Source: Rhodothermales bacterium (GTDB lineage Bacteria; Bacteroidota; Rhodothermia; Rhodothermales; VXPQ01). From it: DNA of 64,000 nt. The DNA lies in assembly GCA_022825385.1 (NCBI GenBank), contig JAJDWX010000030.1, forward strand, positions 78,555 to 142,554. Reading direction: 5' to 3'. The notes beneath the pieces were generated by a model. The model had not been told where the DNA came from. It saw only the letters and a list, made by a program, of their open reading frames with translations, and searched no databases. Shown one piece after another: positions 1 through 64,000 of the stretch (the first letter of the stretch is position 1; each line of letters begins with the position of its first letter). Position numbers and translations under genes: made by a program.

Positions 1-2216
1 TGTCCGCGTGGGAAGACGTTCCCCAGACAGGCGAAAAACCGTACGACGAGATTTACCGCGCAACCTGGTTGCAAAACTACGCGGCGGCCTACGACTGGGT
101 GTTCGATCAATTGAGCGCAGCGCAAAACGCCGAGATTCGCCGCCGCATTTCCGAAGAGGTTCAATATCTGCGCGACAACCTGACCGAGGGCAGCCGACTC
201 GCTCCGCGTCCGCATAATCATCGCTCCAAACCGGCCTGGGCCATCGGGACGGCCGCGCTGGCCCTGTCGGAGCACCCGAACGCCCGGGATTGGCTCCAGT
301 ACGCGCTCGAAGCCGCCAACTCTGTCACGCGCTATCAGTTCAGTTCGGACGGGGTCTACCGGGAAGGGGGACATTACTGGATGTATAACGCCGTGAATTT
401 CATCCCTTTTCTGTGGCACTATAAAAACGTCTCCGGCGTCAACCTGTTCGAGGACTACAAACCGGCGTTCGAGTGGCCCATCAAAATACGCACCGGTCGG
501 GGGTGGATTCCTAACGTGGAGGATTCTTACATCAAACCCGCGCCTACGCACATGGTGGCGGGAGCGTACCGCGGAAGCCCCACCGATCTCAATCCCGACG
601 CAGATTTCGCCGCCCTGTGTCAGTGGAATTACGAAAACACCCATATCTTCAACGAGGACTACACCGGAGCCACCGTAGACGTAACCTGGGAAATCGACGA
701 ATACATCCTGTTCGACGACCGTATTCCGTCGGCCCCGCCCGCGGACTCGCCCACGCAGGTTCTCGAAAGCGGACAGGTCGTCTTCCGTAACCAGTGGACC
801 AGCGGGCCGAATGATCGCTATCTGCTGTTCCACGGCGTAGCCGAGGCCGACAACCATAACCACCCCGATCAGCTTTCCTTCTTTCTCGGAGGCCGCGACG
901 CCATCCTCGCACCCGACGCAGGGTACGGCCCAAACGGCTTCTCGGACGACCGGCGCGCTTCCTGGTACACCGCGGCCAAGGCGCACAACATCGTCACTGC
1001 GGACGGGTTTCCACCCTTGACGGACAGCTTGTTCTTCCCGCCCTACGCGTACAACGTCACCCCGTTAACGCATCATTACATCGAATCGTCCTTCTTCGAT
1101 TTCGCAGAAAAACAAAGCAGTTATCTACGCCCGAACGACGCCAATCTTTTTCGGGCGGTCGGCTTTGTCGGCGAAGATTATTTCATTGTGGCGGACCTGC
1201 TGACGGGCAGTACAAGCCATACGTACCGCTCCTATCTGCACGGACGCGGCCGGTTCGATCACAACGGACGGCGCGCCTCATGGGAACCCTTCCCCAATCG
1301 ATACGGGGAAGCCGCCCGCCTGGACGCTTTCTTCTTTCCGGCAACCGCATCCGTGACCAGCGCCGCCGGGTATATCAGCCTGTTCAAGGACGAGCGGCGC
1401 GAACAGTACGTAGAGGTTTCGCAAACGGCGCAAAACGCAGCGTTCCTTCAACTCCTGATCCCGAATGCGGCGGGCGATCCGCAACCCGTCGCCGCCGACC
1501 TCAGTACGGACGCCTACGTCGCAGCCTCGCTCGAAAAAAACGACACCGTCGATGTTTTCATGCTTCAGCACGATCCGGCGCCGCAAACGCTTGCCGCCTT
1601 TGCGACGGACGCCACCCTTGCGTGGGCGCGAACGACGGACGGCGATCTTTCGCATTTCGCCTTCCGGGACGCCACCGCGTTCAGCAGCGGCCCGTTAACG
1701 CTCAAGACGGAGCGCCCTGCGACGCTTGCGCTGGATATCGGGGCGCCGGGCTCGCTCGTCATCGAGCCAAGCATAACGACGAAAGCGTTCCGACTGGAGG
1801 TATCCTGGCCGGGAGCGGCCAACGTAACGCAGGTGAAGGTGCGCGGCGAACAGGTCCCGTTCGACCGAAGCGCGGACCGGATCTCGCTCGCGATCGGAAC
1901 CCATGCGCTGGGAGCGAAAAACGAACTCCCTGCTTCGCCCGGCTTGGCGGTGCATAACTATCCCAACCCGTTCCGTAACGCCACTTCCTTCGTCATAGAC
2001 CTGGAACAGGCCGGAACCTACCGAATGGAGGTGTTCAACCTGCTCGGCCAGAAGGTGCTAACCCTCGCCGAAGGAAACGGCGTCCCGGGCAAACAACAAG
2101 TGCATTGGGATGGACGCAATGCCGACGGCGCGCACGTCCCGCCCGGCATCTACCTGGTACGGCTGACGCACGCCGAGCGGCATATCGTCGCGCGCAAAAT
2201 CGTGCGCGTTCAATAA
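1..2216 (+). CDS. Heparinase II/III-family protein with T9SS type A C-terminal sorting domain; 5' end lies outside the window
   Basis: Motif HNHPDQLSFFLGGRDAILAPDAGYG; C-terminal NYPNPFRNATSFVIDL...GQKVLTL...PPGIYLVRL sorting tail. The frame is open from base 3, so the tracked TTG start at 69 is probably internal. Confidence 0.8.
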   Translation, partial: SAWEDVPQTGEKPYDEIYRATWLQNYAAAYDWVFDQLSAAQNAEIRRRISEEVQYLRDNLTEGSRLAPRPHNHRSKPAWAIGTAALALSEHPNARDWLQYALEAANSVTRYQFSSDGVYREGGHYWMYNAVNFIPFLWHYKNVSGVNLFEDYKPAFEWPIKIRTGRGWIPNVEDSYIKPAPTHMVAGAYRGSPTDLNPDADFAALCQWNYENTHIFNEDYTGATVDVTWEIDEYILFDDRIPSAPPADSPTQVLESGQVVFRNQWTSGPNDRYLLFHGVAEADNHNHPDQLSFFLGGRDAILAPDAGYGPNGFSDDRRASWYTAAKAHNIVTADGFPPLTDSLFFPPYAYNVTPLTHHYIESSFFDFAEKQSSYLRPNDANLFRAVGFVGEDYFIVADLLTGSTSHTYRSYLHGRGRFDHNGRRASWEPFPNRYGEAARLDAFFFPATASVTSAAGYISLFKDERREQYVEVSQTAQNAAFLQLLIPNAAGDPQPVAADLSTDAYVAASLEKNDTVDVFMLQHDPAPQTLAAFATDATLAWARTTDGDLSHFAFRDATAFSSGPLTLKTERPATLALDIGAPGSLVIEPSITTKAFRLEVSWPGAANVTQVKVRGEQVPFDRSADRISLAIGTHALGAKNELPASPGLAVHNYPNPFRNATSFVIDLEQAGTYRMEVFNLLGQKVLTLAEGNGVPGKQQVHWDGRNADGAHVPPGIYLVRLTHAERHIVARKIVRVQ

Positions 2217-2333
2217 AAACGCCCGCAGCCTTGTAAATAAAATCCCTTTGGTTTAAGTTTAATTATGTAACTTGTCATACAACATACATGTTATGCGTCA
2301 TAACATGCTGAGTGCAGGAAACGCGCTCCCGTC

Positions 2334-4745
2334 ATGAACGAAACCATACGCGAACCCAACGCCATGAACCGACTTGCTACGCATTTCCGAACGCTTGCCG
2401 CCCTTTTCGCGCTTGCGCTATGGGCCTCTTCGCCCGCCCTCGCCCAGGTCGAAATCCAGGTTGCAGCAGGGCAAAACACGATTCTCGACGCGGTGGCCGC
2501 GGCGTCTCCCGGAGACATCCTTGTGCTCACTACCGACGGCGGGGCATACCCCAACGACGACGAGATCAAGCCGGACATGCCTCTCACCATCATGGCCGCG
2601 CCCGGCCTGGCGAAGCGCCCCGTATTGACGAACAACGGGACCGACGGCACGAAGGACATTATCCGGCTATACAGCGACCTGACCCTTACAGGGCTGGAAT
2701 TCGACGGGCTTAACGAAGCGAAATACGGCATCCGCACCGGCTCAGGATCCGGGGACGCCGCCAACGTGAAGAATGGCTATGTGCTGAAAATCGAGAACTG
2801 CTATTTTCGCGATATCGTGAGCGGCAGCGACGGCAACGCCTTCCGCGCCTACGGCTCCACCTGGGCCGACTCTATCGTTGTGAAAAATAGTCTGTTCGAA
2901 AATATGGGCAAGGAAGGGGTCCGGGTACGCGACGAGGACAGCGACCGGCGCGGTTTCGGTTTCTACAACGTGAAGTATTTCGAGGTATCGCATTCCACCT
3001 TCTGGGATATCAAGAACGACGCCATCAGCGTCTACGGCGGCGACGAAGACCCCAACACGGACGGGCCTGAGGTGAAGATCGACCATGTTACGATTTACAA
3101 CGCCGGACATTACGTCATCAACCTGAAAGACGTGGAAGACGCCGAGATCACCAATTCAATCCTGGTGGGCAACTACGATCTGGTCAATGCAACCGGCAAG
3201 ACCCTGGGAGCGCCCTGGCTCGTGACCGGCGCGCGCATCGCCTTCACCGACACGCTCAATGTCAGCGACGACGGCCTCTGGACAGGTCCGGCCGAACGGG
3301 CGATGCCCACGGTCGAATCGCTTTACGCCGTCGATCCCATGTTCACCGACGCAGCCAACGGGGACTTTACCCTGGCCAGCGCTTCGCCCGTCCTTGGCAA
3401 GGGCGAAGACGGTTCGAATCTGGGCGACATGCGCTGGTGGCCCGCCGGAGGCGGCGGCGGAGGAGGCGCCGTGCACAAGGTTGCCGCCGGACAGAATACG
3501 CTGCTGGACGCCGTAGGAGCCGCAGCGGCGGGCGACGTCATCGAACTCACCACAAGCGGCGGGGAATACCTCAACGACAACAATATCAACATCGTGGCGC
3601 CGCTTACGATTCGGGCCGCGGCCGGCCTGGAAAAGAAGCCGGTCATCAAAAACAACGAACCGGACGAGAGCACCCGCGTCGTCTTCGACATATTCGACGA
3701 CTTCACCCTGCACGGCATAGAGATCGACGGGCAGGCCGGAACCGATTTCAATGCGAAGTACCTGCTCCGCATCCGCAACAGCAGCGACATGGACGTGGTG
3801 GACGACATGAAACTGAAGGTGATCGACAGCTACCTGCATGACGTGGTGGTGGGCGGCGACGGCAATTTCCTCCGTCAATACGCAGAAACCCTTGCAGGCG
3901 AAGTCATTTTCGAGAATGTGGTGCTGAACAACAGCGGCAAGGAGGGCATCCGGATCAAGGACGAGTCGAGCGACCGCAAGGCGATGGGAATTCACAACGT
4001 CAAGGTCTTCAAGGTCCTGAATTCGACCATCGCGAATACGAAAGCGGACGGCATTTACGTGGATGGCGGCGACGAGGACGCAAATACGCCCGAACCGGCC
4101 TTCGAGGTGGATGGCCTGACGTGTTACAATTGCGGTTTCGGCAACGGACGCGCCATCTTTCCCCGCAACATCCTGAACGCCACGATAACCAACAGCATCC
4201 TTTCCCATAGCAATAAGGATACGGAAGGCTCGGTCCTGATCGAGGGCAACTCAAGCATCACCTATTCGAACTTGTTCGAAGTATCCCCCATCAAACTGTC
4301 CAGCGGGGCGACGATGTCGAATATAACCGAGGTTGACCCCATGTTCGCGGATCCGGCAAACCTCGACTTTACGCTTCCCGCCAACTCTCCCTTGTTGACG
4401 GCGAGCAGTACGGGAGGCGCGATTGGCGATCCGCAATGGTCCATGGGGACCACTTCGAGCGAAGAAGATATCGTTTTGCCCACACAGATAACGCTGGGGC
4501 AAAACTATCCGAACCCTTTCAATGGACAGACTACCATCCCGTACCGCATCGACGAGCCGGGACTGGCTACGCTGGAGGTGTACGATATGTTAGGTCGCCG
4601 GGTAATGAGCGTGGTGAGCGCGCACCATGCGGTGGGCGAATATGCCGCGGATATTTCGCTGGACGGCCATGCGACAGGCCTGTACGTCTACCGGCTTCGC
4701 GTGAACGACCAGGTCCAGCATCGTACGCTTACGTACTTGAAATAG
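2334..4745 (+). CDS. Secreted right-handed beta-helix protein (polysaccharide lyase/chondroitinase-B-like fold), duplicated modules, T9SS sorting tail
   Basis: Two homologous halves (VAAGQNTILDAVAAASPGDIL... and VAAGQNTLLDAVGAAAAGDVI...) joined by a poly-Gly linker; C-terminal NYPNPFNGQTTIPYRI...GLYVYRL. Confidence 0.75.
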   Translation: MNETIREPNAMNRLATHFRTLAALFALALWASSPALAQVEIQVAAGQNTILDAVAAASPGDILVLTTDGGAYPNDDEIKPDMPLTIMAAPGLAKRPVLTNNGTDGTKDIIRLYSDLTLTGLEFDGLNEAKYGIRTGSGSGDAANVKNGYVLKIENCYFRDIVSGSDGNAFRAYGSTWADSIVVKNSLFENMGKEGVRVRDEDSDRRGFGFYNVKYFEVSHSTFWDIKNDAISVYGGDEDPNTDGPEVKIDHVTIYNAGHYVINLKDVEDAEITNSILVGNYDLVNATGKTLGAPWLVTGARIAFTDTLNVSDDGLWTGPAERAMPTVESLYAVDPMFTDAANGDFTLASASPVLGKGEDGSNLGDMRWWPAGGGGGGGAVHKVAAGQNTLLDAVGAAAAGDVIELTTSGGEYLNDNNINIVAPLTIRAAAGLEKKPVIKNNEPDESTRVVFDIFDDFTLHGIEIDGQAGTDFNAKYLLRIRNSSDMDVVDDMKLKVIDSYLHDVVVGGDGNFLRQYAETLAGEVIFENVVLNNSGKEGIRIKDESSDRKAMGIHNVKVFKVLNSTIANTKADGIYVDGGDEDANTPEPAFEVDGLTCYNCGFGNGRAIFPRNILNATITNSILSHSNKDTEGSVLIEGNSSITYSNLFEVSPIKLSSGATMSNITEVDPMFADPANLDFTLPANSPLLTASSTGGAIGDPQWSMGTTSSEEDIVLPTQITLGQNYPNPFNGQTTIPYRIDEPGLATLEVYDMLGRRVMSVVSAHHAVGEYAADISLDGHATGLYVYRLRVNDQVQHRTLTYLK

Positions 4746-4753
4746 GATAAACC

Positions 4754-4785
4754 GGGGCAGGAAGCGAGCAGTCGTTTCCTGCCCC
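4754..4785 (+). terminator. Perfect 10-bp inverted repeat (GGGGCAGGAA-N12-TTCCTGCCCC): terminator or attenuator-like hairpin
   Basis: Seen directly, 9 nt after the stop at 4745 and 8 nt before the tracked TTG start at 4794; no U-tract follows. Confidence 0.5.
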
Positions 4786-4793
4786 AAACGCCC

Positions 4794-6209
4794 TTGCAGA
4801 CACTGTCCATCTTCCGGTTGGGCTGCCTGGCCGCCACGGCGGCTTTCGCCGCGCTGTCGTGGACGCCCGAAACGTTCGCTCAGCAAGAACGGTATGTCCG
4901 AACCCCGGCGGAGCTTGCCCGCGCCATCTCGAATTCGGATCCGGGGGACGCCATTGTCATGGCGAACGGCGTGTGGACGGATACGAACATTGCTTTCTAC
5001 GCCCAGGGCGCTGCGGGAGACACGATCACGTTACGCGCGGAAACCCCGGGCAAGGTCATTCTGACAGGAACGTCCAGGCTCCGTATTGGAGGAAGTTACC
5101 TGAAAGTAGAGGGATTGTGGTTCCACCAGGGCGCGCTGCAAGACGGGCATGTGATCGCCTTCCGGACGAACCAGGACCGACCGGCGCATCACAGCCGCCT
5201 TACCCAGTGCGCCGTCACAGCGTACAACCCGCCCAACTGGCTAACCGGCTACAAGTGGGTCTCCGTCTACGGCACGCATAATCGCGTGGACCATAATTAT
5301 TTCGCCGGGAAAACACACGACGCCGCCACCCTCGTCGTATGGCTCGAAGATCCGCCGGATCACAAGCCGAACCACCACCGCATAGATCATAATCATTTCG
5401 GGCCTCGCCCCCCGCTCGGCAAAAACGGAGGGGAAACCATTCGCATAGGCACAAGCCACCGCTCGATGCAGGACTCGCGCACGGTCGTCGAATACAATCT
5501 GTTCGAGCGAGCCAGTGGAGAGCACGAAATCATTTCCAACAAATCCGGAGAAAACATCTACCGTCGCAACACATTTCTCGAATCCGAGGGGACGCTTACG
5601 CTGCGCCACGGCAACCGGGCCGTGGTGAAGCAGAACTTTTTTCTTGGAAACGGCCGCGACGGCACCGGCGGCGTACGAATCATCGGAGAGGACCACCTTG
5701 TCCAGGATAATTATTTCGCAGGCTTGCGGGGAGATTCCTCTCGGGCCGCGCTCCCGATCATGAACGGCGTGCCCGATTCGCCGCTGAATCGATATTTCCA
5801 GGTCAAGAACGCCCGCATCGCGGGCAATACGTTCGTAGATACCCGCGTTACGATTTTGTACGGCATGGGAATGGACCAGGAAAAGTCCCTCCCGCCGCAA
5901 GGCGTTTCCTTTACGGACAATATCGTATACGCAGACAGCCCCGTCCCGGTGATCTTTGCCAGGGTATCTCCTCAAAACATAACATGGCGCGGCAATGTGT
6001 TCTACGGTTCCGATCCCGGCATGCCCCTGCCCCAGGGCATACAATGGGAAAATCCGAAGCTCCTCGCTGGGAAAGACGGCCTCTGGCGACCCGATCCCGC
6101 GGGCCCGGCGGCAGGCAAGGGCGCTACGCTTGCGCGCGGGCCGCTGACGCCGGCCGACGTGGGGCCCGCATGGTTCTCCCTTGCCTCCCGCGCCGCATAC
6201 GTACATTGA
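4794..6209 (+). CDS. Polysaccharide lyase family 6-like (alginate lyase / chondroitinase B family)
   Basis: Signal peptide, then RYVRTPAELARAISNSDPGDAIVMANGVW...ITLRAETPGKVILTGTSRLRIGGSYLKVEGLWF and NHFGPRPPLGKNGGETIRIGTS, PL6-like. Confidence 0.85.
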   Translation: MQTLSIFRLGCLAATAAFAALSWTPETFAQQERYVRTPAELARAISNSDPGDAIVMANGVWTDTNIAFYAQGAAGDTITLRAETPGKVILTGTSRLRIGGSYLKVEGLWFHQGALQDGHVIAFRTNQDRPAHHSRLTQCAVTAYNPPNWLTGYKWVSVYGTHNRVDHNYFAGKTHDAATLVVWLEDPPDHKPNHHRIDHNHFGPRPPLGKNGGETIRIGTSHRSMQDSRTVVEYNLFERASGEHEIISNKSGENIYRRNTFLESEGTLTLRHGNRAVVKQNFFLGNGRDGTGGVRIIGEDHLVQDNYFAGLRGDSSRAALPIMNGVPDSPLNRYFQVKNARIAGNTFVDTRVTILYGMGMDQEKSLPPQGVSFTDNIVYADSPVPVIFARVSPQNITWRGNVFYGSDPGMPLPQGIQWENPKLLAGKDGLWRPDPAGPAAGKGATLARGPLTPADVGPAWFSLASRAAYVH

Positions 6210-6292
6210 GGCTATTCTCCGGTCCAGGCAGCGTGGCCGCGGATCGAAAACAAACGGGGCCCCTTGGGCTATACGCAATCCTGGGGCGAAAG

Positions 6293-7066
6293 TTACGGCG
6301 CGCTGACTACCAGCGGTTCTTCCTGCGGCGCGGCAGCGACGTCGGCGGCCTCAACCTCCATGACCTGCCGGACATGATCTTCCGACACGTCCAGATGCCG
6401 CGCCATGCAAAGGCGGGCCTCCTCGGCGACGCCGTCCGCAATCGCTTGCAAAATCTTTCCGTGCCACGCGATGGCCGATTCCCTCGCATCCATAACCACC
6501 TGATGAACGGATGTCTTGATCCGGGGCATCAGGGTGTGAATGGGCTGAACGAGCAACGGGACCACGGGATTGCCGGACGCCTCGGCGATATGCAGGTGAA
6601 AAGCCATATCCAGCGCGGTAAGGTCGCCGCTCCCGCTCCGGCAATCTTGTAATTCCCGGAAATCCTGCTCCAGCCGGTCAAGGTCTTCGCTTGTACGGTG
6701 CAGGGCCGCCTCGGCGGCGATGGCAGGTTCGATAATCTGGCGAGCGCGAATCACGTTCAACCAATACAGCGGGCCCAGTTTCTGGTGAAGATACAATTCC
6801 AGGGGGGTCGTCACCGTTTCGGTCGTGAGCTCGCTCACAAAAATCCCGCGGCCTTTTTCGATCCGAAGCAGGCCCCTGCCGCTAAGCATGCGAAGCGCTT
6901 CGCGAAGAACGGTCCTGCTCACCCCAAACTGTTCGCATAACTGGAACTCGGGCGGCATTCTCATGCCTGGAGCCAATTGCCCCTGCCGGATTGAATCTTC
7001 GACAGCTCGCTCTACGGCATGGCTCAATAGCTGACTTTTTCCAACAGGCTTGAAGGGCTTCTGCAT
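6293..7066 (-). CDS. GntR/FadR-family transcriptional regulator
   Basis: wHTH GMRMPPEFQLCEQFGVSRTVLREALRMLSGRGLLRIEKGRGIFV plus FCD-like C-terminal domain. Confidence 0.9.
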   Translation of the reverse strand: MQKPFKPVGKSQLLSHAVERAVEDSIRQGQLAPGMRMPPEFQLCEQFGVSRTVLREALRMLSGRGLLRIEKGRGIFVSELTTETVTTPLELYLHQKLGPLYWLNVIRARQIIEPAIAAEAALHRTSEDLDRLEQDFRELQDCRSGSGDLTALDMAFHLHIAEASGNPVVPLLVQPIHTLMPRIKTSVHQVVMDARESAIAWHGKILQAIADGVAEEARLCMARHLDVSEDHVRQVMEVEAADVAAAPQEEPLVVSAP

Positions 7067-7234
7067 CGATAAGCGATCTTGGGGGAATAATCTATTCTTG
7101 GACACGTTGCGCGCCGCCTTGTTTCGTTGGAAGAAAATCTGCCGAACGCCCCAAGCCTGAAAGCGCCCGGATACGACCCTCCTCCCTGCATGGCTTTGCT
7201 GCCGCTGCCCTCCGCGGATCTAAGCAGCGCATCC

Positions 7235-8527
7235 CTAAAGCCCGAATACCCTCGGCAAGAACAGGGTAATTTCCGGAACAAAGGTGATGACAAGCAGGGC
7301 AAGCAACATGGCCGCATACAACGGCAGCAACGGCCGAACCACATCCGTCACCGGCACTTTTGCGATACCCGCTCCTGCAAAAAGCACCGTCCCGACCGGC
7401 GGGGTGCAAAGGCCAATACACAGGTTAAAGACCATCAGAATGCCGAAATGCAAGGGGTCGATCCCCAGCGTAACGACAATAGGCAAAAAGATGGGCGTAA
7501 AAATCAGGATTGCCGGGGTCATGTCCATGAACGTCCCCACTGCAAGCAATAATACATTAATGACGAGCAGAAGGACAATCTTGTTGTCGCTTAACGCAAT
7601 GAGGGCATTGGCGGCGTCTTGCGGAATGTTTTCGAACGAAAGCACCCAGGACAGCGCCAGCGAAGTACCTATAAGCAGCATCACGACGGCGGTCGTCACA
7701 ACGGAGTTGAGCAAAATAGCGGGCAACGCCCGGGGGCGTACTTCGCGATAGAGCAAAACGAGCAGCAGCGCGTACAGAACCGCAATGGCGGCGGCCTCCG
7801 TGGCTGTGAAAATACCCGCCACAATACCCCCGATGACCACCACGATAAGCGTCAAACTGGGCAAGGCGTCCACAAAACGCTTGAATACTTCCCGGACGGG
7901 AACGCGTTCGTCCTTTCCGAATCCTTTACGATAGGCTACGATGGCCGCCACCGCCATGAGCATGCCCCCAAGCAGCAGGCCGGGTAAATATCCGGCGACG
8001 AACAAGGCCGCCACGGAAACGCCGCCGCTGGCCAGCGAATAAACGATCAGCACATTGCTTGGCGGGATAATGAGTCCCGTCGTGGCCGACGAAACATTTA
8101 CGGCCGTACTAAAACTCGGCGCATACCCGTTTTCGACCATCTTCGGGTGCATAACCGAGCCGATCGCGGCGGCGGCGGCTATGCCCGAACCCGAAATAGC
8201 GCCAAAAAGCATGCATGCAATAATATTCACGAAAGCCAGGCCGCCTGGAAGCGCGCCAACAAGCGCCCGCGCAAAAGCGATAAGGCGGCGAGCAATCCCG
8301 CCGCGCCCCATGAGGTTGCCCGCCAGTATAAAGAAAGGAATCGCCAGCAAGGTAAAACTGTCGAGCCCGGTAGCGATCCGCTGGGCCGTCGTGCTTGCCG
8401 CAGGCGTAAAATCAACGGTGACCAGCATCGTGAGCAACGTCGCCATGCCGATGGAGTAGGCCACAGGCACGTCCAGCAGAAGCAGCGCCAGAAAAACAAC
8501 GACCAGTATGACGATAGCGAAACTCAT
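7235..8527 (-). CDS. dctM: TRAP transporter large permease (DctM)
   Basis: Multi-TM protein; VFLALLLLDVPVAYSIGMATLLTM, IPFFILAGNLMGRGGIARRLI. Confidence 0.9.
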   Translation of the reverse strand: MSFAIVILVVVFLALLLLDVPVAYSIGMATLLTMLVTVDFTPAASTTAQRIATGLDSFTLLAIPFFILAGNLMGRGGIARRLIAFARALVGALPGGLAFVNIIACMLFGAISGSGIAAAAAIGSVMHPKMVENGYAPSFSTAVNVSSATTGLIIPPSNVLIVYSLASGGVSVAALFVAGYLPGLLLGGMLMAVAAIVAYRKGFGKDERVPVREVFKRFVDALPSLTLIVVVIGGIVAGIFTATEAAAIAVLYALLLVLLYREVRPRALPAILLNSVVTTAVVMLLIGTSLALSWVLSFENIPQDAANALIALSDNKIVLLLVINVLLLAVGTFMDMTPAILIFTPIFLPIVVTLGIDPLHFGILMVFNLCIGLCTPPVGTVLFAGAGIAKVPVTDVVRPLLPLYAAMLLALLVITFVPEITLFLPRVFGL

Positions 8528-8589
8528 GTTGTCAGGATTTCAAGCGCATGGCCGACATGAAACAGGGCAGGTTGCAATACGCATCGCGA

Positions 8590-9111
8590 TCAGGCAACGG
8601 GCTGGGGGCAAGACGCTTCTTCGTCGCTCGCCTCCCCGCTTTTTTCTCCCTGAATCTCGCGCAGCGCGACGACGGAATAGTATAGGGTGATCAGTCCGCT
8701 GAGCGGAAGCACCGTATACACATATCCTATGGGAAACTGAAAAGCCGCCGAAAGCTGATTCAGGTCAAGCGTAACGTAGACAAGCCACCCGCCGCCGAAA
8801 ATCAATCCGACCAGCGAAAAAACGATAATCGTTCCGTACGCGAACCGTTGCGCGGCGCGCCGACGCCGACGACGAAAACGCCGCACCAGAATATCGATGC
8901 CGAGATGCGCCTGCAGCCGAAGCGCATAGGCCGCGCCCAGCAGGCTAATCCAGATCAACAGGTAACTCGCCAGTTCTTCGGTGTACGAACTGGGACTGTT
9001 AAGCAGGTATCGCGTCGCCACTTGCCACGAAACAGTCGCGACCATGGCGACCATCAGGGCGACGAGGAACCAGGACAGAATGGCGTCGACGATGCGGGTT
9101 AATTTTTGCAT
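8590..9111 (-). CDS. dctQ: TRAP transporter small permease (DctQ)
   Basis: 4-TM protein with LGAAYALRLQAHLGIDILV; position between dctM and dctP. Confidence 0.85.
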   Translation of the reverse strand: MQKLTRIVDAILSWFLVALMVAMVATVSWQVATRYLLNSPSSYTEELASYLLIWISLLGAAYALRLQAHLGIDILVRRFRRRRRRAAQRFAYGTIIVFSLVGLIFGGGWLVYVTLDLNQLSAAFQFPIGYVYTVLPLSGLITLYYSVVALREIQGEKSGEASDEEASCPQPVA

Positions 9112-9118
9112 ACGCTCT

Positions 9119-10174
9119 TCAAGGCAACGTTTGCGTTTCGTCTACGGCGTCCGGCGGCGGCGGGGACAGCGCATGAATCCGTTCGACCCATGCGCCCAAC
9201 GCTGTGCCGCGAATCGATTCGTACAGGGGGCGAACCGCTTCCTGAAAGGGATCTTTGTCCGGCCGAACCACCGTTACGCCGGCCTCTTCGACGGCGCGCA
9301 ACGCCGCCTCGGTGGCTTCCCGCCAACGTTCCCGCTGATACGCGACAGACTCCGCTACGGCCTGCTCCACCCAGCCTTGCTGCCGATCCGTAAGTTTGTT
9401 CCAGGCGCGCGTTCCGATGAGCAAAACATCCGGCGGCGCAGCATGTTCGTCAAGAGTATAATAACGCGCCTGTTCGTAATGCCGGGACCCATAAAAATTG
9501 GGAGGATTATTTTCCGCGCCGTCCACGACCCCCTGCTGAAGCGCAGTGTACAGTTCCCCATAGGCCATGGGCGTGGCGTTCGCTCCAAGCATATTGATCG
9601 TCTGGATCGAAAGATTGCTTCGCATCACGCGAATTTTTAGCCCGGCCAGGTCGTCGGGCGATTCGACACGACGATCATGGATGTAAAAACTTCTGAAACC
9701 GGCGTCGTAATAGCACAGGCCGCGAATGCGGTACGGCTCGCCTTGCAACAAAATGGCTCGCCCCGCTTCGCCCTCAAGAATTTCCCAAAGATGCGCCTCG
9801 TCGCGAAACAAGTAAGGCAAACTGTACACCCCCATCGCCGGCACGAAATTCTCTATCACGCTCGACGCCACTTTGGCCATATCAAGCGTACCGAGCTGCA
9901 GCAATTCAACCGACTCGCGCTCGTTGCCCAACTGACCGCTCGGATATATTTTCACCCGCATGGCGCCATCGGACAACGCATGGAGACGATCCCCCATATA
10001 GGCCATCCCCTGGTGCACAGGATGCGTCGCATCGAGGATATGCGCCAAACGCAGTTCGACAACATCCTGCCGTTCGCGGCAACCGGTCCCGAAAAGCAAC
10101 AAAAAAACCGCCATCCCGAAAATCTTCAGGGAAGCCGCGTATCCGGGATATATGTTCTTCGACCGGCGAGCCAT
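9119..10174 (-). CDS. dctP: TRAP transporter substrate-binding lipoprotein (DctP)
   Basis: Lipobox LLFGTGC; RLAHILDATHPVHQGM...VKIYPSGQLGNERESVELLQLGTLDM; start reassigned from 10309 to 10174. Confidence 0.88.
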   Translation of the reverse strand: MARRSKNIYPGYAASLKIFGMAVFLLLFGTGCRERQDVVELRLAHILDATHPVHQGMAYMGDRLHALSDGAMRVKIYPSGQLGNERESVELLQLGTLDMAKVASSVIENFVPAMGVYSLPYLFRDEAHLWEILEGEAGRAILLQGEPYRIRGLCYYDAGFRSFYIHDRRVESPDDLAGLKIRVMRSNLSIQTINMLGANATPMAYGELYTALQQGVVDGAENNPPNFYGSRHYEQARYYTLDEHAAPPDVLLIGTRAWNKLTDRQQGWVEQAVAESVAYQRERWREATEAALRAVEEAGVTVVRPDKDPFQEAVRPLYESIRGTALGAWVERIHALSPPPPDAVDETQTLP

Positions 10175-10271
10175 GCAGCGCGGCGACGCTCCTTGCGCCG
10201 TTATATCTGTTGGTTGGTAAAGCATCAAGGCAACGCGACGGGGAACCGGGACCATGTTGCGTCCATGGCGT

Positions 10272-10631
10272 CTACGTCCCTTCGAGAAAGCTTTCGCGAG
10301 CAGGCGCAAACACGTCGATCAGGCATCCCGCTTCGAGGGCCAACGCGCCGTGCCGAACGTCGGGCGGAATAAAAAAGCAGTCTCCTTTTGCGAGTACTTG
10401 CTTTTTCCCTCCTATTTCGACTTCAAAAGAACCCGATTCGACATAGGAAACCTGACGGTGAGGATGGTTATGCAGCATCCCCACGGCGCCCTGCTCGAAA
10501 CGCACCCGAACGAGCATGAGCTGATCGTCGTACCCCAGAATTTGCCGGGTAATGCCTTTATCCGGAGATTCCCACGCCACATCAGCGCTTTCTATGAAGC
10601 AACGAGTGGACGGCGCGTTCGAATCTGTCAT
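10272..10631 (-). CDS. kdgF: Cupin protein, KdgF-like (uronate ring opening)
   Basis: LVRVRFEQGAVGMLHNHPHRQVSYVESGSFEVEIGGKKQVLAKGDCFFIPPDVRHG; locus context. Confidence 0.75.
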   Translation of the reverse strand: MTDSNAPSTRCFIESADVAWESPDKGITRQILGYDDQLMLVRVRFEQGAVGMLHNHPHRQVSYVESGSFEVEIGGKKQVLAKGDCFFIPPDVRHGALALEAGCLIDVFAPARESFLEGT

Positions 10632-10697
10632 GTGAAAAGGGTTTGTATGCGCGTTGAAAGAACCAACGATCCGCAAGCGTACTTTCGGGGAGCGCGG

Positions 10698-11456
10698 TCA
10701 GGTAAAATACAGCCCGCCATTGATCTCCACCGATTCGCCGTTGATATACGCAGAGGCCTCGGAGGCCAGGAAAACGACGGCGTTGGCCACGTCCGCCGAT
10801 TCGCCTTCGCGCCCCGCAGCCGTTTTGCCCGCCACGTTTTTACGAACCGCATCGGGGGTAAACGTATCGTGAAACGTGGTGTTGATAAGTCCCGGCGAAA
10901 CACAGTTGACCCTGACGCCGCGGGGACTCAATTCCTTGGCCAGTCCCCGGGTCATCGTAAGCACGGCCCCCTTCGATGCAGCGTAGGCGACCGACCCGCC
11001 GCCACCGCCGTCTCGCGCAGCCAGCGACGACAGGTTGACAATAACGCCCCCATCCGCCATACGGGGCAAGATGGCCCGCGTCGCCAGAAAAACGCTCTTC
11101 AGGTTTACGGCCATTACCGCGTCCCAGAACGCTTCGTCCATTTCGGCCACCTTTTTCCGGGCAAGCAATCCCCCTGCATTATTAACCAGAATGTGAATGG
11201 GGTCTCCGAGGGCGCCGGCGGTCTCTGCGACAAGGCGTTCGACCTCGGCGGCCCGGGTAACATCCGCCTGGATAGCCACGGCCCGACCGCCCCGCTCCAC
11301 GATGGCTGCAACGGTAGCCTCCGCTTCCTTTGCGCTGGATCGATAATTGACCGCGACGGCAACGCCGCTTTCGGCAAGTTTCCGGGCGATCGCCTGGCCT
11401 ATATCGCGGCCGCCGCCCGTTACAAGGGCTACTTTGCCCTTCAGATCATCGTACAT
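10698..11456 (-). CDS. SDR-family oxidoreductase (possible DEH reductase)
   Basis: GKVALVTGGGRDIGQAIARKLAESG, NNAGG, YAASKGAV; alginate-locus context. Confidence 0.85.
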   Translation of the reverse strand: MYDDLKGKVALVTGGGRDIGQAIARKLAESGVAVAVNYRSSAKEAEATVAAIVERGGRAVAIQADVTRAAEVERLVAETAGALGDPIHILVNNAGGLLARKKVAEMDEAFWDAVMAVNLKSVFLATRAILPRMADGGVIVNLSSLAARDGGGGGSVAYAASKGAVLTMTRGLAKELSPRGVRVNCVSPGLINTTFHDTFTPDAVRKNVAGKTAAGREGESADVANAVVFLASEASAYINGESVEINGGLYFT

Positions 11457-11571
11457 GAAAGACCTCCTTTCTTATCCATGACATGTCATAGCGTCTATGC
11501 TTCGCAGGCATACCGACCTCCTTCCTGTTGTTTGCAATGAAAACCGCTGAGCGCAACATGGCGAACAAGCG

Positions 11572-13779
11572 TTATTCGTCCGGCGCCCCGGCGGATGTAT
11601 CGATGAACTCGATCTTGAAATTACCCGTCCACGCGTACGTTTTTCCGTCAAAAGAAACGGTGTGCTCCGTCGTCTTGGACGGCGGCCCATTGTTCGCCAT
11701 CACGCGCCAGAAAAGCCCCCCCTCGCCTTCGATCTCAACGACGCTCCCCCTGTCGTCGTGTCCCACCACCCGCACCTCCTTGATCCGGGGGCGAGCCTGC
11801 GCAGACCGCTCCCGGGCTTCGTTAAAATAACCGTGCGGCTCAATGACCGAGGCGAACAAATGGTCGCTGGCCTGTCGGCGGACGATCAGCACAGGCTCGG
11901 ACCGCAGGTTAAAATTCGGATCGTTGGCGCCCGTACGCCCGAGGAAGGCTTCCGTGCCGGGCGCCCCGGCCGACACGATAGAGTAATACCGATGGCCGTC
12001 CAGCCAGGTAAAGCGGATGGTTTCGTCGGTTGCGGCGCGCGCCGTCTCCCAAATATGCTGATACCCGGAATCTTCGCCGAGCGGATGGAGCATTCCCGCG
12101 CGCGTCTGGAAATCGAGATTGTACGCAATAGGCTGGCCCGAATAATGAATCGGATAATCGTACTGACGCGACGCGTCGCTTGCCAACCGGAAAAGATCGA
12201 TAACCACCGGGTACGATAGCCTCTCGTCCCGAACCAGCAGCATGGTGCGCTGCATCGCAACGCCTTCGTAATGCGTGTCCGCGCGCGCGCTCATTGCTTT
12301 CGCCTGCGCCCCCTCGGCCTCGAAAAAATGGCGCTGGCCGGACGTCGCCTCGGCAGCGTCCTCGTCGCCAAGATTCTGCGTCGAACCATCTACCGCCACG
12401 GTGTTATGCGCAATGGTCTGCATCGCCCAGGATTCGTTCTCCGGCAGGTAGCGGCCCCCGTATTTGGGTTCGACATTAATCCAGCGGCCAAAACCATAAT
12501 CCTTGATCGCCTCGCGCCCCTGATCGAAAAAGATAAAATGCAACTTGTCGAAATGGCCGTGCCCGCCGCCATGTACGCCGTATTTCATCAGCAACATGGA
12601 TTCGTCCTGTCCTGTCCCCATGCGCAAAATGCCAAGCCCCCCCTGCTCGCCGTCATGGCCGTCGGTGAATTCGATAGACGGCCAGTTCATGTCGGGCGGG
12701 GCGTCGAGGGCGGCATAGTCATGGGCTATTTTCAATCCCGCACCGTTCAGGATCGCCCGATTCTGAATTCGGGCGACGCCAAGCAAACTTTCGTCCGCCC
12801 CGTACTGGCCATAGGTGAGCGCATTGGCCAGAATCACTTCCGGCGCCGCCACGTCCATGGTCCGCGAAGCGTCGTTGATGGGCGGAAAAACGCCGTTGGG
12901 AAAAGCGGTCTGCACCGCCGAATAGTGGGCTTTGCCAAGAATCCGGTCACGGTAATCATAGATGCCTACTTCGGGCTGCATGCGGTGCACCGCCTCGGCG
13001 AAATAAAAGAAAGGCATAAGCGCATAGCGGATATAGTAGGGCCCTTCCATATAATATCCGTCGGGCGAAAACAACAGGTCGAGCTGCGCGAGGAAGCCGC
13101 CCGCTCCGTCCAGTTCCGTGCCGTGCAACGCCTTTTCGACGAGCGACTGGTCGCCCATCACGTACGCGATCATGCCCACGGCGGCGACGGCCCAGGTGCC
13201 GTGGTTATGAATCCGGTTAAATTCCTCCTTATTGCGCACGGAGAACCATTCCGCCATCGGGCGAAAAATACGGGCCTCGAAGCGCGCGCGCTCTTCCTCC
13301 GAAAGCCACTCGTAGATGCAATCGTACGCAATGCTGACGTGGACGAGCCACACCTCCTCGTTGAGCGTCTGGTGAAATATTTTGCCGGGTTTTTGATTCC
13401 GCGCCAGCGGATGCGGTCCGAGGGTCGGGTACAAAACAGCGTATTCCTCAAGCATGTCGCGCGCAAACGCCGCGTACTTCTCCTCCCCGGTAATGCTGTA
13501 GAGCAATCCGGCGTAGCGCATCTCCCGGTAATTCTGCTTGTGTCGCTCGTGTTCGTAGCCGCCCGCCTCGCCCGGCTGCGGCACTTCGATGGGCTTCGAA
13601 AACGCGGCCTCCATCGTCTCCTCCGCCAGCGCAACCGCATTGTCGAGCAACGCGTACTTGCCCAGCGCACCCCGTATTTCAGCGGCCTCCTCCTTGTTAA
13701 TAAAGATGCCGGCATGTTGCGCTACGCCCTGCTCCGCGGCGAACAAAAGCAAGAAACCGGCGAGAAGAAATCGATGCAT
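11572..13779 (-). CDS. PL17-like oligoalginate lyase (heparinase II/III fold)
   Basis: FINKEEAAEIRGALGKYALLDNA..., EFNRIHNHGTWAVAAVGMIAYVMGD, KYGVHGGGHGHFDKLHFIFFDQGREAIKDYGFGRW; signal peptide if started at 13779. Confidence 0.85.
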   Translation of the reverse strand: MHRFLLAGFLLLFAAEQGVAQHAGIFINKEEAAEIRGALGKYALLDNAVALAEETMEAAFSKPIEVPQPGEAGGYEHERHKQNYREMRYAGLLYSITGEEKYAAFARDMLEEYAVLYPTLGPHPLARNQKPGKIFHQTLNEEVWLVHVSIAYDCIYEWLSEEERARFEARIFRPMAEWFSVRNKEEFNRIHNHGTWAVAAVGMIAYVMGDQSLVEKALHGTELDGAGGFLAQLDLLFSPDGYYMEGPYYIRYALMPFFYFAEAVHRMQPEVGIYDYRDRILGKAHYSAVQTAFPNGVFPPINDASRTMDVAAPEVILANALTYGQYGADESLLGVARIQNRAILNGAGLKIAHDYAALDAPPDMNWPSIEFTDGHDGEQGGLGILRMGTGQDESMLLMKYGVHGGGHGHFDKLHFIFFDQGREAIKDYGFGRWINVEPKYGGRYLPENESWAMQTIAHNTVAVDGSTQNLGDEDAAEATSGQRHFFEAEGAQAKAMSARADTHYEGVAMQRTMLLVRDERLSYPVVIDLFRLASDASRQYDYPIHYSGQPIAYNLDFQTRAGMLHPLGEDSGYQHIWETARAATDETIRFTWLDGHRYYSIVSAGAPGTEAFLGRTGANDPNFNLRSEPVLIVRRQASDHLFASVIEPHGYFNEARERSAQARPRIKEVRVVGHDDRGSVVEIEGEGGLFWRVMANNGPPSKTTEHTVSFDGKTYAWTGNFKIEFIDTSAGAPDE

Positions 13780-14119
13780 TGCGGGTCGGGGGTGGTCTGG
13801 GCTGAACGGCATGGTCTGGATCATGTATCCTATAATACATCATACATATCAATAAAGCCAACGCCTGGCGTGAATTGCGCGACAAAATGCCGTCTCGGGC
13901 GGGCTTCCCCTGGAAAAACGCCTCCGCGGCGGCAAACGCGCAGGCCGGTTAAAAAAATAAGGCTGGAAATTTTGGACTTAAAAAATTTAGGTTTGGGCGA
14001 AATTTCTCGACAGAAAGGACCAGATTTTTCGGATTATTTTTTGTAAAATGGGGAACCTGTAGCGCGGGAAGCGTATGAATTTCGTGATTACGCCATCTCG
14101 CTACTAAAGCCCCGAAGTC

Positions 14120-14314
14120 ATGGAAAACAGAGATTTTTCTCTTGCCGACGTAGCCACAAAGGATTTCGTCGAAGCAAAGTTCAACGCCCTGCGGGCCGAA
14201 ATCAAGGCTTCCGAAGCACACATGTTACGCTGGGGGATCGCAACAGCCATCGCGGCGGTAATGACGATCACCGCGCTCGTTTCCGCCATCATGATTCTTT
14301 TTCAGGGGGTATAG
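14120..14314 (+). CDS. Small coiled-coil + single-TM protein
   Basis: MENRDFSLADVATKDFVEAKFNALRAEIKASEAHMLRWGIATAIAAVMTITALVSAIMIL. Confidence 0.55.
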   Translation: MENRDFSLADVATKDFVEAKFNALRAEIKASEAHMLRWGIATAIAAVMTITALVSAIMILFQGV

Positions 14315-14335
14315 GGGTTCGAGTACGCGTAGCGC

Positions 14336-14485
14336 CTAAAGACGGACCCGACCCCTGGGCCCCGCAGCAGCGGACAGCGGTGGTTCGGGTTTGCTGCACA
14401 GGATTTTTGGGCTTTTAAGGTATAGGATTGCGACCTTGTTCCGAAGCCAGCGTTTCGCCTCGCAAACGATTTCAGGTCCGCTCAT
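14336..14485 (-). pseudogene. Truncated HEPN-like partner of the MNT gene
   Basis: ATG overlaps the MNT stop; MSGPEIVCEAKRWLR resembles HEPN N-termini, then unrelated residues and a stop at about 49 aa. Confidence 0.35.
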
Positions 14486-14798
14486 AGATAATTTTTCCCT
14501 CGCGAAGCGCCGAGCGCAACACGGTTCCTGCAACATGGCCCCGACGGGCTATTTCTTCGGGCGTGGCCACCAAAATGTCCTTGCAAACCGGAAGGTCTCC
14601 CAGAACCTGGCGGATATGCACTGCGGCGGCCCGTTTGTCGCTCACCTCCGGCAACACGACCAGCAAATCCACGTCGCTCCATGGGTTCGCCGCGCCGCGC
14701 GCATGCGAACCGAACAAAACGACTTGCAACGGCTGGAATCGCCCCACGATACGATCCACCATGGTCGATATAAACCCTTCCGAGGCCGGGATATTCAT
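14472..14798 (-). CDS. MNT-type minimal nucleotidyltransferase
   Basis: VVLFGSHARGAANPWSDVDLLVVLP (GSxxxG...DxD). Confidence 0.85.
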   Translation of the reverse strand: MNIPASEGFISTMVDRIVGRFQPLQVVLFGSHARGAANPWSDVDLLVVLPEVSDKRAAAVHIRQVLGDLPVCKDILVATPEEIARRGHVAGTVLRSALREGKIIYERT

Positions 14799-14921
14799 TA
14801 TGCTTGCCTGGTGAGGAATTTAAGGATACGGCGGTTCCGACCGCAGCGCGGCCCCGCCCTGTGCACGTTACACGAAGCTATTTGCGCCTTTGTTCGCTCC
14901 GCCGCCGACCGCAACCCCCAA

Positions 14922-16409
14922 TCATTCCCAGTTCCCCAGGGCCTGCGCCAGGCCCATTATGCAGGCTTCGCGCCGCCTTGCTTCGTCCAGCGTCGCCAAA
15001 AAGTGGCGTTTCCATCCCGGAAAGTCGATCTCGTCCCCCAGGACGGGGTGCCACAACCCGACGAACGCGCCCCCGTACCGACGGCAGGTCTCCATCAACT
15101 CGAAAGTGGAACGGATCGCCGCCGACACATCCAGTTTCCGGTAGCCGAACAGGGTGGAATCCATGACCGCAAGCGGCATCTCCCATATATCCAGCGGGCG
15201 GTCCGCCTCCAGATCGTACAGTGGAAACGGCAGGCACGTGCCGCGGCGAAACCCCTCCTGCTCCGAAAAGCCCAGCGTACTGTCTATGCGAAAACCGCTG
15301 GCCGCCTGAAGCCGGGGCGTGGCCGCCGGATCGAACCGAAGGTAATGCTGCCGAACCGATACGGGCGGCGGCGCGCCTACCCGTTCCAGCGCGCGCCCGA
15401 GCCGCCTTGCTTCGCGGGCGAAGCGCTCCGGCTCGTCAATGGCCCGGTACGAGGGATGCAATCCGATCTCGAAATCCTGCGCGGCGATCCGGTCCATCCA
15501 GTTTTTCAAAAAGGGCGAACCCAGCCGATACGGGGTGTCCCGGGGGTGCCCCGCCCCCGCTTTCGCGAAGAACGTTGCGGTCCCGTCTCGCAAGGCCACT
15601 TCGCGCGGAATCTCCCGCATTGCCCGCCGAAACGGATCCCCCGACAGCATTTGACGGCCCACGCGCCCAAAACGCCCGCATCGCTCGCGCCAAGACGCGC
15701 CCAGATGGTTCTGCGCGAAATAGTGCATGCCCTCCCGGTACAAAATGCCGGGACGCCATTTACGCCCGTAATCCACGTCGTGGGTGGAGCAAAAAGCCCA
15801 GTCGCGGCCGGCCCAGCGGCGCGGCGAAACCGGCGCCCCGCCCGCCCGAAGCTGCTCGGCCAACGCGTCGCGGTACGCGTCTGCCACGGGAAATCGTACC
15901 GTACCCAACTGCGCCGCCAGCGAATCCGCGAAGGGAACGCGCCCGTGCATATCCCGTTTCGCTACGGCCCGCTCCTGCCACCCGCTCAGCCACAAAAACG
16001 CGGAAGCAACCAGGTCCGGGCGGCCCTGCTCGTCGGCGAAGCACACCGGAACGCGCCGCCCCCCCATCTCGCGCGTCGAGGCCTGCTCCGGGCGAAAGGG
16101 CGCGTCCCCCGCCAGAAACATCGCGGCGGCGGGCGCATGCGCAAGGGAAATCAGGCGCGGATGCGGCGGCGCTGCCGCAGGCGGGCCGTAATACGCAAGC
16201 GGCGCGTCGGGGGGCGCCGCGTCGGCGAGCGCGGCGCGCGGCGCCCAGCGCGGGGCGAGGCCAAGCGGGGTCAGGAGCGTGCGCAGGGCGTATTTCGCCC
16301 TCGGCGCAAAGTCTGGCGCCGTATCGACGAGGCAAGCGATAGGAGTCCCTTCGGCAACGATCATATGCGGACGCAGACGGAAAAAGGCGCGGGCGAATAT
16401 CCGTAACAA
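14922..16409 (-). CDS. Polysaccharide deacetylase-like protein
   Basis: DWAFCSTHDVDYGRKWRPG, FEIGLHPSYRAIDEPERFAREARRL, VSVRQHYLRFD. Confidence 0.65.
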   Translation of the reverse strand: MLRIFARAFFRLRPHMIVAEGTPIACLVDTAPDFAPRAKYALRTLLTPLGLAPRWAPRAALADAAPPDAPLAYYGPPAAAPPHPRLISLAHAPAAAMFLAGDAPFRPEQASTREMGGRRVPVCFADEQGRPDLVASAFLWLSGWQERAVAKRDMHGRVPFADSLAAQLGTVRFPVADAYRDALAEQLRAGGAPVSPRRWAGRDWAFCSTHDVDYGRKWRPGILYREGMHYFAQNHLGASWRERCGRFGRVGRQMLSGDPFRRAMREIPREVALRDGTATFFAKAGAGHPRDTPYRLGSPFLKNWMDRIAAQDFEIGLHPSYRAIDEPERFAREARRLGRALERVGAPPPVSVRQHYLRFDPAATPRLQAASGFRIDSTLGFSEQEGFRRGTCLPFPLYDLEADRPLDIWEMPLAVMDSTLFGYRKLDVSAAIRSTFELMETCRRYGGAFVGLWHPVLGDEIDFPGWKRHFLATLDEARRREACIMGLAQALGNWE

Positions 16410-16428
16410 TACATAGGGAAAGAGACCG

Positions 16429-16688
16429 TAAGGATACGCTGATTAAGTCCACGAAGCGCAGAGGCTGCGAGGGGTGCGCTGGCAAGGAATGACGAAGCAG
16501 CGTGGCAGGCCCCACGTAATGAGGAATGACACAGCCAGCGTGCTCCTCGCAGCCTCCCGAAGGGCGCGTCGCGTCCCCGACATACAGAACCTGCGGTGGT
16601 TTCTGCTGGTTTCAATGATACAGGCATGACCTTCTTTGGCAGCGATAGCGACGCGCTGAGCGAAGTGGTTTTAATCAGCGTATCCTTA
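16429..16688. repeat. ~260 bp palindromic intergenic element with perfect 18-bp terminal inverted repeats
   Basis: TAAGGATACGCTGATTAA (16429-16446) and TTAATCAGCGTATCCTTA (16671-16688); internal 23-bp imperfect inverted repeat 16461-16483/16534-16556; partial second copy at 41750-41795. Confidence 0.8.
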
Positions 16689-16809
16689 AAAATGTAACAA
16701 TGTTGCAACGCCCGCCAAAATGCGGAGCCGACGCGCCCAATAGACGTTCTTATCGGGGACGTTCCTGTCGCAAACGTCCCGTTCGCAATGCATTCTGATC
16801 AAGCCCTTC

Positions 16810-18102
16810 ATGGCCAGTCGATTCAAAATATTCTGCGATCCGGTGCACGGATTCATTTCCGTTCCGAAAAACATCCTGATGGACCTGATCGGAACGCCCG
16901 AAGTGCAACGCCTGCGGCGCATTCGCCAGCTGGGCGTCGGGCATCTTGTGTTCCCCGGCGCCGAGCATACGCGGTTCGGCCATGCGCTGGGCGCCATGGC
17001 GCTGATGCAGGACGCGCTTTCGAGCCTTGCGGACAAGGGTACGCCCATCTCGTCCGAAGAATCCGTGGCGGCGCAGGCGGCAGCCTTGTTGCACGACATC
17101 GGGCACGGACCGTTTTCTCATGTGCTGGAACATACGTTCGTAGCGGGTTACCGCCATGAAAACATGAGCCGGGAGCTGATGGTTTCGCTCAACAAGCGAT
17201 TTGGCGGCGGACTGGAACTCGCCCTGAAGATATTCGACGGCACGTACGAGCGCCCTTTCTTTCATCAACTGGTGTCCAGCCAGCTGGATATGGACCGCCT
17301 TGATTTCCTGCGCCGGGATTCCTTTTACACCGGCGTAGTCGAGGGTGACGTGGGCGTCGAACGCATCATCAAGACCATGCGGACGCATCCGCAGGAAGGC
17401 GGCCCGGATTCCCGCATCGCCATCGAAGCCAAAGGGGTCTACGCCATTGAAAATTACATTATTTCCCGGCGGCTCATGTACTGGCAGGTGTACCTGCACA
17501 AAACCGTCGTGGCGGGCGACCGCCTCCTGCGGACTGCGTTCGAACGGATACGCGAACATCTTGCGCGGGACGCCAGGAGCCTGGACGGACGCTGCTCGCC
17601 CTCCCTCCTCTTTTTCCTCAGGAATGCCCTGACGCTCGAGGACATACGCCGGAACGAAGTCCGCGAGCATTTTTGCCGGATAGACGACGTGGACGTGATG
17701 CACTGCATGAAAGCGTGCATGCAGCACCCGGATCGCATTCTGGCGGATATTTGCCGCCGGTTCATCGAACGGGATTTCTTTCGGGTTACGTTCCTCTCCG
17801 AGGCGCCCTCCGAAGCGCAGGCGGCGGCATGGACGGACCGGGTGGCGGCGTGGCTCGTCCGGCAAGGACTGAGCGCCCCCGCCGACGCCCGGAAGGACGC
17901 CGCGTGTTACCTGATCCAGGACGATACCCGCCACCTCGCCTACGCAAATGTCCGGGATTCGGTGCATGTGCTCGGCCGCAACGGCAACGTCCGCGAACTT
18001 TCCCAAACCGCCGAAGCCACAACGGTTTCCTCCCTCGGCGAAGTGGTGGTGAAGCCGTTCGTATGCTACCCGAAAGAAGTGGAACTGGATCCGGGAGGAT
18101 AA
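16810..18102 (+). CDS. HD-domain phosphohydrolase (dNTPase/SAMHD1-like superfamily)
   Basis: IFCDPVHGFISVP...VQRLRRIRQLG...FPGAEHTRFGHALGAM...ALLHDIGHGPFSHVLE. Confidence 0.9.
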   Translation: MASRFKIFCDPVHGFISVPKNILMDLIGTPEVQRLRRIRQLGVGHLVFPGAEHTRFGHALGAMALMQDALSSLADKGTPISSEESVAAQAAALLHDIGHGPFSHVLEHTFVAGYRHENMSRELMVSLNKRFGGGLELALKIFDGTYERPFFHQLVSSQLDMDRLDFLRRDSFYTGVVEGDVGVERIIKTMRTHPQEGGPDSRIAIEAKGVYAIENYIISRRLMYWQVYLHKTVVAGDRLLRTAFERIREHLARDARSLDGRCSPSLLFFLRNALTLEDIRRNEVREHFCRIDDVDVMHCMKACMQHPDRILADICRRFIERDFFRVTFLSEAPSEAQAAAWTDRVAAWLVRQGLSAPADARKDAACYLIQDDTRHLAYANVRDSVHVLGRNGNVRELSQTAEATTVSSLGEVVVKPFVCYPKEVELDPGG

Positions 18103-18113
18103 AGAGGATCGAT

Positions 18114-21100
18114 ATGAAACTGGAAGATATCCGGGCCGGGCTTGTCCTGAACGGGGTCGCGCCGAACGAACCGGTTACGGCGCTGCATGTCGAGCCGCAC
18201 GGATCGGAAGCGTTGACGCTCGTCTATCGAACGGCCTCGGGCAACGTCGATAATACGCTGCTGTATCGGGACAGCGAGGCGGGGCTTCAGGTCGTCGAGC
18301 AAGGCCGTCCCTGGAGTTTCGAAGCGGACGGAGCCTTGTTCCGCCTGGCGTCCGAAGCGCAGCGCATTCGCCTGGCCTGCCTTTTCGATTCGATGCTGGC
18401 GGTGCACACGTCCCGCGTGGAGCCGCTCCCCCATCAGATTACGGCGGTCTACGAATCCATGCTGCCCCGGCAGCCGCTGCGGTTCCTCTTGGCCGACGAT
18501 CCGGGCGCCGGAAAAACGATCATGGCGGGGCTGCTGATCCGGGAACTGATCGCCCGCGGCGACCTGGAGCGGTGCCTGATCGTCTGTCCGGGAAGCCTGG
18601 TGGAACAATGGCAGGGCGAATTGCACGACCGGTTCCAGCTGCCTTTCGAAATCCTGACCCGCGACAAGGCCGAGGCGAGCCGGACAGGCAACTGGTTTCT
18701 GGAGAACGACCTGGCCATCGCCCGGCTCGACATGCTGGCGCGCAGCGAAGACGACCTGCTCCCGAAACTCGGCGCGAAGGATTGCCGATGGGACCTGGTG
18801 GTGTGCGACGAAGCCCACAAAATGTCCGCCTCGTTTTCGGGCGGCGAAATCAAATACACGAAACGCTACAAACTGGGACAATTGCTGTCCGCCGCGACGC
18901 GGCACTTCCTGCTCATGTCGGCCACGCCGCACAACGGCAAGGACGAGGATTTTCAACTTTTCCTGGGCCTGCTGGACGAAGACCGGTTCGCCGGGCGCTT
19001 TCGGGAAGGAACGCACAAGGCAGACGCATCCGACCTGATGCGGCGCATGGTGAAGGAAAAACTCCTGAAGATGGACGGCGCCCCCCTGTTCCCCGAACGC
19101 ATCGCCCATACGCTTCCTTACAAACTGTCTCCGCAGGAAGCAGCGCTCTATGAAGCAGTAACCCGCTACGTCCGCGAGGAGTTCAACCGGGCCGAGCGGC
19201 AGGCGAGCGGCAAGCGGCGCACCGTAGGATTCGCCCTCACCATTCTGCAACGGCGGCTGGCTTCGTCCCCCGCGGCCATTCGGCGATCCTTGCAGCGACG
19301 ACGCGAAAAACTGGAAGAACGCCTGCAGGATATCGAACGGGGCGTACAGGCCCCCGCCTCCGCTTCCCACCCTTCCCTCGCCTCCCTGTCCGAAGAAGCC
19401 TGGCGCGAAACGATGGAGGACGCGCCGGACGATGAGGTCAAGCAACTCGAAGAAGAAATCCTTGGACTCGGCACAGCGGCGCAAAACGTCGAGGAGTTGC
19501 AAACCGAAATCGTCATGCTCAAGGACCTGGAGGAGCGCGCAACCCGGGTCGCGCGAAGCGGCGAGGATATGAAGTGGCGCGAACTCTCCGGCCTCCTTCA
19601 GAAAATTCGGGTGGGGACGCTGCCGAGCGGGGGCAACGCGGGGGACGACGCAGGCATGGGGGCGCCCGGCGCGCCCGACGCGACGGCTCCCGGAAAAAAG
19701 ATTATCGTTTTCACCGAACACCTCGACACGCTGCATTATCTCCGGCGGCGCATCGCCACGCTGTTCGGACGCGAAGAAGCCATTGTCTGCATTCACGGAG
19801 GCATGAAACGCGAAGAACGGCTTGGGGCGCAGGAAGCCTTCCTGCACGACCCGAAGGCGCTGGCGCTGCTTGCGACGGACGCCGCCGGAGAGGGCATTAA
19901 CCTGCAACGGGCGCACCTGATGGTGAATTACGACTTGCCCTGGAACCCCAACCGGCTGGAGCAACGCTTCGGGCGCATCCACCGGATCGGGCAATCGGAG
20001 GTATGTCATCTGTGGAATCTGGTGGCCGCCGATACGCGCGAAGGCGACGTATACCAAACCCTGCTCGCCAAACTGGACACGGCGCGAGAAGCCCTCGGCG
20101 GGCAGGTGTTCGACGTGCTTGGTCGGCTGCATTTTGGCGGAAAATCCCTGAGCGACCTGCTGATCGAGGCCGTCCGGTACGGAGAGCGCCCGGACATCCG
20201 CAAGCGGCAAACCACGGCGATCGACCAGGCGCTCGACCGCGAGCGAATCCGGGACTTGCTGGAAGACCATGCGCTGGCCCCCGCCGCGATGGACGACCGG
20301 GAAGTGCGCCGCATCAGCGCAGACATGGAGCGGGCCGAAGTGCGCCGCCTGCAACCCCATTTCGTCAAGGCATTCTTCGAAGAAGCGTTCGAGCGGTTCG
20401 GCGGCGCGATGAAAGAGCGCGAACCAAAACGATACCAGATTCCCCGCGTACCCCGCGACGTCCGGCGACGCAATCCCCGCACCGGCGTCGGCAAGCCCGT
20501 GGCCCCGGCATACGAGCGCATCGCGTTCGACAAATCCCTTGCGGAGATACCAGGAAAACTCCCGGCGGCCTTTGTTTGCCCGGGCCATCCGCTGCTTGAC
20601 GCCGTCGTCGACCTGACGCTCGAACGCTACGGAGGCTTGCTCAAACAGGGGGCCGTGCTCGTGGACGAAAACGACGACGGCCTTGAGCCCCGCCTGCTGT
20701 TTTACCTGGAGCACGCCATTCGCAACCAGGGCCTCGACCGGACGGGCGCGTATCGAACGATCTCGAAACGCATGCTCCATGTGGAAATGGACGCCCGCGG
20801 ACGCCCCCTGAACATGGGCTACGCGCCATATCTGGACTATCGCCCCCTCGCCGAAGACGAACCTTCATGGCGACGCATTCTGGACCGACCGGAATGCGCA
20901 TGGCTCCAGGACAATCCGGAGGAAAAAGCGATAACCTATGCAATCCGGGAAATCGTTCCGGGGCATCTGGAGGAAATCCGGGAGGCCCGCCTTGCGCTGA
21001 TTGCAAAAACGCGGGCGGCAGTGCAGGATCGGCTTACCAAGGAAATAGCGCACTGGGACCGCCGCGCCGAAGAGCTCAAGGCGCAGGAGCAAGCCGGAAA

Positions 21101-21695
21101 ACAGGGCGCCCGGCTCAATTCGGGAGAAGCCCGCCGCCGGGCGGACGATATGCGGGCGCGGCTCGACAGGCGAGTTGAGGAGCTGAACCTGGAGGCGGTC
21201 ATCTCGCCGCTTCCGCCCATCGTTCGGGGCGGCGTACTCGTCGCGCCAAAGGGCTTGCTGGACCGGATGCAGGGCCGCGCGACCGAAACGAGCGATCCAA
21301 AGCAAGACAAGATGGCCATTGCCGCGAAGGGCCGCGAGATCGTCATGGATATCGAACGGAAGAAAGGCTACGACCCAACCGACCGGGAATTCGACAAACT
21401 CGGCTACGATATCGAGAGTCGCATGCCGGATACGGGGCAGCTCCGGTTCATCGAGGTAAAGGCGCGGGAAGCGCAGGCCGACACGATCACCGTTACCCGA
21501 AACGAAATTCTGTATTCCCGAAACAAGCCGGATCGGTATATCCTGGCCCTCGTGCTGTACGAAGGCGACATCGGAAGCGGCGCGCATACGGTGCATTACG
21601 TCCGGCGGCCCTTCGAACGGGACCCGGACAGCAACGCATGCAGCGTGAATTACTCCATGGCGGCCCTCCTCGCGCTGGGGGAAAAGGTTTCGTAG
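18114..21695 (+). CDS. SNF2/DISARM DrmD-like helicase with DUF3883-like C-terminal domain
   Basis: [13 protein letters not shown] (Walker A), [41 protein letters not shown]; C-terminal [20 protein letters not shown]. Start reassigned from 17673 to ATG 18114. Confidence 0.9.
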   Translation: [1193 protein letters not shown]

Positions 21696-21760
21696 GGGCA
21701 TTTTGTCAAGGGATTTGTCAAGGGAAATTTCAAGCGTTTTGTCAAGCAGGGAAAGCGGCT

Positions 21761-22129
21761 ATGGCGTATGGAGACGCGGCGGGGAACCCGGAAGTCCGCG
21801 CCATGGACATAACCGAGGAAGTTACCGGGGAAGTCACCGAGGAAGTCGCCGGGGAAGTCACCGAGGAAGTTACACGGGTCGCTCCTGTAGATCGCTTGTT
21901 GCAGGAGATGTCTGGCGAAATGACCCGGCGACAAATCCAGGACGCCGTAGGCATAAAGCACGAGAATCATTTCCGAAAGGCGTACCTCGTTCCTGCGCTC
22001 CAGGCGGGCTGGATCGAAATGACCATCCCGGACAAGCCGCGCAGCAGCAAGCAGCGATATCGGCTCACGCCCGCCGGCGCCGAGCGGCGGAAACAGGGGA
22101 GAAAAAACAGGACGAACCCGGCCGGTTAA
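21761..22129 (+). CDS. Small winged-helix protein resembling the C-terminus of AlbA_2/RecG-like regulators; possible remnant
   Basis: EEVTGEVTEEVAGEVTEEV linker, then RLLQEMSGEMTRRQIQDAVGIKHENHFRKAYLVPALQAGWIEMTIPDKPRSSKQRYRLT. Confidence 0.55.
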   Translation: MAYGDAAGNPEVRAMDITEEVTGEVTEEVAGEVTEEVTRVAPVDRLLQEMSGEMTRRQIQDAVGIKHENHFRKAYLVPALQAGWIEMTIPDKPRSSKQRYRLTPAGAERRKQGRKNRTNPAG

Positions 22130-22380
22130 AAAACTTAGGCGGCGAAATTTCGAACCTTACTTATTTAACCGGGCTGTTTTTTGGCTATTCTCAAGAGGAT
22201 TCGGGCCTGCACGGGGAAGCGGGGTGCTTCGTGCGAAGAACAGGCGAAAAGGGGACAAAAAGCAACGCCCCTTTCGGGGCGACGGGCCGAAGATGCTATC
22301 TCCGGCAGGGTTATATGGCAATAATAACGTATTATCGGGAGATAATTAGCGCAAAAGCCGTTTCCGATGCTGGGACCGCA

Positions 22381-23259
22381 ATGATTTACCACCTGCCGAC
22401 CGTAAGGAGCAACCGACAAGGCTTCGAGTGCCTCGGGGAACTCGCCAAGGCCACCAAGGGTCTATTTGCCGACCGGCTCGAACTCGACATGTCCCGGGTT
22501 TCGTTTTTAGACGCCAACATGGCCGCCCCTCTGGGGGCAGTGCTTACCCGGGCTACCGACGAATTCAATATTGTAGAAATCGTCGCTGTTCCTCGCGGAG
22601 TGGAACGCGTCCTCTGTAAAAACGAGTTTCTAACCGGTTTTGGGTACGATTCGCTCGAGGATACCAATAATACGACAATGCCTTTTCGTCGCTTGCGCCT
22701 CAGGGACGAAGGCGCGTTCGAAAAATACATCCATTGGGAAATGAGCGGTAAAGGCATCCCGAAAATGTCCAAGAGGGCAAGTTGGATATTCAAGAAAAAA
22801 GTTTTTGAGGTCTATCAGAATGCCGTCGTTCATTCCGAATCGGAACTCGGCGTTTTCGTCTGCGGTCAATTCTTCCCGCAACAGCATCGCCTCGACTTCA
22901 CCCTCGCCGACGCGGGTATCGGAATCCGCGATGCCGTCCGCCGCTATTTCAATGACTCCCGCATCGGTTCTGTCCCGGCTCTCAAGTGGGCGCTCAAGCC
23001 ATATCACACGACGAAACGCGGCCCCCACCCCGGCGGACTGGGCCTTGATTTCCTTCAAAGATTCGCCCGCCTCAATGGAGGCAAGATTCAAATCGCTTCC
23101 CGATTCGGTTTTTACGAATTTCACGACGGCAACGAAACCTTTGCGAAGATGGCGACAGACTTCCCCGGAACGGCCGTAACGATTGAGATCAATACGAGGG
23201 ACGATAGCGTATATTACCTGGAAAGCGAGATCAACGCAAACGACCTTTTTAAGCCATGA
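22381..23259 (+). CDS. STAS-like domain fused to GHKL (HATPase_c) ATPase
   Basis: RLELDMSRVSFLDANMAAPLGAVL (STAS-like); KVFEVYQNAVVHSES (N box), LADAGIGIRDAV (G1), HPGGLGLDFLQRF (G2). Start could also be 22315. Confidence 0.8.
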   Translation: MIYHLPTVRSNRQGFECLGELAKATKGLFADRLELDMSRVSFLDANMAAPLGAVLTRATDEFNIVEIVAVPRGVERVLCKNEFLTGFGYDSLEDTNNTTMPFRRLRLRDEGAFEKYIHWEMSGKGIPKMSKRASWIFKKKVFEVYQNAVVHSESELGVFVCGQFFPQQHRLDFTLADAGIGIRDAVRRYFNDSRIGSVPALKWALKPYHTTKRGPHPGGLGLDFLQRFARLNGGKIQIASRFGFYEFHDGNETFAKMATDFPGTAVTIEINTRDDSVYYLESEINANDLFKP

Positions 23260-23615
23260 ATCAACCTGTCACGGTCCGAGTATTCGACATCGTCGGCGGC
23301 CCCCTCTGCGTATCCGCCAACGACGGTCAGCTTCTGCACGACAAGATCGCTCCGCTTTTGAAAGCAGGAATGCCGGTTGTCCTTTCTTTTGGGCGGGTGG
23401 AAATCCTTATCTCTGCGTTTCTGAACGCGGCGATAGGCCAACTATACGGCGATCTTTCCGAGAATCGCATCCGCGATTTGCTGTCCGTTCGCGATTTGGC
23501 CACGGACGACCTCGACATGCTTGAGCATGTCGTCGAAAACGCCAAGCGGTATTTCAGCCGGCCTGAGGATTTTGACCGGGCATGGCGCGAGGAACTGGGA
23601 GATGAAGAAGAATAA
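23256..23615 (+). CDS. STAS-like DUF4325-type protein
   Basis: VVLSFGRVEILISAFLNAAIGQLYGDLS; start overlaps upstream stop (ATGA). Confidence 0.8.
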   Translation: MNQPVTVRVFDIVGGPLCVSANDGQLLHDKIAPLLKAGMPVVLSFGRVEILISAFLNAAIGQLYGDLSENRIRDLLSVRDLATDDLDMLEHVVENAKRYFSRPEDFDRAWREELGDEEE

Positions 23616-24156
23616 GGCGCATCGTCTGACGGCCTATTCGTTCAGCAAGAGCGAAACGTTCTTGCTTGACGCCAACGTATGGCTCTACCTGTATCCACCG
23701 CCATCTGGAAGGAAACGTCCTTTCGTGCAACAATACAGCGATGGCCTGAAGTCCATGCGTATTGCTGGCGCACAATTGATCATGGACGTTATGGTGCTCA
23801 GTGAGTACCTGAATACCTATGCTCGCATTGAATGGAGGGCGCTGCATCAGACTCGGTATCCTCAATTTAAATCATTCCGCAAATCAGCGGCTTTCAAAAC
23901 GGTTGGCAACGGCGCAGCCTCTTCCGTACGCTCCATGCTCAAGCTCTGCACCTGTCGCGACCACCCTTTTGCTGGGGTCGATATCAAACAAGTACTGGAT
24001 GGTTTCGCAGCGGGAACAACTGACTTCAACGATAGCCTGCTTGCCGAAACGTGCCGACGCCATGGCTGGAAACTGGTTACGAATGATAGCGACTTTACTT
24101 TCGGCGGCATTGAGGTTCTGACGACAAACCCGAAACTTCTGGCCGCTTGCCCATGA
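23602..24156 (+). CDS. PIN-domain protein (putative RNase)
   Basis: [55 protein letters not shown]; overlaps upstream CDS by 14 nt. Confidence 0.82.
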
Positions 24157-27100
24157 CAGCGCCCCCCAAAAAACTCATCGAAGTAGCCCTGCCGCTGGAC
24201 GCGATCAACAAGGCGTCGGCGCGGGAGAAATCCATTCGGCACGGGCATCCGAGTACGCTGCATTTGTGGTGGGCGCGGCGGCCCCTTGCGGCGGCGCGGG
24301 CCGTGATCTTTGCGCAGATGGCGGACGACCCGTCCGAATATGCGGACGAACTGCTTGCGGACCCGGCGACGCGGCGCAAGGCGGAGGAGGCGCTCCAAGA
24401 ACGCCTTGCGGCGTGGCAAGCAAAGCAGACGCGGACGGACGATGCGGCAGATACGGAATCGTTGGTTGGCGATGCGGCAGATACGGAATCGTTGGTTGGC
24501 GAAGCGGCAGGTACGGAACCCTCGGTTGGCGAAGCGGCAGATACCGAACCCGCGATGGGCGAGGCGGCGGGAGCGAAACCGACGCTCGAAGAGGCGGCGG
24601 CGGACGTCGAGCGGGCGCGGTTGTTCGGTCTGCTGGAGGAACTGGTTACGTGGGAGAACACGACGAACGAAGCCGTGCTTGCGCGGGCGCGGAAGGAGAT
24701 TCGGCGGAGTTGGCGGCGGACGTGCCAGCGCCATGCGGACGACGCGCCCGCCGCTACGCTTTTCGACCCGGATCGGCTGCCTGCTTTTCACGATCCCTTC
24801 GCGGGGGGGGGGGCTATTCCGCTTGAAGCGCAGCGCCTTGGACTGGAGGCCCACGCCAGCGATTTGAACCCGGTGGCAGTCTTGATCAACAAGGCGATGA
24901 TCGAGATTCCGCCGAGGTTTGCGGATCGCGCGCCGGCGAACCCGCAGGCGCGGGCGGACGGCTCGCTGCTCGGGCGGACCTGGAAAGGGGCGCAAGGGCT
25001 GGCGGAGGACGTGCGCTACTATGGCGAGTGGATGCGCGAGGAGGCGGCGCGGCGCATCGGGCACTTGTATCCGAAGGTTGAGGTTACGGCGAAGACGGTT
25101 CTTCGGCGCCCGGATTTGAAGCGGTACGAGGGACGCAAGTTGACGGTGATCGCATGGCTCTGGGCGCGGACGGTGAAGAGCCCCAATCCGGCGTTCGCGG
25201 AGGTGGAAGTGCCGCTTTGTTCGACGTTCATGCTATCTACGAAGAAGGGTAAGGAGGCGTACGTGGAGCCGGTAATAGAGGGACGCGGGTATCGTTTCGA
25301 GGCGCGGACGGGGGCGCCAGAGGATCTGGAGGCGGCGAAAAAGGGGACGAAGCTGGCGCGGGGAGCGAATTTCAAGTGTTTGATGAGCGAGATGCCGATG
25401 GCGGGAGATTATATCAAGGCGGAAGGCAAAGCCGGGCGAATGGGCGCGCGCTTGATGGCCATTGTCGCCGAGGGAGACCGCGGGCGCGTGTATCTGAGTC
25501 CAACGAAGGAGCATGAGGCGGTTGCGAGTCAAGCGACGCCGGAATGGGAGCCGGATGTAGCAATACCGCCAGATCGACGTTCAATGTTTACGCCGCTTTA
25601 CGGGCTTACCCACTTCAAGCACCTTTTCACCTCCCGCCAGTTGACCGCTTTGACGACGTTTTCGGACCTGGTGGCGGAGGCGGCGGAGCGGGCGCGGGAG
25701 GATTTTCTTGCCAGCGAAAGGGACGCGGCCGCTGCGCTCAGCGGAAAGCAGGATGGCCCGGGCGCAGGGGATGTTTCCTTTCCCGCGGGCGCTTCCCCGG
25801 CGGCGAATGCAATGCCTCCTTTCGGTTCGTACGCAGGCAATCCGCAAAGCGAGGCCAACGCACGCCCCCTGCGCGAGGGCGGCAACGGCGCAAGAGCCTA
25901 TGCCGAGGCGGTGGGGGTGTATTTGGCGTTTGCCATATCGAAAGTCGCAAATATAGGCTCATCGATTACTTCTTGGATGAATGATCGCAGTGCTTTTCGG
26001 GAGACGTTTGCCCGACAAGCGATACCAATGGTGTGGGATTACGCCGAGGCGAATCCGTTTACAAATGCTGGTGGCAGTTTAGACACAGCCCTTGAAAAAG
26101 GCTCCATGGTGATCAATGAGTTTCCCGCACTAAACGCTGGATCGGTGAAACAATTGGATGCAGCAGACCAAACAATCAGCACCGACAAAATGATTTCCAC
26201 CGATCCGCCCTACTATGACAACATTGGCTACGCAGACCTGTCCGATTTTTTCTATGTCTGGATGCGACGCTCGTTGAAATCGACATTTCCCGATCTGTTC
26301 TCTACGCTGGCCGTCCCTAAAGCCCAAGAACTGGTCGCTACGCCCTACCGGCACGGCAGCAAGGACCAAGCGGAGACCTTCTTCCTGGACGGAATGACCC
26401 ACGCGATGCGTCGCCTCACCGAACAGGCGCATCCCGCCTTTCCCGTAACCATTTACTACGCCTTCAAACAAGCGGAACGGAAGGGCAAATCGGGAACGGC
26501 CAGCACGGGCTGGGAAACCTTTCTGGATGCCGTCATTCGGTCGGGTTTCTCTGTAACAGGCACTTGGCCTGTTCGAACAGAAAGTAGTGGTCGTATTCTC
26601 GGACAGGGCACCAATGCCCTCGCCTCCTCCATCGTGCTCGTGTGCCGCCGGCGGCCCCAGGACGCTCCGCTGGGCGCCCGCCGCGAATTCAGCGACGCCT
26701 TGCGCAAGGAACTGCCCGCCGCGCTCGCCCATCTGCAATCCGGCAACATTGCCCCCGTAGACCTGGCCCAGGCCGCCATCGGACCCGGCATGGCCGTATT
26801 CACCCGCTACGCGAGGGTGCTCCACACCTCCGGCGAAACCATGACCGTACGCGAAGCGCTGGCCATGATCAACGAAGTGCTCGACGAAGCGCTCAGGGAG
26901 CAGGAAGGCGACTTCGACCGGGACAGCCGCTGGGCGCTTGCCTGGTTCGAGCAGCACGGCTTCGCCGAAGGGGCGTACGGCGCCGCCGAAACCCTTTCCA
27001 AAGCCAAGAACACGAGCATTGCGGGCATCGTGGAGGGCGGCATCCTGGTCGCGAAAGAAGGCAAGGCGCGCCTTTTGCGCCCGGACGAACTGAGCGAACG

Positions 27101-27398
27101 CTGGGACCCGCTCGCCGACGAGCGGCTCTCGGTATGGGAGGCGGCGCATCACCTGGTGCGCGCGCTGGAGACGGGCGGCGAGATGGCGGCGGCGGAGATC
27201 GTCCGTCGCCTCGGCGGCGTAAGGGACGCGGCCCGCGAACTGGCCTACCGGCTCTACGCGCTGTGCGAACGCAAAAAACGCCCGGCGGAAGCCCTCTCCT
27301 ACAACGCCCTCGTCCAAAGCTGGCCGGAAATCGCCCGCCTCGCCCGCCAGGACCCCACCGCAGAGCAAGGCGACATGTTCGGGGAAAGGGAAACATAA
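24153..27398 (+). CDS. DUF1156-domain DNA methyltransferase
   Basis: N-terminal [50 protein letters not shown]; motif [18 protein letters not shown]; motif [24 protein letters not shown]. Confidence 0.9.
24440..24589 (+). repeat. Five 30-bp tandem in-frame repeats inside the methylase gene
   Basis: Units at 24440, 24470, 24500, 24530, 24560; first two identical; encodes (D/E)AA(D/G)TE(S/P)x(V/M)G. Confidence 0.9.
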
Positions 27399-27439
27399 TG
27401 CCCCTGTAACAATTGCATTCGGAAAGACCATCCGCCGCC

Positions 27440-28585
27440 ATGTCCCCGGAAAAAACGCATAGCCCCCTGCATCTCCCGAGCCTCTCGATCAAAGGCTTTC
27501 GGGGGATCAACGACCTGTCTATCTCAAGACTGGGCCGCGTAACGTTGCTGGCCGGAAAAAACAGCGTGGGCAAAACAACGGTGCTGGATGCCGTCCGGGT
27601 GTATGCGGCGCGGGGTCGCCGCGCTGCCCTGTCCGAGGTGCTGGAACGTCACGGGGAAATTGCCGAATTGACGGACAGCCAAGGGGGAAAAACGGTCGGT
27701 CCGCATATAGAAGCCATCTTCCACGGACGCAACGCCTCGGAAAAAGCCTCCTTTTCCATAGGCTCGAACGGCAATTCGGATCAACTCGCCTGCGAAGCGA
27801 TTCCCCCGGAAAATAACACAGCCGAGGTGTACGGATCGTACCCGGCCGACTTTTTCGAGGCTCCGGTACGAATGCTCAGGCTTGCCTTGCAAAACGAGGA
27901 ATACGCCATTCCCTGGTATTTTTCTCCCCTCGCGCTCAGCTTCAACATCGCGCGAAATCGTCGGATATACCAATATGTATACGGCGCATCCATGGAGCAC
28001 AAAATGCCTGCGCAAATATTGTGCGAATCCGTGGGGCCGGAACGGTTGGAAAATGATCGAGTCGTAGCGCTATGGGATGCGATCGCCTTGACCGACGTGG
28101 AAAAAAAGGTGGTGGACGCGATACAGCCTGTGGTCGATAAGGAAATAGAGCGCATTGCAATAATTGGAAATGTGGACCACGAACGGCGAGTATGGATCAA
28201 AATTCGAGGACAAGCCTTTCCTGTCCCTCTCACCAGTTTTGGCGACGGGGCCTTGCGCTTTTTTGGCGTCGCTTTGCTGCTATTAAACAGCTCAGACGGC
28301 TTTTTGCTCATTGACGAAGCGGAAAACGGCATACATCATTCCGTGCAACGCCACTTCTGGCGTATGGTCCTGAATGCAGCCATCGAGAACAACGTGCAAG
28401 TGCTGGCGACGACGCACAGTTTCGACTGCATACGCGGCTTTGCGCAAGCCGTGGCCGAACGCGAAGACGACCACGGCGCGCTCGTCCGCATCGAACGGAA
28501 AGACGACGAGATATGGGCGGTGGAATATTCGGAAAAGAATCTCAAAGCCATAGCCAATAAACAAATGGAGTTCGAAGTGAGGTAG
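27440..28585 (+). CDS. OLD/RecF-like AAA ATPase
   Basis: LSIKGFRGINDLSISRLGRVTLLAGKNSVGKTTVLDAV (Walker A), DGFLLIDEAENGIHHSVQ (Walker B), VLATTHSFDCI. Confidence 0.88.
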   Translation: MSPEKTHSPLHLPSLSIKGFRGINDLSISRLGRVTLLAGKNSVGKTTVLDAVRVYAARGRRAALSEVLERHGEIAELTDSQGGKTVGPHIEAIFHGRNASEKASFSIGSNGNSDQLACEAIPPENNTAEVYGSYPADFFEAPVRMLRLALQNEEYAIPWYFSPLALSFNIARNRRIYQYVYGASMEHKMPAQILCESVGPERLENDRVVALWDAIALTDVEKKVVDAIQPVVDKEIERIAIIGNVDHERRVWIKIRGQAFPVPLTSFGDGALRFFGVALLLLNSSDGFLLIDEAENGIHHSVQRHFWRMVLNAAIENNVQVLATTHSFDCIRGFAQAVAEREDDHGALVRIERKDDEIWAVEYSEKNLKAIANKQMEFEVR

Positions 28586-28590
28586 ATGTT

Positions 28591-29205
28591 ATGCCTGACA
28601 AAAATTATATCCTTCTCGTTGAAGGACAGGATGACAAGCACGTCGTCCGGCACCTGTGCGATTCCGATAAAGCCATGCCCAAACTCTGGATTCGGGACAA
28701 GGGCGGAATAGAGGAGGTACTTGAGGACATCGGCTTGGCGATTTTGACGCCGGGCTGCAAAGCCATAGGCATACTGGTAGACGCAAATGACAATCCAGAC
28801 AATCGTTGGGATGCCGTGAAAAACAGGCTCCGGGAAGAGGGGGTCATAGCGCCTTCCCAACCTGATCCAACCGGTACTATTATCGAGCATCAGCCGCGCA
28901 TCGGCGTCTGGCTCATGCCCAACAATGAGCATCCCGGCGAACTGGAGAATTTCGTTGCGGAAATGATTCCGGGAGACGATCCGGTATGGCCGTTAGCCGA
29001 AGGCTATATCAACAGCATCCCTGAGCAGGATCGGAAATTTACCGAAAAGAAAAAGCCGCGAGCAAAGGTTCATGCCTGGCTCGCAACCAGGGAAGAACCC
29101 CGGCGAATGGGCGTCGCCATCCGCGCCGGAGACCTCGACGCAACCGGCCCGCTCTGCACGGCGTTTTTGACATGGTTGCGGCGCCTCTTCCAGCCGTCAG
29201 ATTGA
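28591..29205 (+). CDS. DUF3226 / TOPRIM-like protein paired with the AAA ATPase
   Basis: YILLVEGQDDKHVVRHL, AIGILVDANDNPDNRWDAVKNRL; 5-nt gap from upstream CDS. Confidence 0.8.
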   Translation: MPDKNYILLVEGQDDKHVVRHLCDSDKAMPKLWIRDKGGIEEVLEDIGLAILTPGCKAIGILVDANDNPDNRWDAVKNRLREEGVIAPSQPDPTGTIIEHQPRIGVWLMPNNEHPGELENFVAEMIPGDDPVWPLAEGYINSIPEQDRKFTEKKKPRAKVHAWLATREEPRRMGVAIRAGDLDATGPLCTAFLTWLRRLFQPSD

Positions 29206-29251
29206 CCGCATCCATCCAGTTACGCGCCAAAACCCTTCCAAGAGACCCGGC

Positions 29252-30058
29252 ATGAGCAATCAGGAGTTCCAGGAACGCAGCCAAAGCCGCATGATACGGT
29301 TCGACGAGCTTCCGACGCCAAACACGGAGCCGGGCGACCTTGACCATGCGCTGACGCGCCGCTTTCTGCGCGAGGAAATCGTCGAGGAAGAAGGCGTAAC
29401 GGGCCATGCCGCCCGCAAACTTCGCCTCCTGGCCGAGGACGACGAAGGAAAAACGCGGCTTACCCTCTCGGGCGTTCTCTTGTGTACGCGCAACCCCCAG
29501 GAGTGGCTGCCGCACGCCTACATACAAGCCGTCAGTTACGTGAGCGAACGCACCGACGCAAACTATCAGGTAGACGCCCGCGACATCGGCGGGCCGCTGG
29601 ACGAACAAGTCGCCAACGCGCTTCATTTCTTGCGCAGGAACATGTTCATCCGCGCGACAAAAGAACTTGAGCGCCTGGAAATTCCGCAATTCAGCGAGCG
29701 CGCCGTGTTCGAAGCGCTGGTCAATGCAGTCGCCCACAGAGATTATTCCATGGCGGGTTCGCGCATACGCATGCACATGTTCACGAATCGCCTCGAACTG
29801 TACGTGCCCGGCGCGCTGGCCAATACCCTCACCCCCGACGCCTTGCACTTGCGACAGGCCAATCGCAACGAACTGATTGTGTCGCTTCTGGCGCGATGCC
29901 CTGCCCCGGCGGGCGTCGGAAGAAAATACCTGATGGATCGCCGGGGCGACGGCGTACCGATCATTCTGCGGGAAAGCCGGGAATTATCGGGCCATTCTCC
30001 CGAATATTCGTTGCTTGGCGAAAGCGAACTCCGCCTTGTCATCCCGTCTGCGCAGTAG
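29252..30058 (+). CDS. RecG-like/HATPase_c_4 ATP-binding protein lacking an AlbA_2 N-terminal domain
   Basis: IRFDELPTP...RFLREE..., FSERAVFEALVNAVAHRDYSMAGSRIRMHMFTNRLELYVPGALANTLTPD. Confidence 0.75.
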   Translation: MSNQEFQERSQSRMIRFDELPTPNTEPGDLDHALTRRFLREEIVEEEGVTGHAARKLRLLAEDDEGKTRLTLSGVLLCTRNPQEWLPHAYIQAVSYVSERTDANYQVDARDIGGPLDEQVANALHFLRRNMFIRATKELERLEIPQFSERAVFEALVNAVAHRDYSMAGSRIRMHMFTNRLELYVPGALANTLTPDALHLRQANRNELIVSLLARCPAPAGVGRKYLMDRRGDGVPIILRESRELSGHSPEYSLLGESELRLVIPSAQ

Positions 30059-30198
30059 CCTTGCGGCGCCGTACGCGCCCAAAATCAACCCGAAAAACGC
30101 CTGTTCCGGCAAATGCGCCATCCGAACATACGCGCCCCGCGCTCCATGTAACGGCCGCGTAACGAAAAACATTTTATAGAGATCATCGCACCGAATAT

Positions 30199-33100
30199 AT
30201 GGCCATTACGAACCGCGAACGAGTAGACAAGGCGATGGAACTGCTTCGGCAGGGACTCGCCCCGTATGTGGCGCGCGAATTTCTTAGCGAAAAAGGCAAG
30301 GCCATCCCCCCGGAAAATTTCGAACGCCTTGCGAGGGACCGGAATCTTGCGGACCGGCCCGTCGACGAATGGGACGTCGCGGCGCTCCTGAAACTGATGA
30401 TGTCTACCTGGCGGGAAGTGTTTCGCATGACGCTGGGCCATGCCGAACGAAGCATGGTTTCGGAGTTGCTCGAATGGCGCAACCGATGGGCGCATCAACG
30501 GCCTTTCTCCAGCGACGATACGGATCGCATGCTGGATTCGGCGGTCCGGCTCCTCACCGCCGTCTCCGCCACGCAGCAAGCGGACGAAATCGAGCGCATG
30601 AAGAAAGAGCTGCGGCGCACGATCTACGACGAACAGGTGCGCTCCGAAAAACGCAAGGCGGGGCGCTCCCTGATCGAAACCGCCGCCGCCCGGGGACCGC
30701 TCAAGCCATGGCGAGAAATCGTAACGCCGCACAAGGACGTGGCGAGCGGGCGATACCAGCAGGCGGAATTCGCCGCCGACCTGTGGCAAACCCACCTTGG
30801 CGAAGGCCCGGACGAATACCGCGACCCGAAGGAATTCTTCCGCCGCACCTTCCTTACCGAAAGCCTGACGCGCCTGCTTACGCAATCCGTAAAGCGCATC
30901 GCGCAGGGCGACGGCGATCCGGTGGTGCAACTCCAGACCAACTTTGGCGGCGGCAAAACGCACGCCATGCTGGCGCTGTACCACCTGTTCTCCGGCGCGG
31001 CTTCCGGGGAACTTCCGGGCGTGGACGACTTGCTGAGAGAAGCCGGCCTCCCGGACCTGACCGAGGCAAAACGCGTCGTGCTGGTAGGCAACAAAATATC
31101 CCCCGGCAACCCGTACCCGAAAGCTGACGGAACCGTGGTGCGCACGCTGTGGGGCGAACTGGCCTGGCAACTGGGCGGCAAGGAAGCCTACGAACGCATC
31201 CGGGCCGACGACGAAAACGCCACCAATCCCGGGGATCGGCTCCGCGAATTGTTCAACGCATACGGCCCATGCATCGTGCTGATCGACGAATGGGTCGCGT
31301 ATGCGCGCCAGCTCCACGACGAGAATAACCTGCCCGGCGGCGACTTCGAAACCCAGTTCACGTTTGCGCAAGCGCTCACGGAATCCGCCAAACTCGCGGA
31401 CCGTTGCCTGCTCGTCATATCCCTCCCGGCGTCGGATACGGGAAGTTCTGCCCACGCCGAAGCGGACGACATCGAGGTGGGCGGGGTGCGGGGCCGGACG
31501 GCGCTGGACCGACTGGGCAGCGCCATAGGCCGCGTGGCGGCGGTATGGCGCCCGGCCAGCGCCGAAGAAAGTTTTGAGATCGTGCGCCGCCGCCTGTTCG
31601 AACCGCCAAGCGACGCGGAAGCCTTCAAGCAGCGGGACGTAACGGCGCGGGCCTTTGCAGACCTGTACGGCAGCCAGCGCGGCGAATTTCCGTCCGAATG
31701 CAGCGAAGCGGAGTACGAAAAACGGATCCAGGCCGCGTACCCCATCCACCCCGAAATTTTCGACCGGCTCTACGGCGACTGGTCCACCCTGCTGAAATTC
31801 CAGCGTACCCGCGGCGTATTGCGCCTCATGGCCACGGTCATCCACTCTCTGTGGGAATCGGGAGACAGGAACCCGCTTATTTTGCCGTCCATGATTCCTA
31901 TGGGCGACCTTCGCGTACGCCCCGAACTGACCCGCTACCTGACGGATAACTGGGTTCCGATCATCGAAACGGATATAGACGGAGCGAATGCGCTGCCGCT
32001 CAGGATCGACGCCGACAACCCGAACCTCGGCAAACTGAACGCTGCGCGGCGCGTGGCCCGCACGATTTTCCTCGGGTCGGCTCCCGTAACGCATGCGTCG
32101 CAACGAGGGCTCGAAGACCGCCGGATCAAACTTGGCTGCGTGACGCCCGGAGAATCGCCCGCCGTTTTCGGGGACGCCCTGCGCCATCTTACGAAAGAAG
32201 CCACATACCTGTATCAGGACGGTTCACGGGTATGGTATTCGACCCAGCCTACGGTGACCAAACTGGCGAAGGACCGCGCCGCCGAACTGGAGCGCAACCC
32301 GGACAAGGTCCACGCCGAGCTGGAAAAACGCTTGCGCGGCGCATTGCGAGACCAGGGGGGATTTTCCCGCATACACGCCTTGCCGCGCACACCATCGGAC
32401 GTACCGGAAGACGCGGCGAGCCGCCTGGTCGTGCTGTCCGCAGAAGATCCGCACAACAAAACGCCCGAAAGCGAGGCGATAGGGAAGGCCCGCGCCCTCC
32501 TCGAAATGCGGGGCAACGCCCCCCGGCTTTACCGGAATACGCTCGTCTTTCTTGCCGCAGACCGGGTGCGCCTTCAGGATCTGTACGGCGCCGTCTGCCG
32601 GTATCTTGCCTGGGAATCCATCCTGAACGAACGGGAGGAACTCAACCTGGACCCGCGCCAGACGAAGCAGGCCGAAGCCCAGAAGGCATCCGACGACGAA
32701 AGCGTACGCATGCAACTGCCCGAAACGTGGCAATGGCTGTTGGTCCCCACGCAAAACGCCCCCGACGCGGCGGTCGAATGGAAGGCCCTGTCGCTGAAGA
32801 GCGCCGCCGGGCTGGCGAAGCGGGCATACAAGCGGCTTGTAAGCGAAGATATGCTGGTGGGCGCGCTGGGCCCCGCCATTCTGCGCAAGCATATGGACGA
32901 AGTGCCCTTGTGGCGGGGGAACCATGTCGAGGCCCGGCAACTTGCGGAGGATTTCGCGCAATACATTTATCTGCCCCGGCTGCATGACGTTTCGGTGTTG
33001 CTGGAAGCGATAGGCAAAGGGCCGGGCCGCCTTACCTGGATGCAGGACGCCTTCGCCGTCGCGGAGCGCTACGACGAGGAAGCCGGGCGCTACGAGGGAC

Positions 33101-33528
33101 TTTGCGCGGGCGAGCATGTCGCCATAACGGAAGGAAGCGGCAGCCTCCTCGTGAAGCCGGAGGTCGCCCTGCGGCAACTGGAAGAGGAAAAAGCGCCGCA
33201 GCCGCCCACGGGGCCAACAGAAGCAAACGGCGACGCGGGAGCAGGAGAAAAAGGAAATGGACTCCCGCCAAAGGGGCCTCCGCCCGATCCGCGCCCCACT
33301 CGCTACTACGGCTCCGTGCAACTGGACGCCCACCGGGTGGGCCGGGACGCCGGGCAAATCGCCGAAGAAGTGATTGCCCACCTTGCGGGCATCGTCGGCG
33401 CCCGCGTCAAAATCACGCTGGACATCGAGGCGGACATTCCTTCGGGCGCCTCGGAACAAATCGTGCGCACCGTAACCGAAAACGGCCATGCGCTGAAGTT
33501 CCGGGATCAGGGATTCGAGCCGGAGTAG
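30199..33528 (+). CDS. DUF499 ATPase with N-terminal Swt1-like HEPN domain
   Basis: N-terminal ELLEWRNRWAHQRPF (RX4H); Walker A VVQLQTNFGGGKTHAMLALYHLF; RLRELFNAYGPCIVLIDEWVAYARQL; FQRTRGVLRLMATVIHSLW. Confidence 0.88.
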   Translation: MAITNRERVDKAMELLRQGLAPYVAREFLSEKGKAIPPENFERLARDRNLADRPVDEWDVAALLKLMMSTWREVFRMTLGHAERSMVSELLEWRNRWAHQRPFSSDDTDRMLDSAVRLLTAVSATQQADEIERMKKELRRTIYDEQVRSEKRKAGRSLIETAAARGPLKPWREIVTPHKDVASGRYQQAEFAADLWQTHLGEGPDEYRDPKEFFRRTFLTESLTRLLTQSVKRIAQGDGDPVVQLQTNFGGGKTHAMLALYHLFSGAASGELPGVDDLLREAGLPDLTEAKRVVLVGNKISPGNPYPKADGTVVRTLWGELAWQLGGKEAYERIRADDENATNPGDRLRELFNAYGPCIVLIDEWVAYARQLHDENNLPGGDFETQFTFAQALTESAKLADRCLLVISLPASDTGSSAHAEADDIEVGGVRGRTALDRLGSAIGRVAAVWRPASAEESFEIVRRRLFEPPSDAEAFKQRDVTARAFADLYGSQRGEFPSECSEAEYEKRIQAAYPIHPEIFDRLYGDWSTLLKFQRTRGVLRLMATVIHSLWESGDRNPLILPSMIPMGDLRVRPELTRYLTDNWVPIIETDIDGANALPLRIDADNPNLGKLNAARRVARTIFLGSAPVTHASQRGLEDRRIKLGCVTPGESPAVFGDALRHLTKEATYLYQDGSRVWYSTQPTVTKLAKDRAAELERNPDKVHAELEKRLRGALRDQGGFSRIHALPRTPSDVPEDAASRLVVLSAEDPHNKTPESEAIGKARALLEMRGNAPRLYRNTLVFLAADRVRLQDLYGAVCRYLAWESILNEREELNLDPRQTKQAEAQKASDDESVRMQLPETWQWLLVPTQNAPDAAVEWKALSLKSAAGLAKRAYKRLVSEDMLVGALGPAILRKHMDEVPLWRGNHVEARQLAEDFAQYIYLPRLHDVSVLLEAIGKGPGRLTWMQDAFAVAERYDEEAGRYEGLCAGEHVAITEGSGSLLVKPEVALRQLEEEKAPQPPTGPTEANGDAGAGEKGNGLPPKGPPPDPRPTRYYGSVQLDAHRVGRDAGQIAEEVIAHLAGIVGARVKITLDIEADIPSGASEQIVRTVTENGHALKFRDQGFEPE

Positions 33529-33707
33529 GGACGGCAACAGGGTTTTAAGGCAGAATAGGGGGGCAGCGCTTCTTCGCCCTTAGCGGAACGGTCGATACGG
33601 AATGATTCGTTCGGACAGGAATGTTTTCGCTATGCTCGGCCCAAATTGCGCAATAGCCGCCGCTGCGGCAGCGGGCAAGGCTGTCTTTGCGCGAACGGAA
33701 TACTTTC

Positions 33708-33742
33708 TTTACATTTTTACATTTTTATTCTATTTTTGTAAA
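33708..33742. promoter_or_regulatory. AT-rich inverted repeat TTTACA-N23-TGTAAA upstream of the XRE/ImmA gene
   Basis: TTTACATTTTTACATTTTTATTCTATTTTTGTAAA, 27 bp before the start at 33769. Confidence 0.4.
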
Positions 33743-33768
33743 TCTTCGCCCAAAACAGACGCCTACCC

Positions 33769-34830
33769 TTGATCGGAAAACGACTCAAAATCGCCCGCGC
33801 CGCCTCGGGGCTTTCCCTGCGCGCCCTGTCGGACAAAATCGGCAACCTCGTGAGCGCGCAGTCCATCAGCTACTATGAGCGCGACATGGCCACGCCCGGT
33901 TCGGACGTGCTCCTTGCCCTTGCCGACGAACTCGACGTTTCTCTGAATTATCTCGTCGGCGACCAGGACATGACGGTGGAGCGCATCGATTTTCGCAAAA
34001 AGAAAATCACCCGAAGACGCGAAGTGGCGCGCGTCGAGGCCACCATCCTGCACGACCTGGAACGCTACCTTGCCGTCGAAAGCATCCTCGGCATGCCGGG
34101 CTTCGACTGGGACAAGCCGCGCGAAGCCCCCTACCCTGTCGCCAGCGATCTGCGGGAAGCCGATCGGGCCGCGCACCTTTTGCGCAACGCCTGGAACCTT
34201 GGACTGGACCCTGTCCCGAACCTCACGGGAATTCTGGAGGAGCACGGAATCAAGGCGCTGTCGATAGACCTTACGAACAATATCGCCGGGCTGACGGCGC
34301 GCGTACGGCGGGCAAACGAAGACATCGTATCCGTGATGATCGTAAACGGCAAAGAGCGCGGCGAGCGGCAACGCTTTACCATCGCGCACGAACTCGGCCA
34401 CCTGATGCTGGACGTAGCCCCTGATATAGACGAAGAAAAGGCTGCGCATCGCTTCGCAGGGGCCTTCCTCATGCCGGCAGAAATGGTATGGACCGCCGTA
34501 GGCAAACATCGCCACGCCATCGGCTACAGCGAACTTTTCGCCCTCAAGAAGCTTTTTGGCGTAAGCGTGCAGGCCCTTGCGTACCGATGCAAGGACCTCG
34601 GCGTCTTTAACGACGCGTTGTTCCGCAACCTCTTGCGGGATTTTTCCCGCCGAGGCTGGCGCAGCCCCCCTTACGAGGAGCCATTCCCCTTGCCCGCGGA
34701 AAAGCCGCAACGCTTCGAACGCCTGTGCTTTCGCGCCTTGTCCGAAAACGCGGTTTCGGAACCCAGGGCCGCCGAACTGCTGGGTATATCGGTGCACGAA
34801 TTGCACTGCCAAATGGCGGAACCGCCATGA
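33769..34830 (+). CDS. XRE-family HTH + ImmA/IrrE metallopeptidase
   Basis: KRLKIARAASGLSLRALSDKIGNLVSAQSISYYERD; RFTIAHELGHLMLD; KAAHRFAGAFLMP. Confidence 0.9.
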   Translation: MIGKRLKIARAASGLSLRALSDKIGNLVSAQSISYYERDMATPGSDVLLALADELDVSLNYLVGDQDMTVERIDFRKKKITRRREVARVEATILHDLERYLAVESILGMPGFDWDKPREAPYPVASDLREADRAAHLLRNAWNLGLDPVPNLTGILEEHGIKALSIDLTNNIAGLTARVRRANEDIVSVMIVNGKERGERQRFTIAHELGHLMLDVAPDIDEEKAAHRFAGAFLMPAEMVWTAVGKHRHAIGYSELFALKKLFGVSVQALAYRCKDLGVFNDALFRNLLRDFSRRGWRSPPYEEPFPLPAEKPQRFERLCFRALSENAVSEPRAAELLGISVHELHCQMAEPP

Positions 34831-34836
34831 CAGCAA

Positions 34837-36012
34837 TCAAGCATCCGAAACGGATCCGTCTATATCCTGATCGGGAAGAATAGCATCGCCGCGAGATTTC
34901 AGTTCCTGGTTCAGGCGAGCCAGCGGTTCCGAGAACGCCCCCTCCAGTTTTACAATATGCTCGCACAGCCATTCGATTCTCGACGGCCAATTTTCTTCGT
35001 TGAACCCGTCGCAGGATTGCAAATAGCTGATTCGGCTTGCTTTCTTTGCATAGTAGGATTGCCAATTCATTTCAGCACCAAAACGCTTTTCAATTTCCTT
35101 TCTATTCCGTTTGAGCCGATCAAATATCCATTTGTTCTCATTCTTCGACCGAGTAAGATAAAGGTCCACGCACACCGCTCCCTTGGAAGAGCTCATCCTG
35201 TACTCGCAGTCGGCCATCACATCGGTCCCCCTGACCAGCAGGGATCTTGTGGACGGACTAATGTTCGCATACCGCGCTACGCCTCGCCTTTGGAGCTCCT
35301 CCAGGGTCCTCGTCCAGAATTTGATTCGCCTTCCCTCAATGCCCTTCTGCGTGTCCTTTGACGATTTTTCCTCGGATTCCTTTTTCACCATCCCGATCAT
35401 GTAATCCGCCGCTTCGGGCACCGGAATAATCTGCTGCAAATCGACCAGAATCTCCTCGCCCAAACTGTAAGGCGACGTGCGAAAGCACTGCACCCGGATT
35501 CCGTGTCCAATCAGCCAAAGCACGGTCGCCGTAACCTCCTTGCGAAAGTTCGCCGCAACCAGTATTAGCCGCTGATTATTGCCCTCGTTCAGCACCATGT
35601 CGTCGATATCTTCGGCCCCAAGAAAATCGCACAGATTCACCACGGCGTTCTCTCGGTCAGACCACTTGTCGAGATAATCCTGATAAATTTTGACGATCTC
35701 TGCCTTCTTCAGGGTGGAGCAGTAGGCCACATACTTGAGCCCCTGCCATACGACGTCGCGGCCCGAATCGTCAAGTTTGTTCTCAATGACCACCAGTTGG
35801 CCGTCCTTATCCATAGCAAGGAGGTCAAGGCGCTCGTTCGTATCCGCAAAGCCGGCAAACTCCTTCTGGACGATGAGCAACTTTTCGCCCAGCGCATCCG
35901 GCTTATCAGCGATCCATTCCTGGAGATGGTCCCTTTCGCGAAGATTCAAATCGGCAAAGCGGCGTTTTTCAAGGGGAACGAGCCGATTCTCGGAGACTTC
36001 TACTTTGAACAT
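34837..36012 (-). CDS. DUF4268-type protein with NucS/PD-(D/E)XK-like N-terminal nuclease domain
   Basis: NERLDLLAMDKDGQLVVIENKLDDSGRDVVWQGLKYVAYC; C-terminal KNENKWIFDRLKRNRKEIEKRFG... Confidence 0.8.
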   Translation of the reverse strand: MFKVEVSENRLVPLEKRRFADLNLRERDHLQEWIADKPDALGEKLLIVQKEFAGFADTNERLDLLAMDKDGQLVVIENKLDDSGRDVVWQGLKYVAYCSTLKKAEIVKIYQDYLDKWSDRENAVVNLCDFLGAEDIDDMVLNEGNNQRLILVAANFRKEVTATVLWLIGHGIRVQCFRTSPYSLGEEILVDLQQIIPVPEAADYMIGMVKKESEEKSSKDTQKGIEGRRIKFWTRTLEELQRRGVARYANISPSTRSLLVRGTDVMADCEYRMSSSKGAVCVDLYLTRSKNENKWIFDRLKRNRKEIEKRFGAEMNWQSYYAKKASRISYLQSCDGFNEENWPSRIEWLCEHIVKLEGAFSEPLARLNQELKSRGDAILPDQDIDGSVSDA

Positions 36013-36052
36013 CCTGCTTGTCCTTTTACCGTGTGGTGATTCTTGTGGTGCG

Positions 36053-36415
36053 TTATTGCGTCCGAGCCGGCATGCGTCCATGTCCGGCTGCCGCAAGTTC
36101 TCGCGAGACAGCGCGGGGCGCAAGCGTGGAATCCGATTTCACAGGGACGGGCGGCGCATGAATGCCAAGCCGATCTTCGACCACGGCCAAGCGCTTGTCT
36201 ATGTTGGCCAACTTGTCGTTAACTTCCTTGAATTGCTCGTTCACCGTCTGGAATTGTGTGTTCACCGTCTCGAATTGCCTGTCCATGGATTCTTCCAGCC
36301 GGTTCAGGTCGCCATGCAGCAAAACGTATGGGAAATACGCGATAGCCATCACGGCGGCCAACGCGCCAACGGCTTGCCATATCCCTTTCCAAGGCCATGC
36401 GTTTATGTTTTTCAT
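36053..36415 (-). CDS. Small single-TM coiled-coil protein, family copy A
   Basis: MKNINAWPWKGIWQAVGALAAVMAIAYFPYVLLHGDLNRLEESMDRQFETVNTQFQTVNEQFKEVNDKLANIDKRLAVVEDRLG. Confidence 0.6.
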   Translation of the reverse strand: MKNINAWPWKGIWQAVGALAAVMAIAYFPYVLLHGDLNRLEESMDRQFETVNTQFQTVNEQFKEVNDKLANIDKRLAVVEDRLGIHAPPVPVKSDSTLAPRAVSRELAAAGHGRMPARTQ

Positions 36416-36615
36416 TGCGCGCTTCCGTTTGGACTTCGTGAATGGCTTGCAATGCTTGTCGCGTCTATTCCCTACGCGCCGCCGCCCGGATCGTTTCCGC
36501 GCAGGAGACGCCGCACGGGCGATTTTCTCCCGTATCGCGGTCAAGGCAAACCGTTAATCTGCCCCCATAGACACGCGAACACCCCAAATATAACCTCCGC
36601 AGCAAAATTTATTTC
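36111..36615 (-). repeat. Left arm of a ~0.5 kb inverted repeat
   Basis: Reverse complement closely matches 37149-37633. Confidence 0.85.
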
Positions 36616-36659
36616 CTCCATAGAGCCATTGGCAAGCATCGCCACGCCATCGGCTACAG

Positions 36660-36890
36660 CGAACTTACGGATCGCTGCTGGAGGCCGCTTCTCAAATACC
36701 GTTCGATTTTGTCGTCCCTGACGTGCTTTATGAACTTGAATTGAAGGCGTACAACGGTCCGACGTTGCTTGAACTTGGGCTTATCGTAGCCAAAATGGAT
36801 GGAGACGGAGCCGCCCGAGGCATAAGATCCAAACGACAAAAACCGGCCCTTTCCCTACCCGACGCGTTTGCGCTGGCACTGGCCGCTGCC
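36660..36890 (+). pseudogene. PIN-domain remnant (N-terminus missing)
   Basis: Open frame GSLLEAASQIPFDFVVPDVLYELELKAYNGPTLLELGLIV...KPALSLPDAFALALA without the N-terminal Asp motif. Confidence 0.6.
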
Positions 36891-37147
36891 CAGATCGATG
36901 CCGTTGCGGTCCAGCCTGTCACGCCACGCGTGACGATGCCGGTCCGCGAACCACAGGAACAGCCGCTTGACCTTGACGCTGCGACATTCCCGCAGAAGCC
37001 GGGACATCCGCTGGCGACATAACGGCTCCGCAACGAGCTCGAATAACCCGCCGCCGTTTACGCTATGCCCGATTTGTCCGACGCGTCCGGTTCGCCAAGG
37101 ATTCCCTAAAGCGCATTCCAGTCCCTTGTCCGTGGCTTGATCGATCC
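36880..37147 (-). pseudogene. AbiEi-like antitoxin remnant
   Basis: Manual reverse-strand translation: GNPWRTGRVGQIGHSVNGGGLFELVAEPLCRQRMSRLLRECRSVKVKRLFLWFADRHRHAWRDRLDRNGIDLGSG; no start in the intact reading frame. Confidence 0.5.
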
Positions 37148-37148
37148 A

Positions 37149-37633
37149 GAAATAAATTTTGCGGCGGAGGTTATATTGGAGGCATTCTCGTGTCTATAGG
37201 GGCAGTTTAACGGCTTGCCTTGACTGCGATACGGGAGAAAATCGCCCGCATGGCGTCTTCAATGTGGAAACGATCCAGGCGGCGGCGCGTAGGGAACAGA
37301 CGCGACAAGCATTGCAAGCTATGCACGAAGTCCAAACGGAGCGTACGCAATGAAAAACATAAACGCATGGCCCTGGAAAGGAATATGGCAAGCCGTGGGC
37401 GCCTTGGCCGCCGTGATGGCTATCGCATACTTCCCGTACATTTTGCTGCATGGCGACCTGAACCGGCTGGAAGAATCCATGGACAGGCAATTCCAGGCGG
37501 TAAACGAGCAATTTCAGGAAGTTAACGGCAATCTGGCCAACATAGACAAGCGCTTGGCCGTTGTCGAGGATCGGCTTGGCATTCATGCTCCGCCCGTATC
37601 CGTGAAAGCGGACTCCACGCTTGCGTCCCGCGC
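37149..37633 (+). repeat. Right arm of the ~0.5 kb inverted repeat
   Basis: Pairs with 36111-36615. Confidence 0.85.
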
Positions 37634-37676
37634 AGGATCGGAGTCCGTGGCATTGTCCGTCCTCGAATCGGAGTAA
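37350..37676 (+). CDS. Small single-TM coiled-coil protein, family copy B
   Basis: MKNINAWPWKGIWQAVGALAAVMAIAYFPYILLHGDLNRLEESMDRQFQAVNEQFQEVNGNLANIDKRLAVVEDRLG. Confidence 0.6.
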   Translation: MKNINAWPWKGIWQAVGALAAVMAIAYFPYILLHGDLNRLEESMDRQFQAVNEQFQEVNGNLANIDKRLAVVEDRLGIHAPPVSVKADSTLASRAGSESVALSVLESE

Positions 37677-37736
37677 CCCGCTTTCTGCGTAGAAAGGGCC
37701 CGGGCGGCGAACAATACGAAACAGACGCTACAACCC

Positions 37737-38003
37737 TTGCGAGCCATGAAAAAGGGAACGAAAAATCTAATAATGATTGCAGGAACGGGCATTGCGATTA
37801 TAGGCGTCGTCGTTACGCTGCATCTTTTTACGATGTCACATCTTTTCGACATTAAGAAACGTTTGGCGCGGATAGAGACCCGCCTTGACGTTTCCGCGCC
37901 TGTGCCTGAAGCGCCTGAAACTCCAACATCCGCGCCGGATTCCACGCTTGCGTCCCGCGCAGGATCGGAGTCCGTAGCGTTGTCCGTCCTCGAATCGGAG
38001 TAA
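37737..38003 (+). CDS. Small single-TM protein sharing the C-terminal tail PDSTLASRAGSESVALSVLESE
   Basis: TM segment LIMIAGTGIAIIGVVVTLHLF; tail encoded by a 74-bp direct repeat. Confidence 0.5.
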   Translation: MRAMKKGTKNLIMIAGTGIAIIGVVVTLHLFTMSHLFDIKKRLARIETRLDVSAPVPEAPETPTSAPDSTLASRAGSESVALSVLESE

Positions 38004-38142
38004 CCCGCTTTATGACCGCCCCTGTGTTTTTGGCGTCTTAGCCTTGTGCGGCCGCCCCTATTCCGCCTCAAACCCCTGTTGCCGGAACTTCGGTGATCGA
38101 AAAAGCGGCGGAAAAGAAATAGATATTTACAAAAACCCCATT

Positions 38143-39522
38143 TCACTCCTTTTTTGTAAACCAAAGCCGAAGCGCCTCCGGGGAATCTTCCCGAATGCGC
38201 GCCTCTTCGGAAATGCGCAGCGGAAGCACCCATACGATCCGCCCCGCCGACTCCACCACCTGAACGCTGCGTTTCCGGTGCGGCGGGACGCGCTCGTCCG
38301 TCAGGAAATCGCTAACTTTCTTGCGCTGCGACATGCCAAGCGGCGCAAACCGGTCCCCCGCCGCCCACGGACGCACCCGCAAGGGAAACCGCGCCGCGCG
38401 GGCGTCCAGGTACACCTCGTCGGGCGCCCCGGCGGACAGGTCGTCGGGCGGCGCTTTCAGGCGCTCGGCGTGCAGATAGCCTCCGGAAATTTCAAGAACC
38501 CCTTCCCCGGCAAGGCAACGCGACGAATCCGGGGCGTCCGAATCGCCGGATTCCGCAGGCGCGAAAACGATCCGCCCGCGCTCCCGCCAGGCGACCGTAT
38601 CGCCAAACGCAAGCCGCCTGCCCGGCTGCATGGCCCAAAGCCCCTCAAGGCGTTCGGCGGCGCGCGCGTCCGCCTCGAATCCGGGCGCCCAGCGACGCAG
38701 CGCCTCGATAAACACGCGGCGCCGCAAAACAGGCGGCAAAGCGCGCGCGGCGGCTTCGTCCACGGCGCGCTCCCGGGCCAGCGCCGCCTCGAACGCCTCC
38801 GAAAGCGCATCCTGCAACACCTCGTCCACATAATCCCGAACCAACTCCCCCGACCGGGCAATGTTTTCCGCCGCGGCCTCTCCGAAATGCTGTTCGACGA
38901 GGGGCATAATGTGTTTCCGCAACGCGCCGCGTCGGTATCTGGAAAGCGTATTCGAAGCGTCTTCCCGCCACGCAAGGCCGCGGACGCGGGCATACGTCAC
39001 AATGTCCCGCCGCCGTGCGCACAAGAGCGGGCGCACCACTTCCACGGAGGATTCGGGCGCGATCTTCCGCCGCACGGGCATCCCCGCCAATCCTTCGGGT
39101 CCCGCTCCCCTGAACAAATTCAGCAGCACGGTTTCCGCCTGATCGTCGCGATGATGCCCCACCGCCACCTTGTCGCAGGGAACAGCCCGCGCCGCCTCCT
39201 CGAAAACGGCGTACCGGACATCGCGCGCGGCCTGCTGCACGGACGCTTCGGACGGCCACGGCCCTTCGAACGTACGCGCGACCAGATCAATCTCCCGCGC
39301 TGCGCACCAGGCGCGTACGAAGGCCTCGTCCGCATCCGACGCTTCCCCGCGCAGCCGGTAGTTGATATGCACGGCGCGCACGGGAACGCCCAGCGCAAGC
39401 AGCACGGAGGCCAGGACGATAGAATCCACGCCGCCGCTCAGGCCCACCGCCACCGGCTCGCCGACCTCCAGCAAGCCATGGCTGCGAAGAAACGTGTCGA
39501 TGCGTCGCTCGAAAGAATCCAT
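38143..39522 (-). CDS. tilS: tRNA(Ile)-lysidine synthetase
   Basis: PVAVGLSGGVDSIVLASVLLALGVPVRAVHINYRLRGEASD; start reassigned to 39522. Confidence 0.92.
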   Translation of the reverse strand: MDSFERRIDTFLRSHGLLEVGEPVAVGLSGGVDSIVLASVLLALGVPVRAVHINYRLRGEASDADEAFVRAWCAAREIDLVARTFEGPWPSEASVQQAARDVRYAVFEEAARAVPCDKVAVGHHRDDQAETVLLNLFRGAGPEGLAGMPVRRKIAPESSVEVVRPLLCARRRDIVTYARVRGLAWREDASNTLSRYRRGALRKHIMPLVEQHFGEAAAENIARSGELVRDYVDEVLQDALSEAFEAALARERAVDEAAARALPPVLRRRVFIEALRRWAPGFEADARAAERLEGLWAMQPGRRLAFGDTVAWRERGRIVFAPAESGDSDAPDSSRCLAGEGVLEISGGYLHAERLKAPPDDLSAGAPDEVYLDARAARFPLRVRPWAAGDRFAPLGMSQRKKVSDFLTDERVPPHRKRSVQVVESAGRIVWVLPLRISEEARIREDSPEALRLWFTKKE

Positions 39523-39523
39523 G

Positions 39524-41386
39524 TCAATGCCCGAAGCGCTTCTGCAACTCCTCCAGGGGCAGCCGAATGACCGTAGCGCGCCCTCCCGGAGACGCATAGG
39601 GGGTTTTGCAAGCGAAGAGCTGGTCGATCAGGGAGCGCATTTCCGCAGGACTCAGGGTCATGCCCGCCGGAATAGCCCCGCGCCGCGCCAGACTCTTTGC
39701 CAGGCGTTCCGCCCGGTCCGTTCCGCCTTGCCCCGGGTCCTGGCGGTATTGATTCAGCATATCTTCCAGCAACGCCTTGCGGTCGCCCGAATGTATTTCC
39801 GAGGGCACGCCCCGAACCGTTATGGTCCGCTCGCCGGACAAATCAATATCGAATCCCAGCGCGCTCAGGTCCGGCAGCAGTTCCTCGAACAAGGCGAAAT
39901 CCGCGGGAGAAAACGCGACGGCGTAGGGAAACAGCAATTGCTGGGCCAGCCCCTGCCCCTGCCGAAGGCAGCCCAGCGCCCGCTCGTACAAAATGCGTTC
40001 GTGCGCGGCATGCTGGTCTATAATCATCAGGCCCGACTTGATTTGCGTAAGAATGTAACGGCCATGCAGTTGCCAAAGCAGCATATCCGCGTCTCCGGAG
40101 TCCGGGTCGGGGATCGGAAGGGACGCCGCGCCGCGATACAACGCTTCGGATTGCTCGCCTGCATCCGGTTCGTTCCGGCGCCAGGACGCCCACTCGTCGG
40201 ATACTCGCGTCGGATACGCCGCAGACGACCCGGAAGCATCCGGGGAGCGCGGCGCGCCGGGAACCACGAATTCCGCGGCGGGCGAGCGCAGCACCCACGG
40301 CTCCGAAGGGTCCGGGGCCGGATCGGCGGACGAAGAAGCGGCAGGGTCCGAGGCGGAAAGCGACGGCATAAACAGCATGGCGCCAAGCCCCTTTCGCGCA
40401 ACCGCATGCATGAATCCGTACGCGCCCCGCTCGTCGTCGAATCGCACTTCGGCCTTCGCCGGATGCACATTGACGTCGACGCGAGCAGGGTCCGCCGACA
40501 GGAAAACGCAAAAAAACGGCCAGGTCCCCTCTGGCAGCAGCCCCTCGTACGCCGACCGTATCGCATGCCCCAGCGAACGGCTCCTGACCATCCGCCCGTT
40601 GACGAACAAAAACTGCTCGCTGCGGTGTTTGCGGCGCAATTCGGGCATGCCCAGAAATCCGTGGGCGCGCAGATAACTCGACGCTTCTTCCACGGGAATA
40701 AGCATTTCGGGATACGCGTCGCCGAACAAGGCGCCAATGCGGGCGCGCAGCGCTTCTTCGGGCGAGCCGGACTCCGCAGGAAGCCGGTGCATTTCCGCCT
40801 CGTCGTGGATCATCGAGAAGGCGATATCGGGCCGCGACAGGGCAAGCGCCTGGAACGTCTCCACGATATGGCGGAGTTCGGTGGCCGGGGTTTTGAGAAA
40901 ATTCCGGCGGGCGGGTACATTGAAGAACAGATTGCGCGCGGCGATGGACGTGCCGTCCGACAGGGCGCGCGGCTCGGACGAAAGAATGCGTCCGCCCTCG
41001 TTGCGAATGCATAGTCCGGCCTTGTCCGAAGCCCGTTTCGTACGCAACTCGACTTGCGCCACCGCCGCGATGGAGGCAAGGGCTTCGCCCCGAAAGCCCA
41101 GGGTCCGAATGCAGTTCAGATCCTCCGCGGAAAAAAGTTTGCTCGTGGCGTGCCGCCGAAAACAGGCGGCGGCGTCTTCCGGGCCCATGCCGCGCCCGTC
41201 GTCCACGACCTGGATCAATTCCGCCCCTGCCTTTTTCAGAACGAGCGTAATGGCCCCGGCCCCGGCGTCCACGGCGTTTTCCAGCAATTCCTTCGCCGCC
41301 GAGGCGGGGCGTTGCACCACTTCGCCCGCGGCGATTTTATTGGCGAGCGCCTCCGGCATGACCCGGATGCTTCCTTCCCTATCCAT
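39524..41386 (-). CDS. mutL: DNA mismatch repair protein MutL
   Basis: IRVMPEALANKIAAGEVVQRPASAAKELLENAVDAGA; endonuclease motif DQHAAHERILYE; start reassigned to 41386. Confidence 0.95.
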   Translation of the reverse strand: MDREGSIRVMPEALANKIAAGEVVQRPASAAKELLENAVDAGAGAITLVLKKAGAELIQVVDDGRGMGPEDAAACFRRHATSKLFSAEDLNCIRTLGFRGEALASIAAVAQVELRTKRASDKAGLCIRNEGGRILSSEPRALSDGTSIAARNLFFNVPARRNFLKTPATELRHIVETFQALALSRPDIAFSMIHDEAEMHRLPAESGSPEEALRARIGALFGDAYPEMLIPVEEASSYLRAHGFLGMPELRRKHRSEQFLFVNGRMVRSRSLGHAIRSAYEGLLPEGTWPFFCVFLSADPARVDVNVHPAKAEVRFDDERGAYGFMHAVARKGLGAMLFMPSLSASDPAASSSADPAPDPSEPWVLRSPAAEFVVPGAPRSPDASGSSAAYPTRVSDEWASWRRNEPDAGEQSEALYRGAASLPIPDPDSGDADMLLWQLHGRYILTQIKSGLMIIDQHAAHERILYERALGCLRQGQGLAQQLLFPYAVAFSPADFALFEELLPDLSALGFDIDLSGERTITVRGVPSEIHSGDRKALLEDMLNQYRQDPGQGGTDRAERLAKSLARRGAIPAGMTLSPAEMRSLIDQLFACKTPYASPGGRATVIRLPLEELQKRFGH

Positions 41387-41441
41387 GGCTACGTCGCGCG
41401 CCATACGGTCATAAGAAACGGCGTGTGCAAAACATAACGAA

Positions 41442-41648
41442 TCAGCCCAGTTGGAGGTATGCGAACAAGGCCATCGCCAGCAAAATAACAAACAGGATGA
41501 TGCCCGCCGGGTTTCGGCGCTTGCGCCGCGAAAGGCTCTTGATGCGCATGCGATGGCGCAAGTCCTGATCCTTTTTGGGATCGTAGAATCGCGGCTCGTA
41601 GGAAAACCGACGATGTTTCGCCCGAGAACCCGGTAAAAAAATACCCAT
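41442..41648 (-). CDS. Small basic single-TM protein
   Basis: Basic N-terminus plus NPAGIILFVILLAMALFAYLQLG. Confidence 0.5.
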   Translation of the reverse strand: MGIFLPGSRAKHRRFSYEPRFYDPKKDQDLRHRMRIKSLSRRKRRNPAGIILFVILLAMALFAYLQLG

Positions 41649-41749
41649 ACTGCTCCCCTATTGATTTTCCGATCAAAGTACAGGCCCATTACGCAGGCCC
41701 ATTGCGCAAGGGCGTAGCCTGCGCCGCTTGCCCTTCCTGCCCGGCGCGT

Positions 41750-41795
41750 CCCTCGAAGCCTCTCCTCTTCGTGGACTGAATCAGCGTATCCTTAC
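41750..41795. repeat. Partial second copy of the 16.4-kb palindromic element (one terminus)
   Basis: 42/46 nt match to the reverse complement of 16428-16473. Confidence 0.75.
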
Positions 41796-41885
41796 GCTCC
41801 GTCCTATACACGGGACGGCGCAACCCGTTCCGAAATCCGCCGCCGCGCCATGCGCAAAACGGCGCCGGAGCGCCCCCCTCCCCGC

Positions 41886-42734
41886 CTACAAAACGCCCAT
41901 GCCAAAACGCAGATACAAATATATCGCCGCCGCAACCGGCAGCATGGCGTCGAAGCGGTCCAGCACCCCGCCATGCCCCGGCAACAGCGAGCCGGAGTCC
42001 TTGGCGCCGGCCAACCGCTTCAGCCGACTGGCCGCAAGGTCGCCCAACTGCCCCAGCGCCCCGCCGATCCCGCCCAGAACCAGCATGTGCCCCCAGGAAA
42101 TCGCCTCGTATGCAAACGCCTGAAACAGCGCCGCCGCCGCAACGCCCCCGACGACGCCCCCGACCGCGCCCGCCCATGTTTTTTTGGGAGATACTTCGGG
42201 CGCCAGCGGATGCCGCCCGAAAAGACGCCCGGCGACGTACGCCAGCGTGTCGGCCGTCCAGACGATCACGAAGACCGCCAGCGTCAGCCAGAAGGCCGAA
42301 CGGTCGTCGATCCCCAACCCGTTAGCGAAACGCAATTCAACGAGAAAGGCCCACAGCGTACTCGGATATACAATCCCCAGCAACGTAGCCCCAAGGCGGC
42401 GCGTACCCGGCGAGCCGGACGCAGCCCCGCCCTTGCCCGACAGGCCGGAATAAAAAGGAAAACAGGCCACGACCCCCACGACCACGGCCGCCGCCACGTA
42501 CAGCGCGGGCCGCCAGGCTGCTTGCAGCACGAACAGCGCGCCGATGAGCAAGCCCGGAACGCGGTGCGGATGCAGGCCGCCCTCCTCCAGCAGGCGATAC
42601 ACCTCGTGCTGGCATATCAGGGCCAGCGCCAGCACAAAGAGGGCGAACGGCCACGGGCCAAGGTAAAGCAGGCCCACGATAGCCGGAATGCCCACCAGGG
42701 CCGTTAGCAAGCGAAGAAAAATACTTTTGTACAC
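41886..42734 (-). CDS. cdsA: Phosphatidate cytidylyltransferase
   Basis: Multi-TM; WTADTLAYVAGRLFGRHPLAPEVSPKKTWAGAVGG ... HGGVLDRFDAML. Confidence 0.93.
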   Translation of the reverse strand: MYKSIFLRLLTALVGIPAIVGLLYLGPWPFALFVLALALICQHEVYRLLEEGGLHPHRVPGLLIGALFVLQAAWRPALYVAAAVVVGVVACFPFYSGLSGKGGAASGSPGTRRLGATLLGIVYPSTLWAFLVELRFANGLGIDDRSAFWLTLAVFVIVWTADTLAYVAGRLFGRHPLAPEVSPKKTWAGAVGGVVGGVAAAALFQAFAYEAISWGHMLVLGGIGGALGQLGDLAASRLKRLAGAKDSGSLLPGHGGVLDRFDAMLPVAAAIYLYLRFGMGVL

Positions 42735-42776
42735 AGGCGAAAAATACTATAAAGGGGCAAATGCGCGGCGAACGAT

Positions 42777-43802
42777 TTATTCACGCAGAAAACCCGGAAG
42801 CGTTTCGGGAACGACCGTATTCCCGCCGCGCTCGGCCGCCGCGCGCTCCATGGCCAGTATGCACAGAATAAACAAAAACGCGCCAAGAAAAATCAGATAC
42901 CAGGGCAAGCCAATCTGTTCGATATCTTCGATTTCCAGTTCGGGACGGCGGGCGACATACGCCCCCGCCGCCACGGCCAGGGCATTGTTCGCGAAATGCG
43001 CGAGCGCGGCGGGCCAGATGCTTCCGGTGCGCCATGTGAGATAGGCCATGAACGCGCCCAGCGCCGCCAGCGGCAACACCTGCGAAAAACGCAGATGGTA
43101 CAGGCCGAACACAATGCCCGAAAACAGGATGCCGCCTGCGACGCCCAGGCCGCGCTCGGCCTGCCGCTGCACATAGCCCCGGAAAAAGATTTCCTCGCAC
43201 AAGGCGGGCGTAAGCGCCAGTACGCCCAACTGAAACGCAAGGTTCGTATCGACGTGGAGCACTTGCCGAATGAGTTCCATCTGCGAATCTTCGAATTCCC
43301 GAATGAATTCCGGGAGGGGAATCGCGTCGTTCGCCACGCTCAGCCACTGCACCACGGGCAACAGCGCGATAAACGCCGCCGCGGCAGGCAACGCAAAGGA
43401 CCTGTCCACCCGCCGCAGGCGAAGGAAAGCAAGGGGACGCCGCGTATGCATGCGCGCCAGCCACCATGCGGGCAAACACAGGCCCAATACCTGCCCGATC
43501 GTATTCGCCACGAGAAAAAGGTTCGCATGCGCTGCTACGATAGCGCCCGGATCGGCGGCGAGCGCCTCCAGGCCGACGCCCCGCATGGCCAGAAGCGCCG
43601 ACAGAGCGAGCGGGGTAACAACGAGCTGAAACAGAACGAACGCCCCGACAAGGGCGCCGCACATTGTCCACAGCGTCGAAAAGCCGCGGCGCTCGAAATA
43701 TCCGTCCAGCGGCAGCAGCCCCTGCGCGTCCGTTGGGGCCGCCGGGGAGGCGGAATCCCCGGGCGGGCTACCCGTAGAAAGCGTTTCGGAAGATTCGTCC
43801 AT
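42777..43802 (-). CDS. CPBP-family intramembrane metalloprotease
   Basis: CEEIFFRGYVQRQAERGLG and downstream GIVFGLYHLRFSQVLPLAALGAFMAYL. Confidence 0.88.
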   Translation of the reverse strand: MDESSETLSTGSPPGDSASPAAPTDAQGLLPLDGYFERRGFSTLWTMCGALVGAFVLFQLVVTPLALSALLAMRGVGLEALAADPGAIVAAHANLFLVANTIGQVLGLCLPAWWLARMHTRRPLAFLRLRRVDRSFALPAAAAFIALLPVVQWLSVANDAIPLPEFIREFEDSQMELIRQVLHVDTNLAFQLGVLALTPALCEEIFFRGYVQRQAERGLGVAGGILFSGIVFGLYHLRFSQVLPLAALGAFMAYLTWRTGSIWPAALAHFANNALAVAAGAYVARRPELEIEDIEQIGLPWYLIFLGAFLFILCILAMERAAAERGGNTVVPETLPGFLRE

Positions 43803-43903
43803 ACGGCGTACGGCAAGAAAGAAAACGATGGAAAAAGCAAGGGATCATGGCGGCGAGGGAACCTGACGGCGGCGAATCGTTATGTATGACGCGGCAACCG
43901 CAT

Positions 43904-43980
43904 GCGCCCGTAGCTCAGTTGGATAGAGCGTTGGATTCCGGTTCCAAAGGCCGGGGGTTCGAATCCTCCCGGGCGCGCCA
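43904..43980 (+). tRNA. tRNA-Arg (anticodon CCG), CCA encoded
   Basis: Acceptor GCGCCCG/CGGGCGC; anticodon arm TTGGA-TTCCGGT-TCCAA; T arm GGGGGTTCGAATCCTCC; ends GCCA. Confidence 0.93.
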
Positions 43981-44023
43981 TTTCGCCATGCCATGCAGAG
44001 ATTGTCTAATGTCTTGAGAGGCA

Positions 44024-45415
44024 TTAAGAAACATGGCGCGTTCCCCAGACTTCCCGCCATGCCCGATACTCCGACAGGCGTATCCGGTACCGCGCGAAAT
44101 TGCCTTCGTGCAGGCTCAAAATCTCTGTTTCGGCCATTTCGCGAAAAGCCTCGCGGTCCTCGGCCACAATGTAATCGTCCGCCCATTTGGCAATGTGGAC
44201 AATCGCGTCCGCGCGTCCCATGGTTCCGAGGACGATACTGGCGATAACCTCCCGCAGCGGATCGCGGTAACGAAGCTTCACAGGATCGGGTTCGCCAAGC
44301 GACTGCCGGACAGCAATATAACGCGCCGCCGAACGCCCGTAAGCCCAAATAAAGACATCCTTGAGCAACGCGATCTCCCTGCATTCGTAAACCCCAAGAA
44401 CCGCCTGCGTATACGCGTCCTTCGGCACGTCCCGGAATGAAAGCGGAGAGAGGTTGGCCTTGATAAGCGGAATGTTTGCGGACAAGCGAGAGACCCGCTT
44501 GTTGACGTCGTCGAAGGGCTGCAAATACGGAATCTGGACCATAACGAAAAAGGCCTGCTCGAAAGGGTCCTCGATCGCCCTGGCCGAAGCAAGCGCCTGG
44601 TCGAAACATTCTTCAATCCTTTGCGGGATTTCGAGCGGATGGAAAACGGACCCGCCAATACCGACTGCAATCCGCCTGAGCCTGCCTGGCGCATCCGGGT
44701 CGGGAAGCAGGTTGTTGGCAAGCATCCCGTGCAGGTTCAGGATCGTCTGCCGATCAAATCCGATTTCGCTGGCTTCGGCGACCAGTAATTCTATGGCGTC
44801 CTTATGGTTCAGAATCATCTGCGTTTCGCGCCGATCCGCGCCTTCGGCGGCCTGGCCGAAATCAATCAGGCGCCGGGTGTCGAGCAGGGAATAGGTATTG
44901 CCCTCCAAACGGCTCGAATTCCAGGAAAGGTCAATCAGCAGATGGCCAAGTAGCTGTTTTGCATAAGTACCGGCGGGCTGTTCCCCGACCCGGGGCTTGC
45001 CGATCTCGCGCAAGCGCGCGCGTTCCTCCGCCGAAAGATAGAACGTTTCGTTGGGACGATAGGAATCCAGGAAGCTGCGGTCATAGCCAACTGGCTTGCG
45101 GCTTTCCAGCGGCTGGCGGACATATTTCCGAATCGCCGCGCCGGCTTCCGATATTGGAACAGACCGATTGTCGGGCGTTTCGACGGCGCCCGCCGTTCCC
45201 CCCCCTGCGGGAATGCGATACCTGGTAGCCCTTGCCTTGCCTTCCCGTACAATCTGGCCCGTTTCGACAAGATGATTGAGGCGGTATCGCAGGGTAGTTA
45301 GGGAAATGGCCTGGCCCAACCCTTCATGGATCTGCTTTACGGACAATCCATCGCGATGGCCCGTCACCGCAGCGATAATCGCTTGCAAGTCCTTTTCGGC
45401 GATGCGTCTGCCCAT
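44024..45415 (-). CDS. Fic-family protein with N-terminal HTH and atypical active-site motif
   Basis: SSRLEGNTYSLLDTRRLI; core IPYLQPFDDVNKRVSRLSANIPLI. Confidence 0.85.
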   Translation of the reverse strand: MGRRIAEKDLQAIIAAVTGHRDGLSVKQIHEGLGQAISLTTLRYRLNHLVETGQIVREGKARATRYRIPAGGGTAGAVETPDNRSVPISEAGAAIRKYVRQPLESRKPVGYDRSFLDSYRPNETFYLSAEERARLREIGKPRVGEQPAGTYAKQLLGHLLIDLSWNSSRLEGNTYSLLDTRRLIDFGQAAEGADRRETQMILNHKDAIELLVAEASEIGFDRQTILNLHGMLANNLLPDPDAPGRLRRIAVGIGGSVFHPLEIPQRIEECFDQALASARAIEDPFEQAFFVMVQIPYLQPFDDVNKRVSRLSANIPLIKANLSPLSFRDVPKDAYTQAVLGVYECREIALLKDVFIWAYGRSAARYIAVRQSLGEPDPVKLRYRDPLREVIASIVLGTMGRADAIVHIAKWADDYIVAEDREAFREMAETEILSLHEGNFARYRIRLSEYRAWREVWGTRHVS

Positions 45416-45440
45416 AATGCGCCCTGGTTATACAATTAAG

Positions 45441-45520
45441 ACCCGAAATCGAACAAGAATACGTGGAATCGGACAAAAATAAGCCGAATCGGACAAAAAT
45501 ACACGGAATCGAACAAGAAT
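45441..45520. promoter_or_regulatory. Four exact-length 20-bp tandem repeats upstream of the Fic gene
   Basis: ACCCGAAATCGAACAAGAAT / ACGTGGAATCGGACAAAAAT / AAGCCGAATCGGACAAAAAT / ACACGGAATCGAACAAGAAT. Confidence 0.85.
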
Positions 45521-45585
45521 TAATTGCGCAATACTTTCTTTTTTGCGCGATTCGCGCGATTCGCGCGTTGCGCAAGACATCCAAC

Positions 45586-46569
45586 CTAAAACCTCCACGT
45601 TACGCTTGCGGACAGTTCCGGCGCTCGCCGCGTTCCGTATCCTGCATACCCCACGGCCATGCGCGTTTCGAGGCGCCGATTGTGGAGGCGGGCCGCAATG
45701 GCTGCGTCGAAGGCGGCCAGCACATGGTTCAACACCAGAAACGCCGAGACGCGCGAGGCGCGACGAAGCAGCGTGTTGGCGTGCGCATGGTCCTCGGCGT
45801 AGTCCAGGAAACGGCCCTGTACGTTCGGCTTGGAACCGTTTGCGCCCGTCCGCTCCGGGTCGATGGCGTCGGTAAATTCCTCGCCGCTCCTCCAGGCGGG
45901 GTAATCCACCCATCCCGGCGCGAACTGGTAATATTTCCCAATCAGTTCGTAGTACTGCTGCTCTCCGAAGTACGGGATTTCGTGCGAAAAAGCCGCCCCG
46001 GTTTCCGGGTGCCATATCTCGTTCTCGACCGTGCGCATGGCGTCGAAAAACGCCCGAACAACCTGGCGGTCGGCTTCCGTCCAGTTCGCCGGCGCCCCGA
46101 AATCGATCCCGGAAGGCGGAGTGATCGTAGCCAGCTGCAACGTTCTGTCCTCCGGCTCCACGCCCGCCTCCAGCCACACGGCGTACTCGTTCAGCCAGGA
46201 GGCATACTGACGCGGGTCCCAAAACTGGTGCGCGTAGGCCTGATAGGCCCTTTCGCCTTCGCGCCCCTCGTCCCTCCAGGAGAAATAGGCGATAAGCAAG
46301 CCGCCTTCCAGCGCCGCCGCCGCCGCGGAGCGGATCCAGTTTCGGTTATAGGCTTGCCCCAGCCCCGGCAGCGCCAGCGACATCCCGAACGCCATGGGGA
46401 CGCTCCGCGACGCGTTGGCGGCGAGCGGCGCCGGCATTTCCTGATGCAAGATGCCGGACCGAAGTTGCGCCGCCGAAGCAATATGTCCGGCAATATCCTG
46501 CGCCGCGAGGGGCGCAATCGGGACAGCAAGGGCGGCAAGCGCCGCAAATATCCGTGCGATTCGTTTCAT
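45586..46569 (-). CDS. Secreted/membrane DUF5683-like protein
   Basis: Signal peptide; PMAFGMSLALPGLGQAYNRNWIRSAAAAALEGGLLIAYFSW. Confidence 0.6.
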   Translation of the reverse strand: MKRIARIFAALAALAVPIAPLAAQDIAGHIASAAQLRSGILHQEMPAPLAANASRSVPMAFGMSLALPGLGQAYNRNWIRSAAAAALEGGLLIAYFSWRDEGREGERAYQAYAHQFWDPRQYASWLNEYAVWLEAGVEPEDRTLQLATITPPSGIDFGAPANWTEADRQVVRAFFDAMRTVENEIWHPETGAAFSHEIPYFGEQQYYELIGKYYQFAPGWVDYPAWRSGEEFTDAIDPERTGANGSKPNVQGRFLDYAEDHAHANTLLRRASRVSAFLVLNHVLAAFDAAIAARLHNRRLETRMAVGYAGYGTRRAPELSASVTWRF

Positions 46570-46576
46570 GGCGTCC

Positions 46577-47272
46577 TCATTCCGATGAAGCGGACTGCTT
46601 GATCCAGGGAGCGACCATCCGCTCGAACGCCGCCACGCTCTGCGCCCCCAGCACAAAATCGCGGATCACGCCGTCCCGGTCGATAGCGTAGGTGGTGGGA
46701 CGAATCTGGAGCGTGCGGCGAAACGGATCGGGAAGGGTTTCGAGGTATTCGTCCTGTACGTATCCCGCGACCGTGCGGAGCGGCAACGCTTCGTTGAAAT
46801 CCGCCAGCGTAGCCCGGGACTCGTCCGAAATCGTAAGCACGACGAGGCCCTCGTCCGCATAGCGATCCTGAAGCCCGTTCAGCGCAGGCAATTCTTCCAG
46901 GCACGGCGCGCACCAGGTAGCCCACCAGTTCAGCAAGACCACCTTGCCGCGGTAATCGGAGAGCCGCATCTCCTCTTCCGAATTCAGCGCCACGAACGCA
47001 AAGTCCGGCGCCGGGGCGCCCAGTTCCGTGCTTTCCAGCCGGGGATCGCCGGATTGAACGAACCCGCCCCCTCCCGAATCGACCCGGTATGTAACGTACA
47101 ACAAAAGGAAGGCGGTCGCAATGAGCGCCATGGACATAAGCGCCCCCAGCCGCTCTACGGCGTCCGACGGAAGCAACGTACCCGTCTTGCGGTACAGAAT
47201 AACCAGAAAAACCGTTGCGGCGGCAATCATGCCGACGCCTGCGAAATAGGAAAGTGCGAAACTCATGCGCAA
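46577..47272 (-). CDS. TlpA/ResA-like thioredoxin-fold protein
   Basis: N-terminal TMs; GKVVLLNWWATWCAPCLEELPALNGL. Confidence 0.9.
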   Translation of the reverse strand: MRMSFALSYFAGVGMIAAATVFLVILYRKTGTLLPSDAVERLGALMSMALIATAFLLLYVTYRVDSGGGGFVQSGDPRLESTELGAPAPDFAFVALNSEEEMRLSDYRGKVVLLNWWATWCAPCLEELPALNGLQDRYADEGLVVLTISDESRATLADFNEALPLRTVAGYVQDEYLETLPDPFRRTLQIRPTTYAIDRDGVIRDFVLGAQSVAAFERMVAPWIKQSASSE

Positions 47273-47319
47273 AAAGGGTGCAATACGCCGTTAACGATGA
47301 TAAGGATCGAGCGCCCCCG

Positions 47320-50300
47320 TTACAGATCGAAGTCGAAGAGCAGCCCGACGTGCCACAGCAATTCGTGTCCGTAGCGAACAAAGCGGCTTCCATCCGCCGT
47401 CAGGAAATCCTCGTCCGGCTCGAACGCGAAGGTATCCAGGCCATACGTGGCGCTGACGAAAAAGGCCGCCGGCAAAAGATAAAAAGAACCCAGCCCCACG
47501 CGCAGTTCCATGCCTATGTCGCGCCGCATGTCCGCAATGCGCGGGGCGCCTTCGCTCCAGGCAAGGGCCGCATCCGCGTAAATGCGACCATACACCTTGT
47601 CCAAATAGGCGAAAAGCGCCTGCCTGGACGCATAAGGCCATATCGGGAAATGATAGGCCGCCTGGAGCCATAAGGTTTCGTTGCCGCCCAGCGAATAAAA
47701 CGGATATCCCCGCGCGCGAAGCAGGCCGCCCGCGTAGTCGTTATAAAAATCGTCTACTTCCCCGCCAAGAATGCCGCTGGCGCGCAACCGGAACCCCAGG
47801 CCATGGCTCCGGGATTCATGCAAGCCCGGAAGCCGGAAGCCCGCCCGCGCATCGAACGTGAGCCGGTGGTTGCGCCCGCCTTCGTACGAAGGCACAAGTA
47901 CGCCGTCGTCCACGTCGAAGCGCTGCAACAGCCGCCCCGACTCCATCTCGTAATGCAATTCGGCGCGCAGCTGCCTCGGAAGCACGTCGCTGTGGCGATG
48001 AAGCTTGCGGGTCTGGAATCGCGCGCTCGCCATAAACGCCCGGCCTATAAAATAGCGGGAACCGGAACCGGGCACATAGCCATTTTCTTCTTTGGAGAAA
48101 AACCGTTCGGTGGATACGCGATAGGGGCTGTACCGATATCCGACCTCAAGCAACAAGGCCTTGTTCACTTTGCTTCGCGCGTAGATATCGCCCTCCCACA
48201 AGCTGTAGGCAATATCCACGTGCGTCGTATCCGGATAACAGGCCGTACAGGGAAATTCCTCGATCCGCAGCCCATTCTCCACGTTTCGGCGGATGTTGTA
48301 TAACTCGATGGAAAATTGCGGCGCCCAGCGCTTGGGCAAAAACCGGAATCCGCGTTCGTACGCGATGGTAACGAACGCGTCCCGCTCCATATTCAGCAGA
48401 TTGGAAGGGGCCAGAAAACCGCCCGCGCCGCTGGCCTCGCTGGACCCCGGTCCCACCATAATCCCCCCGAAAAAGGACATCTCCTCAAGAACCTCGCGCG
48501 AACTCACGTACACCCCCAGTTTGGCCGTGCGCCAGAGGTGCCCCCCGATGGAGCGTTGCGGTACGCGCGCGCCAAGCGTACGGCCTCGGCGGGATATGTA
48601 ATTGTCGATGCGCAGCACCGGAAAAAATCCGAGCGGCGTAAACGCATTGCGGTATTTCTCCACCCGTTCCGGCAAGGCGGCTTCCGCTTCGTCTTCCGGC
48701 GCGGCGTTCCCCGCGCTTCGGTTGCCGCGCGCCCGCGCTATGGTTTCCCCGTCGAACGGGCGAATGTGCGCGTCGGCATGCGCATGCGGCGCGGGCGGCG
48801 AGACGGTTGCCGCCGGCTTGCCGGTTATGTCAGGGGGGACGTACGCAGCCGGTTCCGGAAGGGCCGCGGGGCGCTCCAGCATCGCAATGCGATACCCCCC
48901 CGCGTCGTAGCGCGCAAACGCCATGGCGCCGTCCGGCGCAAGGCGGGGCATGAACGCGCCGCCGGTCACGTTGGTGAGCGCCTCTGGCGAAGCGCCGGAA
49001 ACGCCCCCTGCCTCGTCAAGGCGAATCCGGTAGATATTGAAAATTCCCGACCGATCCGAAGCGTAGTACAGCCACCTGCCGTCGGCGTCGAGCGCAGGCG
49101 AACGTTCGTCCGCATCCGAAGCAAGCACCGCTTCCGGCCCGCCGCCGCGCCCATCCGCCGCCACCCGGTAGATGTCCCGCCCGCCGCCGCGCGAAAGCGT
49201 CAGGTAAATCCATTCGCCGCGCGGCCCCCAAACCGGCTCGGCCGCCTGCGTGCCGTCGTCGTACCCGGTGAGCCGCCGCGCCTGGCCGCTCGCCACGTCC
49301 AGCGCATACAGGTTCGCGCTGCCGTCGGATTGCCCCAAAAACGCGATCTGCGACCCGTCCGGACTGTAGGCCGGCGCGGATGCGCGCAAGTCGTAGGTCA
49401 ACCGCTCCGTTTCCTTCGTTTCCGGATCGAACCGGTACAAATCCGAAAACAGATGCCCCTCCGCATTGGTTTTCGCGCGAGCGTACGCCAGATGATCCCC
49501 TTCGGGATGCCAGGTTACGACCCCGCCCACCCCGGCTTTCGTTTTCTGCGCATAGCCCAGCGAGCATATGCGCTCGCCCGGATGCTCGCCCGCCGTCGCC
49601 GCCGCAGACAGGCCGCCCAGCCCCTCCAGCCGATGCGCCATGGTTTCGCCCGTCTCCCGATCCAGAATGTACAGGGACGAAAGATTGTAGTGCTCGCCCT
49701 TGTTCGATACGTACGCGAGATGGCGCCCGTCTGGCGAAAAACGAGGATAAAAATTGCTGAACCCCTCCTCCTCGATCAGGCGCCCCTCGACCAGGCGATC
49801 CCGAACCGCCGCCGTCCGCGCCTCGTATTCGCGGCGAAGCGTCCCCATCCAGTCCGCGTACACGTCCGCGGCGGGGCGGCCCGTAGCCTTTTCGAGCGCT
49901 TTTTCGACATTCCACGTATTCCATCGGCCCAGTTCGGACGTCAACCGGCGCAATATGTCCTCTCCGTACGTGGCAGCGAGGTACAGCGTGAAGGCGAACC
50001 CCTGATTGTACACCGTTTCGCGCAACAAACTGGAATGGGAATAAAATCCGCCCATTTCGGTCAGCGTCAGTTCGGCGCCCGCCAGCACCCGCGTCCGCAG
50101 CACCATATCCCGGTGGCTATCCCAGCGGTCGTAGTGCATGAATTCGCGCTGATACTGCGCCGTCCCCTCCGCCAGCCAGGCCGGGTTGTTGAGCGTCGTC
50201 ATGGGCCAGGTAACGATCGCGTCGGGATAGCCGTACAGCACGTCCGGTCGTTTGACGTCTTCGTAGCCCAGATACTGGAAATACAGGAACGGCACCCCCC

Positions 50301-50796
50301 GACCCGCCTTCATGGCCGCCTGCACCTGCACGATGTGCGTAAATTCGTGCGTAATCACATTTCGCAACCAGTTGTGATCCCCGCGCAGCGGAGAATCGAG
50401 CGCGGGCGCCCATATTTCGATCTTGTTGTCGAAGAACCAGGCGGCGCCGTTGGAATAATCCTCGAAATCCTTGAGGACGAACGTCACCTTGCCTTCGGGC
50501 TCGCGCTGGTACAACGACGTGATCGGCTCATAAATTTCTTCTGCGATGCGGGCGACGACCCGGGCCGTTCGGCTGCTTCCCCAATCTTCCCCGTCATGAT
50601 GGAAAAGCACCCTGAAATGCTCGGTCTCCATCGTATACCAGTCAAGTCCGGGGCGCGTAAAATCGTGCAGGTCTACCAGGCTTTGCGCCTGCGCCGCCGC
50701 GCCGCCCAGGCACAGCGCGCCTGCCAGCCCCGCGGCCCGAACGATCCGCGCCAATGCCTCCAGCGCCTCGCCATATGTTCGCAGCCCGATGCGCAT
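47320..50796 (-). CDS. Peptidase-MA-like + TolB/PD40 beta-propeller protein with beta-barrel-like C-terminus
   Basis: VITHEFTHIVQVQAAMKAGRG; repeated FSPDGRHLAYVS / YSPDGSQIAFLG / WHPEGDHLAYARA blades. Confidence 0.75.
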   Translation of the reverse strand: MRIGLRTYGEALEALARIVRAAGLAGALCLGGAAAQAQSLVDLHDFTRPGLDWYTMETEHFRVLFHHDGEDWGSSRTARVVARIAEEIYEPITSLYQREPEGKVTFVLKDFEDYSNGAAWFFDNKIEIWAPALDSPLRGDHNWLRNVITHEFTHIVQVQAAMKAGRGVPFLYFQYLGYEDVKRPDVLYGYPDAIVTWPMTTLNNPAWLAEGTAQYQREFMHYDRWDSHRDMVLRTRVLAGAELTLTEMGGFYSHSSLLRETVYNQGFAFTLYLAATYGEDILRRLTSELGRWNTWNVEKALEKATGRPAADVYADWMGTLRREYEARTAAVRDRLVEGRLIEEEGFSNFYPRFSPDGRHLAYVSNKGEHYNLSSLYILDRETGETMAHRLEGLGGLSAAATAGEHPGERICSLGYAQKTKAGVGGVVTWHPEGDHLAYARAKTNAEGHLFSDLYRFDPETKETERLTYDLRASAPAYSPDGSQIAFLGQSDGSANLYALDVASGQARRLTGYDDGTQAAEPVWGPRGEWIYLTLSRGGGRDIYRVAADGRGGGPEAVLASDADERSPALDADGRWLYYASDRSGIFNIYRIRLDEAGGVSGASPEALTNVTGGAFMPRLAPDGAMAFARYDAGGYRIAMLERPAALPEPAAYVPPDITGKPAATVSPPAPHAHADAHIRPFDGETIARARGNRSAGNAAPEDEAEAALPERVEKYRNAFTPLGFFPVLRIDNYISRRGRTLGARVPQRSIGGHLWRTAKLGVYVSSREVLEEMSFFGGIMVGPGSSEASGAGGFLAPSNLLNMERDAFVTIAYERGFRFLPKRWAPQFSIELYNIRRNVENGLRIEEFPCTACYPDTTHVDIAYSLWEGDIYARSKVNKALLLEVGYRYSPYRVSTERFFSKEENGYVPGSGSRYFIGRAFMASARFQTRKLHRHSDVLPRQLRAELHYEMESGRLLQRFDVDDGVLVPSYEGGRNHRLTFDARAGFRLPGLHESRSHGLGFRLRASGILGGEVDDFYNDYAGGLLRARGYPFYSLGGNETLWLQAAYHFPIWPYASRQALFAYLDKVYGRIYADAALAWSEGAPRIADMRRDIGMELRVGLGSFYLLPAAFFVSATYGLDTFAFEPDEDFLTADGSRFVRYGHELLWHVGLLFDFDL

Positions 50797-50803
50797 CTTT
50801 ATT

Positions 50804-53800
50804 TTAGCGAATAACCGCCATCTTGATCAGTTTGGTGGCCCGGGCTCCGTCCGCCGCCCGGGCGCTAAAACGCGCAAAATACAGACCGCTTTGCACATCG
50901 GCCCGCCAAACGGCTTCCGCAGGCACGCCCCCAACCACATTCCCCATGTCTACGTCGCCCACGCGGGCGCCGCCTGCATCCAGAATGGTTACGCGCACCT
51001 CGGCGTCGCGAGACGTACGAATGCGCAGGTGCGTCAAGCCCCCTTCGATCGGATTGGGCCAGTTGTACGTCTCTTCGGCATCGATGAGTTCGTCCGCCGC
51101 AGGCGCGTCGGACGGCGCCGCCAGCGAAACGAAACTGTGCCGCGCCCCGGAGCCGTGCAGCGTCCCCCACCATATTTCCGGGGCGGCGGACAATCGCCAC
51201 GCTTTCGCGAAGCCGGTCGAAGAAACGGCGACGAGGCGGTCGCCCAAGAGGAGCGGCGTCGCCTGGACGGACCCGCCCGCCTCCAGCGGGAAAGGCGCCG
51301 TCGGTCCTCCGTCTGCGCGGGCAGCGTACAGATACCCGTCCTCGGCGGCCGCCAGCACCGTCCACGCCGCGTCCCCTTCGAACCGGAACACCAGCGGCTG
51401 CGACGCAACGCGGGCAGGAAACGTAACGGGAAATCCAACGGCCAGCGCGCCGGATTGCGTAAAGACGAATACCGTAGAATCCATGGCCGCCAGCACATCA
51501 AGGCGGTGGTCTCCATCCATATCCGCAAGCACAGGGTAGCGCGAAAGCGCGCCCGCGCCGGATCGTCCGGTAGCCGCCGCCGCGGCCCGCACGTCGATCC
51601 GCCGCGTTGCGCCGCCCGGCGCAAGCAGCAATATCTCTCCCGATTCGACGAGCGCAAGCGCCGCCATGCTGCCCGCGTCCTCCCGGCCCACCACCGGAAC
51701 GCCCACGTCCGCCCCGGAATCTACCGTATAACGCCAGGCCGTCCCCCCGATCTCGACGCCTTCGGTTTCGAACGCCACAGGCGTCGCCCCGTCCGCGCCG
51801 CGCCATGCAGCAAGCCCCAGCGTCGCCCCGGAAGAAACCGCCTGCGTCCCGGAAGCCGACGCCGCTACATGCACTCCGCCTTCCAGCAGCACGTGCCACG
51901 TCTCGCCGCCCGGCCCCGACGCATGGACAATAGGCGAAACCGGACGCGCCGCGCCCACGTCGGGCGGCATTTCGAAAACGGATTCGGGCGCGTCCAAGGG
52001 CTGCGCAAGGTTTCGCACGACGATAGCGCAGCGTTCGTCCTGGCCGTCCGGGCCGCACTCGAACGTGGCCATGCGGCCATCCGGCGCCGCGGCAGGCGGC
52101 GCAGCGGAAGGAACGCGCCCCGCAAGCGTCGCGCTTCCCCAGGCCGCCACCGCCACGCTATCCTGCCCGTACAGCAACAAATGCTCCGCTGTGCTCAATA
52201 GCCCGGACCCTTCCGGAAGCGTCTCGAAGGCGCCCTGCAAGGCCCGCAACGCCGGCTCGTCCAGGGGCGCGGCGCCAGATACGGCCTCCCGGCGGTATAC
52301 GAACGACATGTCTGCGGAAGGCGCAGAAAACGACTCCAGAACCACGAAACTCGGGCCGCCCGCGTTCGTCTCGCTGCCCGGGTACGTATCCGGCCCAAAC
52401 CGATTCCGGTACAGTTCCGTATAGGGCGTTTCCTCGGCGAAATCCCGCGCGTAGAAAAAGTCGTAGGGCGTACCCAGATGTCGCCTGTGGCCAAATAGCC
52501 CGACGGACGGGTAGCCAATATCCTGCGGGCCGTCCGCCTCTTCCAGGTCGATGGCGCGGCGCCCGCCCGCATTCGCCGCCCGATTCCCCAGCGCGGCGCG
52601 CAGCCGCCGCTCGTCCACATGCCAGATCAAAACGCCGCCATTCAGGTCTTTCCCCTCGCTGTCCACGCCCCCCGGAAGCGCCCAATCGTATCCGTCCGCC
52701 CCGGCCACCACGCCCCCCGCAAAGCCGCGCAAGCTCGTATGGTTGAAAAGCGAATCGCCGTTCTCGACATGCTGTTCGATCGTCCGGCCGTCCTTGAACA
52801 CGCGCAATCTCAGGCCGTCTCCTTCCGGGTCCCGAAACCGGTTCTCCACCAGAAAATATTCGGCGTCCGAAACCGGCGCGCGGACCGCGTCGGAAGCACC
52901 CGGCAGCGAGGCGGCGCGGAGCCGGACGGTTTCCGGGCCGTCCCCGACCAGGTCCACCGGCTCCGCCCAGCCCAGAAAATACTTGGTCCAGGCCATCGGT
53001 TCGGGCGGAAAAAGCCCGCCGTACGCAAAAATGCCCAGTCCGTCCATCAAACCGAACGGCCCGATGGCGCTTTGGCCCGTTTCCGTATCGAACAGGTCCG
53101 GCGCGCCCAGGAAATTGAAAAAAGTAGCCGCCAGCAGCCCGTTTATCGAAAGTTCGAGCAGATACCGCTCGTTGGAAAACGGATCCGTCCCAAGGCGCGT
53201 CTCGGTGCGCGGAAGGATGAGGGCGTGATCCACGGGAAACCCGCGAAACGCGACCCCGCCCGCCCCAAGCCGACGCAGCGCGTCCGCATCGAAGAAAATG
53301 GAGGGTAAATCTTCCGGCGTTCGGTCCAGCGTCGTGCCGGAAAGTTCCGTATCTCGCCCCACGCCGGCATGAAACAGGAGCAGCGCCGTGCGCCCCGGCG
53401 TAAACCGGCTCATGTCGAAATCGATCATTTCCCCGGCCAGCGTCCAGGCTTCGTGCGCCATGCGGGCCAGTTTGGCGCGCTCGGCGTCGCTATCGGCGTC
53501 CAGGCCCACCGGCGCATAGGCCCCCATGGGCCGGGGCAACCGCACCACGTCGGGGATCAGGTGCGTACGCACGACCGTTTGGCCATCCGAAACCCGCGCC
53601 ACATAATCTTCCAGAAAGGCCAGATGGGCCTCGAAGTAGGCCGCGTCGTGGGGCAAGGGGTCTATCAACGGCGCAAGCCCCTCGTACAGATCGCCCGCAA
53701 ACGTACCGTCGCCGGTGGAAAAACGGGTCGTGTCCGGCTGAAACTCCACCCGAAGCGCCACCACGTCGTACTCGGGCGCGGCGGGCCGCCGAAGCGGCTC

Positions 53801-53899
53801 GGACAGCGCTTGCGCATGCCCCGGCGCAGACCATCCGATCCCCGCCCAGGCCCACGCAAACAACAGGAGCCGCATCGTATCGCGGGCGATCATGCGCAT
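50804..53899 (-). CDS. M6-like (immune inhibitor A-related) secreted protein with degenerate zinc site and T9SS tail
   Basis: ATFFNFLGAPDLFDTETG...GPFGLMDGLG...AWTKYFLGWAEPVDL...GVLIWHVDE; C-terminal NWPNPIEGGLTHLRI...GLYFARF. Confidence 0.65.
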   Translation of the reverse strand: MRMIARDTMRLLLFAWAWAGIGWSAPGHAQALSEPLRRPAAPEYDVVALRVEFQPDTTRFSTGDGTFAGDLYEGLAPLIDPLPHDAAYFEAHLAFLEDYVARVSDGQTVVRTHLIPDVVRLPRPMGAYAPVGLDADSDAERAKLARMAHEAWTLAGEMIDFDMSRFTPGRTALLLFHAGVGRDTELSGTTLDRTPEDLPSIFFDADALRRLGAGGVAFRGFPVDHALILPRTETRLGTDPFSNERYLLELSINGLLAATFFNFLGAPDLFDTETGQSAIGPFGLMDGLGIFAYGGLFPPEPMAWTKYFLGWAEPVDLVGDGPETVRLRAASLPGASDAVRAPVSDAEYFLVENRFRDPEGDGLRLRVFKDGRTIEQHVENGDSLFNHTSLRGFAGGVVAGADGYDWALPGGVDSEGKDLNGGVLIWHVDERRLRAALGNRAANAGGRRAIDLEEADGPQDIGYPSVGLFGHRRHLGTPYDFFYARDFAEETPYTELYRNRFGPDTYPGSETNAGGPSFVVLESFSAPSADMSFVYRREAVSGAAPLDEPALRALQGAFETLPEGSGLLSTAEHLLLYGQDSVAVAAWGSATLAGRVPSAAPPAAAPDGRMATFECGPDGQDERCAIVVRNLAQPLDAPESVFEMPPDVGAARPVSPIVHASGPGGETWHVLLEGGVHVAASASGTQAVSSGATLGLAAWRGADGATPVAFETEGVEIGGTAWRYTVDSGADVGVPVVGREDAGSMAALALVESGEILLLAPGGATRRIDVRAAAAATGRSGAGALSRYPVLADMDGDHRLDVLAAMDSTVFVFTQSGALAVGFPVTFPARVASQPLVFRFEGDAAWTVLAAAEDGYLYAARADGGPTAPFPLEAGGSVQATPLLLGDRLVAVSSTGFAKAWRLSAAPEIWWGTLHGSGARHSFVSLAAPSDAPAADELIDAEETYNWPNPIEGGLTHLRIRTSRDAEVRVTILDAGGARVGDVDMGNVVGGVPAEAVWRADVQSGLYFARFSARAADGARATKLIKMAVIR

Positions 53900-53941
53900 C
53901 TTCGCCTTCTGCGGCTCACCTGAAACAGACGCCAACCGCGC

Positions 53942-55132
53942 TTAGCGAAGGAAATTCACAAGCAGCGAAAACCGCATCGTGTTCGCCAGCGGATGGTTCT
54001 CCTCTATGGCATAGATATACGAAAAGTCGGCCCCGATGATGTTCCACCGGACGCCCGAGCCAAACGTCAAAAACTTCCTGTTCCCGAAATACGGATTTTC
54101 GTAAAAATATCCGAAGCGGATAGCGAACAGACTCCGGTACCAGTATTCGAACCCCGAACTGATCGTCATTTGATCCAGCGCGTTGAGGGTCTTGCACGTG
54201 GCTTCGCCCTCGCTATTGGTGGCGTTGGTCCGCACCTTGATGGACTGCCATCCGGAGAAGAGCGCCTTGTAGAACGGGTCTGCCTCCGCAGTGGACAACG
54301 CGCCGCACGCCGTGGATTCCGGCTGAACGCGAATCAGCGTTTTATTGAAATCCTGCGTAAGCGTCAGCTTGTTGTATTCGTCGAAATCGAACGTAACGGC
54401 GTATCCCATCCGAAGATTCTGGGGAATCGGATCGGCCTGCCCCTGATCCGAATACTGAATTTTCGGACCCATGTTGGCAAGGTTGAAGCCGACGTTAACG
54501 CCTATCTCGGTGTTGCCGGCCTGGAAACGGGGCGCGGCGTACAAGGCGGCGAGGTCGAACCCGAGCGTTACCCCCGCCCGCGTTTCCTGCGCCCCCACGC
54601 TTTGCCCCGGCGCCAGGTTGGAATAGATGAGGCGTACGCCCGTGCCCAGGGACAAGTTTTTCAACACATTCGTCCCGTAGGAAATCCCCGTCGCGAGGTC
54701 GTAGGACGTGAACGTGCCCGTGGGCTGGTTTTGCGCGTCGCGGCCTTCGTGTTCGCCAAGGTTAAGAAAAGTCACATGCGCCCCGAAGGTGCCTATGTCT
54801 TCTATGCGATGCTTGGCGGTCAAATATTCGTAGTAAAGCCCTGCGTTGAATTCGGGAAGCCACGTAGAATGGGTTAGCGAAATTTCCGTGCCCTCCTGCC
54901 GGGCCAACCCCGCCGGATTCCAGAAAATCGCATTGACATTGTCCGCAATGGCCACGCCGGCGTTGCCCATGCCCGCCGAACGGCTATCCGGCTCGATCTG
55001 CAAAAAAACCACTGCGGCGCCGCCCACCTGCGCATGGGCCGCCTGCCCGGCGGCCAGCGCCAAAAAGGCCATGACCGCCGCCGCGGCAAGCCCGTTCCGG
55101 TGTATGCGCATGTTTTCGTTAAATGACTGCAT
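53942..55132 (-). CDS. porV: Type IX secretion outer-membrane protein PorV (LptO)
   Basis: FLQIEPDSRSAGMGNAGVAIADNVNAIFWNPAGLA; adjacent to porU. Confidence 0.9.
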   Translation of the reverse strand: MQSFNENMRIHRNGLAAAAVMAFLALAAGQAAHAQVGGAAVVFLQIEPDSRSAGMGNAGVAIADNVNAIFWNPAGLARQEGTEISLTHSTWLPEFNAGLYYEYLTAKHRIEDIGTFGAHVTFLNLGEHEGRDAQNQPTGTFTSYDLATGISYGTNVLKNLSLGTGVRLIYSNLAPGQSVGAQETRAGVTLGFDLAALYAAPRFQAGNTEIGVNVGFNLANMGPKIQYSDQGQADPIPQNLRMGYAVTFDFDEYNKLTLTQDFNKTLIRVQPESTACGALSTAEADPFYKALFSGWQSIKVRTNATNSEGEATCKTLNALDQMTISSGFEYWYRSLFAIRFGYFYENPYFGNRKFLTFGSGVRWNIIGADFSYIYAIEENHPLANTMRFSLLVNFLR

Positions 55133-55177
55133 GGTTTGTTTCCTGACAGGAAAGGTTTTGTTTGAAAAAGGCTTTGG

Positions 55178-58100
55178 CTATCGAATAACGGCCAACTTCT
55201 CTATACGTTCGGATACGGAACGCCCGCCATCCGGGTTGTCCACGCGCACGCGCACCTTGTACAGGTAAATTCCGGAGGCCAGAAGATTCATGTCCTCGTC
55301 CCGCCCGTCCCATAGCACTTGCACGGGCCCGGCGGCCAAGACCCCGGAAGGCAACGCTTCTTCCGTATCGATGGTTCGCACCGGGCGCCCGGACAAGGCG
55401 TAGACGCGCACCTGCACCGAGGCGACCGTGCCCGGCGGTTGATTATGCTCGAATACGAACCGCGTCTGCCCGCTCGTAGGATTCGGATAATTGTACACAT
55501 TGTCGAGCACGATATCTTCCGTAGAGGCAACCACGAAATCCAGCGTGGCCGCGTTCGAATTATTAAGCACGTCCCAGGCGCGCACCGACAAGGAATGCGG
55601 CCCGTCCGCCAGCGCATTCGGGTAGTCCCGAAACGAATACTCGACGCGCCCGCTCCGAAACGAACCGGGGTCGCTTTCAAAGCGGCTGCCTATGTTCACG
55701 GCGTCCCGCTCGTCCCCATCGACCACCAGCAGCATTTCGTGCCCCACGCCCGTCCCTACCGTGTTGACGCCGCTATCGTCGCGCAGCTTCACGATAAGCC
55801 GGGGATTCGCCGGCGTCAGTCCGCCGGAAACGAATGTGGTGTCGTTCAAAAAGAGGGAAATATCCGGTCCGGCCTGGTCGTTGGGCAAGGTGGCGGCCGT
55901 CCCGCCAACCACCACCTGCTCCGTAAATCCGGTGGCGTGCCGGGACGCGTTGCGCGCATAAACGCTCAGGCGCCCGGGTTCGTTGCTGTAGGAAATATCT
56001 TTCGGCGCCACGAACGTAGCGCTAAACCGCCCGGCAGTAACAGGCACGCCCCCTCGCCAGAGCAAATCCTCCCGAACCGTATAATAATCCCGGGGCATGG
56101 CGACGCGCTCCGGCACCCGTACGCGCCGCGCCGCGTCGAACGCCACAAGGTGCGCCTGTCCTTCGAAACCCGAATCCACCGCGCCGTCCGGCCCCCGCAC
56201 ATACCCCTCGACGGTTATTTCGTCCAGGGCGCGAATGGCGGGCATGTCCGCGACGGGCGTTCCGTTCACGCGCTCGACCACCACCCCGTGCGCCGGATAG
56301 CCAAGGCGCAGCGTCGGATCGCCCAGCAGATTGAACTTTCGATTGTTGGCCTGCAAACCGGCCCGCGAATTTTTGGCTTCGAGCAGGGCGTCGCCCAGCC
56401 GGCGCGCGCCCCCATCCTCCGCAGGCTTGAACAAGGCCCGGTTCAAGGCCCGGTTCAGCCCCACGTTCAGGTCGTCGATCGAACGACTCGTCAGGACCAG
56501 GCGCACCGTCGTCATCAACGCGATCGCGCCGCCGGCCTCGTTGAGCAGCAACTCTTCCGCCGCGCTCTGGGACTTGGACAAATCCCACCACCCGTACGAA
56601 CAGGTCGCCGTAATGAACACCGGCAGGCGATCGTAATTGCGCAGTTCCCGGGCGTCTTCCAGCGTAAAAATGTTTTCCTGCGCCAGCCCGTCTTCCTTGC
56701 CGTGGCCGCTGTAATTCATCACCAGCACGCCGTCCTCCAGCGCGCTCCGGATGTCGCTTTCCACGCCGGGAAGCCGCCAATTGCTCAAAAATTCCCGTTT
56801 ATACGAAATACCGTATACCTTGACCAGATCGATCTGCGGATACTCCCCGCCGAGCAACTCGGCCACCACGTCCGCATTCTGCGTATGCAAATCCGGCGCG
56901 TTCTCTTGCACGGCCCCCGTCCCGTTGTACCCGTCGTCCGCCACGAAAAGATACCGATTGCGCCAGGCGCCGTAGGTCGCGGCGTCCTCGTAATGTTTGA
57001 TCTTGGCCACCATGACGGCGGCTTCTTCCGGAGTCTGCACGGGCAAGCGCCCAATGCCGATATCCATGCGCTCCCGACTCACGGTCCTCGAATCGGAGGG
57101 CCAGGACCATACCCCTTCGTCCGAATCCAGCAAGCCGAAATAATCGTCGCTGGCGTAGGATTCAAGGGGAAGGAACGAATTCTCCGTTTCGTACGGCGGA
57201 ATCCAGTTTTCGAGGACCAGGTTATTATCGCTCGGGTTGAGGCTGCGATAATTGAAGTGTCCGTCCCCAAATAAGAGGGCGTACCGCAAGGGCTGGCCCG
57301 CCGCGCTCCCCCGGTCGTACAAAAAACGCAGGTAATCGCGGAGGCCCCGCACATCCATGAGGCCCCCGGAGAATTCATTGTATATCGCGCGAATATCCGA
57401 CACCAGCACGTCGAGGCCCTCCTTGCGGCGATGTTCCGCCAACGCTTCGGCGGCGGAGCGAAACGCATCGGGCGCGATAATCACGAAATCCGGGTATCCG
57501 GCGACGCCATGCAGGTTCTGCGGCGCCACGCGCTGCGCGCTTTCCGCGAGAAGCGACCGGGCGGCGGACGGACGAAACGCCGTCAATTCAAGCGGAGCGG
57601 ACGCATCGGCGACCCGCACCCGAACGCGCCAGGCGCCCCCGGCCTCGCGCGCCTCCAGGCGCCGAACCTGTCCGGGACGCGTAACGTCCCACACCAGGGG
57701 CGCGGCGGTAAACCCTTCCAGCGCGAATTCGTAGTTGCCCGCCTGTCCCCCTGGCGTACTGAAATGCAGCGAATCCCCGGAAGCCCTGAGCCGTTGCGGG
57801 TAAAATATCCGCAGCCAGTCCACGGCGGCCAGCGTCACGCCCGCAGGGCCTCCCAGAAGGCGCATCGAAAGGTTCACGGGGTCGTTCGCCGGCCGCTGGC
57901 GTTCGAACGCGGCCACGCCGGGCACGGCGATAGCGTGCACTTCTTCATTAAACGACACCGCTTCCGACGCCCTGAGCGAGCCCATGTACGCGCCATCCGA
58001 TTCGAAGCGCACCGAATCCACAGGATTGGAGCGGATGGCTGCGCGCACCTGGTAACGCACGACGCCCTCTGCGCGCCCGGGCAACGCAAGGTCCTCGACC

Positions 58101-59200
58101 AGTACGCGCGACGCGCCGCTGCCCACCGTAGCGCTCACCCAGGTATGTCCCGTTCCGTTCAATTTGCTCCACATAAATTCGTCGAAATCCACCATGTACC
58201 GCCCTTCCGCCTCGGAAATTGGCGCGAAATTCCCCTGCGCGAGGAAGGGTTCCACGACGGGCCTGGCGGCGTCTTCCTCCAGTATCTTGACGAAATAATA
58301 GTTTTCGTTGGAAAAAGGATGCACGTAATGCGCCCACTCCCCGTCTTCGTACGTCCAGCCGTACGGCCCTTTTCCGTAGAAAATCACCGCGTCGCCCGCG
58401 TCGAAACGCCCGTCCCCGCCGCCCGCGCGGTAGGCGGGCTGCTCCACGAGGTCCGCGATCCGGGGCGCCGAATTGCGCGCCGGCGCCGGCGCCCCGCCAT
58501 TGCCGTAAATCGCCACGCGGTCCGGGTCGATGGCGTCCGGCGAGGGGAAATCCGGCAGCGCGGCCAGAAAATCCCGGTCAATGCGATACAATCCGGTTTT
58601 GTACACGGGAATCTTGTAGACGACGCCGTCCGCCAGCACGCTTTCCGTCACGGCAAGGTGCGGGTTGTCGTTTCGACTGGATGCAGCGAGGCGGGCGTCC
58701 AGGCCCTGTCCGCCGCCCGAACGTGCATAGCGGACGGCGATGCGCGCCTGCCGAACCCGCCGCACGGCGCCCCCCTCGTACGCAAGCAGGCGCACGTTCA
58801 GGTTAATCAGGGCGCGTCCGCCGCTCATGCCCAGTCCGTCCACCCACGCCACGGGGCCGCTCGCCTCTTGCGCCGCCAGCGTATCCCCGGGGGGAAGGTC
58901 CAGTTCGTCGTAGGCGGACGCCAAGAGCGAAACAGAAGGCGCGGCGCGGGAAGGCAGTTCCAGCGTTTCCGAAATCACCGGCAACCCGAACGACAAGGCG
59001 CGGCCCGAAGCAATCGTAAAGGATTCGAGGGCCAGCGAGTCGGCAAGGGCCTGCATCGAGGCGGGCCAATCCACCGAGACCTCCACCACCACGCCTTCCG
59101 CAGACGACGCCACCGTGCGGACGTCCACCTTCTGCGCCGAGGACGCATGGGTCCAAACGCAACACAGCAAAACCGTCAGGAACGCAAGCCGAACGTTCAT
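55178..59200 (-). CDS. porU: Type IX secretion sortase PorU (C25-like)
   Basis: RYALLFGDGHFNY, SYASDDYFGLLDSDEG, VLVMNYSGHGKEDGLA (His), VFITATCSYGWWDLSKSQSAAEELLLNEAGGAIALMT (Cys); own NYPNPTSGQTRF tail. Confidence 0.93.
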   Translation of the reverse strand: MNVRLAFLTVLLCCVWTHASSAQKVDVRTVASSAEGVVVEVSVDWPASMQALADSLALESFTIASGRALSFGLPVISETLELPSRAAPSVSLLASAYDELDLPPGDTLAAQEASGPVAWVDGLGMSGGRALINLNVRLLAYEGGAVRRVRQARIAVRYARSGGGQGLDARLAASSRNDNPHLAVTESVLADGVVYKIPVYKTGLYRIDRDFLAALPDFPSPDAIDPDRVAIYGNGGAPAPARNSAPRIADLVEQPAYRAGGGDGRFDAGDAVIFYGKGPYGWTYEDGEWAHYVHPFSNENYYFVKILEEDAARPVVEPFLAQGNFAPISEAEGRYMVDFDEFMWSKLNGTGHTWVSATVGSGASRVLVEDLALPGRAEGVVRYQVRAAIRSNPVDSVRFESDGAYMGSLRASEAVSFNEEVHAIAVPGVAAFERQRPANDPVNLSMRLLGGPAGVTLAAVDWLRIFYPQRLRASGDSLHFSTPGGQAGNYEFALEGFTAAPLVWDVTRPGQVRRLEAREAGGAWRVRVRVADASAPLELTAFRPSAARSLLAESAQRVAPQNLHGVAGYPDFVIIAPDAFRSAAEALAEHRRKEGLDVLVSDIRAIYNEFSGGLMDVRGLRDYLRFLYDRGSAAGQPLRYALLFGDGHFNYRSLNPSDNNLVLENWIPPYETENSFLPLESYASDDYFGLLDSDEGVWSWPSDSRTVSRERMDIGIGRLPVQTPEEAAVMVAKIKHYEDAATYGAWRNRYLFVADDGYNGTGAVQENAPDLHTQNADVVAELLGGEYPQIDLVKVYGISYKREFLSNWRLPGVESDIRSALEDGVLVMNYSGHGKEDGLAQENIFTLEDARELRNYDRLPVFITATCSYGWWDLSKSQSAAEELLLNEAGGAIALMTTVRLVLTSRSIDDLNVGLNRALNRALFKPAEDGGARRLGDALLEAKNSRAGLQANNRKFNLLGDPTLRLGYPAHGVVVERVNGTPVADMPAIRALDEITVEGYVRGPDGAVDSGFEGQAHLVAFDAARRVRVPERVAMPRDYYTVREDLLWRGGVPVTAGRFSATFVAPKDISYSNEPGRLSVYARNASRHATGFTEQVVVGGTAATLPNDQAGPDISLFLNDTTFVSGGLTPANPRLIVKLRDDSGVNTVGTGVGHEMLLVVDGDERDAVNIGSRFESDPGSFRSGRVEYSFRDYPNALADGPHSLSVRAWDVLNNSNAATLDFVVASTEDIVLDNVYNYPNPTSGQTRFVFEHNQPPGTVASVQVRVYALSGRPVRTIDTEEALPSGVLAAGPVQVLWDGRDEDMNLLASGIYLYKVRVRVDNPDGGRSVSERIEKLAVIR

Positions 59201-59540
59201 AATATCGCGCTTTCCTCGCCGAATCGCTTGCGCGGCGCAGAAAAGCATACTGTTACGAAAAAGGAAAAAGCAAAGGGGAGGGACAAGGGCGAAAAGCAGC
59301 CCGGTTTCGTAACAGTCGCAGGTCGATAGGCGTGTGAAGCGATAAATGCAGCGTAACGGAAAAGGGAGCGGCGCGAACCGACGCGACAAGCCGAAACAGG
59401 GCGCCGCTTCGAAAACGCGTTTGGGCTGGCCCAGACCATTTAGGCGCGAGACCAAAAGCCCCCCTTATCCAAATAAATACGACCGCCGCCGGACAAGGTT
59501 CCCGTCCGGCGCGCCCGCCCGCGAAGTTTTGGCGAAACCG

Positions 59541-60395
59541 CTACAAGTCTTCGAGCGAGCGGCCCTCGGCAAGCACAATGCCTTCGGGCGTACGCACGGG
59601 CGTCCCCACCGCAATCTCCGGATCGTGTTCGAAAAACAAGTCCCATCCCCCCTCTGCGGCGTCCTCCAGAAAACGCGCTTTCTCTTCCAGCGTCACCAGC
59701 GGACGCACGTCGTACGCCGTAGACCAGACCGCCTTCATATGCGCCGCCGTGGGAAACAAGTCCGCCACGAAAACGAGCGTCCGTTCCTCGTCGGAAATTT
59801 TCACCAGTTGCTGCGCCTCCGTATGGCCATGCGCAACCAGCGCCTCCACGCCCGGAAAAAGCGCCCCCGGCCCATCCGCCAGGCACAGCTGCCCGGACTG
59901 CGCCAGCGGTTCTATGTTATCCGCCATGAACGAGGCGGCTTCGCGGGCGTTCGGCTGCCGCGCCCAGGCCCAATGCGCCCGCTGTACATGGTAGCGGGCA
60001 TTTTCGAACGCCGGCGCCGCGCCGCGCGGGCCCTGCTCCGTGCCGCCGCCGCAATGGTCGAAATGCAGGTGGGTATACACCACGTCCGTCACGTCCGCCG
60101 CGCAGAACCCCGCCTCCCGAAGCGAGCGGTGCAACTCGGAATGCGCGTAATCAAGGGCGTAGATGCCCGCAAACTTCTCGTCGCCCTTCGCGCCGACGCC
60201 GCTGTCGATAAGGATCAGGCGCCCCTCCCCCTCCAGCAACAAACAGCGCGCGGCCAGCCGAATCCGGTTCTTTTCGTCCGGGCGAATATGGCGCGCCCAC
60301 AACGCCCGCGGCACCACGCCGAACATGGCGCCCCCGTCCAGGCCAAACCGCCCGGTCTCGATCGTATGCAATTCCCAAGGACCGATGCGCGCCAT
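59541..60395 (-). CDS. MBL-fold metallo-hydrolase
   Basis: VVYTHLHFDHCGG; VAHGHTEAQQLV; start reassigned to 60395. Confidence 0.9.
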   Translation of the reverse strand: MARIGPWELHTIETGRFGLDGGAMFGVVPRALWARHIRPDEKNRIRLAARCLLLEGEGRLILIDSGVGAKGDEKFAGIYALDYAHSELHRSLREAGFCAADVTDVVYTHLHFDHCGGGTEQGPRGAAPAFENARYHVQRAHWAWARQPNAREAASFMADNIEPLAQSGQLCLADGPGALFPGVEALVAHGHTEAQQLVKISDEERTLVFVADLFPTAAHMKAVWSTAYDVRPLVTLEEKARFLEDAAEGGWDLFFEHDPEIAVGTPVRTPEGIVLAEGRSLEDL

Positions 60396-60467
60396 CGCCT
60401 TACCGATCCTGCGGATTGGGCGAACGCCCGCCGCCGAAAGCAACCTTCCCGACACGCTGCGACGCCC

Positions 60468-61466
60468 TCATGTCCCCACGCCCTCGCTCATTTCCAGCAT
60501 CCGCTCGATGGGGCGAAGCGCCGCCCGCCGCAAGGTCTCTTCCATATGAATCTCCGGCTCCTCGAACCGCAAGCAGAGATAAAGTTTTTCGATGGTGTTC
60601 AGCCGCATGTGGGGGCACCGGCTGCACGAGCATCCGCTTTCCGGGGGGGCCGGCACGAACGTCTTGTCGGGGCAATCCTTGCGCATCTGGTGCAGAATGC
60701 CTTCTTCCGTCGCCACGATAAACGCAGGGCGGGCGCTTTCCCGGGCAAAGCGGAGCATGGACGTGGTGGAGCCGATATGGTCCGCATGGCGCAGCACCGC
60801 CTCTTCGCATTCGGGATGGGCGAGGACCAGCGCCTCCGGGTGGCGCGCCTTCAGCCGCAGCAACTTGCGTTCGCTGAACGTTTCGTGGACAATGCAGGTC
60901 CCTTCCCACAATACCATGTCCCGGCCCGTTTCGTTCGCAAGGTGCCGCCCCAGATTGCGGTCCGGCGCGAACAGGATCGGCTTCTCCTTCGGGATGGACG
61001 ACACGATATGGGCAGCGTTCGACGAGGTGCAGATAATGTCGCTAAGCGCCTTCACGCCCACCGTGCAATTAATGTAGGACACGACGAGGTGGTCGGGGTG
61101 GCGCTCCTTGAAGGCGGCCAGTTCGGGCGCCGGGCACGAATCCGCCAGCGAACACCCGGCGTTCAGGTCCGGCAACAGCACTTTGCGTTCGGGATTCAGG
61201 ATTTTCGCCGTTTCCGCCATGAAATGCACCCCGGCGAAGACGATGAGGTCCGCGTCCGTCGCGGCGGCTTGCCGGGCCAGGCCCAGCGAGTCCCCTATGT
61301 AGTCGGCGATGTCCTGGATGTCCGGCTCCTGATAGTAATGCGCGAGGAGCACGGCGTTCTTTTCCCGTTTCATCCGCTCGATCTCTTCGAACAGATTCAG
61401 CAGGGGATCGACCGGCGCGTCGATAAAGCCGACCGTCTCGTCCAGTACCGGAATGTCCGCCATCAT
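60468..61466 (-). CDS. nadA: Quinolinate synthase A
   Basis: [68 protein letters not shown]. Confidence 0.95.
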
Positions 61467-61671
61467 GGGCAGAAGCGTAAGGTTAACCGTGCGGCAAAGC
61501 CCGCCACAGCGCGGGCCAAGGTATAACGCCCCGGCGCGGCGGGCGTTCTCCGGGAGGAGAAGGTTTTTTTGATTGGGGCTTGCTTTTGAAGAAATTGTTA
61601 AGTATGGTGTAGGCGGTCGGGCGGTTTTGGGCGCCCGACGCTATCCTGTGCAGTTTACGCTTATTGGACGT

Positions 61672-62299
61672 ATGGGCCTGTTTTCTTCGGCATTTCGTTA
61701 CGCCCTGGTTTTGGCGATCAGTCTGGTGTTGTTGCATTTCGGCGGGGCCTCTGCCCGCGCCGGGACGTGCGGCGGCGACGAGGCGGATGGTTTCTCCTTG
61801 TCTGCGTCTTTTTCGGGAGCGACCCCGATAGCCGTAGGGACGATCCCCGACAAAAAGATCGCGGCGGGCGCTTCGTTCGTACGCTTCAGCGCCCGCTTCT
61901 ACTTCAAGGAGACCACGGGGAGCGCGCTTGCCTACTCTGCCGTGTCGTCGCATCATACCTGCAAAACGAGGAACAGATAATCAAGGATCTCTTGTTGCGG
62001 CCACAAGTTTAAGCGAAGTTAACGAGAGTATTCCTGAAACTTATGCCCTGCGCGAGAATTTCGCCAATCCTTTTAATCCGTCCACCGAAATTCTTTTTGA
62101 CCTTCCCGAAGTCGCCATGGTTTCCCTCACCGTACACGATGTATTGGGCCGCGAGGTAGTCCGCCTTGTTGAAAAAGAACTTCCAGCCGGATGGCATCGC
62201 GCTCGTTTTGATGCAGGAAACTTATCGAGTGGTGTCTATCTATACCGGATACAGGCAGGCGATTTCCAGGACACAGGCCGAATGATACTCCTTAAATAG
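61672..62299 (+). pseudogene. Decayed T9SS-secreted protein: signal peptide + Ig/cadherin-like fragment in one frame, sorting tail in another
   Basis: ORF 61573-61980 carries the signal peptide and IPDKKIAAGASFVRFSARF; ORF 61928-62299 carries YALRENFANPFNPSTEILFDL...SSGVYLYRIQAG. Confidence 0.7.
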
Positions 62300-62310
62300 C
62301 GAGGCGAACA

Positions 62311-62667
62311 ATGCACGCGTTATTATCATCATGTCCCTACCGCTTTTTCATCTATACTTGGCGGCTTTCTATCGTTCTTGTTATTATACTTGCGGGAACG
62401 AACACCGTGGCAGCCCAGATCGAACCATCAATGTCGGACGAAGTTGTAACAGCAGAAAAAAATTACTATTGGCGACTTGGAATTCATTTTTCAGCGTATG
62501 GTGCTTTAACCAGTGCTGGTTGTCAACTTGATTATGAATGTTATGATCATCTACCTTATCCCATTAGTAATATGAGCGTCAATTATAAAGATTTCGAAAT
62601 TGTTTCAGGTTGGAGTAGTGATGAAAATGAATTTATATTTAACTTTGGGAATTATACGGATAAGTGA
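62311..62667 (+). CDS. Hypothetical secreted/membrane-anchored protein in an AT-rich segment
   Basis: N-terminal hydrophobic segment LSIVLVIILAGTNTVAAQ; no family recognised. Confidence 0.5.
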   Translation: MHALLSSCPYRFFIYTWRLSIVLVIILAGTNTVAAQIEPSMSDEVVTAEKNYYWRLGIHFSAYGALTSAGCQLDYECYDHLPYPISNMSVNYKDFEIVSGWSSDENEFIFNFGNYTDK

Positions 62668-62790
62668 ACAGGCGCCCCAAAGCCCCCAGGCCTCTCTGAT
62701 TTCCGGCTCGCGGCTCGTCAAAAATTCTTGCTTCTTGTATAAATACAACAAATCACAATAACATTCATAAACACATCAAAAAATAAACCT

Positions 62791-63069
62791 ATGAAACAAC
62801 AAAATGAAAATGGTCTGTATAGAGGTCATTACACATATAGCAACCGTCTATCCGATAATGAAATAAATTTTTTTAATATTTATGCAGAATCCCCGGAGGA
62901 TGCTGAACAACGGCTTAAAGACATAGCTCAAACGGGCGTTATTGATAAACGTTTGCAGTTTACAAGATCTGATGATGATGATAATATATTATATGAACAG
63001 GATATTGTTAGCGTAACGCTTGATGACGAAGAAATTTTTCAAAAAAACGAATTAGATTTGGATAAATAG
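62791..63069 (+). CDS. Hypothetical small acidic protein
   Basis: Intact 92-aa ORF in an AT-rich segment; no family recognised. Confidence 0.5.
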   Translation: MKQQNENGLYRGHYTYSNRLSDNEINFFNIYAESPEDAEQRLKDIAQTGVIDKRLQFTRSDDDDNILYEQDIVSVTLDDEEIFQKNELDLDK

Positions 63070-63105
63070 GAAAGAGAAAAAAGACACATATTAGCGTGAT
63101 AAACA

Positions 63106-63282
63106 TCACGCTTCTATACGTATGCTTCTCCATTTTTGTCCACCGTCATCCTTAACAATTCTATATTTTTGTATTTTCACCCATCGTACTTCTCCTTCTT
63201 CTGCTATAAGGATATAGGATCCTCTCTTACGTGACGGAGCTTTAAGTTTTTCAGGGCTTATCTTTGCTTCTTTCCTAGGCAT
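63106..63282 (-). CDS. Hypothetical small basic protein
   Basis: MPRKEAKISPEKLKAPSRKRGSYILIAEEGEVRWVKIQKYRIV. Confidence 0.4.
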   Translation of the reverse strand: MPRKEAKISPEKLKAPSRKRGSYILIAEEGEVRWVKIQKYRIVKDDGGQKWRSIRIEA

Positions 63283-63372
63283 CGTGCTGTCAGTTTGATG
63301 ATTGTGCCGGTTTTGGTTAGACAGAACGATAAAGACCCCGACAATTCGTGTCAAGTGAATATCCCGTGAATC

Positions 63373-64000
63373 TCAAGCCACCAGATCCTTGTACATCAGC
63401 CGCTTCCCGACCATTCCGGCCACTACGTGCTCCATCTGTTCCATCGTGTCCATTTCCCGCATATTGTGCTTCTCGGCGAACTGGCTCACGTAGCGGTGCA
63501 GGTGCTTCGGAGAGACCTGGTGAAACACGCCGTGATACGCCCGCTTGAAAACGGCCCAGAAACTCTCCATCCCGTTGACGTGAGCCTGATCCTTGACGTA
63601 CTCCGACACCCCGTGCTTCACGGCTTCGTGCTCGTAGTACTCTTTCAGCCCGCCGTACGAACGATGCTCGTCTGTGTAGACCGTAGCCCCTGAAGCCGTA
63701 TGGTCCATCACAAAACTTTGCAAAGTTTCCCGTGTCGTGTCTCCGACCACCTGCGCCGTGATCCGGTTCGTCTCCCTGTCCTTGATTCCCACGACGATTG
63801 CCTTGCCCTGCACCCCTCGGTCAAACGTTTTCTCCGAGTTGCGGCGGTTCTTCTCCTTGCCGCCTACGTAGGTTTCGTCTACTTCCACAGGGCCTGTGAA
63901 CTCTCCGAACTCCTGAAAGAACGCCTTGCGGATACGGTGCTGGAGAAACCAGGCCGTATCCTGACGGATTCCCAAGTCCCTGTGCAGTTTCATACTGGAC
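63373..64000 (-). mobile_element. IS1595-like (ISXO2-like DDE) transposase, truncated by the window edge
   Basis: GPVEVDETYVGGKEKNRRNSEKTFDRGVQGKAIVVGIKDRETN...YTDEHRSYGGL...HVNGMESFWAVFKRAYHGVFHQVSPKHLHRYVSQFAEKHNMR. Confidence 0.9.

Follow-up and report, generated by a model that had tools for sequence, protein, structure and literature searches.

Known systems related to the locus

VapKSC, described by Chambers et al. (EMBO J, June 2026; PMC13373217), is a bacterial suicide switch in which DNA damage prompts a kinase to release an RNA-cleaving toxin from the hold of its antitoxin: VapK is a STAS-GHKL kinase, VapS a STAS antitoxin whose C-terminal helix reaches the active site of its partner, and VapC a PIN toxin. 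For the Escherichia system, VapC was found to be toxic, VapS to be the antitoxin and the operon to protect against phage; the VapS2VapC2 complex has been solved (PDB 9Z7O), the VapS phosphomimic S48E no longer binds VapC, and the aromatic residue F54 of VapK, a protein that was insoluble, is the candidate for ssDNA binding (PMC13373217). A second pair of this general kind, CapK/CapS, regulates immune operons (PMC13373217). Hma (Payne et al. 2021; PMC8565338) is an anti-virus system, DUF499-centred and related to Type-1 BREX (PMC12839542).

The Hma operon and its embedded genes

In the window (the whole 64,000-nucleotide stretch of DNA that was analysed) the three genes hmaA, hmaB and hmaC follow one another in that order on a single strand, each scoring above 1000 bits with PADLOC. 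The locus differs from Hma as described in bearing two cargo insertions: a GHKL/DUF4325/PIN trio, named here vapKSC on the evidence given in the next section, at the hmaA/hmaB site, and PDC-M38A/B together with a truncated Schlafen-type gene at the hmaB/hmaC site. The genes are as follows.

hmaA, 18117..21695, + strand: SNF2-type helicase with a C-terminal NOV_C/PD-(D/E)XK-like domain (PADLOC HmaA, 1527 bits; Pfam SNF2-rel_dom, Helicase_C, NOV_C)
small ORF, 21638..22129, + strand: between hmaA and vapK; Fic-like_C winged helix only (PF21247, E=1e-26), remnant-like
vapK, 22381..23259, + strand: STAS-GHKL kinase without an N-terminal HTH, ending in TGA
vapS, 23256..23615, + strand: DUF4325 STAS-like antitoxin of 119 aa, with predicted phosphosite S53 and C-terminal helices
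vapC, 23602..24156, + strand: PIN-domain RNase toxin, by family assignment
hmaB, 24153..27398, + strand: DUF1156 adenine-methyltransferase-like protein (PADLOC HmaB, 1495 bits; DUF1156, E=4e-26)
PDC-M38A, 27413..28585, + strand: AbiLi-like OLD-type ABC ATPase, second embedded module (PADLOC PDC-M38A, E=2.6e-76)
PDC-M38B, 28591..29205, + strand: DUF3226 protein (PADLOC, E=1.2e-39; Pfam DUF3226, E=1.5e-54)
HATPase_c_4 protein, 29252..30058, + strand: Schlafen-type protein without the AlbA_2 nuclease domain (Pfam)
hmaC, 30199..33528, + strand: HEPN_Swt1-DUF499 ATPase (PADLOC HmaC, 1095 bits; Pfam HEPN_Swt1, E=3.5e-32, and DUF499, E=1.4e-29)

With vapKSC lying between hmaA and hmaB of an Hma locus, two known systems are thus stacked. 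The vapS ATG at 23256 shares the sequence ATGA with the vapK stop (23259), the vapC ATG at 23602 falls 14 nt inside the end of vapS, and the hmaB ATG at 24153 shares ATGA with the vapC stop (24156), all of which an earlier, sequence-only reading had placed correctly to the base; these overlaps suggest that vapK, vapS, vapC and hmaB are translationally coupled. Upstream of the trio, 685 nt separate hmaA from vapK, and vapKSC may therefore have its own promoter.

The small ORF shows 49% identity to residues 443-519 of a full-length Schlafen-type protein (L035:1061-2644), and the HATPase_c_4 protein aligns only with the middle of its full-length relatives. HmaB bears the motifs DPFAGGG (motif I) and DPPYYDN (motif IV). 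Its gene also contains a G11 tract at 24803-24813; phase variation of hmaB through this tract was considered and not adopted, and the tract is left as a mere observation because G/C tracts of ten or more are not rare in the genome, in which G10 gives 119 overlapping matches, many of them from a few long tracts.

Identity of the trio

The trio is very probably a VapKSC operon, of abortive-infection/toxin-antitoxin type, carried as cargo in the restriction-like Hma operon and working by the published switch. The sequence-only reading could match the block to no named defence system, a view superseded by the assignment of the trio to VapKSC and, through PADLOC, of the methylase to Hma; its proposal of a PIN RNase governed by a SpoIIAB/SpoIIAA-like switch between a GHKL kinase and a STAS protein coincides with the published VapKSC mechanism (PMC13373217). 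The trio shares with VapKSC the K-S-C gene order, a kinase without an HTH, and conservation of the antitoxin Ser/Thr and of the PIN acids, and the sequence matches of its VapS and its VapC to the solved Escherichia proteins are significant. It differs in its place between hmaA and hmaB, where stop and start codons overlap, in a VapC that is only distantly like that of Escherichia, and in a VapK that belongs to an Hma-associated clade.

The window VapK begins at its STAS domain and has no N-terminal HTH. Its Pfam matches to HATPase_c (E=2.8e-4) and STAS_2 (E=0.004) are each under the gathering score; the GHKL motifs are intact (N-box E143/N147/H151, D177/G179 and G219/G221), the N and G boxes being near-invariant in relatives, and the AF2 model (pLDDT 90) matches SpoIIAB-like GHKL (TM to target 0.57-0.69) and TM1442/SpoIIAA-like STAS folds. 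F42 is the candidate counterpart of Escherichia F54, and its column holds F or W in 96 of about 101 VapK proteins. VapS matches both Pfam DUF4325 (E=1.9e-13) and Escherichia VapS (PDB 9z7o_A, E=1.9e-13), S53 corresponding to S48 in the alignment; this predicted phosphosite is Ser or Thr in 99 of 100 relatives. The predicted VapS model has C-terminal helices at 83-101 and 103-113, and Foldseek returned no significant match to it, RsbV/RsbS being weak and 9Z7O absent among the fold matches. VapC matches PIN in Pfam (E=2e-8) and Escherichia VapC (PDB 9z7o_C, E=7.9e-5), D23 corresponding to D28 in the alignment; its acids are D23, E68, D141, D144, D162 and D164, and the PIN acids are 98-100% conserved among relatives.

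Relatives were gathered by a genome-contig profile search with a tight VapK set (A3), which gave at least 80 loci, skewed towards near relatives. Of the 103 distinct related loci among the matches listed, 92 have the trio in K-S-C order, and several of the remainder are truncated by contig ends. The pairwise distances of VapK, VapS and VapC covary (r=0.88-0.94; the highest value in permutations was 0.21). The retained order and the covarying distances together indicate that the arrangement is not due to chance.

Three other identities were rejected. SpoIIAB/SpoIIAA (PDB 1TID, 1TIL) resemble the trio in their GHKL kinase and STAS folds and, by homology via VapS, in the position of the phospho-serine, but the kinase in the window has a STAS domain of its own, and the third gene encodes a PIN protein, in the window and in relatives, and no sigma factor. 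VapBC shares the PIN toxin, whereas the gene adjoining PIN here encodes a DUF4325 STAS protein, accompanied by a kinase, and no VapB-type antitoxin. CapK/CapS share the kinase-STAS switch logic; their target, however, is a promoter, while that of the window trio would be a toxin, and the window VapK has no HTH and its VapS (119 aa, DUF4325 only) no wHTH. The same features bear on the suggestion that the trio contains no toxin and is an anti-sigma-type partner switch regulating transcription of the Hma genes, as CapK/CapS do for immune operons. The SpoIIAB/SpoIIAA-like folds would accord with such a switch, but given that both DNA-binding domains are missing and that the third product is a PIN protein whose acids are intact in nearly every locus, it is very improbable.

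Recurrence and distribution of vapKSC

vapKSC also follows hmaA and precedes hmaB in six other loci (L057, L058, L059, L060, L077 and L128), and at this site it was found in five phyla. An hmaA/vapK ATGA junction is present in all six of these copies and a vapC/hmaB ATGA junction in five (L057, L058, L060, L077 and L128); the VapK/VapS overlap of the window is not retained in these five, which have short gaps there instead. The VapK proteins embedded in Hma lie in one supported clade (10 rows, SH-aLRT 95). A second VapK clade comes from copies set between pglX and brxHI of BREX type III, and further vapKSC copies are found in type I RM operons, before hsdR.

The sequence-only reading had regarded wide occurrence of the trio away from defence genes as telling against its proposal. 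The trio is indeed autonomous: among the matches listed, the majority of copies lie outside Hma, BREX III and type I RM, and copies adjoin the housekeeping genes for rRNA dimethylase, cytidylate kinase, THF dehydrogenase and BipA, or are carried on plasmid P5 of Deinococcus gobiensis and on viral contigs; the window VapK as lone query gave no match in viral contigs. A link to defence genes nevertheless persists, at least 19 of the 103 loci, again among the matches listed, falling within or adjoining operons of Hma, BREX III or type I RM. Conversely, vapKSC was absent from the sampled other Hma loci of the phylum Bacteroidota (12 whose contig carries both hmaA and hmaB) and from seven of seven plasmid Hma loci, the Hma census beyond the window's phylum being based on the VapK search and plasmids. 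In the HmaB tree the vapKSC-bearing loci do not group together.

VapC-type PIN proteins have RNA as their substrate. This bears on the earlier idea of a single four-gene system made up of the trio and the DUF1156 methylase, with self marked by the methylase and unmarked targets attacked by the PIN protein. The ATGA overlap of vapC and hmaB would suit such a system, but hmaB accompanies hmaA and hmaC in Hma loci that have no trio, and most trios have no hmaB. Because vapKSC occurs mostly without hmaB, and sampled Hma loci mostly without vapKSC, the methylase is assigned to Hma rather than to the trio; it is HmaB, the protein first called a "DUF1156 methylase". The distribution largely refutes the self-marking system, which is, like the transcriptional switch, very improbable.

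On another view, vapKSC is an autonomous toxin-antitoxin or defence cassette, a passive passenger that is functionally unconnected with Hma and occupies a permissive hmaA/hmaB site. The many copies outside Hma fit this view, as does the unrelated cargo that occupies the same site elsewhere (Septu PtuAB, an NsnA-like ATPase, a Schlafen-type protein and PDC-S02). Against it, the Hma copies retain start/stop overlaps on both flanks of vapKSC, and the Hma and BREX III VapK clades are separate, each spanning several phyla, which points to a long history of inheritance together with each host system. A passive passenger has somewhat less than an even chance.

Proposed mechanism and significance

In the resting cell, VapS would keep the PIN RNase VapC inactive. 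ssDNA arising from phage replication, DNA repair or the helicase-nuclease of Hma itself may activate VapK, which would then phosphorylate VapS at S53; phosphorylated VapS would release VapC, and free VapC would cut RNA, its presumed target, and arrest the cell. Hma (the helicase-nuclease HmaA, the methylase HmaB and the DUF499 ATPase HmaC) would serve as the first line and VapKSC as a suicide backup, the stop/start overlaps tying synthesis of VapC to that of VapS upstream and of HmaB downstream. Judged from its position, the balance tips slightly towards VapKSC cooperating with Hma. It is tempting to go further and to regard the VapKSC lineages as specialised, host-system-specific backup effectors, one clade for Hma (helicase/methylase), one for BREX type III (pglX/brxHI) and others placed before type I RM hsdR, with VapK reading ssDNA from the host helicase-nuclease; this broader proposal is tentative, and rather less than evenly likely.

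The trio itself has already been described as VapKSC; its host-specific embedding is the new part, though neighbours belonging to Hma may already figure in Dataset EV3 of Chambers et al. Likewise, the recurrence of vapKSC at the hmaA/hmaB site in five phyla goes beyond the published accounts of VapKSC and Hma cited here, unless that dataset holds it. The locus unites two recently described systems in a single operon, a combination that reappears, start/stop junctions included, in several phyla. Should the coupling prove functional, it would amount to a two-stage design, first restriction and then suicide on ssDNA, and the gene junctions of Hma and BREX III would be places to seek further backup effectors. 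For annotation, the assignment names a block that PADLOC-DB 2.0 (2023) leaves unlabelled.

Identity of the trio and its host operon

VapKSC, a three-gene operon for a CapK-like STAS-GHKL kinase, a STAS antitoxin and a VapC-like PIN toxin, has been described in 289 instances, of which 36% have another PADLOC immune gene no more than 10 kb away, and protects about 2-log against phage Bas42 (Chambers et al., EMBO J, June 2026, PMC13373217). The trio in the window is thus already known, and its locus is a new VapKSC member. Judged by profile matches, the host operon is a Hma system (PMC8565338).

Genes of the trio and of the host operon in the window
18117-21695, HmaA, helicase-nuclease; SNF2, Helicase_C and NOV_C domains (PADLOC, 1527 bits)
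22381-23259, vapK, kinase; Pfam HATPase_c and STAS_2, both under gathering score
23256-23615, vapS, antitoxin; Pfam DUF4325
23602-24156, vapC, toxin; Pfam PIN
24153-27398, HmaB, methylase; Pfam DUF1156 (PADLOC, 1495 bits)
30199-33528, HmaC, ATPase; HEPN_Swt1 and DUF499 (PADLOC, 1095 bits)

On re-reading of the window every coordinate of the earlier sequence-only reading was borne out, and the VapKSC match shows its kinase/STAS switch to be right in kind; its remark that it could not match the block to a named defence system is superseded by matches to the Escherichia VapS-VapC complex 9z7o (PMC13373217). In sequence searches VapS matches chain A (E=1.9e-13), with S53 aligned with phosphosite S48, and VapC matches chain C (E=7.9e-5), with D23 aligned with D28. 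Of 100 VapS relatives, 99 carry Ser (60) or Thr (39) at the phosphosite. The PIN acids of VapC are 98-100% conserved across relatives, the GHKL N and G boxes of VapK are near-invariant, and F or W is retained at the column of F42 in the VapK STAS domain, a likely candidate for the counterpart of Escherichia F54. In the AF2 model of VapK (pLDDT 90) the GHKL part matches SpoIIAB and the STAS part TM1442/SpoIIAA; VapS is predicted with high confidence, with C-terminal helices.

vapK and vapS are joined by an ATGA overlap, vapS and vapC by a 14-nt overlap, and the end of vapC overlaps the start of hmaB at 24153 via ATGA, which suggests that translation of the trio and hmaB is coupled.

Proposed switch

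The best-supported reading of the trio is a phospho-switch: VapS would hold VapC inhibited until VapK, activated by ssDNA, phosphorylates VapS at S53, and the freed VapC would then arrest the cell. For Escherichia VapKSC, VapC toxicity and VapS antitoxin function have been demonstrated, VapS S48E fails to bind, and phage protection is lost with D28A, S48A and F54A; ssDNA as the VapK trigger is inferred there also (PMC13373217), and is presumed for the window locus too. In L085, a near-identical sibling MAG, vapS and vapC are intact, but vapK (L085:281-896) has lost most of its GHKL domain, and its reading frame, to an internal deletion. Kinase loss would leave VapC locked, so this single case fits the switch model.

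Distribution and gene contexts

VapK relatives were gathered from 395 genomes of the window's phylum, plasmids, phages, viral contigs and 84,980 species genomes, the last contributing at least 80 VapK loci. All three genes occur in the same order in 92 of 103 deduplicated VapK loci, and vapKSC loci span 17 named phyla, two of them archaeal. VapK, VapS and VapC distances correlate (r=0.88-0.94; permutation maximum 0.21), as expected of one co-inherited unit.

The neighbourhood search proposed in the sequence-only reading gave a divided answer: 19 loci lie in Hma, BREX III or hsdR contexts, a minimum given the small probe set (HmaA/B/C, PglX, BrxHI, PglZ and HsdR), while many further copies lie elsewhere, some adjoining housekeeping genes; plasmid P5 of Deinococcus gobiensis carries one of these. 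Hma context accounts for eight loci, the window among them, seven with hmaA and hmaB on opposite sides of the trio; in L085 hmaB lies on the one flank that the contig covers. In seven BREX type III loci vapKSC is downstream of pglX, followed by brxHI where the contig reaches; the order is clear in L035, L062, L063, L066 and L069 and partial in L068, and in L064 a second pglX-like gene precedes brxHI. In four loci hsdR is the next or next-but-one gene, with hsdS also upstream in two (L092, L101).

On the VapK tree the Hma copies fall within one clade (10 rows, SH-aLRT 95) from Rhodothermota (the window, assigned there through L085, a sibling with 97% identity), Elusimicrobiota, Acidobacteriota, Pseudomonadota and Verrucomicrobiota, plus one Gemmatimonadota copy; two members (L065, L084) have no visible Hma locus. 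The Gemmatimonadota locus, L056, looks like a decayed Hma locus, with an HmaA remnant (9383-9598, first 72 residues only) upstream of intact vapKSC. BREX III copies group apart from these, in a mixed clade. Label changes number 2 for Hma (6.9 in shuffles) and 3 for BREX III (6.8). No description of such repeated, host-specific insertion of vapKSC into Hma and BREX III operons was found in the article texts consulted. ATGA overlaps join hmaA to vapK in six relatives and vapC to hmaB in five; L059 has an extra AAA ATPase gene between vapC and hmaB. The HmaA tree nearly unites the vapKSC-bearing loci, whereas the HmaB tree does not group them, so HmaB and cargo may recombine independently of each other.

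The hmaA/hmaB interval as a cargo slot

Hma is classed as a DUF499-centred, Type-1 BREX-related system in a 2026 survey, whose text notes auxiliary nucleases at these loci, PIN RNases less often, and mentions neither GHKL nor STAS (PMC12839542). Among 15 other HmaB-bearing genomes of the window's phylum, the same contig carries hmaA and hmaB in 12; vapKSC occupies the slot in none of these 12. In this phylum the slot is either empty or taken up by Septu PtuA/PtuB, an NsnA-like ATPase, a Schlafen-type protein or PDC-S02. On plasmids it is empty in Meiothermus, Methylomonas and Rhodococcus, and filled by ATPase + HNH in Rhizobium and by other genes in Gloeocapsa, Chlorohelix and Bradyrhizobium. 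Given these varied contents, the slot takes several different cargoes, of which vapKSC is one. In the Chlorobia-type Hma loci L167-L181 it is occupied by Septu PtuAB, in some of them together with an NsnA-like ATPase.

On the slightly likelier reading, the Hma helicase-nuclease may feed or share the ssDNA trigger, and VapKSC would form a second line behind Hma; a link from restriction to later suicide was suggested for CapKS by Chambers et al. (PMC13373217). The rival reading, that vapKSC is a passenger without functional tie to Hma, found as it is in many other settings, is a serious possibility, at somewhat under an even chance.

Further features of the window locus

Unlike that of the ATGA-overlapping relatives, the window's hmaA-vapK junction is broken by 685 nt including a small winged-helix ORF. 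Tandem repeats of 12 bp and 24 bp (21702-21878) lie directly 3' of the hmaA stop, before and within this ORF. The segments 21638-22129 and 29252-30058, in different Hma slots, correspond respectively to the winged-helix end and the middle of full-length Schlafen-AlbA_2/HATPase_c_4 proteins (e.g. L035:1061-2644); the AlbA_2 nuclease part is absent. A PDC-M38A/B pair (OLD-type ATPase + DUF3226; 27413-29205) is embedded between hmaB and hmaC, and directly 3' of hmaC are an XRE-HTH + Peptidase_M78 (ImmA/IrrE) gene (33769-34830) and a convergent DUF4268 gene (34837-36123).

An 11-G homopolymer (24803-24813) lies in frame within SAM-binding motif I of hmaB. L085 carries 12 G there (2500) and has a frameshifted hmaB; the tract does not exceed 6 G in any other HmaB examined, and G10+ tracts are not rare in the window's genome. 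Slipped-strand phase variation could explain the tract, as could decay or an error of assembly. About four tandem 30-bp repeats (24440-24568) also lie in the 5' part of hmaB; they encode a 10-residue repeat in the protein, placed between DUF1156 and the methylase core, and their number is higher in L085.
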